Assembly: GCA_910574865.1 (NCBI GenBank) | Contig: CAJTDN010000026.1 | Location: forward strand, 1 to 39,658 | Origin: Lachnospiraceae bacterium | GTDB taxonomy: Bacteria; Bacillota; Clostridia; Lachnospirales; Lachnospiraceae | Reading direction: 5' to 3' | DNA length: 39,658 nucleotides | Shown here: one piece after another, positions 1-39,658 of the stretch | Layout: each line of letters starts with the position of its first letter | Position numbering within the stretch: the first letter of the stretch is position 1 | Program-made: the position numbers and the translations under genes | The notes under the pieces: model-generated | Databases searched by the model: none | Told to the model about the DNA's origin: nothing | The model's input: the letters and a program-made list of their open reading frames with translations, nothing else

Positions 1-263
1 GTTGGTTATAGTATAGACAATGGCAAAAACAAATTCAATAACCTATCGCTTGCATAGTTTCATTTATGGTGGTGCCAAATGTGTGGCATGAGGGTTTAGA
101 AAAAATATGTACGGGATTCGGCATTACTTTGTCACAATTTTTTGCAGAGGATGATGATGCCATCCAACTTACCACAGAACAGCGCGAACTGCTGGATTGC
201 TGGTCGTCTCTAACCCCACGGCAGAAAGAACTGTTTCTGGAACTTTTCAAAACAATACCATAG
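1..263 (+). pseudogene. XRE-type regulator remnant (C-terminal end)
   Basis: The last part reads LEKICTGFGITLSQFF followed by a region ending in SSLTPRQKELFLELF, the usual C-terminal end of short XRE/Cro-type helix-turn-helix regulators in Clostridia. The upstream part of such a protein (a segment like HSFIYGGAK) lies in a different frame around positions 44-80, so the gene carries at least one frameshift near 75-85. The ATG at 66 is therefore probably not a real start. The gene begins outside the window or is 5'-truncated. It ends 31 bp before the palindromic element at 294. Confidence 0.5.
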
Positions 264-293
264 CCTTGTAGTCATTCCATTGGTGCAAGGCTA

Positions 294-568
294 GCGTCGG
301 TGTACGGAGGGCAACACGCCTCAGCCCATGTGATTTCAAGGGTTTTCAGCGTCATCTTCAATCGGCGTACGTCCTTGTACGCCTCATTCATCTTCCTTGA
401 AAACCCTTGAAATCCCTATGGGTGAGGTCGCAGAGTCGTGAAGAGGCATATCCCCCCCCTTTCAAGGCACTTGAGCGACGCGTACAAGGACGTACGCGGA
501 GTGAAAGTAACGACGAAAGAGGGGAAATATGCCCTTCATCGACCGTGTTGCCTTCTGTACACCGACGC
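294..568 (+). mobile_element. 275-bp TA-flanked palindromic element, copy 1
   Basis: Full copy of a repeated non-coding element. The ends are inverted repeats starting GCGTCGGTGTAC and continuing, with two mismatches, to about 27 bp. TA dinucleotides flank both sides (292-293 and 569-570). The element has two inverted 92-nt arms (294-385 and 477-568) around a 91-nt core. Each arm pairs with the adjacent core half: a 17-bp stem beginning GATTTCAAGGGTTTTCA, and a second stem beginning GGCATAT that is imperfect in this copy because of an extended C-run. No transposase is encoded, so it would have to be mobilised in trans (MITE-like, inferred). It lies between an XRE remnant and a TetR remnant. 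Confidence 0.85.
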
Positions 569-578
569 TATTTTCATT

Positions 579-689
579 TTATCGCACTACTAACTTGTCC
601 ATTATGCTGGTATAATCGAGCCCCTTTTTCATAAACGGCTTTTCCGATACGTCCAGTATTTCGTTCCGACGCTCTATTGCTTTTTTCAT
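579..689 (-). pseudogene. TetR-family regulator, N-terminal remnant
   Basis: From the ATG at 689 the minus strand encodes MKKAIERRNEILDVSEKPF followed by MKKGLDYTSIMDKL and a stop after 36 codons. This matches the first helices of TetR repressors (recognition pattern: A..LF..KG...TSI.DI). The helix-turn-helix is not completed, and the frame ends 10 bp before the insertion element at 294-568, so the rest of the gene has been lost. No continuation is found on the other side of the element. Family assignment rests on a short stretch only. Confidence 0.5.
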
Positions 690-872
690 GATTCCCGCTT
701 TGTTCCGTCACCCTGTCTTTCATTGATATGTGCCTCGACCGACTGACGGCCGGCAATCGTGTTGTATCATAAACGTTCCCTCACGTCAATTCATACATGC
801 TCCCACATGAAAGATAACCAAAAATCCAAAGGGCACACTACGTTTTCCATCGCATGCCCTCCAATTCAAATG

Positions 873-2174
873 TCAAACAAGTCCCGCCAGCCCGGGAAGT
901 CCCATGCTGATAAACGGCACGTATGTCACGAGCAGCAGTCCCACCAGGATGGCGACATAGTACCATGCCATGTAAGGCAGCGTCTTCGCGAGCGAGGTGC
1001 GTCCGACCTTGATTGCCACGAACAGCGTGTTTCCGACCGGCGGGGTTATGTTGCCAATACAAAGGTTATATACCAACACCAGGCCGAAATGAATCGGATC
1101 CATGCCAAAGTTCTCTACGATGGGCAAAAAGAGCGGCGTAAAAATCAAGATGGCCGGTGTCACGTCCATAAACGTTCCCGCCACCAGCAAAATCACGTTC
1201 ATGATGAACAAAATGATGATTTTGTTGTCCGTAATCCCTAAAAGCACGGCAGACACGGCCTGGGGAATCTGCGTAAACGCCATGATCCAGCCAAGTATGT
1301 TGGAAACGCCAATTAAAAACACCACCATGCCGCTCGTTTTGGCACTGTCCACGACAATCTCCCCAAACGACCTCGGCGTAATGTTGCGGTAGCAAACACC
1401 CAGCACCAGCGCGTAGACGACCGCGATTGCCGAGCCTTCCGTCGCGGTAAAGATGCCGCCCACGATGCCGCCAATCACGACGATAATCAATGACAGTGCC
1501 GGAATTGCCCGCAGCGTGCAAACGCCAAGATTTTTCCAATCAAATTTACCCACGCTGCCCTTATAGCCCTTGCGCGCCGCGATGATGATTCCCACTATCA
1601 TGCAACAGGCCGCCCACAGAAGCCCCGGCACGTAACCGCCAAGGAACAATGCCGCCACGGACGTCCCGCCGGAAGCCAACGAATAGGTAATCAGCGCGTT
1701 CGACGGTGGAATCAGGAGCCCAGACGGCGCGGACGCGCCATTCGTGGCCGCACATAAGGCCTGGTCATACCCTTGCCGTTCTTCGCCCTCCTTGACCATG
1801 CTGCCCACCGCCGCTGCCGCCGCTGCCGCCGACCCGGAAATCGCTCCAAACAACGCGTTCGCCCCGACGTTCGTTACCAGCAGCGCCCCCGGGAACCTGC
1901 CCAGGATTGCCATGACAAAATCCACCAGGCGCTTCGCGATTCCCCCTTGGTTCATCAAATTGCCCGCCAGGATAAAAAACGGAATCGCGGTCAGGCTAAA
2001 TTTGCTCATCCCGACAAACGTCCTCTGTGCCGCCGTGACCACCGCGACATCCAACGTCACCGTTCCCAGAATCGTGGCCAAGGATGAAATGCCAATCGCG
2101 TACGCAATCGGAACGCCCAATGCCAGCAATATCATCAAAACAATCAAAATCATCCATAACGACTGGATTGCCAT
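873..2174 (-). CDS. dctM: TRAP transporter large permease (DctM family)
   Basis: The 433-residue protein is hydrophobic throughout, consistent with the roughly 12 membrane segments of the DctM subunit, which carries sodium-coupled substrate translocation in TRAP transporters. Family-typical stretches include LGVPIAYAIG near the start, GGIAKRLVDF, and NALFGAISGSAAA. The length is normal for the family. The start ATG directly follows the dctQ stop codon, so the two are translationally coupled. The substrate cannot be read from the sequence; related systems carry C4-dicarboxylates, sugar acids or other organic acids. Confidence 0.93.
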   Translation of the reverse strand: MAIQSLWMILIVLMILLALGVPIAYAIGISSLATILGTVTLDVAVVTAAQRTFVGMSKFSLTAIPFFILAGNLMNQGGIAKRLVDFVMAILGRFPGALLVTNVGANALFGAISGSAAAAAAAVGSMVKEGEERQGYDQALCAATNGASAPSGLLIPPSNALITYSLASGGTSVAALFLGGYVPGLLWAACCMIVGIIIAARKGYKGSVGKFDWKNLGVCTLRAIPALSLIIVVIGGIVGGIFTATEGSAIAVVYALVLGVCYRNITPRSFGEIVVDSAKTSGMVVFLIGVSNILGWIMAFTQIPQAVSAVLLGITDNKIIILFIMNVILLVAGTFMDVTPAILIFTPLFLPIVENFGMDPIHFGLVLVYNLCIGNITPPVGNTLFVAIKVGRTSLAKTLPYMAWYYVAILVGLLLVTYVPFISMGLPGLAGLV

Positions 2175-2654
2175 TTATGCCGCCTCCTTTTCGGATTTCA
2201 GAATATCCACAATATTTAATACGGTATAAATCATGTTCAATAATCCGCACAAGGGCAAAACGCCGTAAAAAACCCCGACGGGAACTCCAAGTGACGAAGT
2301 CATCTGTCCCATCGCGAGGTTGGTGATTCGAGTTCCGCCATATACCAGAATAATCACGGAGAAGAAAAATGCGATTGCCTCCCCCAGGCAAAGTAACGCC
2401 TTTTGTCCGGCCGGCTTCATTCGCTCCACCAAAATCGGAATATTCATATGTCCCCGCTCCGACGTGACAAGCGAGGCTCCCAACAAGCTCATCCAGGCGA
2501 ACATATAGGACACAAGCTCTTCCGACCACGAGGACGGATTACCGAGAACATACCTCGTGAACACCTGCCAGCAAGTCAGCAAGACCATCGCCAGGAAACT
2601 GGCTCCCGCCAACACGTTTAATAATCCCGTTAAAAAGTCCCTCAGCCTTTTCAT
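2175..2654 (-). CDS. dctQ: TRAP transporter small permease (DctQ family)
   Basis: A 159-residue membrane protein with four predicted transmembrane segments, the size of DctQ subunits. The stretch TCWQVFTRYVLGNPSSWSEE is the characteristic DctQ motif around the first and second helices (F.RY....SW.EE). In TRAP transporters this subunit forms the membrane complex with DctM and helps dock the binding protein. It overlaps the end of dctP by four bases (ATGA) and abuts dctM, so the three genes form one operon in the order P-Q-M. Confidence 0.92.
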   Translation of the reverse strand: MKRLRDFLTGLLNVLAGASFLAMVLLTCWQVFTRYVLGNPSSWSEELVSYMFAWMSLLGASLVTSERGHMNIPILVERMKPAGQKALLCLGEAIAFFFSVIILVYGGTRITNLAMGQMTSSLGVPVGVFYGVLPLCGLLNMIYTVLNIVDILKSEKEAA

Positions 2655-3697
2655 GAGTCAGAACCTCCTTCCGGCCGCCCGTCCGCGTACATTTGGTTAT
2701 ATTCCAAAATCGCGTCATAAAACGGCCGCAAGTCTGGATACTGCTCCAATATCGCCTCGTGCATGGGCAGGCAAATTTCCTGAAACGGCGCGGTATCCGG
2801 ATAGAGAAATTCCACCCCTTGTTCCGTTTGCGCCTTTTCCTTTGCCGCCGCCACCGCGTTTTCCCACTCCCGGCGTTCCACTTCGTTAATCAATGCGAAC
2901 CCTTCATCGAACACCTGGCGCTCTTCTTTTGGCAACCCGTCCAGAAACGCGCTGTTTCCAATCAAAATGTCCGGTATCATCTGGTGCATGTCATATGAAT
3001 AATATTTACAAACGTCACCATGCCCGTTTGAAGTCAACGCCATCTCGTTATTTTCCGCGCCATCGATGATTTTGGACTGGAGGGACGTATAAACCTCCCC
3101 AAATCCCATTGGCGTCGCCGAACCGCCAAGCAGCCGCATCATTTCCACGTTCGTGGGCGATTGCTGCACGCGGATTTTCAGCCCCTTCAAATCTTTTGGG
3201 GACTCGATGGGAACGGAGACCGTGTAAAAATTCCTCGTCCCGGCATCCAGCCAGGTAACCGCCTCGAATCCCGCCTTCCTCGTGGACTTAAAAATCGGTT
3301 CCGTAATCTCCGAATCGTCCATCGCCGCATGGTACGCCTCACTTGACGCAAAAAGATACGGCATGTTAAACAACGTATAATCAATGGAAAACGTCTCCAA
3401 AATCGAGTTACTGGCGACACAGAACTCAATCGCCCCCGTCTGCGTCAATTGCACCATGTCGGTCTGTGACCCCAACAGTTCACTGGGAAAAACCTCGACG
3501 TCGTATTTATCTCCCAGCCTCTCCTCCACGAACTCTTCAAATTCCAGCAATGCGAGATGCGTTGGATGATCCGTCGCCTGGTTGTGGCCGATTCGAATCA
3601 CCCTTTGCCCCAAATCGCCCTCGCTGCCGCATCCCGCCAATACCGCCATGAGTATGAGGCTTGTCAGAGCAACCCCTGCCCTCCGAAATCTCTTCAT
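2651..3697 (-). CDS. dctP: TRAP transporter substrate-binding lipoprotein (DctP family)
   Basis: A 348-residue extracytoplasmic solute-binding protein. The start chosen is the ATG at 3697, which has an AAAGGAG site just upstream and gives a clean lipoprotein signal ending LMAVLAGC with lipidated Cys23; the frame stays open further upstream without a good ribosome site. The stretch GLKIRVQQSPTNVEMMRLLG and the nearby GFGEVYTSLQSKIIDGAENN are hallmarks of DctP proteins. The arginine in RVQ normally binds the carboxylate of the ligand. It is the first gene of the operon. Confidence 0.93.
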   Translation of the reverse strand: MKRFRRAGVALTSLILMAVLAGCGSEGDLGQRVIRIGHNQATDHPTHLALLEFEEFVEERLGDKYDVEVFPSELLGSQTDMVQLTQTGAIEFCVASNSILETFSIDYTLFNMPYLFASSEAYHAAMDDSEITEPIFKSTRKAGFEAVTWLDAGTRNFYTVSVPIESPKDLKGLKIRVQQSPTNVEMMRLLGGSATPMGFGEVYTSLQSKIIDGAENNEMALTSNGHGDVCKYYSYDMHQMIPDILIGNSAFLDGLPKEERQVFDEGFALINEVERREWENAVAAAKEKAQTEQGVEFLYPDTAPFQEICLPMHEAILEQYPDLRPFYDAILEYNQMYADGRPEGGSDS

Positions 3698-3991
3698 GTG
3701 CCGCACTCCTTTCCCGCTTTCAAAATACATGAAATCATGTTTCATGTGCGCATCCTTGATATTATGCCCAATTTTCAATATTTTTTGACATGATGTTTTT
3801 TCCTTCTTATATTATTTTAATTCTTCCTATACGGTTTTCGCTCCGAACTCCTTTGTATATTTTCCCATATATAATAAACTCCAAAAGCTATTTTAGACTT
3901 TGACCATGAGCGGCCAATGCGCCCATACCTGCATCAATCGGAAATCAGCGGCTTTGAATGCTTGTCAAAAAAGAGAGAATCAACCATTTTA

Positions 3992-4031
3992 TTGGAAAAG
4001 GACTACGGCGTATCCCGTAGTCCTTTTCCAA
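3992..4031 (-). terminator. Strong 17-bp hairpin, probable terminator
   Basis: Arms TTGGAAAAGGACTACGG and its exact complement enclose a 6-nt loop. The hairpin lies about 160 bp downstream of the FtsX gene that ends at 4191. The A/T-rich flanks on both sides could serve as weak U-tracts, so termination in either direction is possible. There is no perfect run of T directly after the stem, hence moderate confidence. Confidence 0.5.
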
Positions 4032-4142
4032 GCAATCTATTTTATCTTTTTCATATCTATTAAAATCATGCTTTCCGCGCCTTCCTTCGACAAGGGTGAA
4101 GAAAAACTTAAAATGCAGCCCGCAGGTCATAAGCAGAAGTTA

Positions 4143-4183
4143 GCGTCGGTGTACAGAAGGCAACACGGTCGATGAAGGGCATA
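4143..4183 (-). mobile_element. End fragment of the 275-bp palindromic element
   Basis: Positions 4143-4183 match one terminus of the 275-bp element, beginning GCGTCGGTGTAC next to a TA at 4141-4142. Identity stops after GGGCATA, where the full copies continue into the C-run of the second stem. The fragment ends 7 bp from the FtsX stop codon. It is either a deletion product of a former full copy or a recombination scar. Confidence 0.75.
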
Positions 4184-4190
4184 CCATGTG

Positions 4191-6515
4191 TCACTGCTGT
4201 AGTTTTATGGTATCCACAATGGACAGTTTCCCGATTTTTTTGATTGGCCGTCCAATCGCCAACGCCGCAGAGCCGAAACATAAAACGACGATCAGCAGCA
4301 GAGATACGGCGGGAAGCTGCCAGCTGGTTCCCCATTTACCGGCAATCAGGAACTGGAACATCATTTTATTTAATGGAAGCCCCAGGACGCATCCGGTGAC
4401 ACATCCCAGTACGGCATAGGTGACTGCTTCTGCAGCAATCATCTTATAGAGCTGCCCGACCCCCATACCAATAGAACGCATCACGCCATACTGCCGTGTC
4501 CTTGCCGCCACGCTGGCATTCATACTGTTAAAGATATTGAACACGGTGATCAGCGCAATGATGAGCAGGAACCCGTAAATGAACACCGCTCCTATATAAT
4601 AGGAGCTCTGGGATTCCGAATTTGACAGCCGCTTATCTGCAATGGCGCTATCCGATGGAAGCAGGCTTCGTATCGCTGATACCGTCTCGTCACTGCCATC
4701 GCCTGCAAGCTGTATATCCACGGCTGTATAGCCTGCCATGCCAATGCTCTCTGTAAACAGCTGTTCTGAGCATATGATGTATCCAAGGCTTCCGGCCTCA
4801 CTTGATGCATTTGTGGACGAAAGGATTCCGGCAATCCTCACCTGTTTCTCTCCCAAAGGTGTATGGAGCGTCACAGTGTCCCCGACTTTCCATTGCATGC
4901 CGTCCCGGTAGGTCACTAAGACGTCCCCAGCCCCTCCCTGCACAGACTCGGTATTCCCCTCGTTCAGTTCCCCTTCTGCCCATTTGAACTGGTTTTCTTC
5001 ATAGGAAACCAGTGCGGCCGTTCCGCTCTCGGCGTCGGAAGAAACGAATAACCCACTGTATTCCATCCTCCCGAAGGCACATTTCACACCCTCAATTTCC
5101 CCGATATCTTCTATTACAGAAGGCTCCAGTCCTGCAGCAGCCGTCACAGATACATCTCCCGCCCAGGGAGCTAACGCAGGCATGCCCTGATCCAGGAAGA
5201 CAACCATTACCTGGAAAGACAGAAAGAGCATGATGCTGATAGCAAAGGAACAAGTCATCAGGAATAAATTCTTTTTTCCGCACAAAGCATGGAACACGCC
5301 CATGCCCGTCTCCACATGGAACAGCTTTGTATTTGCCGCACGCTTATTCTGCGTCAGCCGGGAAGCTCCGCTGATTGCCACGACAGGCGAAACCCTGGAG
5401 GCTTTTTTCGCTGGAGAAAGAGAGGCAAGGAGGACAATCAGAAAGCCCACCACGCCCCCTGCCAGTATGCCGACGATACTGAATTCAAATAGCGGAACCT
5501 CTGAAAAACGGTTCCCGCTGATGGATTTAAGCAGCAGGCAGGCAGCCCACGTCACAATCTGGCCTGCCAGCAGGCCGATGGGAACCCCCTTCGCGCTCTG
5601 TCTGAGTCCTTGCAGGATCACAAAATGCTTTACTTGTTTTCTGGATGCCCCAAGGCAGCGCAGCAGCCCATAAACTCTCGTCCTCTCCAACACATTGGTG
5701 TTAAAGCTTGCGGAAATCATCACCGTTCCCGCAATCAGGACAAGGAAAACCAGGATTGCCGCAATCAGATAGAGGGCCTGCATGATATTGCTCTCGCTTT
5801 GTCCCATCAGGCCTAATAAAGCGGTATTTTCCGAGACCTGGCCGTCAGAAAGACACAACTGATCCTTGATTTCCTTTATGGCTTCCTGGATATGGGCGCC
5901 ATCCTTAAACTGGATGCGGTAGGTGGTGCCGTCTGCCGCGTTTTCATCTGCAATGGCGAGGAAACCCTCTTCGCAAAGCGCCATCCCGCAGATATCCGCT
6001 TTCAGCATGGACCCCATATCCGCAAGGGTTCCGGTAATCCGGTACTGTTTTTGTGAGCCGTCCGGAACCGTAACCGTCACGTTATCGCCAATGGACAGAC
6101 CCAGCTGCCCCATGGCGTTTTCATTCAGCAACGCCTCATCCGGCAGGGAAGGATATGCCCCGGCCGTCATATCCATTTCGGTCAGGGATTCCATTGTTTC
6201 TTCATTTGCCCCCACAAAACTGACGGCTTTGCCGGATAACATTCCCGTACTGCCCTGGTAGACCCATCCTGATAAAGCCACGTCAACCCTTGCCGATATC
6301 CGTTCTGCCGTCTCCGCCTCCACATCATGGAGCGCCGCATGGTATTCGCCATTGGTCTTAATGAAATAATTCTTCTGGGAGCGCATCGCCATGTCCGCCA
6401 TACTGAAGATTGCCATTACAAGGCATACCGAAAGCGTGATGCACAGTACGGAGATCCGATTATTTTTACGGTGGACCCTTTCATACTGGGGTATCAGCCC
6501 AAGATAACTTTTCAT
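4191..6515 (-). CDS. FtsX-like ABC transporter permease
   Basis: A 774-residue permease with one N-terminal membrane helix (around residues 20-42), a large extracytoplasmic domain, a central block of three helices, a second extracytoplasmic domain and a C-terminal block. Both FtsX cores are visible: FNTNVLERTRVYGLLRCLGA in the middle and MNASVAARTRQYGVMRSIGM near the end. It overlaps the ATPase gene by four bases (ATGA), so the two form one transporter. Such permeases work in MacB-like, mechanotransmission or antimicrobial-peptide sensing/export systems. The adjacent kinase and regulator suggest envelope stress (inference). Confidence 0.92.
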   Translation of the reverse strand: MKSYLGLIPQYERVHRKNNRISVLCITLSVCLVMAIFSMADMAMRSQKNYFIKTNGEYHAALHDVEAETAERISARVDVALSGWVYQGSTGMLSGKAVSFVGANEETMESLTEMDMTAGAYPSLPDEALLNENAMGQLGLSIGDNVTVTVPDGSQKQYRITGTLADMGSMLKADICGMALCEEGFLAIADENAADGTTYRIQFKDGAHIQEAIKEIKDQLCLSDGQVSENTALLGLMGQSESNIMQALYLIAAILVFLVLIAGTVMISASFNTNVLERTRVYGLLRCLGASRKQVKHFVILQGLRQSAKGVPIGLLAGQIVTWAACLLLKSISGNRFSEVPLFEFSIVGILAGGVVGFLIVLLASLSPAKKASRVSPVVAISGASRLTQNKRAANTKLFHVETGMGVFHALCGKKNLFLMTCSFAISIMLFLSFQVMVVFLDQGMPALAPWAGDVSVTAAAGLEPSVIEDIGEIEGVKCAFGRMEYSGLFVSSDAESGTAALVSYEENQFKWAEGELNEGNTESVQGGAGDVLVTYRDGMQWKVGDTVTLHTPLGEKQVRIAGILSSTNASSEAGSLGYIICSEQLFTESIGMAGYTAVDIQLAGDGSDETVSAIRSLLPSDSAIADKRLSNSESQSSYYIGAVFIYGFLLIIALITVFNIFNSMNASVAARTRQYGVMRSIGMGVGQLYKMIAAEAVTYAVLGCVTGCVLGLPLNKMMFQFLIAGKWGTSWQLPAVSLLLIVVLCFGSAALAIGRPIKKIGKLSIVDTIKLQQ

Positions 6516-7195
6516 CTCGCCGCCACCCCCAGATCCTCCAGCCTTCCGTCTGTCATGCGCAGTACCCGGTCTGTTGCATCCGCATGGTTCTCATTGTGGG
6601 TAATCATCAGGATTGTCTGCCTGTACTTGGCCGACATGGATTTTAAAAGAGTGATGACCTCCTGGCTGTTCTTGGAATCCAGGTTCCCGGTGGGCTCATC
6701 TGCCATGATGATGGCGGGACGGGCCGCCAATGCCCTGCCAATCGCAACCCTCTGCTGCTGACCGCCGCTCAGCTCACTGGGGAGGTGCTTCCTGCGCCCC
6801 TTTAATCCCAGAATCTCCAGCAGTTCCTCCACATACTTCTGATCCGGCTTCTGGTAGTCCAGAAGCAATGGGAATGTAATGTTCTGCTCTACATTCAGTT
6901 CCGGAATCAGGTTAAAGGACTGGAAGATAAACCCGATATTCTGGCGGCGGAACACCGTAAGCTTCTTTTCGGGCATGGAAAAAATGTCCTTCCCGTCAAT
7001 CAGCACTTTCCCGGAGGTCGGGTTATCCAAGGCCCCCACCACATTTAAAAGCGTGCTTTTCCCGGAGCCGGATTCGCCTACGATTGCGATAAATTCCCCT
7101 TTGCCCACGGAAAAGGAGACTTTGTCAAGCGCCCGTACTTCCGCTTCCCCTTTTCCATAGGTCTTGCATAGATTCTGTACTTCAAGGATATTCAT
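6512..7195 (-). CDS. ABC transporter ATP-binding protein (MacB/LolD type)
   Basis: A 227-residue ATPase with Walker A GESGSGKST, signature LSGGQQQR, Walker B IIMADEPTGNLD and an H-loop in ITHNENHADA. The C-loop/D-loop pattern is that of the ATPases paired with FtsX-like permeases. The ATG at 7195 is preferred because the AAAGGCAGG site sits at normal distance from it; an ATG six bases upstream would be too close. It is the partner of the permease at 4191-6515, with overlapping stop and start. Confidence 0.93.
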   Translation of the reverse strand: MNILEVQNLCKTYGKGEAEVRALDKVSFSVGKGEFIAIVGESGSGKSTLLNVVGALDNPTSGKVLIDGKDIFSMPEKKLTVFRRQNIGFIFQSFNLIPELNVEQNITFPLLLDYQKPDQKYVEELLEILGLKGRRKHLPSELSGGQQQRVAIGRALAARPAIIMADEPTGNLDSKNSQEVITLLKSMSAKYRQTILMITHNENHADATDRVLRMTDGRLEDLGVAAR

Positions 7196-7256
7196 AATCA
7201 TTACCTGCCTTTCGGGAACTATCATACCCGATGGGTCTTACTCCCACATGAATTTC

Positions 7257-7276
7257 ATCTTACTATTTAGTAAGAT
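7257..7276. promoter_or_regulatory. Perfect 9-bp palindrome after the kinase gene
   Basis: ATCTTACTA and its exact complement are separated by TT. The palindrome starts directly after the histidine kinase stop and 60 bp before the ATPase start. It looks like an operator for a dimeric repressor; the stem is A/T-rich and lacks a U-tract, so a terminator is less likely. No matching regulator can be named. Confidence 0.4.
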
Positions 7277-8512
7277 TTACTCTTTTGTAAGATACAAAAA
7301 GCTTAAGACGAATCTGCTGCCCTGGCCGACCTTGCTGGTTACGGAAACCGTCCCCTGATGGGCTTCCACAATGGATTTTGCCAACGGTAAACCCAGGCCG
7401 ATTCCATGGGTATCCTGGGAAAAACGGCTCCGGTAAAACCGTTTGAAGATATTATGGATATCCTCCTGGTGGATCCCTTTCCCGTTGTCCTCCACCATAA
7501 TGTTTGTAAGAAGCGGCGTCCTCTCCCAGCTGACCATTATTTTCCCGCCCCCCGGGGTATGCTCCAGCGCATTTTTTACCACATTCCCCAACGCTTCCGA
7601 CATCCAGAGGGCATCGCAATAAAGGGAGACATCGTGATTTCCAGATAACACAATCTCCTTCTCTTCCTGGGCGGCCAGTGTCTCAAAGCGTTCCGTCACG
7701 TCACGCAGGAGCATTTCAATGTTTTCCTCCGCCTTTTCCATCCTGACCACGCCCGCGTCCAGCCTGGCTATTTTTAAGAGCGTATAGACTACATCCTCCA
7801 CCCGGCGTATTTCCCGCAGGGATTTCTGGCTGAATGCATGGATTGTTTTGCCGTCCGTCCCCTCCTGCGCCATAATCTCATCATACATCTTAAGCGCTGC
7901 CAGGGGCGTCTTTAACTGATGTGAAACATCTGAAATCATATCCTGCAGAAATACACGTGTCTGTTTTTCATGCTCTGCCTGGGCAGAGAGGATGGCGGCA
8001 AGCTCATTAATCCTATGGAACAGGCTGTACCAGTCCCCGGTTTCCTCACTGTCAATCCTCTGGTCCGTATCTCCCTCCAGAAACCGGGTAATCACGGTAT
8101 CCGCCTTTGCAAACGCCTTCTTTTGTCTTCGGATATAAATCCAGACTGTCAAAAAAACGGCCGTAAAAACGCCAAAAAGCATACCACCGAGCATAACGGC
8201 GGTACGCTTCTGGTAAGCGGCGACAGCGGGAACCATCCTGGGATCTGTATTTTCATGGTAGCCCGCCTCCTTAAGAATCTGCCTTCCGGCCTCCAGGTCA
8301 GAGTCCGTTTTATCTTTCGTAAATGCGGCCGCCACATTTGTGTCCGGGTGGTTTACCAGATACCCTGCCGTCCCATAATCATGCTCCACCATTGTTTTCT
8401 GGAAATCATTCGTCATATAGGACAAAAGGACCATAAAACCTGCTGCCGCAGCCAGACAGATGACAAGCAGCCAGCACAGCATCCTCCTCGTTTCTTTTCC
8501 CATTGTTTTCAT
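7277..8512 (-). CDS. Sensor histidine kinase
   Basis: A 411-residue membrane kinase: helix at about 12-32, an extracytoplasmic loop of roughly 75 residues, a second helix at about 103-125, a HAMP-like linker, then the H-box SDVSHQLKTPLAAL, N-box NVVKNALEHT, G1 DNGKGI and G2 GIGLGLPLAK. All catalytic boxes are intact. The ATG at 8512 has a GGGGAG site about nine bases upstream and follows the regulator stop by six bases, so RR and HK are co-transcribed. Its neighbours are the ABC module it probably controls. Confidence 0.93.
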   Translation of the reverse strand: MKTMGKETRRMLCWLLVICLAAAAGFMVLLSYMTNDFQKTMVEHDYGTAGYLVNHPDTNVAAAFTKDKTDSDLEAGRQILKEAGYHENTDPRMVPAVAAYQKRTAVMLGGMLFGVFTAVFLTVWIYIRRQKKAFAKADTVITRFLEGDTDQRIDSEETGDWYSLFHRINELAAILSAQAEHEKQTRVFLQDMISDVSHQLKTPLAALKMYDEIMAQEGTDGKTIHAFSQKSLREIRRVEDVVYTLLKIARLDAGVVRMEKAEENIEMLLRDVTERFETLAAQEEKEIVLSGNHDVSLYCDALWMSEALGNVVKNALEHTPGGGKIMVSWERTPLLTNIMVEDNGKGIHQEDIHNIFKRFYRSRFSQDTHGIGLGLPLAKSIVEAHQGTVSVTSKVGQGSRFVLSFLYLTKE

Positions 8513-8518
8513 GTCTCA

Positions 8519-9211
8519 TTACTCCCCTGCCCATTTATATCCAAACCCGATTTCTGTCAGAAGCTTTGTGGGGACATTGGGGTCATCTTCGATTTTCCTC
8601 CGCAGCCTGCGGATATAAACAGAAAGGGTATTGTCATCCACATAACTGCCGTTCCCATCCCAAAGGCGGTCTAAGATCAGTTCCCTTGGCAGGATGCGGC
8701 CCGGATTCTTTAAAAACAGGCAGAGCAGCTTATATTCCACCAATGTCAGGGGAATCTCCGTTTCCCCTTTCCAACAAATCCTCTCAGACAGGTCAATTTT
8801 AATCCCATTGGATTCCAAAATCATATCACTCTTATAAAATTGCTGCCCAGAACGGCGCAGCAATGCGTTGATCCTTGAAAGAACCTCTCCCAATTTAAAA
8901 GGCTTGGTAATGTAGTCATCCCCACCCATGTCCAAACCTTTTACAATGCTGGTCTCTTCATCCGAAGCTGTCAGGAATATGATTGGAACAGCAGAGGTCT
9001 TTCTTACTTCCTTACAGATATCAAAGCCTGTCCCGTCTGGCAGCGTAACATCCAGCAGCAAAAGGTCATACCGGCCTGCCTGGAAGAATTGATATGCTTC
9101 CATTACAGTACGGGCATTATCTACCAGAAAGCCATTTTTCTCAAGTGTGTATTTCAGGCCTTCAATCAGGCTTAAATCATCTTCTACATATAATATCTTT
9201 TTTTCATTCAT
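8519..9211 (-). CDS. OmpR-family response regulator
   Basis: A 230-residue regulator with an N-terminal receiver domain (acidic pocket VEDD near residue 10, phospho-acceptor Asp in LLLLDVTLPDG, conserved Lys in TKPF) and a C-terminal winged helix ending with DDNTLSVYIRRLRRKIEDDP, typical of the OmpR/PhoB class. It is paired with the kinase at 7277-8512. The most likely target is the downstream ABC module and its own operon, although no direct-repeat binding site stands out here. Confidence 0.94.
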   Translation of the reverse strand: MNEKKILYVEDDLSLIEGLKYTLEKNGFLVDNARTVMEAYQFFQAGRYDLLLLDVTLPDGTGFDICKEVRKTSAVPIIFLTASDEETSIVKGLDMGGDDYITKPFKLGEVLSRINALLRRSGQQFYKSDMILESNGIKIDLSERICWKGETEIPLTLVEYKLLCLFLKNPGRILPRELILDRLWDGNGSYVDDNTLSVYIRRLRRKIEDDPNVPTKLLTEIGFGYKWAGE

Positions 9212-9221
9212 TTTTTATCCA

Positions 9222-9917
9222 TCACTCCGGATGCCTCCCACATATAAAAAGTAAAATTGCAATTTCCACAGCCAACAGAGCCAGCAGGACATACAGCAGT
9301 ACCGGCCATACGCAAGCGCCTCCCGCAAGCAGCAACAGTCCAAACCATGGCTCGCTTCCTAAAAACAGAATGGCAGACACTATGGCAACGGTCCAGATGC
9401 CGCCCGCATACCAATATTTTCTCAGGGAATAGACCGGCTCGTCCAGAAGAAGCAGTCTGGGTTTCAATGCAAAAGCCGTGATCAGAAACGCTTTTTTCCG
9501 GTTCCCGGTTGACAGCTCCCGTAACAGGGTATCTGTATACTCTTCAAAATGGAAACCATGTACTAACTCCGATACATCCGGCACACCCTTCCCATAGGCG
9601 GCACATACATAGGCCAGGTATTCCCGGAAAGTAAAATACGAAAAAGAATTATCCTCGGCGAACACCGTATAGCGGCAGAGCTTAAAATCCTGCTTCCGAA
9701 AATCCACGGGAGCGCCACAAAAGCAGATACCCTCTGAACGAAAGGTCGCAAGCAGACCGGAAATCACCTTCAGAAATGTGGTTTTCCCGGCTCCGTTCAG
9801 CCCGATCAGACCTGCCACTTCATGCTCCGCCAGCGAAAAAGAAAACCCCGAAAGTATCATTTTCTCTTCACTGTACCACGCACTCAGGTTCCCCACAGTC
9901 AGGAGTGTTTCTCCCAT
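9222..9917 (-). CDS. Truncated ABC ATPase fused to a membrane tail
   Basis: The first two thirds are an ABC ATPase with Walker A GLNGAGKTT, a variant signature LSTGNRKKA and Walker B PRLLLLDEP. Directly after the Walker B the sequence changes (from about position 9422 to 9222) to a 66-residue stretch with two or three hydrophobic segments starting RKYWYAGG. The D-loop and the switch histidine are missing, so ATP hydrolysis is probably lost. This looks like an internal deletion that joined the ATPase to the C-terminus of a following permease. Start at 9917 chosen by the GGGGGAAGG site. The upstream neighbour is also truncated. Confidence 0.75.
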   Translation of the reverse strand: MGETLLTVGNLSAWYSEEKMILSGFSFSLAEHEVAGLIGLNGAGKTTFLKVISGLLATFRSEGICFCGAPVDFRKQDFKLCRYTVFAEDNSFSYFTFREYLAYVCAAYGKGVPDVSELVHGFHFEEYTDTLLRELSTGNRKKAFLITAFALKPRLLLLDEPVYSLRKYWYAGGIWTVAIVSAILFLGSEPWFGLLLLAGGACVWPVLLYVLLALLAVEIAILLFICGRHPE

Positions 9918-9918
9918 C

Positions 9919-10095
9919 TTACCTTCCCCCTTTGCCGTCCTTCTCTTTTTTCCATGCCGCATATGCGGAGTACAGGAATACACCTGCCAATACCAGATAA
10001 AGCCCCATCATTTGGAAACTTCCTGATACCCCGCATACAATGGCTGCCATCAGCCAGATTAGGCCCAGACTTCCGCGAATATAATCTTCCAACAG
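9919..10095 (-). pseudogene. Membrane protein, 5'-truncated by element copy 2
   Basis: The remaining 58 codons encode LLEDYIRGSLGLIWLMAAIV, a second hydrophobic stretch and a basic tail AWKKEKDGKGGR, meaning two membrane segments. The reading frame enters the insertion element at 10096 and has no natural start. The stop is two bases from the start of the ATPase gene, so it was the preceding member of that ABC operon. The family is not recognised. Confidence 0.65.
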
Positions 10096-10097
10096 TA

Positions 10098-10372
10098 GCG
10101 TCGGTGTACGGAGGGCAACACGCCTCAACCCATGTGATTTCAAGGGTTTTCAGCGTCATCTTCAATCGGCGTACGTCCTTGTACGCCTCATTCATCTTCC
10201 TTGAAAACCCTTGAAATCCCTATGGGTGAGGTCGCAGAGTCGTGAAGAGGCATATTTCCCCCCTTTCAAGGCACTTGAGCGACGCGTACAAGGACGTACG
10301 CGGAGTGAAAGTAACGACGAAAGGGGGGAAATATGCCCTTCATCGACCGTGTTGCCTTCTGTACACCGACGC
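10098..10372 (+). mobile_element. 275-bp palindromic element, copy 2
   Basis: Full 275-bp copy in the same orientation as copy 1. Both long stems are perfect here: the 17-bp stem and the 19-bp stem GGCATATTTCCCCCCTTTC with its complement. The left flank is TA (10096-10097) but the right flank is TT (10373-10374), so this copy lacks a matching target duplication. Genes on both sides are cut at the element edge and are unrelated, suggesting that this copy marks a deletion or recombination junction. Confidence 0.85.
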
Positions 10373-10600
10373 TTGCATATAATGTGAAATATCATTCAAA
10401 TCATGGAGGCCAATCAAAATGTCAATAATTGGTTTTGCATAAATGGAATGAATCGCAGTGCTTCCCACATGCTGGATGTCAACAGCGGCATTTCCGAAAA
10501 GTTGCTTCAATTCCAAAATTACATTTTCGGCATTTTTATCCCATTCCTCCTGATGGGATAAAAGCTCTACGCTTCCTCTTTTTAATCCTAATCGGACCAT
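10373..10600 (-). pseudogene. GrpB-family protein, truncated by element copy 2
   Basis: From the ATG at 10600 the frame encodes MVRLGLKRGSVELLSHQEEW, then IQHVGSTAI and KPIIDILIG, the N-terminal signature of GrpB/UPF0157 nucleotidyltransferase-like proteins (HVGST....KPIID). About 76 residues remain of a usual 170-180. The frame then runs into the element and ends after ten foreign residues. It starts 14 bp after the acetyltransferase pseudogene, so both were once one operon. Confidence 0.8.
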
Positions 10601-10613
10601 TTTTCATATCCCC

Positions 10614-11046
10614 TTATCCGCTAAAATTTTATCAAATTTCTTTTCCGACAGGATTTCATGGGTCACGAGCTGCCCGTCATAGAAAAGGGAAAATGTCGTA
10701 AAGGGCATTGGTTTGTGTAATACAGCACAAATCCCTCCGGCATATCTTCATGCCTGCCCACGCTGTCCCGGAAGCGGGGAAGATGTGCGCCCTCCTCAAA
10801 GGGCAGGTACATCAGCTCAAAATAAGGCTCTGCCGTATCCGCTGTCTGAAAGCCCTTATAGCCCATATATTTCGGGTCAGAGAGGAATCCCATCTTTTTC
10901 CTGGAGGATAGGATCACAAGCCCCTCGTCCAGCCTGTCTTTCAGCCAGTTCTTTTTGGACATGACCTGAATATCCTTGTTACCCGAGATTGCACAGCAGA
11001 TGTGCTCCTAATCAATATTTTCGTGTGTCAGTTTTACAAGTTCCAT
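10614..11046 (-). pseudogene. GNAT acetyltransferase with YoaP domain, degraded
   Basis: The parts of a GNAT plus YoaP protein can be pieced together: MELVKLTHENID, a TAG at 11008-11010, then EHICCAISGNKDIQV, a jump from DEGLV to ILSSRKKMGF (the GNAT core is missing), GFVLYYTNQC of the YoaP domain, and after a frame change TTFSLFYDGQLVTHEILSEK up to a stop at 10614. Lesions are therefore one nonsense codon, one large internal deletion and one deletion with frameshift. The start at 11046 has a good GGAGG site. The gene cannot make a working enzyme. Confidence 0.75.
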
Positions 11047-11098
11047 ATTCTATTGCCTCCGTATCCTTCGATCTGCATTTCGGTATAAAATGCAAAAT

Positions 11099-11617
11099 TT
11101 AGCCTAACCACCCCTGATAAAATGCAGCCGCCCCAAAAATTGCGCCTACAACCATCGCCGTTAATGTTACAACAATTATGACAGGATGCTCTCATACATT
11201 GACAATATTGAATAGTACACATAACAAAAAGAAAACGAAGTCTGTATTTTTCATCTGCGAGCCGGTTAAAGAAAAACTGCTGATATAGATTTCCAAATGT
11301 GCGGGATTGCCTTGCAGGGCTAAAACCACCAATTCCAATCCAAAAGAAACAGCAAAGCACACGCTTCCCAATAACAATCCTTTCAAAAGACCGCTTACAA
11401 AGCCGTTTTTTTGAAATCCGATATCACCCCATGCAAGATTTATCTTTTTCAATACCAACGCCAATAAGATAATCCCAACAACTTTATGAAGCATATTTTC
11501 TCCAATAGCTGTTTTGTCTGTTTCAATCAGAAAGTATTCCACAAACCTTACAGACAAACAAAGCATGAAGATTATCATGCATAAATTAGTTGGTTTGCAT
11601 TTTATGTTTCTTTCCAT
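11099..11617 (-). pseudogene. CPBP-family membrane protein, truncated
   Basis: A hydrophobic protein with several helices, ending FFLLCVLFNIVNV and then a TGA at 11192-11194. In CPBP/Abi intramembrane proteases the catalytic EExxxR motif would follow at this point, and it is absent. The same frame continues after the TGA for 30 codons with another hydrophobic stretch (VGAIFGAAAFYQGWLG) that I do not recognise as CPBP. The start MERNIKCK at 11617 is preferred over 11641 because of the GGACGG site. Likely a decayed relative of the next gene. Confidence 0.55.
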
Positions 11618-11677
11618 ATATAGCCGTCCAATCAGCACCATTTTTTCATATGCGGCTTCCTGATAAACAGGAAGTTA

Positions 11678-12424
11678 TCAAGTGAAAAGTTTTTTGTCTG
11701 ATTTTTTATACAATTGAGTACCAACAAAAATTATGGTCGCTAATACAATAATGTTATATTGTATTGGCGCTATATAACAGATATTAAAAACTGCGTGCAT
11801 AATGGCAATCAGCAATATATTTCTGCATTGATAATAGGTTATTCCCAAAACGACGGAAACAAGTAATGTCCATATACAAAGACAAACAATTTGTTCCATG
11901 CCTAATGAATTTCTGATAATCCACATTGGTAAATGCCACACTGCCCAAACGGCACCAACAAAAAGAACATTTTTGATTTTCTTAAAAGGAAGTCGTTCCA
12001 GCAGAAATCCTCTCCATGCTATTTCTTCAACAAACGCTGTTATCAGCAGGTATATACAGCTTGTTAACAGGGATATTACTGTCGAATATGTATTTTTAAA
12101 TACGTCGGTTTTCACTATGAACGAATAGCAATAAGAATCAAATATACCTGCAGCCATACATGTAACCCCTGTTAAAATATATTTGATTGTTATTTTTCCT
12201 GAAAACATTCGCGTAAAGTATACCTTGATGTCCTTCTCGCAAATCAGCAGAAAAATAGCAGCCATAGTGGGAATACACACATATAAGTATTTTAAGTACA
12301 ATAATCCATTGGGAATGATAATTCCGTTCTGTTCCAGCAATGTAGGTACATAGCATATAAACGATAAAACATATACGGCAGAAACCCATAATGTGAGTTT
12401 TAACTTATTTGTGTATCCCGCCAT
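11678..12424 (-). CDS. CPBP family intramembrane metalloprotease
   Basis: A 248-residue polytopic membrane protein with all three CPBP (CAAX protease and bacteriocin-processing, Abi) motifs: EEIAWRGFLLERL, the FxxxH pair in WAVWHLPMWI, and HAVFN after a hydrophobic segment. These residues bind the metal and form the active site in the membrane. Bacterial members mature peptides or give self-immunity to bacteriocins; no dedicated peptide gene is visible here. The ATG at 12424 follows an AGGGGA site; the GTG just before is less likely. Confidence 0.88.
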   Translation of the reverse strand: MAGYTNKLKLTLWVSAVYVLSFICYVPTLLEQNGIIIPNGLLYLKYLYVCIPTMAAIFLLICEKDIKVYFTRMFSGKITIKYILTGVTCMAAGIFDSYCYSFIVKTDVFKNTYSTVISLLTSCIYLLITAFVEEIAWRGFLLERLPFKKIKNVLFVGAVWAVWHLPMWIIRNSLGMEQIVCLCIWTLLVSVVLGITYYQCRNILLIAIMHAVFNICYIAPIQYNIIVLATIIFVGTQLYKKSDKKLFT

Positions 12425-12473
12425 CACAATTTCCCCTTTCAGTGCGAAAATCTTACAGAAATCTTTCCAGTCA

Positions 12474-12722
12474 TCAAGCCTTCCCGTTTATATCTTCGTC
12501 CTCAGTCTTTAAATCACTGACTGTTTTATTTGCTTTCACATTATCCCATGCTCTTTTTTCTTTTATCTTCTTATAGGCTTCCACCATTCCATTTTTAACC
12601 GCCCATTTGACCACAAAATATAAAGCAATCAAAACAACAATGGCCGTTCCCGCGCTGATACCAAGCTCCTGCCAGAACTCGACGAATACTTCGCTCATCC
12701 CTAATTTTTCCCATAAATCCAC
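12474..12722 (-). CDS. Small single-pass membrane protein (DUF6019-like)
   Basis: An 82-residue protein with one hydrophobic helix (about 24-42, TAIVVLIALYFVVKWAV), a short N-terminal segment and a charged C-terminal tail with AYKKIKEKRAWDN. I recognise the pattern as the small DUF6019 type found in Firmicutes; the function is unknown. The start is GTG at 12722, supported by GGAGGAG at proper distance. It follows the 68-residue gene at 12984 by 55 bp and is likely co-transcribed with it. Confidence 0.7.
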   Translation of the reverse strand: MDLWEKLGMSEVFVEFWQELGISAGTAIVVLIALYFVVKWAVKNGMVEAYKKIKEKRAWDNVKANKTVSDLKTEDEDINGKA

Positions 12723-12777
12723 CTTGCGCTCCTCCTATTATTCCTTATTCTTATGTTCCTTAAAAATGTGGAAATTG

Positions 12778-12984
12778 TCAGTCAACCTTATGAAAACTCA
12801 CTGTCTGCTCTTTCATGGATATTTTCCCGACCTGATAACCATAGTCCGTCAATTCCTTTTTGTATTTCAGAAAAGAGTGGTCAATCGGTATACCCGCAAT
12901 CTCCTGAATCTCTTCAAAGGTCAAATGGAATGATTCCTTTCCGCTTTTCTGCACATATTCCCATAATGTGTTATATTTACTCAT
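12778..12984 (-). CDS. Small conserved protein (DUF7662-like)
   Basis: A 68-residue soluble protein, MSKYNTLWEYVQ...FEEIQEIAGIPIDHSFLKYK, a pattern common in Clostridia and Bacilli (W.Y......L.F.EI..I.G...D.SFL). The fold suggests a small winged or helix-turn-helix-like domain; the role is unknown. The ATG at 12984 is chosen because of the AGAGGAG site eight bases upstream; an in-frame ATG at 13005 lacks one. Confidence 0.7.
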   Translation of the reverse strand: MSKYNTLWEYVQKSGKESFHLTFEEIQEIAGIPIDHSFLKYKKELTDYGYQVGKISMKEQTVSFHKVD

Positions 12985-13185
12985 TACCGTTCTCCTCTCT
13001 GTCATTCCTTTTTTCCTTCCTCGTCATTATATCGTCAGCGATAAACTTTTGCCGTTGCCACAGACTGACATTTTATTATAGCCTGCAAAAAATATCAAAA
13101 CAATTTCATTGCTGTGAAATGTTTATCTGTTGTCGCGAAATGCTGTATAAAATCTGATCTATCACTCAGAATATTTTACCCTTGC

Positions 13186-13231
13186 GCCCGCATCTGCTCA
13201 ACCAGGGATTGCTTTTTCTGCCTGCGCGCCA
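13186..13231 (-). pseudogene. Displaced 3' end of the FtsX gene
   Basis: The minus strand reads ARRQKKQSLVEQMRAQG and a TAA at 13186-13188, the basic tail expected at the end of an FtsX-like permease (compare TRRLSLVERIKATD of the paralogue at 15757). It is separated from the body of the gene at 13398 by the hairpin element. The original protein would have ended here. Confidence 0.65.
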
Positions 13232-13234
13232 TCC

Positions 13235-13398
13235 AACCAGTTACAATTCAGCCCCGCGCCAGCGCGGAGCCGAATTGTAACTGGCATCACCCGCATTTTT
13301 AGTTTGCCTACGGCAAAGCGGGTGATACATCGGCCAGATTTACGTGCATCCTCCGTGCCAATCAGCGTGGTGATTGGCACGGGGCCAAACTGTAACCC
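13235..13398 (-). mobile_element. Hairpin-rich insertion in the FtsX gene
   Basis: About 164 bp made of three consecutive stems: 13237-13284 (CCAGTTACAATTC and complement), 13286-13326 (ATCACCCGC and complement, with inner TTTGCC/GGCAAA) and 13353-13382 (CCGTGCCAATCA and complement). The outer ends are themselves imperfect inverted repeats, GTTACAATTCAGCCCC and GTTACAGTTTGGCCCC. It splits the permease codons, so it is an insertion and not ordinary intergenic DNA. No gene is inside. Exact borders and target duplication are uncertain. Confidence 0.65.
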
Positions 13399-15712
13399 AG
13401 ACAGACAGGACTACCTCCATGCCAAACAGCACAAGGAGGAACAGCCCCATTTGCAGGAACGGGAACTGGTATGGGACAACTGCGCCGGCAAAGGATTTCT
13501 TACTGACTTCCGCACAGACTGCCATGGAAATCGGCAGCCCCAGGATCAAGACGGCAAGCGCCGCAATAAGCGCATGGCACATCCCCTCGGTGACACTCAT
13601 TAAGCGCAGCTGCTTCCCGGTCAGGCCAACCGAGCGCAGGATACTGTTCTCCCGTTTCCGGGAAATCTGGTTGGAAAGCGTCGTATTAATCAGATTGACA
13701 ACGCCAAACAGGAAGATCAGCCAGGAAAGAGCCTGCAGGCTGCCAAAAATAATACTGCTCTGCATTTTCTCGTATTCGATATGTGTGGCTATGGTATCCA
13801 TTCCAAGATTGCTGCGGCCGGATACAATCTCCCGCAGACTGCTTTCCACGGATTCTGCTTTTTTCGGGTCGCTGACAATGCTCCATGAGTAGTCAAAACT
13901 TTTGATTTCAGGATGTATCTCACGAAACAACTCCTCCGGTGCAAACAAGCCCGCCGAATCCATGGCAAGCGTACCATGTCCGTTTGCCGTCTTCGACGCG
14001 TCGAACAGTCCGGATATGGTAACTGTCACGGTTTCCTGGCCCAGGACCAGCTCCATGGCGGACCCGACATCCATATCGGCATGGTGCTTCTGATAACCCG
14101 TACTCAGAAGGACGCCGTGGGTATCCGCCGGCATGGCGCCGGATACCAGTGCAGCTTCCACATCCATGCGGTTTGCGTCCGTCAGCATGTCACACATACC
14201 AGCCCCGGTGCTTTCGGAAGTTCTAAATTTGCCGTGCAGAGACCGGCGGGTGACCAGCACATCCGCCACCCCGTCCACAGAAAGGATCTCTTGTCTTAAG
14301 TTTTCATCCAGCGGATTGCCTGCAGCCATAATCTCTTCCTCCGGCTGCTCTGAAGACAGATAAATCTTATAATCCCCGTCCGGGAAATACAGCCTTGCAG
14401 CCTGCTCCGGCGAGCGTGTCAGAACCACGGAAGATACCACCAGAAGAAGGATCCCGCCCAGACTTAGGGACACTGCAATACTCACTGACTTTTTACGGTC
14501 GCGTCCAAAATTTGCAAATCCCATGGATACGGGGCTTAGTTTCCGGTGTTTCTTTCTGTTGTGTACCTTTTCCTGACCTACGGAAAAACGCATTGCCTCC
14601 AACGGCGAAATATTGGCAGCTATTTTGACCGGTCTGTGAACGGAAGACGCCACCATGACCCAGCAGACCACCATGGTCAGAAGTACAGCCGCCCCATAAT
14701 AACCCCCATGGAAACCTTTTGGAAACAGGAGCAGGCCAACGCCCACCCCTAACAGGATACCAAGCAGAATCCCAATGCCGCCCAGCCTCCGACTCTCCTT
14801 TTTCACGACGCGCCGGATCTGTTTCGGTGTTGCGCCAATGGTGCGGAGCTGTCCATAGCTTTGTATTTTGTCGTTCACAGAAATACGGAAAATACTCTGG
14901 ATGACTACATATCCGCCGGCAAGCACAAAAGCAGCTATGCCGAAGATCGTTGCAAAGTCAATGAACCTGGAATTAGAAGCAAAATAATTGCTGTTCATCC
15001 CTACATGCACAGAGCCAAACTGTGCGGCAATCTCCCGGCAGCGGGCAGCCATGGTCTCCTGGTCAAGCTGCCTGTCATTTTTGAAATGCACATAGGCACG
15101 ATACCCGTCAGAGTCAAATCCGGCCCACTGCGTCAATGCCGCTTTGGAAACGGCAATGGCGCATATATTCGCTTCCTTTTCTCCCACATTAGACAGGATT
15201 CCGGTCACGGTATAGTCACCATGAAAGCTCTCGGTATCCAACCGGACCGTCTCACCGATTTTGGCCCCCCAACCGTAAGCGGAGAGAAAATATTCGCTGA
15301 CAGCGACTTCATTCGCCCGTGTCGGGAGTTCTCCTTTTACCAGCTCCATCTGGCTGCGGGAAATATACATCATGTCGCTGTCGCAGTATACATAGGAGGC
15401 GTTGTATCCCTTTTCGGAATGCTCCTGCCCCAGCAGATAGTATTCGCCCACCCGTGCAAATTCCGGCAGTTTTTTCAAAGCTGCAACCCCGGAGGCATCC
15501 ATACCGCTGAAAATCGCTTCATAAGTATCATCCACTTGGTTACGCTGAATCTGTGCAATGGAGACGGATATGACCGCTGACAAGCAAACCAGGAATGCCG
15601 CCAGGGCGACGGCGACCACCACCATCAGGTTCCGGCGTTTCTCGCTGGCAAGGCTGCGCTCCGCCAGTTTCTTCACAATGGCGCCGGTGTCATTTTCAAA
15701 AGGCCATGTCAT
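13340..15712 (-). CDS. FtsX-like ABC permease with altered C-terminus
   Basis: A permease of about 790 residues starting MTWPFENDTGAIVKKLAERS, with an N-terminal helix, a central three-helix block and a C-terminal FtsX core (LSNQISRKRENSILRSVGLT). The start at 15712 is set by AAAGGAGGG. The true sequence ends near position 13398 at VVLSVWVT; the last residues come from the hairpin element, and the native tail lies at 13186-13231. All membrane segments but perhaps the very end remain. It is the partner of the similar permease at 15757-18150, 44 bp upstream, probably as a heterodimer. Confidence 0.82.
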   Translation of the reverse strand: MTWPFENDTGAIVKKLAERSLASEKRRNLMVVVAVALAAFLVCLSAVISVSIAQIQRNQVDDTYEAIFSGMDASGVAALKKLPEFARVGEYYLLGQEHSEKGYNASYVYCDSDMMYISRSQMELVKGELPTRANEVAVSEYFLSAYGWGAKIGETVRLDTESFHGDYTVTGILSNVGEKEANICAIAVSKAALTQWAGFDSDGYRAYVHFKNDRQLDQETMAARCREIAAQFGSVHVGMNSNYFASNSRFIDFATIFGIAAFVLAGGYVVIQSIFRISVNDKIQSYGQLRTIGATPKQIRRVVKKESRRLGGIGILLGILLGVGVGLLLFPKGFHGGYYGAAVLLTMVVCWVMVASSVHRPVKIAANISPLEAMRFSVGQEKVHNRKKHRKLSPVSMGFANFGRDRKKSVSIAVSLSLGGILLLVVSSVVLTRSPEQAARLYFPDGDYKIYLSSEQPEEEIMAAGNPLDENLRQEILSVDGVADVLVTRRSLHGKFRTSESTGAGMCDMLTDANRMDVEAALVSGAMPADTHGVLLSTGYQKHHADMDVGSAMELVLGQETVTVTISGLFDASKTANGHGTLAMDSAGLFAPEELFREIHPEIKSFDYSWSIVSDPKKAESVESSLREIVSGRSNLGMDTIATHIEYEKMQSSIIFGSLQALSWLIFLFGVVNLINTTLSNQISRKRENSILRSVGLTGKQLRLMSVTEGMCHALIAALAVLILGLPISMAVCAEVSKKSFAGAVVPYQFPFLQMGLFLLVLFGMEVVLSVWVTVWPRANHHADWHGGCT

Positions 15713-15756
15713 GTTTGTTTCCCTCCTTTGGTTCAATATCGCCACTTCGAGCGAAG

Positions 15757-18150
15757 TCAGTCTGTCGCCTTAATCCGCTCCACGAGGGAGAGCCTTCTGG
15801 TATAACGGACCGCACAGACCGAGAATACCGCCTGCACCAGGAGCAGCGCAGCTGCAAACACCAGGACCTGGAGCACTGGGAAATGATACGTGAGCTTCCC
15901 AAACATCCCTACCTGGTCAAAAACATGGCACACCGCCAGGCTGCATACCGTCCCCACCGTCAAGGTGACAAGCAGCGTGATTCCAATATAATACAGACAT
16001 TCATAGGACAGCATTTTAGACATCTGCCGTCCGCTCATCCCAACTGACTGGAACACGCCGAGCTCCTGCTGGCGGGCGAAAAGGTTCGTAACCAGCGTAT
16101 TGACAAGGTTTATCAGCGAAAATACAAAGATAAAGATTAAGAGGCTGTAATCCCTTTTCAGCTCCCCCTTCATCCCGCTCTCCAGAACAGTGACGGCATC
16201 CTCCAGACCGGAAATCGCCACCTGTTCATCGGATACGGCGCCAAACACCGCTTTCCGCAGTTCCTTACCGTCCTCCCTGGTGTGGATGTTCACATAGCTG
16301 GTAAAATCCGAAATTTCCGGGTAAAGGACGGACAGTTCTTCCTCCGGCAGGATAAAATAATGGGCAGAACTGCAGATTGGAATATCTTCTACAATGCCCA
16401 TCACCGTATACGTCTTCGTCTGCCCATTGTAGCAGGATAGGGTAACGGTATCCCCAATCTGGTAAGTGGTTTTGTATATTTCTTTCAGGGAGCTGCCTGA
16501 CGGGCAGACCAGGATACCGTCCCCGTCCGCCAGCTGCCGGTAATCCGCTTTTCCCTCCAGAACCGTATCACTTGTGTACATCTTATCCATATTCTCCTGG
16601 TCAATTCCTCTGACGATGAAAGCCTCATGCTCCCGGTTGCCCGGAATCTCGCTGATAGCAGGGATTTCCACACAAGCCGTTGAGTAGGCCGTGATGAAAT
16701 CCACGTTCGGAATCGCCGCGAGCTCTTCCCGCAAAGCTTCCCCCAGAGGATTTTCCTTCTGCATCTCATAAAATTCCCGGCCTGCGTAGTCCTCATAATG
16801 TAGCAGGTACTGGCTCCTGTCTCCAAACTGGGACTGGGCCATTTCTTTTACGTCCACCGAATTTGCGTAGGCGGAGATACAAAGCAGCAAAATCCCGGTC
16901 AGGCTTAAGGAAAGGGCTGTTACAAAGGCCTTTTTCCGATTCCGGGAGAAATTCACCAGGGCCAGGCGGGGCATGGTCAGGCGGCGGTGGAGCCGTCTTA
17001 AAACATCCCGGCTCTGCTGTTCGGAATAGGCGGTAGTCCGGACAGCCTCGATGGCAGACACTTTTCCCACCATGGACAGAGGCTTCCTGGTGGCAACCAG
17101 AACCATCCCATAGGTCAGGAAGAAAATCAACACCGCAGATTGCACATTCTCACGCCAGGACCAATAACCAGGTACGGCCATCCGTGCGATTACCGCGGCG
17201 AAAATCAATCCAAGCGGAACTGCCATGACCGTCAGAAAGCGCCGTTCCCGCTTTACCACCCGCTTTAGCTGCTTCGACGTTGTCCCAAGCACCTTCAGGC
17301 GGCCGTACTCCCTCATTTTTCCCATCACAGAAATGTAAAAAATGTTGTAAATCACAATTGCGCAGATGGCAGCAATTAAAATTGACAAGGCATAAATCTC
17401 CATCCCACTTCCCAGATAAAGGTCCAGCATCCCAAAATAGCTGGAGCTGTAAAATGTCCTGTCTTCCGGGATGCCCATCCCCCGGAAAAAAGCCTCAATC
17501 TCCATGCGCAGCTGATCAGGCTCCATCCCCTGGCTTCCGGCAAAGCAAAACCGCAAATCATAGGGAGCTTTATGACCGGCCATATCCACGCTGTCCTCCG
17601 AAATCCAGACCGTGAAGATACGGCTGCTGTTCTCCGACTCCAAAATGCCTGTGATGGTATAGGATTTTTCGCCGCCGCCAAGGTTCAGGCTGAGTGTCTG
17701 GCCCACTTCTGCCGGAAGGTCATAATAATTGAAAAAAGCTCGATCCACACAGAGTTCATTTTCCGCCTGGGGATAAGTTCCAGTTATCTCTCCGTAGCCC
17801 ATCAGATCAATCATCTCCGGGCTGACAAAACTGACGTTCAAAACGCTGTCCCCATGGCGGACAGAACCGGCGTCCGCAGTATATCCCCATTTTTCAAACC
17901 TGCCTGCATCCGCAAGCCGGGCGACCTCTTCTCTGGTCAGCCCGCTGCAGCCGGCCTGATACTGTCCAAGGATTTGATCCAGAGTCTGCATCTGCTGCGC
18001 AGAGTAGGTAAAACAAAGAGTACCCATCAGACAGACGGCAAGGGCAATCGTAAAGATAATGAAAACACTCCGGCGACTGTCGGCTTTCATGCTCCGCCCC
18101 GCCAGTTTCTTTTCTACTGTACTGGTATCATTTTCAAAAGGCCATGTCAT
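15757..18150 (-). CDS. FtsX-like ABC permease, first of a tandem pair
   Basis: A 797-residue permease beginning MTWPFENDTSTVEKKLAGRS, clearly paralogous to the next gene. FtsX cores are visible in NIFYISVMGKMREYGRLKVL in the middle and NLFARQQELGVFQSVGMSGR near the C-terminus. The tail TRRLSLVERIKATD is intact. The start has a strong AAGGAGGTGG site and lies 14 bp after the ATPase stop. Together with the ATPase (18165-18830) and the second permease it forms one transporter, likely driven by the two-component system next to it. Confidence 0.92.
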   Translation of the reverse strand: MTWPFENDTSTVEKKLAGRSMKADSRRSVFIIFTIALAVCLMGTLCFTYSAQQMQTLDQILGQYQAGCSGLTREEVARLADAGRFEKWGYTADAGSVRHGDSVLNVSFVSPEMIDLMGYGEITGTYPQAENELCVDRAFFNYYDLPAEVGQTLSLNLGGGEKSYTITGILESENSSRIFTVWISEDSVDMAGHKAPYDLRFCFAGSQGMEPDQLRMEIEAFFRGMGIPEDRTFYSSSYFGMLDLYLGSGMEIYALSILIAAICAIVIYNIFYISVMGKMREYGRLKVLGTTSKQLKRVVKRERRFLTVMAVPLGLIFAAVIARMAVPGYWSWRENVQSAVLIFFLTYGMVLVATRKPLSMVGKVSAIEAVRTTAYSEQQSRDVLRRLHRRLTMPRLALVNFSRNRKKAFVTALSLSLTGILLLCISAYANSVDVKEMAQSQFGDRSQYLLHYEDYAGREFYEMQKENPLGEALREELAAIPNVDFITAYSTACVEIPAISEIPGNREHEAFIVRGIDQENMDKMYTSDTVLEGKADYRQLADGDGILVCPSGSSLKEIYKTTYQIGDTVTLSCYNGQTKTYTVMGIVEDIPICSSAHYFILPEEELSVLYPEISDFTSYVNIHTREDGKELRKAVFGAVSDEQVAISGLEDAVTVLESGMKGELKRDYSLLIFIFVFSLINLVNTLVTNLFARQQELGVFQSVGMSGRQMSKMLSYECLYYIGITLLVTLTVGTVCSLAVCHVFDQVGMFGKLTYHFPVLQVLVFAAALLLVQAVFSVCAVRYTRRLSLVERIKATD

Positions 18151-18164
18151 AGTCTGCCACCTCC

Positions 18165-18830
18165 TTATTCCACAATCTTGCCATCCTCAATCCGTACGAT
18201 GCGGTCGGCAAGCTGGGCAATCTCGTTGTTGTGGGTAATCATGACAATAGTTTGGTTAAACTCCATGCTGGTACGCTTTAAAAGCCCCAGTACATCGGCG
18301 CTGGTCTTGGAATCCAAGTTACCCGTGGGTTCATCAGCCAGGATGATGGCCGGCTTGGTAATCAATGCGCGGGCGATGGCAACACGCTGCTGCTGTCCGC
18401 CGGAAAGGTTGTTTGGCATATTTTTCAGCTTATCTTCCAGTGCCAGCATCCGCACGATTCCGTCCATGAAGTTCTCATCCGCCGTGTCGCCGTCCAGCTC
18501 CACAGGCAGGACAATGTTTTCATAAACATTCAGGATTGGAACAAGGTTGTAGTTCTGGAATATAAAACCGATGTTGCGGCGGCGGAAGATGGTCAGCTCC
18601 TCGTCATTCTTTCTTGCCAGTTCATCCCCACGGACAATGACGCTGCCGGACGTGGGCGTATCCAGCCCGCCCATCATGTTAAGCAAGGTGGATTTACCGC
18701 TGCCGGACGTTCCGACTATCGCCACAAATTCACCTTGTTCTACTGATAGGCTGACACCATCCAGCGCACGAGTGATGTTGGGTTCACTGCCATAATACTT
18801 TTTCAAATCAATTGTTTGTAATACATTCAT
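18165..18830 (-). CDS. ABC transporter ATP-binding protein
   Basis: A 222-residue ATPase of the MacB/LolD type: Walker A GTSGSGKST, signature LSGGQQQR, Walker B ADEPTGNLDSKT and H-loop ITHNNEIA. Start at the ATG 18830, ten bases from AAAGGAG. It heads the operon of two FtsX permeases. Its leader holds two 36-37-nt direct repeats, and a candidate activator-dependent promoter lies about 150 bp upstream. Confidence 0.94.
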   Translation of the reverse strand: MNVLQTIDLKKYYGSEPNITRALDGVSLSVEQGEFVAIVGTSGSGKSTLLNMMGGLDTPTSGSVIVRGDELARKNDEELTIFRRRNIGFIFQNYNLVPILNVYENIVLPVELDGDTADENFMDGIVRMLALEDKLKNMPNNLSGGQQQRVAIARALITKPAIILADEPTGNLDSKTSADVLGLLKRTSMEFNQTIVMITHNNEIAQLADRIVRIEDGKIVE

Positions 18831-18862
18831 AATCAAACGCTCCTTTCCTTGTTTCCATCCTA

Positions 18863-18949
18863 TTTTCAGGACATACAGGTATACCCTTGTGGTGTTTCCT
18901 TATCTCTGCCCGTTTTTCAGGACATACAGGCATACCCTTATGGTATTCC
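18863..18949 (-). repeat. Two direct repeats in the ABC operon leader
   Basis: Positions 18863-18899 and 18914-18949 carry near-identical copies starting TTTTCAGGACATACAGG. They differ at only a few positions and repeat with a 51-bp period. Each contains a short self-complementary part (ATACC/GGTAT). On the minus strand the period is 17 codons and the frame is open, so a leader peptide with two copies of HKGxPVCPE is possible but has no clear ribosome site. Confidence 0.7.
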
Positions 18950-18975
18950 AAGGCTTTTTGCCTATTGATAAGGAC

Positions 18976-19005
18976 ATTATAAAATCCAAATGTCACAGAA
19001 ATGTC
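18976..19005 (-). promoter_or_regulatory. Candidate regulator-dependent promoter of the ABC operon
   Basis: On the minus strand a perfect TATAAT (18981-18976) is preceded by two direct repeats GACATTT (18994-18988 and 19005-18999) at an 11-bp period, lying where a -35 box would be, and there is no TTGACA. Tandem repeats one helix turn apart over the -35 region are the usual layout for OmpR-class activators. The regulator encoded at 20172 is the obvious candidate (inference). Confidence 0.5.
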
Positions 19006-19015
19006 CGAGATGGCA

Positions 19016-19060
19016 TAAAAAATGCGGCTGAAATGTTACAAGACTCGGACATTTCAGCCG
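19016..19060 (-). terminator. Intrinsic terminator of the RR-HK operon
   Basis: On the minus strand, CGGCTGAAATGT and its exact complement form a 12-bp stem with a 12-nt loop (19025-19060), followed by a run of six T (19022-19017). It lies about 85 bp after the kinase stop and just before the promoter of the ABC operon. One stem arm shares CTCGGACATTTC with the promoter repeats. Confidence 0.75.
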
Positions 19061-19143
19061 AAAACCTGCCACTGACAGCTTTGTAGGCACACTGCTGCGG
19101 AAAAACTCACGCCGGGCAACCGGGAACGTCTGCCTGCCATGTG

Positions 19144-20175
19144 TTATCTTGTAGGGAGCATAATAGAAAATTCCGAACCTTGCCCTGGCTCCGAAGTTAC
19201 CTTGATATAGCCGCCCTGCCGTGTTACGATCTCGCGGGTCAGATATAGGCCAATGCCCACGCCCTGCTCACCGTGTACTTCTTCCTCCCGGTAAAAACGC
19301 CGGAAAATAGCCGCCTGGTTACTCTCAGGGATACCCTTGCCGGTATCGGACACATTAAGTTTTACATACATTTCCCATTGTTCTACTGAAATCCGGATAG
19401 CTCCTCCTGCCGGGGTATACTTCACTGCATTGTCCAGCAGATTGAACACGGCTTCCGCCGTCCATTTGCCGTCGTGGGAAAGGCAAAGGTCCTCCGGGCA
19501 GTCCACTGTAACGGAAATATTCTTTTTCTCCGCCGCATATACAATCCCACTTAAGGCCATCGCCAACGTATCAATCAGAGGGGCATCTTTCTTCTCCAGC
19601 CGAATTGCCCCGGTTTCCAACCGGGAGGTCTTCACAAGGGTCTGAAAAAGAAATTCCAGCTTGTCCGTCTGGTTTCGGATGCCCTGCAGGAACTCCCGCC
19701 GTTCTTCTTCTGTGACAGGCTTTGAAAGCAGCGTGTCCGTCACCATTTTCAGGTTGCTTACCGGTGTTTTCACCTGATGGGAGACGTCCGATACCAGCAT
19801 CTGCAGTTCCTGCCGTTCCTCATCCACCTTCCGCCGGTTCTCCTGCATGATATCGTACAGCCGGGACAGACGGTAACCGATACGGGCAAGAAGTGTTTCT
19901 CTGTCCGCAGCACGCATCGGCTCTTCGCTTCCGCTTATCATCTGATCCATTGCCCGGCACAGCTCCCTGGTAAATACGGAAAGCCGTTTACTGAAAACAA
20001 CTGTCAGAAAGTACAGCCAGGCAAGAGCACAGAGCATCAGCAGCCCACCGCCAATCAGCACCCAGCTCTCTCCTGTCATCCATAAAAGAACGGCACAAAT
20101 GGCCAGCATGGAAACCGCCATGCCGCCACATGTCAGCAGGAATATATTTTTTACAGAAATCCGCCCCAGACTCAT
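19144..20175 (-). CDS. Sensor histidine kinase
   Basis: A 343-residue kinase with two closely spaced membrane helices (about 9-33 and 37-60) and almost no external loop, as in intramembrane-sensing kinases that take their signal from an ABC transporter. Cytoplasmic boxes are complete: SDVSHQVKTPVSNL, NLLDNAVKYT, DTGKGI and GVGIGLYLTR. The start at 20175 overlaps the regulator stop (ATGA) and has a GGGAGG site. Small-loop kinases beside FtsX-type ABC transporters usually sense peptide antibiotics (family knowledge). Confidence 0.93.
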   Translation of the reverse strand: MSLGRISVKNIFLLTCGGMAVSMLAICAVLLWMTGESWVLIGGGLLMLCALAWLYFLTVVFSKRLSVFTRELCRAMDQMISGSEEPMRAADRETLLARIGYRLSRLYDIMQENRRKVDEERQELQMLVSDVSHQVKTPVSNLKMVTDTLLSKPVTEEERREFLQGIRNQTDKLEFLFQTLVKTSRLETGAIRLEKKDAPLIDTLAMALSGIVYAAEKKNISVTVDCPEDLCLSHDGKWTAEAVFNLLDNAVKYTPAGGAIRISVEQWEMYVKLNVSDTGKGIPESNQAAIFRRFYREEEVHGEQGVGIGLYLTREIVTRQGGYIKVTSEPGQGSEFSIMLPTR

Positions 20176-20861
20176 TTTCTCTCGCCTCCCATCCACTGAT
20201 ACCCAATTCCGTAAATCGTTTTGATATAAGTATCGCCATCAGCCTCAATCTTGCCCCGAATCCGGCTGATGGAGGTAGTCAGGGTGTGTTCGTCCACATA
20301 GTTTTCATCCGCATCCCACAGCCGTTCCAAAAGCCGCCGCCTGGTTAGGACCCGTTTGGGATTTTTGCAGAACAGGTACAGCATCTTATATTCCATCGGG
20401 GAAAGGGTAAGGGATTTACCATTCAGCGAGGCGGACTGTTCCGAAAATTCCAGAAACAGCCTGCCGTCATCATAGAAATCTTTTGCCAGCCCCCGGTGTT
20501 CCAGCATGGCGAACATTGCCCGTATTTTCCGCAGCAGCGCCCCAATGGAAAAGGGCTTGGTGATATAATCCACCGCCCCGACTTCATACCCCCGGATCTG
20601 GTCGCTCTCCTGGTCGTTGGCCGTCAGGAAAATCACCAGCGTGTCAGGATTCTCCGGCTTTATGAGCCTGCACAAGTCATAGCCGCTGCCGTCCGGCAGG
20701 TTGATATCCAAAAGTACCAGGTCATATTCCGTCTGCGCCAGTAACTCTGTAGCCGCACCTGCATTCAGGGCTGATACGGTATCGTAACCCTCAGAAATCA
20801 GGTTGTAGGTCAGCGTTTTATTTAAAAGGGCGTCGTCCTCTACCAGTAAAATCTTCTTCAT
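20172..20861 (-). CDS. OmpR-family response regulator
   Basis: A 229-residue regulator: receiver domain with LLVEDD, the phospho-acceptor Asp in LVLLDINLPDGSG, the Lys in TKPFS, then a winged helix ending VDEHTLTTSISRIRGKIEAD. The ATG at 20861 is chosen because AAGGAG lies seven bases upstream; the ATG two codons earlier is too close to it. It is translationally coupled to the kinase, and the pair probably controls the ABC operon downstream. Confidence 0.94.
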   Translation of the reverse strand: MKKILLVEDDALLNKTLTYNLISEGYDTVSALNAGAATELLAQTEYDLVLLDINLPDGSGYDLCRLIKPENPDTLVIFLTANDQESDQIRGYEVGAVDYITKPFSIGALLRKIRAMFAMLEHRGLAKDFYDDGRLFLEFSEQSASLNGKSLTLSPMEYKMLYLFCKNPKRVLTRRRLLERLWDADENYVDEHTLTTSISRIRGKIEADGDTYIKTIYGIGYQWMGGERK

Positions 20862-20885
20862 ATACATACTCCTTTTATATCCCCA

Positions 20886-21515
20886 TCAACTAATATCCCG
20901 CTTCCGATATACCTTTACCGCAATCCGGTACGAGATAAAAAACCAGATAACAGAAATGATAAGCACAATGCCAAACGCCAGAAGGATATTTTCCTTTACA
21001 GATAAAACTAAATTTATAAGAAGCACCAGACCCGTAATAATCCCTGTTGACGCCATAAAAGACATCATAAAGACAATCTGCGATTTTTCCGGGTCAAATA
21101 AGTATGCGCACGGTAGACTGATACCGCCTGCCAGCAGGGTAGCGCTTATCCCGATAGCGCCATACAGGCATAAAGAATACAGCGTTATATCCATACCGAA
21201 ACACGCAAAGACAACACAAGGAACCAGCGCGGCAAGCACTCCCAATATGGCAAGAAGGATGTAAAACAAAAACTTCTCTCCAATAATCTGTTCCCTCGAT
21301 ACCGGCATGATAATGACATTCTTATTCCATTTGGAAGCCGCGTCACTGGTAATACTGATAAAGGCTGCTGTTGTGGCCGCAACCGGGGCTAAAACCAGAA
21401 GCGCGCTGGTTTCCAGCAAAAAGGACAACCCAAAGCCCAAAACAACCAGGCTGACAATGGTTACGAGGATATTGCTCCTGGCAATATAGAGATCTTTCAT
21501 CAAAACACCTTTCAT
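20886..21515 (-). CDS. ABC-2 type transporter permease
   Basis: A 209-residue membrane protein with about six helices, of the small ABC-2 permease group that pairs with YtrB-type ATPases. A cytoplasmic stretch SITSDAASKWNKNVIIMPVS followed by REQIIGEKF is typical of this group. The ATG at 21515 overlaps the ATPase stop (TGATG). The gene ends 25 bp before the start of the response regulator, so read-through transcription into the RR-HK pair is possible. Confidence 0.88.
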   Translation of the reverse strand: MKGVLMKDLYIARSNILVTIVSLVVLGFGLSFLLETSALLVLAPVAATTAAFISITSDAASKWNKNVIIMPVSREQIIGEKFLFYILLAILGVLAALVPCVVFACFGMDITLYSLCLYGAIGISATLLAGGISLPCAYLFDPEKSQIVFMMSFMASTGIITGLVLLINLVLSVKENILLAFGIVLIISVIWFFISYRIAVKVYRKRDIS

Positions 21516-22366
21516 CACTTTTCCCCCTTTACATAAAGCAACATAATTTCATCAATTGTTGCCGGGACGACCAAGGCTTTCGGATACCTTTTCTGCATTC
21601 TATCCCGGTCTGGAACCAGTATCTGCCATTCATAGTCCATTTTGCGGTACGAAATGATATCGGATTTATCCAGCGCATCAAACTGCGCCGCACCGCACTT
21701 GATGATGCCATACCGCTCGGTCAGCTCATCTTTGGTTTTCTCAAAAACCACTTTCCCTTCATGGATAAATACGATATAATCGGCAATCTTCTCCAGGTCA
21801 CTGGTAATGTGGGAGGATACCAGTATGGAATGCTCCTCGTCCTGCACGAAATCCAGCAGCATATCCAGAATATCATCCCTGACAACCGGGTCTAAGCCGC
21901 TGGTGGCTTCGTCCAGGATTAACAGCCTGGAATGATGGGAAAATGCAGCAGAGATAGCCAGCTTCATCTTCATTCCTTTTGAAAACTGTTTGATCTGCTT
22001 ATCGGACGGCAGGGAAAACTGTTTCAGCAGGCCAAAATATACTTGTTCGTCCCACGTCCTGTAAATGTTTTTCATAACCCGGTTCAATTTCCGGGGAGAA
22101 AGGATTTCCGGATAATTGCTGCCATCGAACACGACACCAATCTGTTCTTTGATATCCCCATCCAGTTCTTCCTTGTCTAAAATGGAAACAACGCCGTCCT
22201 CCTTTTGAACTAGTCCTAAAGCGGCATTGATTGTTGTGCTTTTTCCTGCACCGTTTTCTCCAATCAGTCCGACAATGGAGCCGCCGGGAACGGTGAACGA
22301 AACATGATCCAAAGCAAAATCCTTATAAGTTTTGGTAAGTCCTGATACCATGAAAGCATTTGCCAT
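21515..22366 (-). CDS. ABC transporter ATP-binding protein (YtrB-like)
   Basis: A 283-residue ATPase with Walker A GENGAGKST, signature FSKGMKMKLAIS (the usual variant for this group), Walker B LLILDEATSGLDP and H-loop VSSHI. It carries the extra C-terminal domain of about 70 residues seen in YtrB-type proteins. The start at 22366 has GAGGAGG upstream. It sits between its GntR regulator (overlapping unit) and its permease. Confidence 0.92.
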   Translation of the reverse strand: MANAFMVSGLTKTYKDFALDHVSFTVPGGSIVGLIGENGAGKSTTINAALGLVQKEDGVVSILDKEELDGDIKEQIGVVFDGSNYPEILSPRKLNRVMKNIYRTWDEQVYFGLLKQFSLPSDKQIKQFSKGMKMKLAISAAFSHHSRLLILDEATSGLDPVVRDDILDMLLDFVQDEEHSILVSSHITSDLEKIADYIVFIHEGKVVFEKTKDELTERYGIIKCGAAQFDALDKSDIISYRKMDYEWQILVPDRDRMQKRYPKALVVPATIDEIMLLYVKGEK

Positions 22367-22368
22367 CG

Positions 22369-22743
22369 TTAATCCTCCTCATACAATAATGTTAATAAGC
22401 CAATTAATTTATCAAGCGGTATTCCGCTCATACGGGCTATTTCTATTGCATCATTGAAACAGCCCTCTATCTTTTTTTGCTGTTCTTCCAAATAGAAGTC
22501 CTGATTTTGGACAGATACATAGCAGCCTTTCCCGGCCGTCGTCTCAATAAAGCCATCTTCCTGCAGAACGTCATATGCCTTCTGCACGGTCAAAACACTG
22601 ATCTGCAGCGATTTTGCCAAGGAGCGGATAGAGGGAAGCGCCTCACCCGCCTTCAGTTCGCCACTCATAATCTGCGTTTTTATTTGCGACACAATCTGCT
22701 CATACAGAGGACGACTTGCCTTATTACTTACAACAATCTCCAA
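22369..22743 (-). CDS. GntR-family regulator (YtrA subfamily)
   Basis: A short GntR protein of about 125 residues with the winged helix SRPLYEQIVSQIKTQI, LPSIRSLAKSLQIS, VQKAYDVLQEDGFI and GKGCYV, and only a small helical C-terminus, as in YtrA repressors that control adjacent ABC transporters. The start is taken as TTG at 22743, after GAGAGGCGG; an ATG at 22767 is in frame but lies close to the predicted transcription start. It is the first gene of the GntR-ATPase-permease operon and probably represses it. Confidence 0.88.
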   Translation of the reverse strand: MEIVVSNKASRPLYEQIVSQIKTQIMSGELKAGEALPSIRSLAKSLQISVLTVQKAYDVLQEDGFIETTAGKGCYVSVQNQDFYLEEQQKKIEGCFNDAIEIARMSGIPLDKLIGLLTLLYEED

Positions 22744-22769
22744 ACTGTCACCGCCTCTCCGCCTCATAC

Positions 22770-22818
22770 TGTATTATCTAAACAAGTACAGTATAATACA
22801 TCGTAAGGCGGTTGTCAA
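22770..22818 (-). promoter_or_regulatory. Promoter and operator of the GntR-ABC operon
   Basis: On the minus strand TTGACA (22818-22813), 17 bp, then TATACT (22795-22790): a nearly ideal vegetative promoter. An inverted repeat TGTATTAT (22770-22777) and ATAATACA (22793-22800) overlaps the -10 box and the start region, the expected place for a YtrA-type repressor. Confidence 0.8.
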
Positions 22819-22904
22819 GGTAATCGTCCGATATTTAAAAAATTAATTTTGCCACCACATCCGTGCCATATTCCCCGACAAACCTTAATACAATCAAAAC
22901 GGAT

Positions 22905-22945
22905 ACGAAAAAAGCGAGTACCACGTCAAAAGGTGTGTATACCCG
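22905..22945 (-). terminator. Probable terminator of the AraC-ABC operon
   Basis: Directly after the stop of the 158-residue gene, the minus strand reads GCGGGTA, a loop, TACTCGC, and a run of six T. The lower stem is seven pairs including one G-T pair, with further pairing possible inside. Placement at the operon end fits. Confidence 0.5.
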
Positions 22946-23422
22946 CTACTCCTTCCTTTCTTCCCTGTAACCTCCCATTATCCTCTCTGTCCGCCCAACC
23001 ATCTCATCCTCTATAACGGGAAGTCCCATTGCCGCAAGAACCTCCGCTACAAACCTGCACTTATGCCGGATTTCTTCCGCATCCGCCGGGAACACGGACG
23101 GCAACAGCCAGAAATTGACAAGGGGCAGTAGTTTTCTGAATCTCCTTCTGATGAGGTGCCCGGAAATCAGGATACCGTCATCATTATAATAAACGCGCTT
23201 TACCTCCACACTCATTATCTCCTTATGCTGTTTTTTTCGCAGACTCCAGAGCCCTCTGCTTACATGCAGAAAATGTTTCGGATGGTACTGCAGTGTATGG
23301 CAGATTTTTTCTTTCCACCATTTATGCGTTTTCGCCTTCTGTTTGGAGAGCTGCTTTAAAATACCGCAGCACTCAATCGTCCCGTTGATAACAGCGACTG
23401 CCTCATCAAGCGCTATTCCCAC
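22946..23422 (-). CDS. Uncharacterised protein, last gene of AraC-ABC operon
   Basis: A 158-residue soluble, basic protein that I do not recognise. Visible features: a predicted helical N-terminus with CCGILKQLSKQK, a central basic patch LIRRRFRKLLPL and an acidic C-terminal end. No signal peptide or membrane segment. The start is a GTG that overlaps the permease stop by ten bases, and a terminator follows, so it is the natural last gene of the operon. Translational coupling suggests a role linked to the transporter. Confidence 0.6.
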   Translation of the reverse strand: MGIALDEAVAVINGTIECCGILKQLSKQKAKTHKWWKEKICHTLQYHPKHFLHVSRGLWSLRKKQHKEIMSVEVKRVYYNDDGILISGHLIRRRFRKLLPLVNFWLLPSVFPADAEEIRHKCRFVAEVLAAMGLPVIEDEMVGRTERIMGGYREERKE

Positions 23423-24156
23423 TTAAAGCATTTGACAGCAACACCTGTACAAATCACGGTAACAGCCATCATAACCACAACCGGAATCCAGATATGCTCT
23501 ATCGGCTGCCCCAAAGAGGTTGCTTTCATAAGTTGGATTCCCTGGGTCAGCGGGAATAGGGAAACAATTTTCTGCATAACCCCCGGCATGACCTCGAAAG
23601 GAAACGTTGCCCCGGAAAATATCAGCATAGGGAAGTACAGCGCACTAGCAATCACGCTTGCCATTTTCTCATTTCTCGCAATACCGCCCACCATCATGCC
23701 GATACTCAGAGTGGAAATCATCGTCAGGAGCCAGCTTCCGATAAATGCCGGCCAGCTCCCGTGGAGTGTTACTCCCCAGAACAGCGTGGCAATCGGAAAG
23801 AGCAAAACCATGGAAACGAATGCATACAGCACATAGATGGTAAATTCCACGCCCAGCAGCATCACCGGGCTGATCGGCGTAACACGGAAGCGTTTCAAAA
23901 TCTTGCGCTCCCTATACCCGGACACCACCAACGGCAATCCCATCAGGCCGCATGCGCAAATGGAAATGGTACATACCGCACTCATGGACTGCTCCAGAAA
24001 TGTGTAGCCCGCGCCTTCAAATGCCGGCTTTGCCTGATAGATGAAACCAAGGATAACTAAGACGATAATTGGCATGAATATGGCAAAGATCACCATGTTC
24101 ATATTTCGGATATTCAGTTTCAGTTCTGTCTTCAAAAGCTTTGTAAAGGTCCTCAT
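23413..24156 (-). CDS. ABC-2 type transporter permease
   Basis: A 247-residue protein with six hydrophobic segments of the ABC-2 (DrrB/YhfI-like) type. The cytoplasmic stretch SGYRERKILKRFRVTPISP is a typical coupling region of drug or lipid exporters, and the C-terminal half has the pattern PMLIFSGATFPFEVMP. It overlaps the ATPase gene by four bases. Its ATPase has an in-frame TAG, so whether this permease is energised is open. Confidence 0.9.
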   Translation of the reverse strand: MRTFTKLLKTELKLNIRNMNMVIFAIFMPIIVLVILGFIYQAKPAFEGAGYTFLEQSMSAVCTISICACGLMGLPLVVSGYRERKILKRFRVTPISPVMLLGVEFTIYVLYAFVSMVLLFPIATLFWGVTLHGSWPAFIGSWLLTMISTLSIGMMVGGIARNEKMASVIASALYFPMLIFSGATFPFEVMPGVMQKIVSLFPLTQGIQLMKATSLGQPIEHIWIPVVVMMAVTVICTGVAVKCFKWE

Positions 24157-24884
24157 GCGCCGATTCCCTCCTCATCATCCGAAAATTTTAAGTATGCATC
24201 CTCGAACTTCTCACAGCCGCTCTCGGATTTTGCCTGTTCCACAGTTCCGTAGAATACGGGTTCCCCCTTTTTCAAAATGCAGATTTCATCACAGAGGGCT
24301 TCCACTTCATCCATGAAATGAGAAGTCAGGAAAATAGTCAGGCCCTATTTCTTCAAATCCTCAAGAATCTTCCAGACCGTGCGGCGCGCCCTGGCGTCCA
24401 GCCCGGTGGTCAGTTCATCCAGAAAGACCAATTTGGGATTCGGTATCAGAGCCAGCACAATAAACAACCGCTGGCGCTCTCCTCCCGACAAGCTCTTTAC
24501 CGCATTCTTCAGCTTGTCTCCAATTCCAAAGCGTTCGCAAAGCTGCCTCCAGTCTGCAGGGTTTTTATACAGGCATTCGATTTCTTCGCAAAGCTCAAAT
24601 ACTTTGATTTCCGGCTGGTAATCCCCCTCCTGAAACTGAACGCCTACTTCCTGGAACAGCTTCCTGCGGTTCCATTTCGCATGGTACCCCAATACCGAAA
24701 CTTCTCCGGAATCGGCTTGTTTCGTACCCAGAATACACTCGATTGTCGTACTTTTCCCGGCGCCGTTTGCACCGAGAAGGCCGAATACCATACCAGTTTT
24801 GACGGATAAGCTTAAATTGTCTACCACCGCTTTTCCGTTATAACTTTTTCTAAGGTTTGTTACCTTGATTGCTTCTTCTCTCAT
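24153..24884 (-). pseudogene. ABC ATP-binding protein with in-frame TAG
   Basis: A 243-codon ATPase gene interrupted at codon 180 by TAG (24345-24347). Before it lie Walker A GANGAGKST, signature LSGGERQR, Walker B LVFLDELTTGLDA; after it, in the same frame, the switch histidine in FLTSHFMDEVEALCDE and the natural C-terminus, whose stop overlaps the permease start. A chain ending at the TAG would lack the H-loop. No other lesion is seen, so this is either a very young pseudogene, a sequence error or a read-through codon. Confidence 0.8.
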
Positions 24885-25783
24885 TTTGTCCCCCTTTTCT
24901 GAATGGCACGCATTTCAATATATCCGCGCTCACCGCGCGGTTCCAGCTGGATGCGCGGATTGCTGTCATCCCACTCATATCCAATCACGGACGAATCATA
25001 GTGGTTTAAGGAATACTGCACGGAAAGGATCGCCTGGGAATAGTCCTCCTCCCGGAACGGTTCCCCCTGCACCACCAGGTATTCCGCCGCGGGCAGGGAA
25101 ATGATATCAAATCCTTCTGGGATTCCACCGGCATAATCCGGCGCTACCTCTACCCCCTGCACGTAAGTGGAGGTTCCCGGCTTTTTATATTCTTCCGGAA
25201 GCCATAGGCAGACCGGCTCCCCACACAGGGAATCCATGCTCATCAGAATCCCCCATACCTCACAGTTCACTTCCGCACAATAGTCGAAATAATCCTCCGC
25301 TTTGATTCCTCTTTTTATAATCACCTTGCGCTCCGGCTTGCAGATTACCTGGACAAAAACGCTCTGCAAATTTTCCATATCAACAATATCCTTTCTGAGT
25401 TCTCTGAATTTAACTCCATATGGGATAAACAATCCAATCGGAACCGGGTCTTTCACGTATTCCCCAGGATTGCATCCGAATTCTTTGTAAAAAGCGCGGG
25501 TGTATCCGTCCACACTTTCAAATCCGCAGTCATAAGCTGCATCAATTACTAAGCATTGCTCCTTTTTCAGCCGCATAGCCGAATGGGAAAGCCGCAGCCG
25601 GCGGATATACTCCGCCGGGGTCATTCCCAGATAATTCTTGAACAGCCGGTAGGAATGCCAACTTGAAAAAAGCGAGACTTCCGAAAGGTTCGCCAGTGTA
25701 ATCTCCTCTCCCAGATGTTCTTCTATATATTCCTGCATCCGCTGTACCGCTTTCATCTGCTCCTGCACTTCATTCACCTCCAT
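24881..25783 (-). CDS. AraC-family regulator with GyrI-like domain
   Basis: A 300-residue protein with an N-terminal AraC DNA-binding domain (two helix-turn-helix units, residues about 10-110, including TPAEYIRRLRLSHSAMRLK and FYKEFGCNPGEY) and a C-terminal GyrI-like/effector-binding domain (about 130-295). Such regulators bind small hydrophobic or cationic compounds and activate nearby exporters. Its stop overlaps the ATPase start by four bases, so regulator and transporter form one operon. The start at 25783 has TAGGAG nearby. Confidence 0.92.
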   Translation of the reverse strand: MEVNEVQEQMKAVQRMQEYIEEHLGEEITLANLSEVSLFSSWHSYRLFKNYLGMTPAEYIRRLRLSHSAMRLKKEQCLVIDAAYDCGFESVDGYTRAFYKEFGCNPGEYVKDPVPIGLFIPYGVKFRELRKDIVDMENLQSVFVQVICKPERKVIIKRGIKAEDYFDYCAEVNCEVWGILMSMDSLCGEPVCLWLPEEYKKPGTSTYVQGVEVAPDYAGGIPEGFDIISLPAAEYLVVQGEPFREEDYSQAILSVQYSLNHYDSSVIGYEWDDSNPRIQLEPRGERGYIEMRAIQKRGTK

Positions 25784-25856
25784 CTGTATCTCCTATTTTA
25801 CCATGAACACTGGAACGCCTCTCGACTTTTTTTGCTGTTGCAAATGGTGCTTATGG

Positions 25857-26255
25857 TTATTGAACGGTACCCAATAACACAAACCTTGCGTTATCAAACT
25901 CATAACTGCAGGTAGAAAGCGTAACAATTCGATCTGTGACTGCCGGAATCATATCACTTTCAAAATAGGAACGGCTCCTGGCTGCCTCCAGCCAAGCTTC
26001 AAATTTTGTATCCGGCTCTAATGCTATTTCCCACGCATCATCTTTCACATTCGCCACATAGCCGGCAAATATCTCCACTCTGATATTCTGCTCCGGCGTT
26101 ATTAATAGTATGGTCGGATGTGCCTGATAAAACTCCTGCTTTTTGTATTGCGTCAAACCGGAAAACATGGTACCGTTTTTCATATGGTGTCCATAGATTA
26201 TGCTGTGCCGGTCTGAGAAATCCGGCGCATTTCGGCTGCCATATTCTAAATTTCT
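25857..26255 (-). pseudogene. Sortase B, C-terminal half only
   Basis: The frame shows SRNAPDFSDRHSIIYGHHMK with the catalytic His, then ITLSTCSYEF-type sequence (VTLSTCSYEF) with the catalytic Cys and ARFVLLG with the catalytic Arg. These are the conserved parts of class B sortases, which anchor surface proteins to peptidoglycan. The N-terminal signal and first half are missing: homology begins about at LEYGS and a TAA lies a few codons upstream. The break coincides with the promoter of the opposite-strand gene at 26324. Confidence 0.8.
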
Positions 26256-26264
26256 GCAAATCTC

Positions 26265-26293
26265 TTGATATTATTCTCCATTGTGAATATAAT
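26265..26293 (+). promoter_or_regulatory. Promoter of the small helix-turn-helix gene
   Basis: TTGATA (26265-26270), a 17-bp spacer and TATAAT (26288-26293), 31 bp before the ATG at 26324, which has an AAAAAGGAG site. Confidence 0.8.
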
Positions 26294-26323
26294 AGATATA
26301 GAGAATAAAAAGGAGCGACTGCT

Positions 26324-26518
26324 ATGAAATACATTTCAACGAGTGAAGCTGCCGCAAAATGGGGACTTTCCAGGCGGCGGGTGGCAATCCTTTGTAAAGA
26401 GAACCGTATCGAAGGCATCCAGCGGGCCGGTCAGACATGGATTATACCAGAAACGGCAGAAAAGCCTGCAGATGCACGAATTAAGAGCGGAAAATATATC
26501 AAGAAATGCGAGGAATAA
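26324..26518 (+). CDS. Small helix-turn-helix DNA-binding protein
   Basis: A 64-residue protein STSEAAAKWGLSRRRVAILC...EGIQRAGQTWIIPETAEKP, the MerR/excisionase-like helix-turn-helix used by many Clostridial accessory loci. It is one of the few plus-strand genes, has its own promoter and ribosome site, and lies four bases before the start of the degraded AlbA gene, so the pair was an operon. Probably a local transcription factor. Confidence 0.82.
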   Translation: MKYISTSEAAAKWGLSRRRVAILCKENRIEGIQRAGQTWIIPETAEKPADARIKSGKYIKKCEE

Positions 26519-26522
26519 AGCA

Positions 26523-27925
26523 ATGCCTGAAAATCAGAATATAGAATGGAAATCAAAATAGCGAGATGATTATCTTGAATGAATCTGCGGTTTGCCAATG
26601 CCCAGGGCTGAAGGATTTATATTGGATGTGATGATAACGGGCATATTATAGGGCTTGACAATACCCGGAAGCTTTTAGAGGACATTCCCAATAAGGTTCG
26701 CAATGCCATGAGCATAGTTGTAGATGTAAACCGGTTAGTGGAAGATGGAAAAGAATATATCGAAATTGTAGTTCCGCCCTATCCTGTTGCTATTTCCTGC
26801 AAAGGCGTTTACTATTACCGCAGCGGAAGCACTATGCAAACGCTCTCCGATCCCGAACTGGAAAGCTTCATTCTTCGCAAACGGGGCGCTTCCTGGGATA
26901 ATATGCCTCTGCCCGGTTTTACCATTGACGATATTGATGATGCCCTGGTTCAGAAATTCAAAACCCTGGCCGCAAAAAAGGGAAGGATTGACGAGAGCGT
27001 TCTGTCAGAGTCAAAGGCAGACTTGATGGAAAAACTCCGCCTGACCAATGCTGGACACTATACAAATGCAGCCATGCTCTTGTTCAGCAAAGATCCCGAC
27101 AAGTGGCAGCTTGGCTCATACACCAAGATTGGATTTTTTGAAACGGATGCTGACCTTCGTTATCAGGATGAAATCCATGGTTCCATTCTGGAGCAGATTG
27201 ATAAGATCATCGAAGTCCTTCATCTCAAATTTATGAAAGCAAAAATCACCTACGAGGGGATACAAAGAATAGAACGATACTTTGTCCCGGATGCAGCTCT
27301 GAGGGAAGCTTTGCTGAACGCCTTATGCCACAAGCAATATGAATCCTGTACGCCTATCCAAATCAGTGTTTATGATGACCGTCTTTATATTGCAAACTGC
27401 GGAAAGCTACCGGAAAACTGGACCATCGACAGTTTAATGTCCAAGCATGCGTCCCGTCCATATACCCCTTCCATTGCTAATGTATATTATTTGGCTGGCC
27501 TCATTGAAAGCTGGGGACGCGGTATCGAAAAAATTTGTCAGGCTTGTGAAGAAGACGGCTCCCCACTACCGGAATACACAATTCATCCTGGCGATATTAT
27601 GATACAATTCATTGCCGCCGAGGAGCGAATCGTGCGCACTTCACTCGACAAGGTGACTGAGAAGGTAACTGAGGCAGAACAGAAACTTTTATCGCTGTTG
27701 CTCAAAGATCCTGCCTACACCTATGCTCCTTTTTCTATTATACTTCAGATACCTGAAATATACAAGAACATAGTTGCGCATTTATTGGGATATTACCATC
27801 TCTGGTTCATTCCTTTTTTGACATGTTTTATTTTATTCCAAATCAGAAAGACAGTTTCATATCCCGACTCGACTTTTCGCGTTCACGTCCCAGCAACATT
27901 TGTTTTGATAAACCCAAAGCTGTGA
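26523..27925 (+). pseudogene. AlbA_2-type ATP-binding regulator, degraded
   Basis: The original start at 26523 reads MPENQNIEWKSK and then TAG where Trp is expected; a TGA replaces another Trp at 26577-26579-like distance, a one-base deletion follows ICG, and a further TGA sits in the AQG motif. From about 26640 the frame is intact and continues to KVTEKVTEAEQKLLSLLL: AlbA_2/Schlafen-like domain, then an ATP-binding C-terminal part (ALREALLNAL, GRGIEKI). After about residue 340 the expected final winged helix is replaced by unrelated sequence ending 27925. An N-truncated product from 26708 is possible but unlikely to work. Confidence 0.75.
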
Positions 27926-27992
27926 GTTCTGAAATTAACTGATTTTGAGAAATAGGTGCTTTCATTTCTATCTGGTATAAAGCATTACGCTG

Positions 27993-28493
27993 TTATCTTT
28001 CTGAAATACTGACTGCTTCAACCGCAACACTGCCGCCCCTTACAATCTCAATTCTATTCGTAAATTTCCTTTGTAACAAAGCAATCAAATCATCATTTCT
28101 GTTTTCTGTTTGGGTACATTCCAAAAGAACGGTAGTGCCGTCATAGTCAATGATTGTAGCCCCAAACACTTTTGAAATTCGAAACAGCTCTGTTATATCC
28201 ACATCAGAGCAGCCATTCACCCTTACAAACAGAATTTCTTTCATGTGAATGGGTGTGTCCGTATAGTCCACTAATTTGATTACTTCGACACTCCTGCTTA
28301 GCTGCTTCTTAATCTGCTCAAAAGTCTTATCGTCACTCGTTAAGCTGATCGTCATCCTCGATATGGTACTGTCCTCTGTAACTCCGACTGTTAAACTGTC
28401 TAAATTATAAGACTTGGCAGAAAATAAGCCTGAAATGCGGGCAAGTACACCTATTTCATTTTCCACAAATAAACATATCCATCTTTTTTTCAT
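27993..28493 (-). CDS. ilvN: Acetolactate synthase small (regulatory) subunit
   Basis: A 166-residue protein with an N-terminal ACT domain (VENEIGVLARISGLFSAKSY, then LDSLTVGVTEDSTISRM) and a C-terminal domain (KEILFVRVNG). In family terms it binds valine and stimulates the catalytic subunit in branched-chain amino acid synthesis. The start overlaps the ilvB stop (ATGA), so the two are coupled. The length is normal for the short IlvH/IlvN type. Confidence 0.92.
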   Translation of the reverse strand: MKKRWICLFVENEIGVLARISGLFSAKSYNLDSLTVGVTEDSTISRMTISLTSDDKTFEQIKKQLSRSVEVIKLVDYTDTPIHMKEILFVRVNGCSDVDITELFRISKVFGATIIDYDGTTVLLECTQTENRNDDLIALLQRKFTNRIEIVRGGSVAVEAVSISER

Positions 28494-30226
28494 TTTCCGT
28501 GTTCCTCGCTTTCCAGTATCATATCGTTAAGGGAGTTCCCCGGGGGAACAATCGGCATAACATTGATTTCTCTGTCTATGATAAATTCAATAATCGTAGG
28601 CGTTTTCGTATTCTGCTTTGCACTTATCAAAGCATCTTTTATATCTGCCGGCTTGGTTACACGGATGCCTTTTGCCCCATAGCTCTCCGCAAGTCTGATA
28701 AAATCGGGCGTATATTCTGGGCAGCAGTGGTCTGGCGTATTGCAGTCTATCTCGCAACTTCTGCGGTAGCGCATACAAGTACTGGAATACCGTCTGTCAT
28801 AGAACATTTCCTGCCATTGCCGCACATTTCCTAAATATCCGTTATTCAGTATACAGATGATAATAGGCAGCTCGTAAACGACAGCCGTAGCCATTTCCTG
28901 TATATTCATCTGCATACCGCCGTCCCCGGAGATAACAATTACATCTTTATGTGGATTGCCAAGCTTCGCCCCGATTGCCGCAGGGAAGCCGTAACCCATA
29001 GTTCCCAATCCTCCAGAGGGCAGCATTTGTCTATTTTCATCAAGCGCAAGAAACTGTGTTGTCCACAACTGATTCTGTCCAACATCTGTAGTGACAACTG
29101 CATCCGTAAAGATTTCATTGACGGCTTTTATTACCATTTGCGGAGTCAGTCCAGATCTCCCCATGTCGATGGGATATTCCTTTTTCCAATCATTGATTTC
29201 ATTTACCCATTCCGAAACAGAAAGCGGCTCTGCTTTTTCAAGCAGGGAGCAGATTGCTTTCTTCGCATCCGCCACGATAGGGACATCCACCACAATATTC
29301 CGTGAAATGGAGGCTGCGTCAATGTCAATGTGGATTATTTTGGCGGCTGTCGCAAATTCCTCTATCTTTCCCGTGATACGGTCGTTAAAACGTGTCCCTA
29401 TAGAAAATAGGACATCGCAGTTACTGATTGCCCTGTTTGCCGCATAGCTTCCGTGAATCCCGATGTTGCCCACATATAGGCTATGTGTTGTGGGGATTGC
29501 TCCTTTTCCCATAATGGTGGTGATGACAGGAATGCCCGTCAGCTCCGCAAGCCGTGTCATCTCTTTGTTCGCATGGGCGATATTCACTCCGCCCCCTATC
29601 AGAAAGACGGGCTTTTTCGCATGGCGCAAAATATCCAACGCCTTATTTAACTGCCCCATATGTACAGAAGTGTTCGGCTTATAACCTCGAATGGCTATTT
29701 CCTTCGGGTAAAAATCGCTGCCATACGCCCTCTGGATATCCTTCGGCAAATCAACGGCAACTACACCTGGCTTTCCTGTCTTTGCAATATAAAAAGCCTT
29801 TCTGATTGTTTCTGCCAAATCCTCTCTTTTTCGTACAGTTACCGCATATTTGCTGATGCTTCTTGTAATGCCCACGATATCTACTTCTTGAAAAGCATCA
29901 TTCCCAATCAGGCTGGTTGGCACTTGCCCCGTAAAGCATACAAGCGGAACACTGTCATAATTCGCAGTGGCAATACCCGTAACGAGATTGGTGGCTCCCG
30001 GTCCGCTTGTCACAAGGCAGACACCCACCTTTCCTGTGGAACGGGCATATCCGTCTGCCGCATGAACTAAACCCTGCTCATGGCGTGGCAAAATTACATC
30101 TATTTCCTTTTCTCCATATAACGCATTGAACAGGTCTATCGCCTGCCCTCCTGGATAAGCAAATAAAGTTGTAACAGATTCTTCTTTTAATGCTTTTACA
30201 AATAACTCAGCACCTGTTATCTCCAT
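28490..30226 (-). CDS. ilvB: Acetolactate synthase large (catalytic) subunit
   Basis: A 578-residue thiamine-diphosphate enzyme that condenses two pyruvates to acetolactate (or pyruvate with 2-oxobutyrate), the first common step to valine, leucine and isoleucine. Visible: YPGGQAIDLF, the catalytic Glu in RHEQG with HAADGYARSTGK, the central FAD-type domain, and the ThDP motif GDGGMQMNIQEM followed 26 residues later by NN. A Cys-rich insertion near CEIDCNTPDHCCPEYTPDF is typical of several Clostridial IlvB proteins. The start at 30226 follows AAAGGAGG. Confidence 0.94.
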   Translation of the reverse strand: MEITGAELFVKALKEESVTTLFAYPGGQAIDLFNALYGEKEIDVILPRHEQGLVHAADGYARSTGKVGVCLVTSGPGATNLVTGIATANYDSVPLVCFTGQVPTSLIGNDAFQEVDIVGITRSISKYAVTVRKREDLAETIRKAFYIAKTGKPGVVAVDLPKDIQRAYGSDFYPKEIAIRGYKPNTSVHMGQLNKALDILRHAKKPVFLIGGGVNIAHANKEMTRLAELTGIPVITTIMGKGAIPTTHSLYVGNIGIHGSYAANRAISNCDVLFSIGTRFNDRITGKIEEFATAAKIIHIDIDAASISRNIVVDVPIVADAKKAICSLLEKAEPLSVSEWVNEINDWKKEYPIDMGRSGLTPQMVIKAVNEIFTDAVVTTDVGQNQLWTTQFLALDENRQMLPSGGLGTMGYGFPAAIGAKLGNPHKDVIVISGDGGMQMNIQEMATAVVYELPIIICILNNGYLGNVRQWQEMFYDRRYSSTCMRYRRSCEIDCNTPDHCCPEYTPDFIRLAESYGAKGIRVTKPADIKDALISAKQNTKTPTIIEFIIDREINVMPIVPPGNSLNDMILESEEHGK

Positions 30227-30249
30227 AATAATATTCCTCCTTTTGTATG

Positions 30250-30304
30250 CGTGTGCTTGCTTGCATACGGCTTATTTTTTTCGGTACTACCATAAGGGCA
30301 GTAC
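30250..30304 (-). promoter_or_regulatory. ilvB upstream region: half-operator and hairpin
   Basis: On the minus strand a stem CGGTACTGCC/GGTAGTACCG (one mismatch, 30279-30303) is followed by A residues, so it is not an ilv-direction terminator. Nearer ilvB, TGCAAGCAAGCACACGCA resembles the tetR operator TGCAAGCGAGTACTTGCA (left half identical). TetR may therefore also control ilvBN (inference). No T-box or leader peptide fits in the 84-bp gap. Confidence 0.4.
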
Positions 30305-30310
30305 CGATTT

Positions 30311-30886
30311 TTATTGTTCCAATCCTTTTATAAACATTTGTACGCTGCTTTTTATGTATTCATCTTTTTCTACTTTAGATAATTCATTGCCAAAAGATGC
30401 ATTTAAAAACGCATAGCCAAAAGTTGATGAAAAAACTGTCAGAGCCAGAGCATCAAAATCTGCTTTTGGTATTTTTCCCAAATCAAACATTTTATTAAGA
30501 TACTGCGTGAACGATGATAAAAAAGCCTGTGGAACTTTCATAATGAAGGCAGACGTTTCCTCATATAATTGAGGTGCTCTCAAACCGATAGATAAATTTA
30601 CAAAATCTGGCGTCATCCTATCCATATATGCTTTCATAAACATCTCTATGTCTGTCTGCAAATCCCATTGTACATTTTCAAAAATTTCTGGAGTTATATT
30701 TGCCCTCCACCCAGCTTGATTTACCCCCTGTAACACGATATCTTTCTTATTTTTGAATTTACGGAACAGCGTACATTCATTCACGCCTGCTACCTTGGCA
30801 ATCTCTTTCGTGGTAGTTGCAACATATCCTTTATCCCGCACTAATGTCATTGCAGCATCAATGATTTTTTGACTTGTTTCATCCAT
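30311..30886 (-). CDS. TetR-family transcriptional regulator
   Basis: A 191-residue regulator with the N-terminal helix-turn-helix TTKEIAKVAGVNECTLFRKF and an all-helical ligand domain. It lies directly upstream of ilvB on the same strand (84 bp), and a perfect inverted repeat overlaps its own promoter, so autoregulation is very likely. The ligand is unknown. Confidence 0.9.
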   Translation of the reverse strand: MDETSQKIIDAAMTLVRDKGYVATTTKEIAKVAGVNECTLFRKFKNKKDIVLQGVNQAGWRANITPEIFENVQWDLQTDIEMFMKAYMDRMTPDFVNLSIGLRAPQLYEETSAFIMKVPQAFLSSFTQYLNKMFDLGKIPKADFDALALTVFSSTFGYAFLNASFGNELSKVEKDEYIKSSVQMFIKGLEQ

Positions 30887-30898
30887 ATTATGCCCTCC

Positions 30899-30944
30899 TG
30901 CAAGTACTCGCTTGCATTATAACAAAAAAACACCATAAAGTCAA
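30899..30944 (-). promoter_or_regulatory. Promoter and operator of the tetR gene
   Basis: Minus strand: TTGACT (30944-30939), 17 bp, TATAAT (30921-30916). Immediately downstream and touching the -10 box is the inverted repeat TGCAAG-CGAGTA-CTTGCA (30899-30916), a typical TetR operator. Confidence 0.8.
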
Positions 30945-31087
30945 TGAAAAAGACACCAACACACAGCGAGTTCTGTGTATTGATACCCTTTCATTAAGCC
31001 CTCCGCTTGCGTAACCTTTGATAGAACAATGCGAAGAGTGGAAACGATATCCGCTTCATCATCTACAATTAAAATAGTATTTCGCAT
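30941..31087 (-). pseudogene. Response regulator, N-terminal remnant
   Basis: From the ATG at 31087 (GGGAGG site) the frame reads MRNTILIVDDEADIVSTLRI, the first strand and helix of a receiver domain with the acidic pocket, then departs from the family after about 22 residues and stops at 30941 in the tetR promoter. The rest of the gene has been deleted. It follows the VanY-type gene by 61 bp, so a VanR-like regulator may once have accompanied it. Confidence 0.6.
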
Positions 31088-31148
31088 TCTGCCCACCTCC
31101 CAATTCTGACCTTCAGATTACGCCGTAATTTTCAACATTTTATCTACT

Positions 31149-32232
31149 CTAAGCGTTTAGGTATTCCTCAAGACAAATCTCTGCTTCATAGATTTCCTTG
31201 GCCGCTTCCTTACCCACATAGCGGTAATGCCAAGGTTCATAGCTGATACCCGTTATATCGCTCTTATCTGTTGGATAACGGAGAATGAAACCGTATTTCC
31301 AGCTGTTTTTCATCAGCCACTTCTGCACCTCTGTATTTTCCTGACGTTCATCCAGTACCTGATTTGCCACATCTACAATATCCAATGCCAGACCAAACTG
31401 GTGCTCACTTGTCCCCGGTACCGCCACAAGCTCGCCGGCCGCTGATTCTGCGCTTTCCTGAGAATACCCTTGCGCCAAATGCTCATCCACCTTGTTCTTA
31501 TAAAGCTTCTTTTGCTTATCCATTGTTCGGTACGAGGAACAGATCAGCGGATTCAGTCCTGCCGCCCAGCAGTCATCCATCATGTCCTGCAAATCGGGAT
31601 AGGCTCTCTCATCAATAGCATGTCCGTTTTTAAGCTGTGTTAAGGACGGGTTATGACTCTCCGGCAGAAGGTTCCATTTGTTTACCAGCGTCAGGTTCCA
31701 TTGCGTTTTATTGACATTTGAATATGTACTGTCTCCACCCTTATTTTTTATATATGCACCGCTGGTTTCCAGATTAGCTGTCAAAGTTGTACCACTATCT
31801 TTTGCCCACAACAAGTCATCACCTTTATGGAGCAGATTTTTTCCTGCTACGGTAGCGTCGGTGTACAGAACGCAACACGGTCGATGAAGGGCATATTTCC
31901 CCCCTTTCGTCGTTACTTTCACTCCGCGTACGTCCTTGTACGCGTCGCTCAAGTGCCTTGAAAGGGGGGAAATATGCCTCTTCACGACTCTGCGACCTCA
32001 CCCATAGGGATTTCAAGGGTTTTCAAGGAAGATGAATGAGGCGTACAAGGACGTACGCCGATTGAAGATGACGCTGAAAACCCTTGAAATCACATGGGCT
32101 GAGGCGTGTTGCCCTCCGTACACCGACGCTAGCAATCACTACGACATAGGTGAAAAGCAAGCCCAAAAACATTACAGCAGGGGAGTTCAAGCGTCTTTTC
32201 TTTCTTCTTCTCTTATTCTGTTGTTGGTTCAT
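31149..32232 (-). pseudogene. VanY-type D,D-carboxypeptidase split by element copy 3
   Basis: The 5' part (32232-32132) encodes MNQQQNKRRRKKRRLNSPAV and a membrane anchor FLGLLFTYVVVIA; the 3' part (31852-31149) encodes the catalytic domain with SEHQFGLALDI (metal His and Asp) and EPWHYRYVG. The 275-bp element at 31855-32129 lies between. Deleting it with one TA gives an uninterrupted frame (VVIA-TVAGKNLL). VanY enzymes remove the terminal D-Ala from peptidoglycan precursors at the outer face of the membrane. The 3' part could still be made from a GTG inside the element. Confidence 0.88.
31855..32129 (-). mobile_element. 275-bp palindromic element, copy 3 (inside vanY-like gene)
   Basis: Full copy in reverse orientation relative to copies 1 and 2, flanked by TA at 31853-31854 and 32130-32131. 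Both stems are intact. One terminal repeat has a single change (GAAC for GAAG). The insertion point within codons of a recognisable gene defines the element borders and the TA duplication. Confidence 0.9.
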
Positions 32233-32419
32233 GATAAAAATCCTCTTTAAATATGTATTTTCAAATTTAAGAAAGCAACGCAAACAGCAAAGATACCCTC
32301 CGCTACTTGCCCTGCTTCCTCAAATCGGAATCATCCTGATGTCTGTATTCTTAGTGCGTCTTCCTTTATCTCCCGGCGATTTTCTTGATCTGGGATACCA
32401 TAATTCTGACCTTCTGCGC

Positions 32420-32560
32420 CTAACACCTTCTTTTCAGCAGCCTTGCGAGTATAATAATAGCAATAAGTACCCAAACCAAATCCCGTGCAAACAAGAGTAT
32501 GAATATAAGTATGGGAAGAAAGCATATAAACAAAAGTAACAATAGCATTATTAATTTCAT
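32420..32560 (-). CDS. Small hydrophobic peptide, 46 residues
   Basis: An ATG at 32560 with AAAGGAT upstream opens a 46-codon frame, MKLIMLLLLLFICFLPILIF then two helices and the end LARLLKRRC. Almost the whole peptide is membrane-type. It lies 188 bp upstream of the VanY-type gene on the same strand. I do not recognise it; it may be a real small membrane protein or the remnant of a longer one, since polar coding-like sequence continues downstream in another frame. Confidence 0.35.
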   Translation of the reverse strand: MKLIMLLLLLFICFLPILIFILLFARDLVWVLIAIIILARLLKRRC

Positions 32561-32586
32561 GTGATTTTATCCTTTGCTCAGTGAAT

Positions 32587-32760
32587 CTACTCTACAGTTA
32601 AAGCCAGGCTTCCAGTAAATTGTCCACCGGCTAAGACAATGAAATTTTTGCCTGCATGTATCGTAAACTCGTAAACACCTTCATCCGAAACGTCTGTGAA
32701 TACAATATTGTCTTCGCCATCCAGCCAATACAATACCGCTGTGCCAGACTGGAGGTAAGA
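32587..32760 (-). pseudogene. C-terminal fragment of an unknown protein
   Basis: The minus strand has an open frame without a start, SGTAVLYWLDGEDNIVFTDV, continuing EGVYEFTIHAGKNF and ending SLALTVE at a TAG (32587-32589). The composition (alternating hydrophobic and polar) suggests a beta-sandwich domain of a surface protein. No upstream part exists; the acetyltransferase gene begins its end at 32773. Confidence 0.4.
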
Positions 32761-32772
32761 GAGTGAGGATAT

Positions 32773-33594
32773 TCATTTTTCATCGTTAGTTTTTTCTATG
32801 ACGATTGACGAACCTTTTGATTTATCGCCATTCAGCCACTGCCATTGTTCTGACAGTTCTATTCTGCCATCACTTAAAATCTGTGGTACACTGTGACATT
32901 TCCCAATTCTTATCTGATTGCTCAAATTAATATGCTGATAATAAAAATCTATTTCTCCATTCAAAGCAACCGTTCCAACTATACTTCCTTTTTTTATTTC
33001 TCCTCCATAGTAATCCGCCCATAAAATATTCTTATTTTGATGATATAAAAAATGCGTTTGATTATCCACTTCACCATTTTCAGTATTCATCTTTGGTATA
33101 AAACATTTTCCATCATAAAAAATATCTGTATTAGGAACTGCTATACGTTTCTCCATTACTTCATAAGTTAACCTTGCATTTTCATTGATAAATAATTCTT
33201 CATGCTTTAAAGTTTTATATCCCCTATGCTCATAAAAACAAGCTGCCGCAAGCGAAGCATCTAAGTAAATAATGGTGTGATTAAGAGATATTTCTTTTTC
33301 AAGACATTGCATAATATAACTGCCATATCCTTTTTTCTGAAAATCAGAAGTAACAAACAGTCTTGATATATGATTTTCCTTGCAACTGCCTGTTCCCACT
33401 AAACAATCACCTGATAACAAAACTCTAACAAAACCATTTTCTATATCTGTTTCAATGTTTTCCTTTGAATGAAGCCCCTGAAAAAATTCAACTACTTCTT
33501 GAGGATAATATAAAGGATAAATAGCGTTAATCGTGTTCTGTACCAATTGATAAATTTGTTCAATGTTTTCTTTTTTTGCTATTTCGTATTTCAT
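32773..33594 (-). CDS. GNAT acetyltransferase fused to a second domain
   Basis: A 273-residue protein. Residues about 1-155 are a GNAT domain: SRLFVTSDFQKKGYGSYIMQ is the acetyl-CoA binding motif, and YLDASLAAACFYEHRGYKTL the C-terminal strand. The second part (about 165-273, FYDGKCFIPKMNTENGEVDN onwards, ending NGDKSKGSSIVIE) resembles the small stand-alone proteins annotated as N-acetylglutamate-synthase-like in Firmicutes. The substrate is unknown. Start at 33594 has GGAGGTG and overlaps the stop of a 32-codon frame (TAATG). Confidence 0.82.
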   Translation of the reverse strand: MKYEIAKKENIEQIYQLVQNTINAIYPLYYPQEVVEFFQGLHSKENIETDIENGFVRVLLSGDCLVGTGSCKENHISRLFVTSDFQKKGYGSYIMQCLEKEISLNHTIIYLDASLAAACFYEHRGYKTLKHEELFINENARLTYEVMEKRIAVPNTDIFYDGKCFIPKMNTENGEVDNQTHFLYHQNKNILWADYYGGEIKKGSIVGTVALNGEIDFYYQHINLSNQIRIGKCHSVPQILSDGRIELSEQWQWLNGDKSKGSSIVIEKTNDEK

Positions 33595-33692
33595 TAACAC
33601 ACCTCCATTAGCCAATCTTGTCCATGCATAGCGTAACTTGCAAATTCTATTCCAAGGCACTCAAATTTTAAAATAGTATTATTATCTCCCAT
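33594..33692 (-). CDS. Short coupled ORF before the acetyltransferase
   Basis: MGDNNTILKFECLGIEFASY and 12 more residues, 32 codons, with GAGAGGAAATAAGG before the ATG and a TAATG overlap with the next gene. It may be a genuine coupling peptide or the leftover N-terminus of another gene. No family recognised. Confidence 0.35.
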   Translation of the reverse strand: MGDNNTILKFECLGIEFASYAMHGQDWLMEVC

Positions 33693-33707
33693 CCTTATTT
33701 CCTCTCT

Positions 33708-33922
33708 TTATACATCAAAATCTTCTGACTTAAAGTTGCTGTAATATCGCCCTTTTTCAGCAGTGAATTTTAAAACACAATAATCCGGATCTGTCACGCC
33801 CTGGGGATAATACATGGTATCACCTTCAAGCCAAATCATCTGCTTAGCTTCAGCATCCTCCAAAACCTCCATGGTACCAATCAGCATAACCCCACGGAAA
33901 TATTGTTTGTTCTGGATTTCTC
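33708..33922 (-). pseudogene. Pyridoxamine 5'-phosphate oxidase-like, C-terminal fragment
   Basis: The frame reads YFRGVMLIGTMEVLEDAEAK, then MIWLEGDTMYYPQGVTDPDY and ends RYYSNFKSEDFDV, the C-terminal half of the small FMN-binding split-barrel proteins related to pyridoxamine phosphate oxidase. A TGA lies just upstream of the homologous stretch and no start is present, so the first half has been deleted. Confidence 0.7.
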
Positions 33923-34020
33923 ATTTTGTTGGCTCCTTATATTATCATTACCTTAAGTTCTCCTAATTAGATTATCAGTATTTTTCTGTAAACTGTTTTA
34001 TCTGTAACCAGCCAACAATC

Positions 34021-34434
34021 TTACAATTTTGCTATCGCTTCTCTGAGATCAGCTATATACTTAGCCTGTTGTTTTTTCAGATACCCCTTTACAAACAGAT
34101 TCATAATCGGGTTCTTCACCCGAACTTCTTCTGTAAAAGTAATTTGCGTACCACCATCCCGGCTCTCAAACATGCCGCTCCAACGACCGCTCATGTTTTG
34201 ATTTTCTATATCAAATCGGTATTCCCGGTATGGCTCTTTTGCGGTAATCTGAAAATGCGTCACAAACCCGGTCTTTGTATATTCATCAAACCGATTTTCG
34301 TCAATCATTTCAATTTTGGATAAATCACTCCGCCATTCATAGTTTTTGTTATCTGTAACAATGTCCCAGACTGTCTTGCAGTCACAAGGAAACTGCGCTG
34401 TCACTGTTGATCGCTTCACTGGATATTCCCCCAT
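34021..34434 (-). CDS. SRPBCC-family protein
   Basis: A 137-residue protein of the START/SRPBCC (polyketide cyclase, Bet v 1-like) fold: STVTAQFPCDCKTVWDIVTD at the N-terminus, NYEWRSDLSKIEMID, then ITFTEEVRVKNPIMN and a long C-terminal helix. Such proteins bind hydrophobic ligands; the role here is unknown. The ATG at 34434 has a weak site; a GTG at 34416 has GGGGGAA at good distance and may be the real start. Element copy 4 lies 48 bp upstream and may have replaced the promoter. Confidence 0.8.
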   Translation of the reverse strand: MGEYPVKRSTVTAQFPCDCKTVWDIVTDNKNYEWRSDLSKIEMIDENRFDEYTKTGFVTHFQITAKEPYREYRFDIENQNMSGRWSGMFESRDGGTQITFTEEVRVKNPIMNLFVKGYLKKQQAKYIADLREAIAKL

Positions 34435-34482
34435 TCTATTCTTTTTGCCAAACTATCCATTTGACTGCCTTCTGATATCCTA

Positions 34483-34757
34483 GCGTCGGTGTACAGAAGG
34501 CAACACGGTCGATGAAGGGCATATTTCCCCTCTTTCGTCGTTACTTTCACTCCGCGTACGTCCTTGTACGCGTCGCTCAAGTGCCTTGAAAGGGGGGAAA
34601 TATGCCTCTTCACGACTCTGCGACCTCACCCATAGGGATTTCAAGGGTTTTCAAGGAAGATGAATGAGGCGTACAAGGACGTACGCCGATTGAAGATGAC
34701 GCTGAAAACCCTTGAAATCACATGGGCTGAGGCGTGTTGCCCTCCGTACACTGACGC
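34483..34757 (-). mobile_element. 275-bp palindromic element, copy 4
   Basis: Full copy in the same orientation as copy 3, with TA at 34481-34482 and 34758-34759. One end has a substitution in the terminal repeat (CACTGACGC for CACCGACGC) and the C/G-run stem has one mismatch. It lies between the SRPBCC gene and a truncated serine hydrolase. Confidence 0.88.
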
Positions 34758-34801
34758 TATTATATATTAATATAAATTTCATTTTCCATACTTTATTCCT
34801 T

Positions 34802-35338
34802 CTAAACGCTGGGCTGTTGTAAAGCTGGCAACAATACATCCTCGATAAAGTGCACGGTTTTCATACCTGTTGCCTTGTAAAGGATACCGGAAAGAATGTG
34901 CAAGCAGACTGTTCGGTAATCAAACTCCTCGGTGATGCCCTTCCTTCCTCCGAGAAAATCCAGAGAGACCGCCGTCCAGTCCTCGCTGCTGCATACTTTC
35001 GTCCACGGGTCGCCGTGTCCCTTATAAGGCGCACGCATGGTCAGAAGATGTTTGACGGTCACATCATAGATTGTTTTTTCGCCGCGCTTGACGGGATATT
35101 CTGGAAAGTAGGACAGCACCTTATCGTCCACACTGCCGATCATTCCCTGATCGATGGCTATTCCCACCAGCAGAGACACAACACTTTTCGTTGCGGACAT
35201 AATGTGTGTGCAGTCTGTCCTTTGATAGCCGTTCCATTCTGCGAAATAGACCTCGTTCCCGTTTTGTAGGACACTGATCTGGCAAATATTCGGCTGCTTT
35301 TCCTATATGTATTGATATAGTTCTTTACGATTCATCAT
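34802..35338 (-). pseudogene. Serine hydrolase (beta-lactamase family), broken
   Basis: From the ATG at 35338 (AAGGAGGAG site) the frame reads MMNRKELYQYI and then TAG (35303-35305), followed in frame by EKQPNICQISVLQNG, the SxxK motif in MSATKSVVSLLVGIA and DYRTVCLHILSGILYKATGM. It ends at 34802, roughly half the usual length of such class C-type hydrolases, so the third motif is missing. There are thus two defects: an early TAG and a lost C-terminus near element copy 4. An internal ATG before SATK (35200) could not give a full domain. Confidence 0.8.
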
Positions 35339-35428
35339 AGTTCTCCTCCTTAGTCACTCGCGCTCCGCCCTCCGACGCATTGTCAAGGGAGAGCGCGTCT
35401 CCCATTTTGCGTTTCGATAAACTGGATT

Positions 35429-35797
35429 TTATTTGATAGGTGTTCCAATGCGTTTATCCAATCTCCATTGTGGCGCAATCCCATCATCGGCATAGTATTC
35501 GTCCATTGCTGTAATTTTATCGTTTTTTGTTTGAATAAACGAAGTCACATGAAAAGAAACACTTCTATCTTTGGGATAGATACGAACAACTGTAATAATT
35601 AAACCATTCACAATTTCTACTCTTTCAACGAGTCCATCCCATTCTCCGGGGTACTCACAATTCGCAATAATATATTCATCCACCGTAAAATGCTCGTTGG
35701 TGCAATGCCAATTTACATAGGCTTCTGCATGAAAGTATTTTCTAATTTCTCTTTCATCTTGGGCAAGAACGGCTTTCCAAAATTGTTCTATATTCAT
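35429..35797 (-). CDS. NTF2/SnoaL-like protein
   Basis: A 122-residue protein with the cone-shaped NTF2-like pattern: MNIEQFWKAVLAQDEREIRK, HCTNEHFTVDEYI, then a sheet ending DKITAMDEYYADDGIAPQWR. Complete and with a GGAGAAA site. Members are small-molecule binding or isomerase proteins; the partner is unknown. Confidence 0.82.
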   Translation of the reverse strand: MNIEQFWKAVLAQDEREIRKYFHAEAYVNWHCTNEHFTVDEYIIANCEYPGEWDGLVERVEIVNGLIITVVRIYPKDRSVSFHVTSFIQTKNDKITAMDEYYADDGIAPQWRLDKRIGTPIK

Positions 35798-35841
35798 GAT
35801 TTTCTCCTTTAAATTCCGATTTTTATAAGAATAGGAGCTGT

Positions 35842-36321
35842 CTACCTTTCCACGTATCTTTCATAACGGCATTGTTCAACAACTGTATCTCCCAATAACG
35901 TTATTGCTTGATGGGGACAGGAACTGATACATCGGTAGCACATAGTACAACGACTTCCTGCAGTCGCCTTACCGTTTTTTATGACGAGGTTTTCCATAGG
36001 ACATAGACTGACACAGAGTCCACACCCCGTACAAGCTTTGCTGATTTTCAGCTTATCAGAATAGTCCTTTGTTTTTCCATAACACCATAATCGTTGGCAG
36101 AGCAATCCTGCTATTCTATCATAAAAATACAATCCGTCTTTTGGATATTTTCCTTGCTTCATTTTGCTCGCACAATTTTCAATTTTTCTGTCTGCCGCCT
36201 TAATTATCTCCCGATTTTTTTCAAGGGATTTCTTTAGCAGCTTCACATCACAAACGGAATCGGGCATTTGAATGTGTAAACCGCCAACGACTTTTGCACC
36301 ATACTTTTTCCTCGAAACTAT
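35842..36321 (-). pseudogene. EFR1-type flavodoxin-ferredoxin, C-terminal part
   Basis: The frame starts directly after the preceding stop with SRKKYGAKVVGGLHIQMPDS and continues to two 4Fe-4S motifs, CTGCGLCVSLCP and CTMCYRCISSCP. This is the second half of EFR1-family flavodoxin-ferredoxin proteins; the N-terminal flavodoxin domain (about 130 residues) is missing. The ATG at 36267 could give a ferredoxin-only product, but the homology extends upstream of it to the stop, which indicates a deletion. Confidence 0.75.
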
Positions 36322-36771
36322 CTATTTGTTCTCTGCATCATTCCACTGTTTGAATACGACTATTTCCGCATCAGCTCCATAGCCGCTGTACTCAGACACC
36401 ATGAGATATTTCTCATCAGCAATGATCCCGTAGCACCTGTCGCTGTTCTTTTTATGTAGCTGATTCCCTAGATAAATTTTGTTATCATCCCAAAACTTTA
36501 CGATCTGTCCGTTGGGAAGGGCATATTCAATATTGGCAAAGGAGCCTTTCAGTGCATTCAGCTCTGTTACTTTTTCCATATCTGGAATGTGCAACGCATT
36601 GAACTCCGCAATCAGCTTTTCTTTTAATTCGCTTAACGCTGTCTTGCCTTTTTTACAGCATTGTGCAACAAGACATTCTGCTCCAAAGGGCCGTCCTCCC
36701 GTTCCCGCACACCCATTACAAGTGCCACCTAATTCACAGTTTGTACAATCAATTCCACAGATAGATTTCAT
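36322..36771 (-). CDS. DUF3795 domain protein (Cys-rich)
   Basis: A 149-residue protein with a cysteine-rich N-terminus (CGIDCTNCELGGTCNGC, then FGAECLVAQCCKKG), as in DUF3795 proteins, probably metal-binding. The second half carries a mixed sheet ending DAEIVVFKQWNDAENK. Start ATG 36771; ends with TAG immediately before the EFR1 remnant. Confidence 0.8.
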   Translation of the reverse strand: MKSICGIDCTNCELGGTCNGCAGTGGRPFGAECLVAQCCKKGKTALSELKEKLIAEFNALHIPDMEKVTELNALKGSFANIEYALPNGQIVKFWDDNKIYLGNQLHKKNSDRCYGIIADEKYLMVSEYSGYGADAEIVVFKQWNDAENK

Positions 36772-36799
36772 TCTATTTTCCTCCGCAAATTCTCTTTTT

Positions 36800-37255
36800 T
36801 TACAACTTCTTTATCGGGAAAAACATATATCCTTTCCCGGTCTGAGGGCACGTAAAATCATGGACAGCTCCTACTAATGCAATGTCATGCTCCTGCAGAT
36901 ATTGTATTACTTCCGGAAAAACGCCGTCATTTTCACGTTCCACGTAGATATACTCATAGGCGGGAATCACCCATTTTGTCCAGCCACCGGGAGCTTCTGC
37001 CCCATCGTTGCATTCCACCCCTGCAAGATAAAACCCTTGATTGAAGTCTTCCCAAGGCTGGAAGGACCGGGAGAAATCAGACATTACACCCCATATTCCG
37101 ATGATGTTCCCGTTTTCGTCTTTCTTTACCAGATGCGAAACTTCTCCAAAATGGGAATTGGCATCGTCCCATAGCTTTTGAATAAAGCCAGCGCCGTCTG
37201 TTGTTGCCCCCTCCTTTCCGATTACAACAAAGGACTCTTTTTTGCATTTAAAGCA
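36800..37255 (-). pseudogene. GyrI-like effector domain, detached
   Basis: The frame reads KKESFVVIGKEGATTDGAGF, then SRSFQPWEDFNQGFYLAGVE and ends TCPQTGKGYMFFPIKKL, a complete GyrI-like small-molecule binding domain as found behind AraC DNA-binding domains. The DNA-binding part is absent and the sequence directly upstream belongs to an RseP fragment in another frame. A GTG at 37387 would give a longer frame but with non-homologous residues. Probably the leftover of an AraC regulator. Confidence 0.65.
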
Positions 37256-37467
37256 ATGTCCCGTGCAGCGCCGGATGCGGATTGAGAAGATGTTCCCACC
37301 TCCGTCATGATGGACATAATACCTACGGAACCGCTGAGTTCCTTCACACTCACATTTCCACGTATCATCTGTATTATGCTGAGCCACATTTGTTGCACAA
37401 AGTCCAGAGTCTGATAGCCGATGAAACGCAAATTCGTCAAAAAATCTGCTGGAACTTGCTTTTCTGA
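37250..37467 (-). pseudogene. RseP site-2 protease, internal fragment
   Basis: The frame starts right after the lipoprotein stop and shows LDFVQQMWLSIIQMIRG, then VKELSGSVGIMSIMTEVG, the region before the last helix of RseP/RIP metalloproteases (usual pattern: LSGPVGI). Neither the HEXXH nor the LDG motif is included. The fragment passes into the GyrI fragment near 37250, so two deletion junctions lie close together. Confidence 0.65.
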
Positions 37468-37746
37468 TTAGTTGAATCCGATATTGTACTGATTCGGCTC
37501 TTCTTTTTGGTTGCCGGAATCTGAATTCTTCTGTTCATCCTCGCCGTCATCAACGGGTTCGCTGATGGGCGGTGTGTATGTTTCACCGTCCACCCACTCC
37601 GGAACAAGCTCCTGTGCTCCCTGCTTCAACCCGGTCTGGGTCTGTTTTCCGCTCTGATCGTCATTCTTATCGCCGGAGTTATTTCCGCAGGCGGCAAAAG
37701 ATAAGATCATGACTGCGGCCAAACCACAAATTAACAATCTTTTCAT
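37468..37746 (-). CDS. Small secreted lipoprotein
   Basis: A 92-residue lipoprotein with signal MKRLLICGLAAVMILSFAAC (lipidated Cys20), followed by a low-complexity, acidic, Asn/Gln/Pro-rich chain. The start at 37746 follows GGAGGAG. It is the third gene after sigma and anti-sigma factor. Its C-terminus ends exactly where the RseP fragment begins, so the original protein may have been longer. Confidence 0.75.
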   Translation of the reverse strand: MKRLLICGLAAVMILSFAACGNNSGDKNDDQSGKQTQTGLKQGAQELVPEWVDGETYTPPISEPVDDGEDEQKNSDSGNQKEEPNQYNIGFN

Positions 37747-37766
37747 GTTGGACTCCTCCGTTTCAT

Positions 37767-38588
37767 TTAATTGATTATGGATATATTGGCGTCGCCCCTG
37801 ATGATAGAAGCTACAACCTTTATTATCTCTTCCTGCTGCATCTGCCAACTCACAACCTTATACCGAATTCCATCCGACTGGAACTCGGCAGTATAAAGAT
37901 CCGGAGCATCTTCTGAAATGTGCTGGACTCCGAATGTTACATCTGTTCCGCTGATATCCGTCGTCTGTCGGTTTGCTTCTGGTTCCAGATACAAACATGT
38001 CGCAAGTTCTCCTACTTTGACTGCTTGTATGGAAATTCCTTTTACATAGCCAGTTTCCTTAAACAGCTCCGGAGAGCCATCCTCATAGTAGCCCGTATAG
38101 AATTCCAACGTTACCAGGTCGGATACAACCGTTCCATCCTTCGTATAAACTGGTTCTGCATGTTCATTATACGATGAGGCTGTTAACCCGGGCGGAACAT
38201 ATGCCGGCTGCAAATCTTTTCCGTAATGCGCAGATATATCTGCCGCATTCCAGCCACGCACATCATATACATCTGGGTCATACCCGACATCGTTCTCGCC
38301 AATGCCATCGATGGTGTTATTGTGTATCAGATCCATATCCAGCCAAAAAGCGTCAGACTCATCCGGCGCCATCTCAATCGGCCCAGGAGGCAGTGTGACT
38401 GGCGGCGCAGTTTCTTTCAAAGAGGAATTTCCAATTACCATACCAATCAATAACACAAAGCAGGCAGCGACACCGATATATTTGCTTACGAAGAATGGCC
38501 TGGATTTTTTTATCTGTTTTGTCTCGGCTTCTTGAATAAACTTCTCATCGACAAAACTCATGCCAACCATCAGATCTTTTCCATTCAT
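37767..38588 (-). CDS. Membrane anti-sigma factor of the ECF locus
   Basis: A 273-residue protein with a cytoplasmic N-terminus of about 33 residues, one membrane helix (about 36-54, YIGVAACFVLLIGMVIG) and a large outer domain that ends with IIKVVASIIRGD. This resembles the extracellular anti-sigma sensors (DUF4367-like end) paired with ECF factors in Clostridia. Its start overlaps the sigma stop by four bases (ATGA). It presumably holds the sigma factor inactive until an envelope signal arrives. Confidence 0.8.
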   Translation of the reverse strand: MNGKDLMVGMSFVDEKFIQEAETKQIKKSRPFFVSKYIGVAACFVLLIGMVIGNSSLKETAPPVTLPPGPIEMAPDESDAFWLDMDLIHNNTIDGIGENDVGYDPDVYDVRGWNAADISAHYGKDLQPAYVPPGLTASSYNEHAEPVYTKDGTVVSDLVTLEFYTGYYEDGSPELFKETGYVKGISIQAVKVGELATCLYLEPEANRQTTDISGTDVTFGVQHISEDAPDLYTAEFQSDGIRYKVVSWQMQQEEIIKVVASIIRGDANISIIN

Positions 38589-39145
38589 ACGGTTACGCCC
38601 TCCTTCCTTAAAAATTCCTTCAAATCATTTCTTGTACGGAACAAAGTCGTTTTCACTTTGCTTTCGCCTATACCGTACCTTTCTGAGATGCTACGGACAG
38701 AATCGGTATACCAATAGCGCCGCATGAATATCAGCCGCTTTTCCTCTGTCAGACTGGAAAGGAATTTGTTTATAAGCTGTCCAATCTCCTAGCCGGTTCT
38801 GTCTTCGTCTATCTCAGAAGAAGGATCCGGAATACACAGCTCCATTTCACTTGTCAGTGCAACCAGCTCGGCGCTTCTTTTTTTCGCATTCTTCCAGTCC
38901 AGTTTCCCGAACGAAAGATACCGGCATATTTTCGCGATATAGGCAAAGAAATAATCGGGCTTTTTCGGCGGAATGGTATTCCATGTTTCAAGGAATGTAT
39001 CATTCACACTTTCTTCCGCATCCAAACGACTGTTTAATATTTTCATCGCCAGGCGATGGAGTTTTGCACCGTACTTTATCTCAGTTTCCTTGATTGCCGC
39101 CTCACTACGCTTCCAAAACAGCTGTACGATTTCCCGATCCTCCAT
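38585..39145 (-). pseudogene. ECF RNA polymerase sigma factor with in-frame TAG
   Basis: A 187-codon frame. Region 2 is visible in NSRLDAEESVNDTFLETWNT and the following helix; region 4 in LPEEKR-type sequence (LTEEKRLIFMRRYWYTDSVR) and SERYGIGESKVKTTLFRTRN. Between them TAG occurs at codon 119 (38789-38791). The frame after the TAG is perfectly preserved to the stop that overlaps the anti-sigma start. A chain ending at the TAG lacks the -35 binding region 4. Start at 39145 with AAAGGAGG. Confidence 0.85.
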
Positions 39146-39238
39146 TGAAGCCTCCTTTCTTCCATGGTAGAGATAATCTCTCTCGCCCTTTAAGTGGGAT
39201 TTTATATCCCGTCGGTTACATTCTCACATAAAATTTTT

Positions 39239-39433
39239 CCAACTGTGCGGTTGCAATACGATGACAGACCGGAATGCAATTTATTGCAATGACAGTCCGT
39301 CATCGGATTAGCAACCCATCCTCCAAATGAGTAAAACACGGCTGCATTAGCAGACGTGAGAGCGCGTAAGCGCGAGTTTTACGAATGTATGGATGGGTTG
39401 GATAATCTTTGGATTATCCAACCGCACAGCTGG
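39239..39433 (+). mobile_element. 195-bp structured element with 8-bp target repeat
   Basis: Terminal inverted repeats of 15 bp with one mismatch (CCAACTGTGCGGTTG at 39239-39253; CAACCGCACAGCTGG at 39419-39433), flanked by a perfect 8-bp direct repeat AAATTTTT (39231-39238 and 39434-39441). Inside are nested stems: AACCCATCC/GGATGGGTT, GTAAAAC/GTTTTAC, GCGCG/GCGCG, CGATGAC/GTCATCG and TTGGATAATC/GATTATCCAA. No gene inside. It is unrelated in sequence to the 275-bp family. Confidence 0.75.
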
Positions 39434-39441
39434 AAATTTTT

Positions 39442-39658
39442 TGAATCGAATTACGAAAGTCGGGGAGCCATTTCGGATTCCCGCCTGATTATACTCTGTA
39501 CAGGTTGCTCTTTCGGCATCATCCTTATTGCAGTCTATTATTCCACAATCTATTGTACCAAGCCGCTAGCGCGGCGGCTAGTTCCAGGTACGTAAAACCA
39601 CAACTTTTTTTCAAAAAAAGGTAGCAGTTTTTAAGTTTATGATGTATTGTTAAGTTAC
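39442..39658. other. Terminal non-coding stretch
   Basis: Apart from a short frame MPKEQPVQSIIRRESEMAPR on the minus strand (with AATAAGG before it, but only 23 codons) I see no gene here. A small G/C-rich stem (GCCGC/GCGGC) lies near 39562-39576, and a T-run and A-run occur at 39605-39620. Confidence 0.4.

Follow-up and report, generated by a model that had tools for sequence, protein, structure and literature searches.

The 275-bp repeat found four times in the window, by which we mean the whole 39,658-nucleotide stretch of DNA analysed here (contig 26 of an 82-contig draft genome of 5,334,347 bases), is in our judgement probably a non-autonomous, TA-duplicating element, which represents the two-arm branch of a phylum-wide family, is mobilised in trans and has kept an inner core for the sake of a folded single-stranded form. 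"Phylum" denotes throughout the grouping of the searched genome set together with named Lachnospiraceae relatives.

According to this reading, the repeat would transpose as DNA, inserting at TA with duplication of that dinucleotide, and members of the family would consist of a terminal stem that varies and of long arms, one or two in number, each with the same core. Movement would most likely proceed by a cut-and-paste or copy-paste mechanism, through a transposase supplied in trans that would recognise the terminal repeats and prefer targets resembling ANGN-TA-NCNT. Conservation, covariation and wobble bias point to a folded single-stranded form as being needed for the element's own spread, and the core would most likely act as the recognition structure for the mobilising factor or for a host factor.

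Results

Four copies of a palindromic element in the window

Alignment and an end-motif search bore out the first-pass annotation in its description of four copies of exactly 275 bp and a separate 41-bp end, with terminal inverted repeats and with two copies pointing right (copies 1 and 2) and two left (copies 3 and 4). The positions are collected in Table 1. Specifically, the end motif TAGCGTCGGTGTAC, with up to three mismatches allowed, occurs 11 times in the window compared to 1.23 expected, a count that 0 of 100 shuffles reached, and nine of the 11 matches are the known element ends; one window copy carries GCGTCAG in place of GCGTCGG at one end. As had also been noted, TA abuts the left end of all four copies and the right end of three, the exception being copy 2, where TT is found. 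Internally the four copies are near-identical, and the identical flanks expected of a segmental duplication are not seen, since the DNA flanking the four copies does not align. No open reading frame of at least 80 amino acids lies wholly within any window copy, in agreement with the earlier statement that the repeats have no gene of their own. Compared to 200 dinucleotide shuffles, the fold of the element reaches z values of -13.3 (DNA) and -14.6 (RNA).

Table 1. Positions of the element copies, of the parts of copy 1 and of the remnant in the window.
Feature	Position	Strand	Details
Copy 1, full element	294..568	+	275 bp; TA on both sides
Copy 1, outer inverted-repeat stem, left half	294..318	+	Columns 1-26 of alignment A2, pairing with 254-279
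Copy 1, arm A: variable stem, conserved loops, apical hairpin	319..427	+	A2 columns 27-135 and fold
Copy 1, arm A, conserved core	337..408	+	Match to model R1 (itself an R1 training sequence)
Copy 1, arm A, apical hairpin GGCGTAC-GTCCTT-GTACGCC	364..383	+	A3 helix 2, 99% of cells paired
Copy 1, arm B, in inverse orientation to arm A	435..543	-	A2 columns 143-253
Copy 1, arm B, conserved core	454..525	-	Match to model R1 (itself an R1 training sequence)
Copy 1, outer inverted-repeat stem, right half	544..568	-	A2 columns 254-279
Remnant with one end only: 41 bp from the right end	4143..4183	+	TA at 4141-4142
Copy 2, full element	10098..10372	+	275 bp; TA on the left, TT on the right (10373-10374)
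Copy 3, full element	31855..32129	-	275 bp; adjoins a PF02557-type reading frame
Copy 4, full element	34483..34757	-	275 bp; between a Polyketide_cyc2 frame and a frame with a partial PF00144 match

The reading frame directly adjacent to copy 3 is of the D-alanyl-D-alanine carboxypeptidase type, and the presumed N-terminal piece on the other side of that copy gave no Pfam match. To the right of copy 2 lies a GrpB-type frame, searched on the minus strand at 10388-10600, whose match is confined to positions 2-58 of the 159-position profile. Given this truncated match and the lack of TA on the same side, a later deletion may have occurred there.

Copies and remnants in the host genome

The high genomic load predicted from the window was found in the genome itself, which holds at least 37 full-length copies in 5.33 Mb, a lower bound obtained by scoring 40 of 138 first-look candidates. 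The DNA search returned 118 matches, composed of 37 full 275-position matches, three long partial ones and 78 arm-to-arm cross-matches, and the 37 full copies measure 274-277 bp at 95-100% identity. The end motif with up to two mismatches occurs 218 times in the host genome, compared to 25 for the reversed control, and the exact extended end 90 times compared to none. Four of the at least 37 copies lie in the one 39.7-kb contig analysed here, where about 0.28 would be expected if the copies were evenly distributed over 5.33 Mb.

In addition, we examined 52 stretches around ends outside the obvious full copies; they cover most of such ends among the first 100 motif matches listed, with a few extra. 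These included 41 solitary ends, defined by having no partner (up to two mismatches) within 300 bp, at least one of which (L059) does have a partner with three mismatches; 27 resemble the right end more closely, 11 the left end, and three are undecided. Among the 27 right-end remnants, 10 end at 44-61 bases. The rest comprised 14 short pairs, 20-196 bp in length, and a single full copy. The remnants were found by their exact ends, so their age can hardly be read from them; most simply, the short and one-ended forms would be deletion products of an unstable palindrome. At four places (L066, which is the same place as L026, and L022, L029 and L077), ends abut end to end with one TA in common, which suggests a preference for insertion beside existing ends.

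Insertion at TA and target preference

The first-pass annotation had proposed a mobile element that duplicates TA, to be checked by looking for empty sites elsewhere. One clear case with a single TA was found, in another species, by a comparison covering one genome per species. In this case, the flanks of copy G000:C2:398329 were joined around a single TA, and the product aligns with the homologous gene of L089 at 71% identity in 370 columns; the site itself is ungapped, and the only gap, of a single base, lies over 100 columns away. This gap-free alignment with one TA supports TA duplication. Insertion at TA with duplication of TA is supported by this one empty site in another species, and we infer it for the other copies. 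A second junction-spanning match, L173 against L148, was gapped and weak and was set aside.

Of 89 candidate elements, three were dropped, and 83 of the 86 kept have TA on both sides, in a boundary search that itself scored TA and included some elements more than once. There were 73 distinct sites with enough flank, and the target preference was computed on 71 of these: G occupies position -4 in 26, C position +2 in 28, A or T position -6 in 60 and A or T position +4 in 62. The preference is therefore symmetric and palindromic around TA, roughly of the form ANGN-TA-NCNT, and together with the empty site and the unrelated flanks it supports the proposal of a mobile TA-duplicating element. Across the 73 sites, an open reading frame of at least 150 amino acids was obtained with one TA only at six, with two TA only at six, with no TA only at three and with several versions at eight, while none of the three versions gave one at 50. 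Searches for related sequences gave no match among phages and plasmids, nor, using exact patterns, among viral contigs.

Two-arm relatives share a folded structure

Comparison of the consensus with related Lachnospiraceae, as the annotation had recommended, revealed diverged relatives of 271-275 bp across this group. By DNA similarity, 10 of the 145 genomes near the host match, the host included; of the nine others, four hold near-full copies at 70-78% identity and five hold short matches. A hairpin-pattern search in named genomes found at least 103 stretches, mostly in Lachnospiraceae, with carriers including Blautia, [Clostridium] citroniae, Lachnoclostridium, Merdimonas and Extibacter.

RNAalifold, applied to 26 two-arm representatives (271-275 bp), yielded an outer stem and two arms, and the same core is present in both arms in opposite orientation. 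In this set, 66 of 96 base pairs have changed on both sides with pairing kept. Paired cells amount to 94.9% of 2,496, compared to 76.6% after shuffling (the observed value being reached in 0 of 500 shuffles), and the covariation score is 0.503, compared to 0.170 after shuffling and at most 0.096 with the partners slid.

A conserved core in one-arm and two-arm elements across the phylum

The core consists of two conserved unpaired loops around a short hairpin. We built from it a covariance model, R1, using 43 sequences drawn either from the window's family or from genomes labelled Lachnospiraceae or other gut Clostridia, and took matches at a cut-off of E 0.001. With the host included in both counts, R1 matches occur in 25 of 398 genomes of the phylum, belonging to 19 genera, and in 40 of 299 genomes of the family. 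In many cases the elements of different genera have unrelated ends. Loops resembling TGCGTTGTCGTCAATCG and CTCATTCCTCCGCCTTG are nevertheless found in most, and the letters of the core hairpin covary.

At 29 loci (L194-L222), the extent of the element was measured by self-complementarity, centred on the R1 match. Twenty-two are one-arm loci spanning 155-170 bp (about 163 bp). Three, namely L206, L212 and the host's own L218, have two arms and measure 274-281 bp; in L206, which comes from another family, R1 matches both arms. The loci L213 and L215 measure 118-127 bp, and the extents obtained at L216 and L217 are not meaningful. The loops are diverged in L206, L208, L211, L212 and L214 and shortened in L213 and L215-L217. 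The window's own genus also has one-arm elements, with ends GGAACTGT, and at eight such loci, inspected by eye, the same 3 bp (TAA, TTA, ATA or CAG) flank the element on either side; locus L038, the ninth, is nearly identical to one of those eight.

The earlier annotation, then, overlooked the membership of the repeat in a phylum-wide family with a conserved inner core and two architectures, features that go beyond what an ordinary species-specific MITE predicts. It is conceivable, if rather unlikely, that the folded core and not the ends defines the class, as a two-loop hairpin formed by one strand as single-stranded nucleic acid and read phylum-wide by a common mobilising or host factor, the ends having been exchanged or having diverged until no longer recognisable. 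If so, the core rather than a transposon end would confer mobility, and the two-arm elements would carry it on both strands.

Covariance models of Rfam gave only weak, below-threshold and chance-like matches on the elements. Two matches to the Clostridiales-1 RNA (RF01699), at L032:900-1035 and 1156-1308, lie beside a family member; as an identity for the element, this RNA was ruled out because it folds differently. A match to the T-box leader at L203:1324-1645, which with 55.4 bits stays below the gathering threshold of 93, encloses an element at 1454-1614, as if the element had been placed inside a T-box.

Some further observations concern the core outside the main set. At four loci labelled Deltaproteobacteria, Syntrophaceae or Proteobacteria (L132, L137, L138 and L152), hairpins with the same apical core were seen, three of them with ends like GGCTGYTGAAAAACG. 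A link to these hairpins is a lead, R1 giving only 21.7-24.6 bits at the four loci that had been preselected by the hairpin pattern. In genome G349, some one-arm copies (L223, L239 and L240) appear by eye to carry an extra hairpin-like segment nested in the core, and two copies of a derivative (L226 and L238) have, again by eye, a short segment in place of the hairpin and loops of the core. The occurrence of this derivative at two sites makes it possible that the core is dispensable, and the core-less form may have multiplied. Finally, the 40 bases at L089:2768-2807 match exactly the arm core of the elements in that genome. They stand where the host homologue is longer by about 215 bp, with short matches at both joints, which looks like a template switch.

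Search for a mobilising transposase

Four transposase families were covered in the host genome: IS630 DDE_3, Y1, DDE_Tnp_1 and IS30. A partner of the IS630/Tc1-mariner type in the same genome, as the first-pass annotation had envisaged, did not emerge, IS630 DDE_3 (PF13358) having 0 matches in the 82-contig draft. Ten DDE_Tnp_1 matches were found, none of them bounded by element ends, and one broken match (L185) lies near a full copy. One intact IS30-type gene is present in the draft, without element ends. With four families covered in an 82-contig draft, the enzyme may have been lost, be missing from the assembly or be of another type.

The search was extended to two near-complete genomes. 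In G349 (one contig), the 68 places listed, read by eye, include no convincing case of two inward-facing ends as far apart as in a transposon, one pair being 2.8 kb apart with three mismatches in each end; in G007 (three contigs), no convincing transposon-sized pair was seen, but only three short elements and two lone ends. The 3.5-kb stretches beside six long partial copies, whose open reading frames were listed and four of them searched in Pfam, contain no fitting partner. A lone end by a gene start (L125) was considered as well, and the adjacent 465-amino-acid frame encodes a putative membrane transporter, not a transposase.

These results bear on an alternative, namely that the repeat is an ordinary MITE cut down from an IS630 or another TA-duplicating IS, whose parent has been lost or is absent from the draft, and that the core is inherited end DNA. 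The repeat does show the general features of MITEs, being small and gene-free, with terminal inverted repeats, target-site duplication and many highly similar copies at unrelated sites, and a precedent has been proposed in the account of RUP and IS630-Spn1 (PMC2229807). To this extent the MITE model of the first-pass annotation stands, TA duplication included; the part that assigned an IS630-type mobiliser is not supported, as no IS630-type transposase with matching ends was found in the 82-contig draft. Draft assemblies often lack multicopy transposons, and many of the carriers are drafts. However, no IS with the same ends was found in G349 and G007 either, and an inner core conserved phylum-wide under unrelated ends is unexpected for leftover transposon DNA. 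We therefore regard descent from such an IS as unlikely.

Strand bias of the stems

Mispairs of the wobble type were counted to see which strand or molecule is under selection. On a fixed strand, the two-arm elements show 76 G.U and 77 A.C; by part, in the orientation of the core, the G.U:A.C counts are 21:28 for arm A, 35:34 for arm B and 21:14 for the outer stem, and when the arms were recounted pairwise the values were 13:20 and 39:25. This balance indicates that the form present in the window has no consistent strand preference, and selection on one strand is not supported there.

The one-arm stems behave differently. On the pyrimidine-loop strand, 28 elements show 100 A.C versus 25 G.U, with 26 of the 28 in the same direction, counts that include related copies, several of the elements coming from the same genome. 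The A.C mispairs are spread over 36 positions and the G.U mispairs over 16, one of which accounts for eight of the 25 G.U. In the core pairs of 30 R1 matches from L194-L222, A.C occupies 42 and G.U six of 507 cells. A second one-arm set, made of the 32 of 40 further loci with stems of at least 45 bp, gave 103 A.C and 55 G.U, with 22 elements in the same direction, five opposite and five ties; the eight loci left out for their shorter stems gave 14 and 8. Eight of the 32 loci come from genomes already used, and L312 is the element of L197; without those eight, the counts are 72 versus 44 in 24 elements (16 same, five opposite, three ties). The wobble bias of one-arm stems is thus repeated in the second set, where it is weaker. 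An excess of A.C on the pyrimidine-loop strand means that the purine-loop strand tolerates wobble better. This would be expected of RNA or of single-stranded DNA and hints that a folded single strand is under selection.

We also compared 36 one-arm loci with their neighbouring genes: 14 are co-directional with both, 11 opposite to both, eight mixed and three lack a gene on one side. The lack of a clear orientation gives no sign of a role in host transcripts, and it speaks against cis regulation of adjacent genes at these loci.

The bias could mean that the core is a functional RNA, one strand being transcribed, folded and selected as RNA, whether acting in trans as a small RNA or belonging to a mobilising complex. 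Conserved unpaired loops with covarying stems would suit such a molecule, as would the wobble bias on the purine-loop strand of the one-arm elements, weaker as it is in the second set. However, the bias is absent in the two-arm class, to which the window's copies belong, the elements have no orientation relative to genes and no credible Rfam family match, and G.T pairs in single-stranded DNA would be expected to produce the same bias. We take an RNA function to be improbable.

Mutation without selection offers another explanation, in which one arm is copied onto the other by template switching at quasi-palindromes, and covariation would not reflect selection. Quasi-palindrome correction is an established mutational process, and the mismatches of the two-arm elements, being without strand preference, agree with it. 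This explanation is quite doubtful, as it leaves unaccounted for the facing loops that stay unpaired and conserved, the strand bias of the one-arm stems and the narrow element lengths. Least probable by far is a REP/RAYT-like system, in which a tyrosine (HUH) transposase moves hairpins as single-stranded DNA: the strand-biased folding of one-arm elements and the inverted double arms recall REP doublets as described in PMC3733652, but TA duplication and near-perfect terminal inverted repeats speak against it, and the host draft genome has three partial Y1 matches, with no element ends or core within their loci.

Discussion

Relation to known repeat families

The elements are best read as trans-mobilised and non-autonomous, in the manner of ERIC and Correia repeats. 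They are a variant of a kind already known, that of small TA-flanked palindromes, mostly without a demonstrated mobiliser; what sets the family apart from known repeats is a core found phylum-wide although the ends are unrelated, the existence of two fixed architectures and, in the one-arm form, stems with a strand bias. No description of the family was found among the open-access papers searched.

The ERIC repeats, also called IRU or RU-1, are described as small palindromes with terminal TA and target duplication, found in many related enterobacterial genera (PMC2229807; PMC10969869), and a 2007 review saw no experimental support for a transposase behind them (PMC2229807). The likeness lies in small palindromic, TA-ended repeats spread over many related genera. 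As described, ERIC differs in its length of 127 bp (here 271-275 or about 163 bp) and in its hosts, Enterobacteriaceae and Vibrionaceae, and a core common to elements with unrelated ends, as found here, is absent from the passages describing ERIC in those two sources (PMC2229807; PMC10969869). Correia or NEMIS repeats likewise have terminal TA, 24-bp terminal repeats and two size forms, but are set apart by their description as elements of 107 and 155 bp in Neisseria (PMC2229807). RUP of Streptococcus pneumoniae shares the TA target, the absence of genes and the multiple copies; its description gives 107 bp and ends like those of IS630-Spn1 (PMC2229807), whereas no IS with the element ends was found here in the host, G349 or G007.

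Among the Bacillus cereus repeats, described as mobile, 100-400 bp long and mostly chromosomal, bcr1 resembles the present family in having tens of copies per genome (PMC6542083). It differs by a TTTAT motif, a proposed site-specific recombination and its restriction to one species group in that account (PMC6542083); here, the ends abut TA instead of TTTAT, and TA is duplicated. GTAG- and CGTC-tagged REPs are also widespread hairpins, often in inverted pairs, and the CGTC type is described as lacking a dedicated transposase (PMC3733652). They measure 20-40 bp and have a tag motif at one of their ends, and the definition given there does not include long terminal repeats accompanied by TA duplication (PMC3733652); the present element has 275 bp with long terminal repeats, and the host draft genome contains no tyrosine transposase gene flanked by the repeat.

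ERIC and Correia repeats were described long ago, the 2007 review still finding no experimental evidence of how they move (PMC2229807), and the many diverged branches sharing one core now make the question of the mobiliser testable. Recognition of a folded single strand likewise becomes testable, by comparison and by binding assays, and some of the gut carriers are cultured. In addition, the repeat is found at the ends of contigs in many assemblies, and it lies within or next to interrupted genes.
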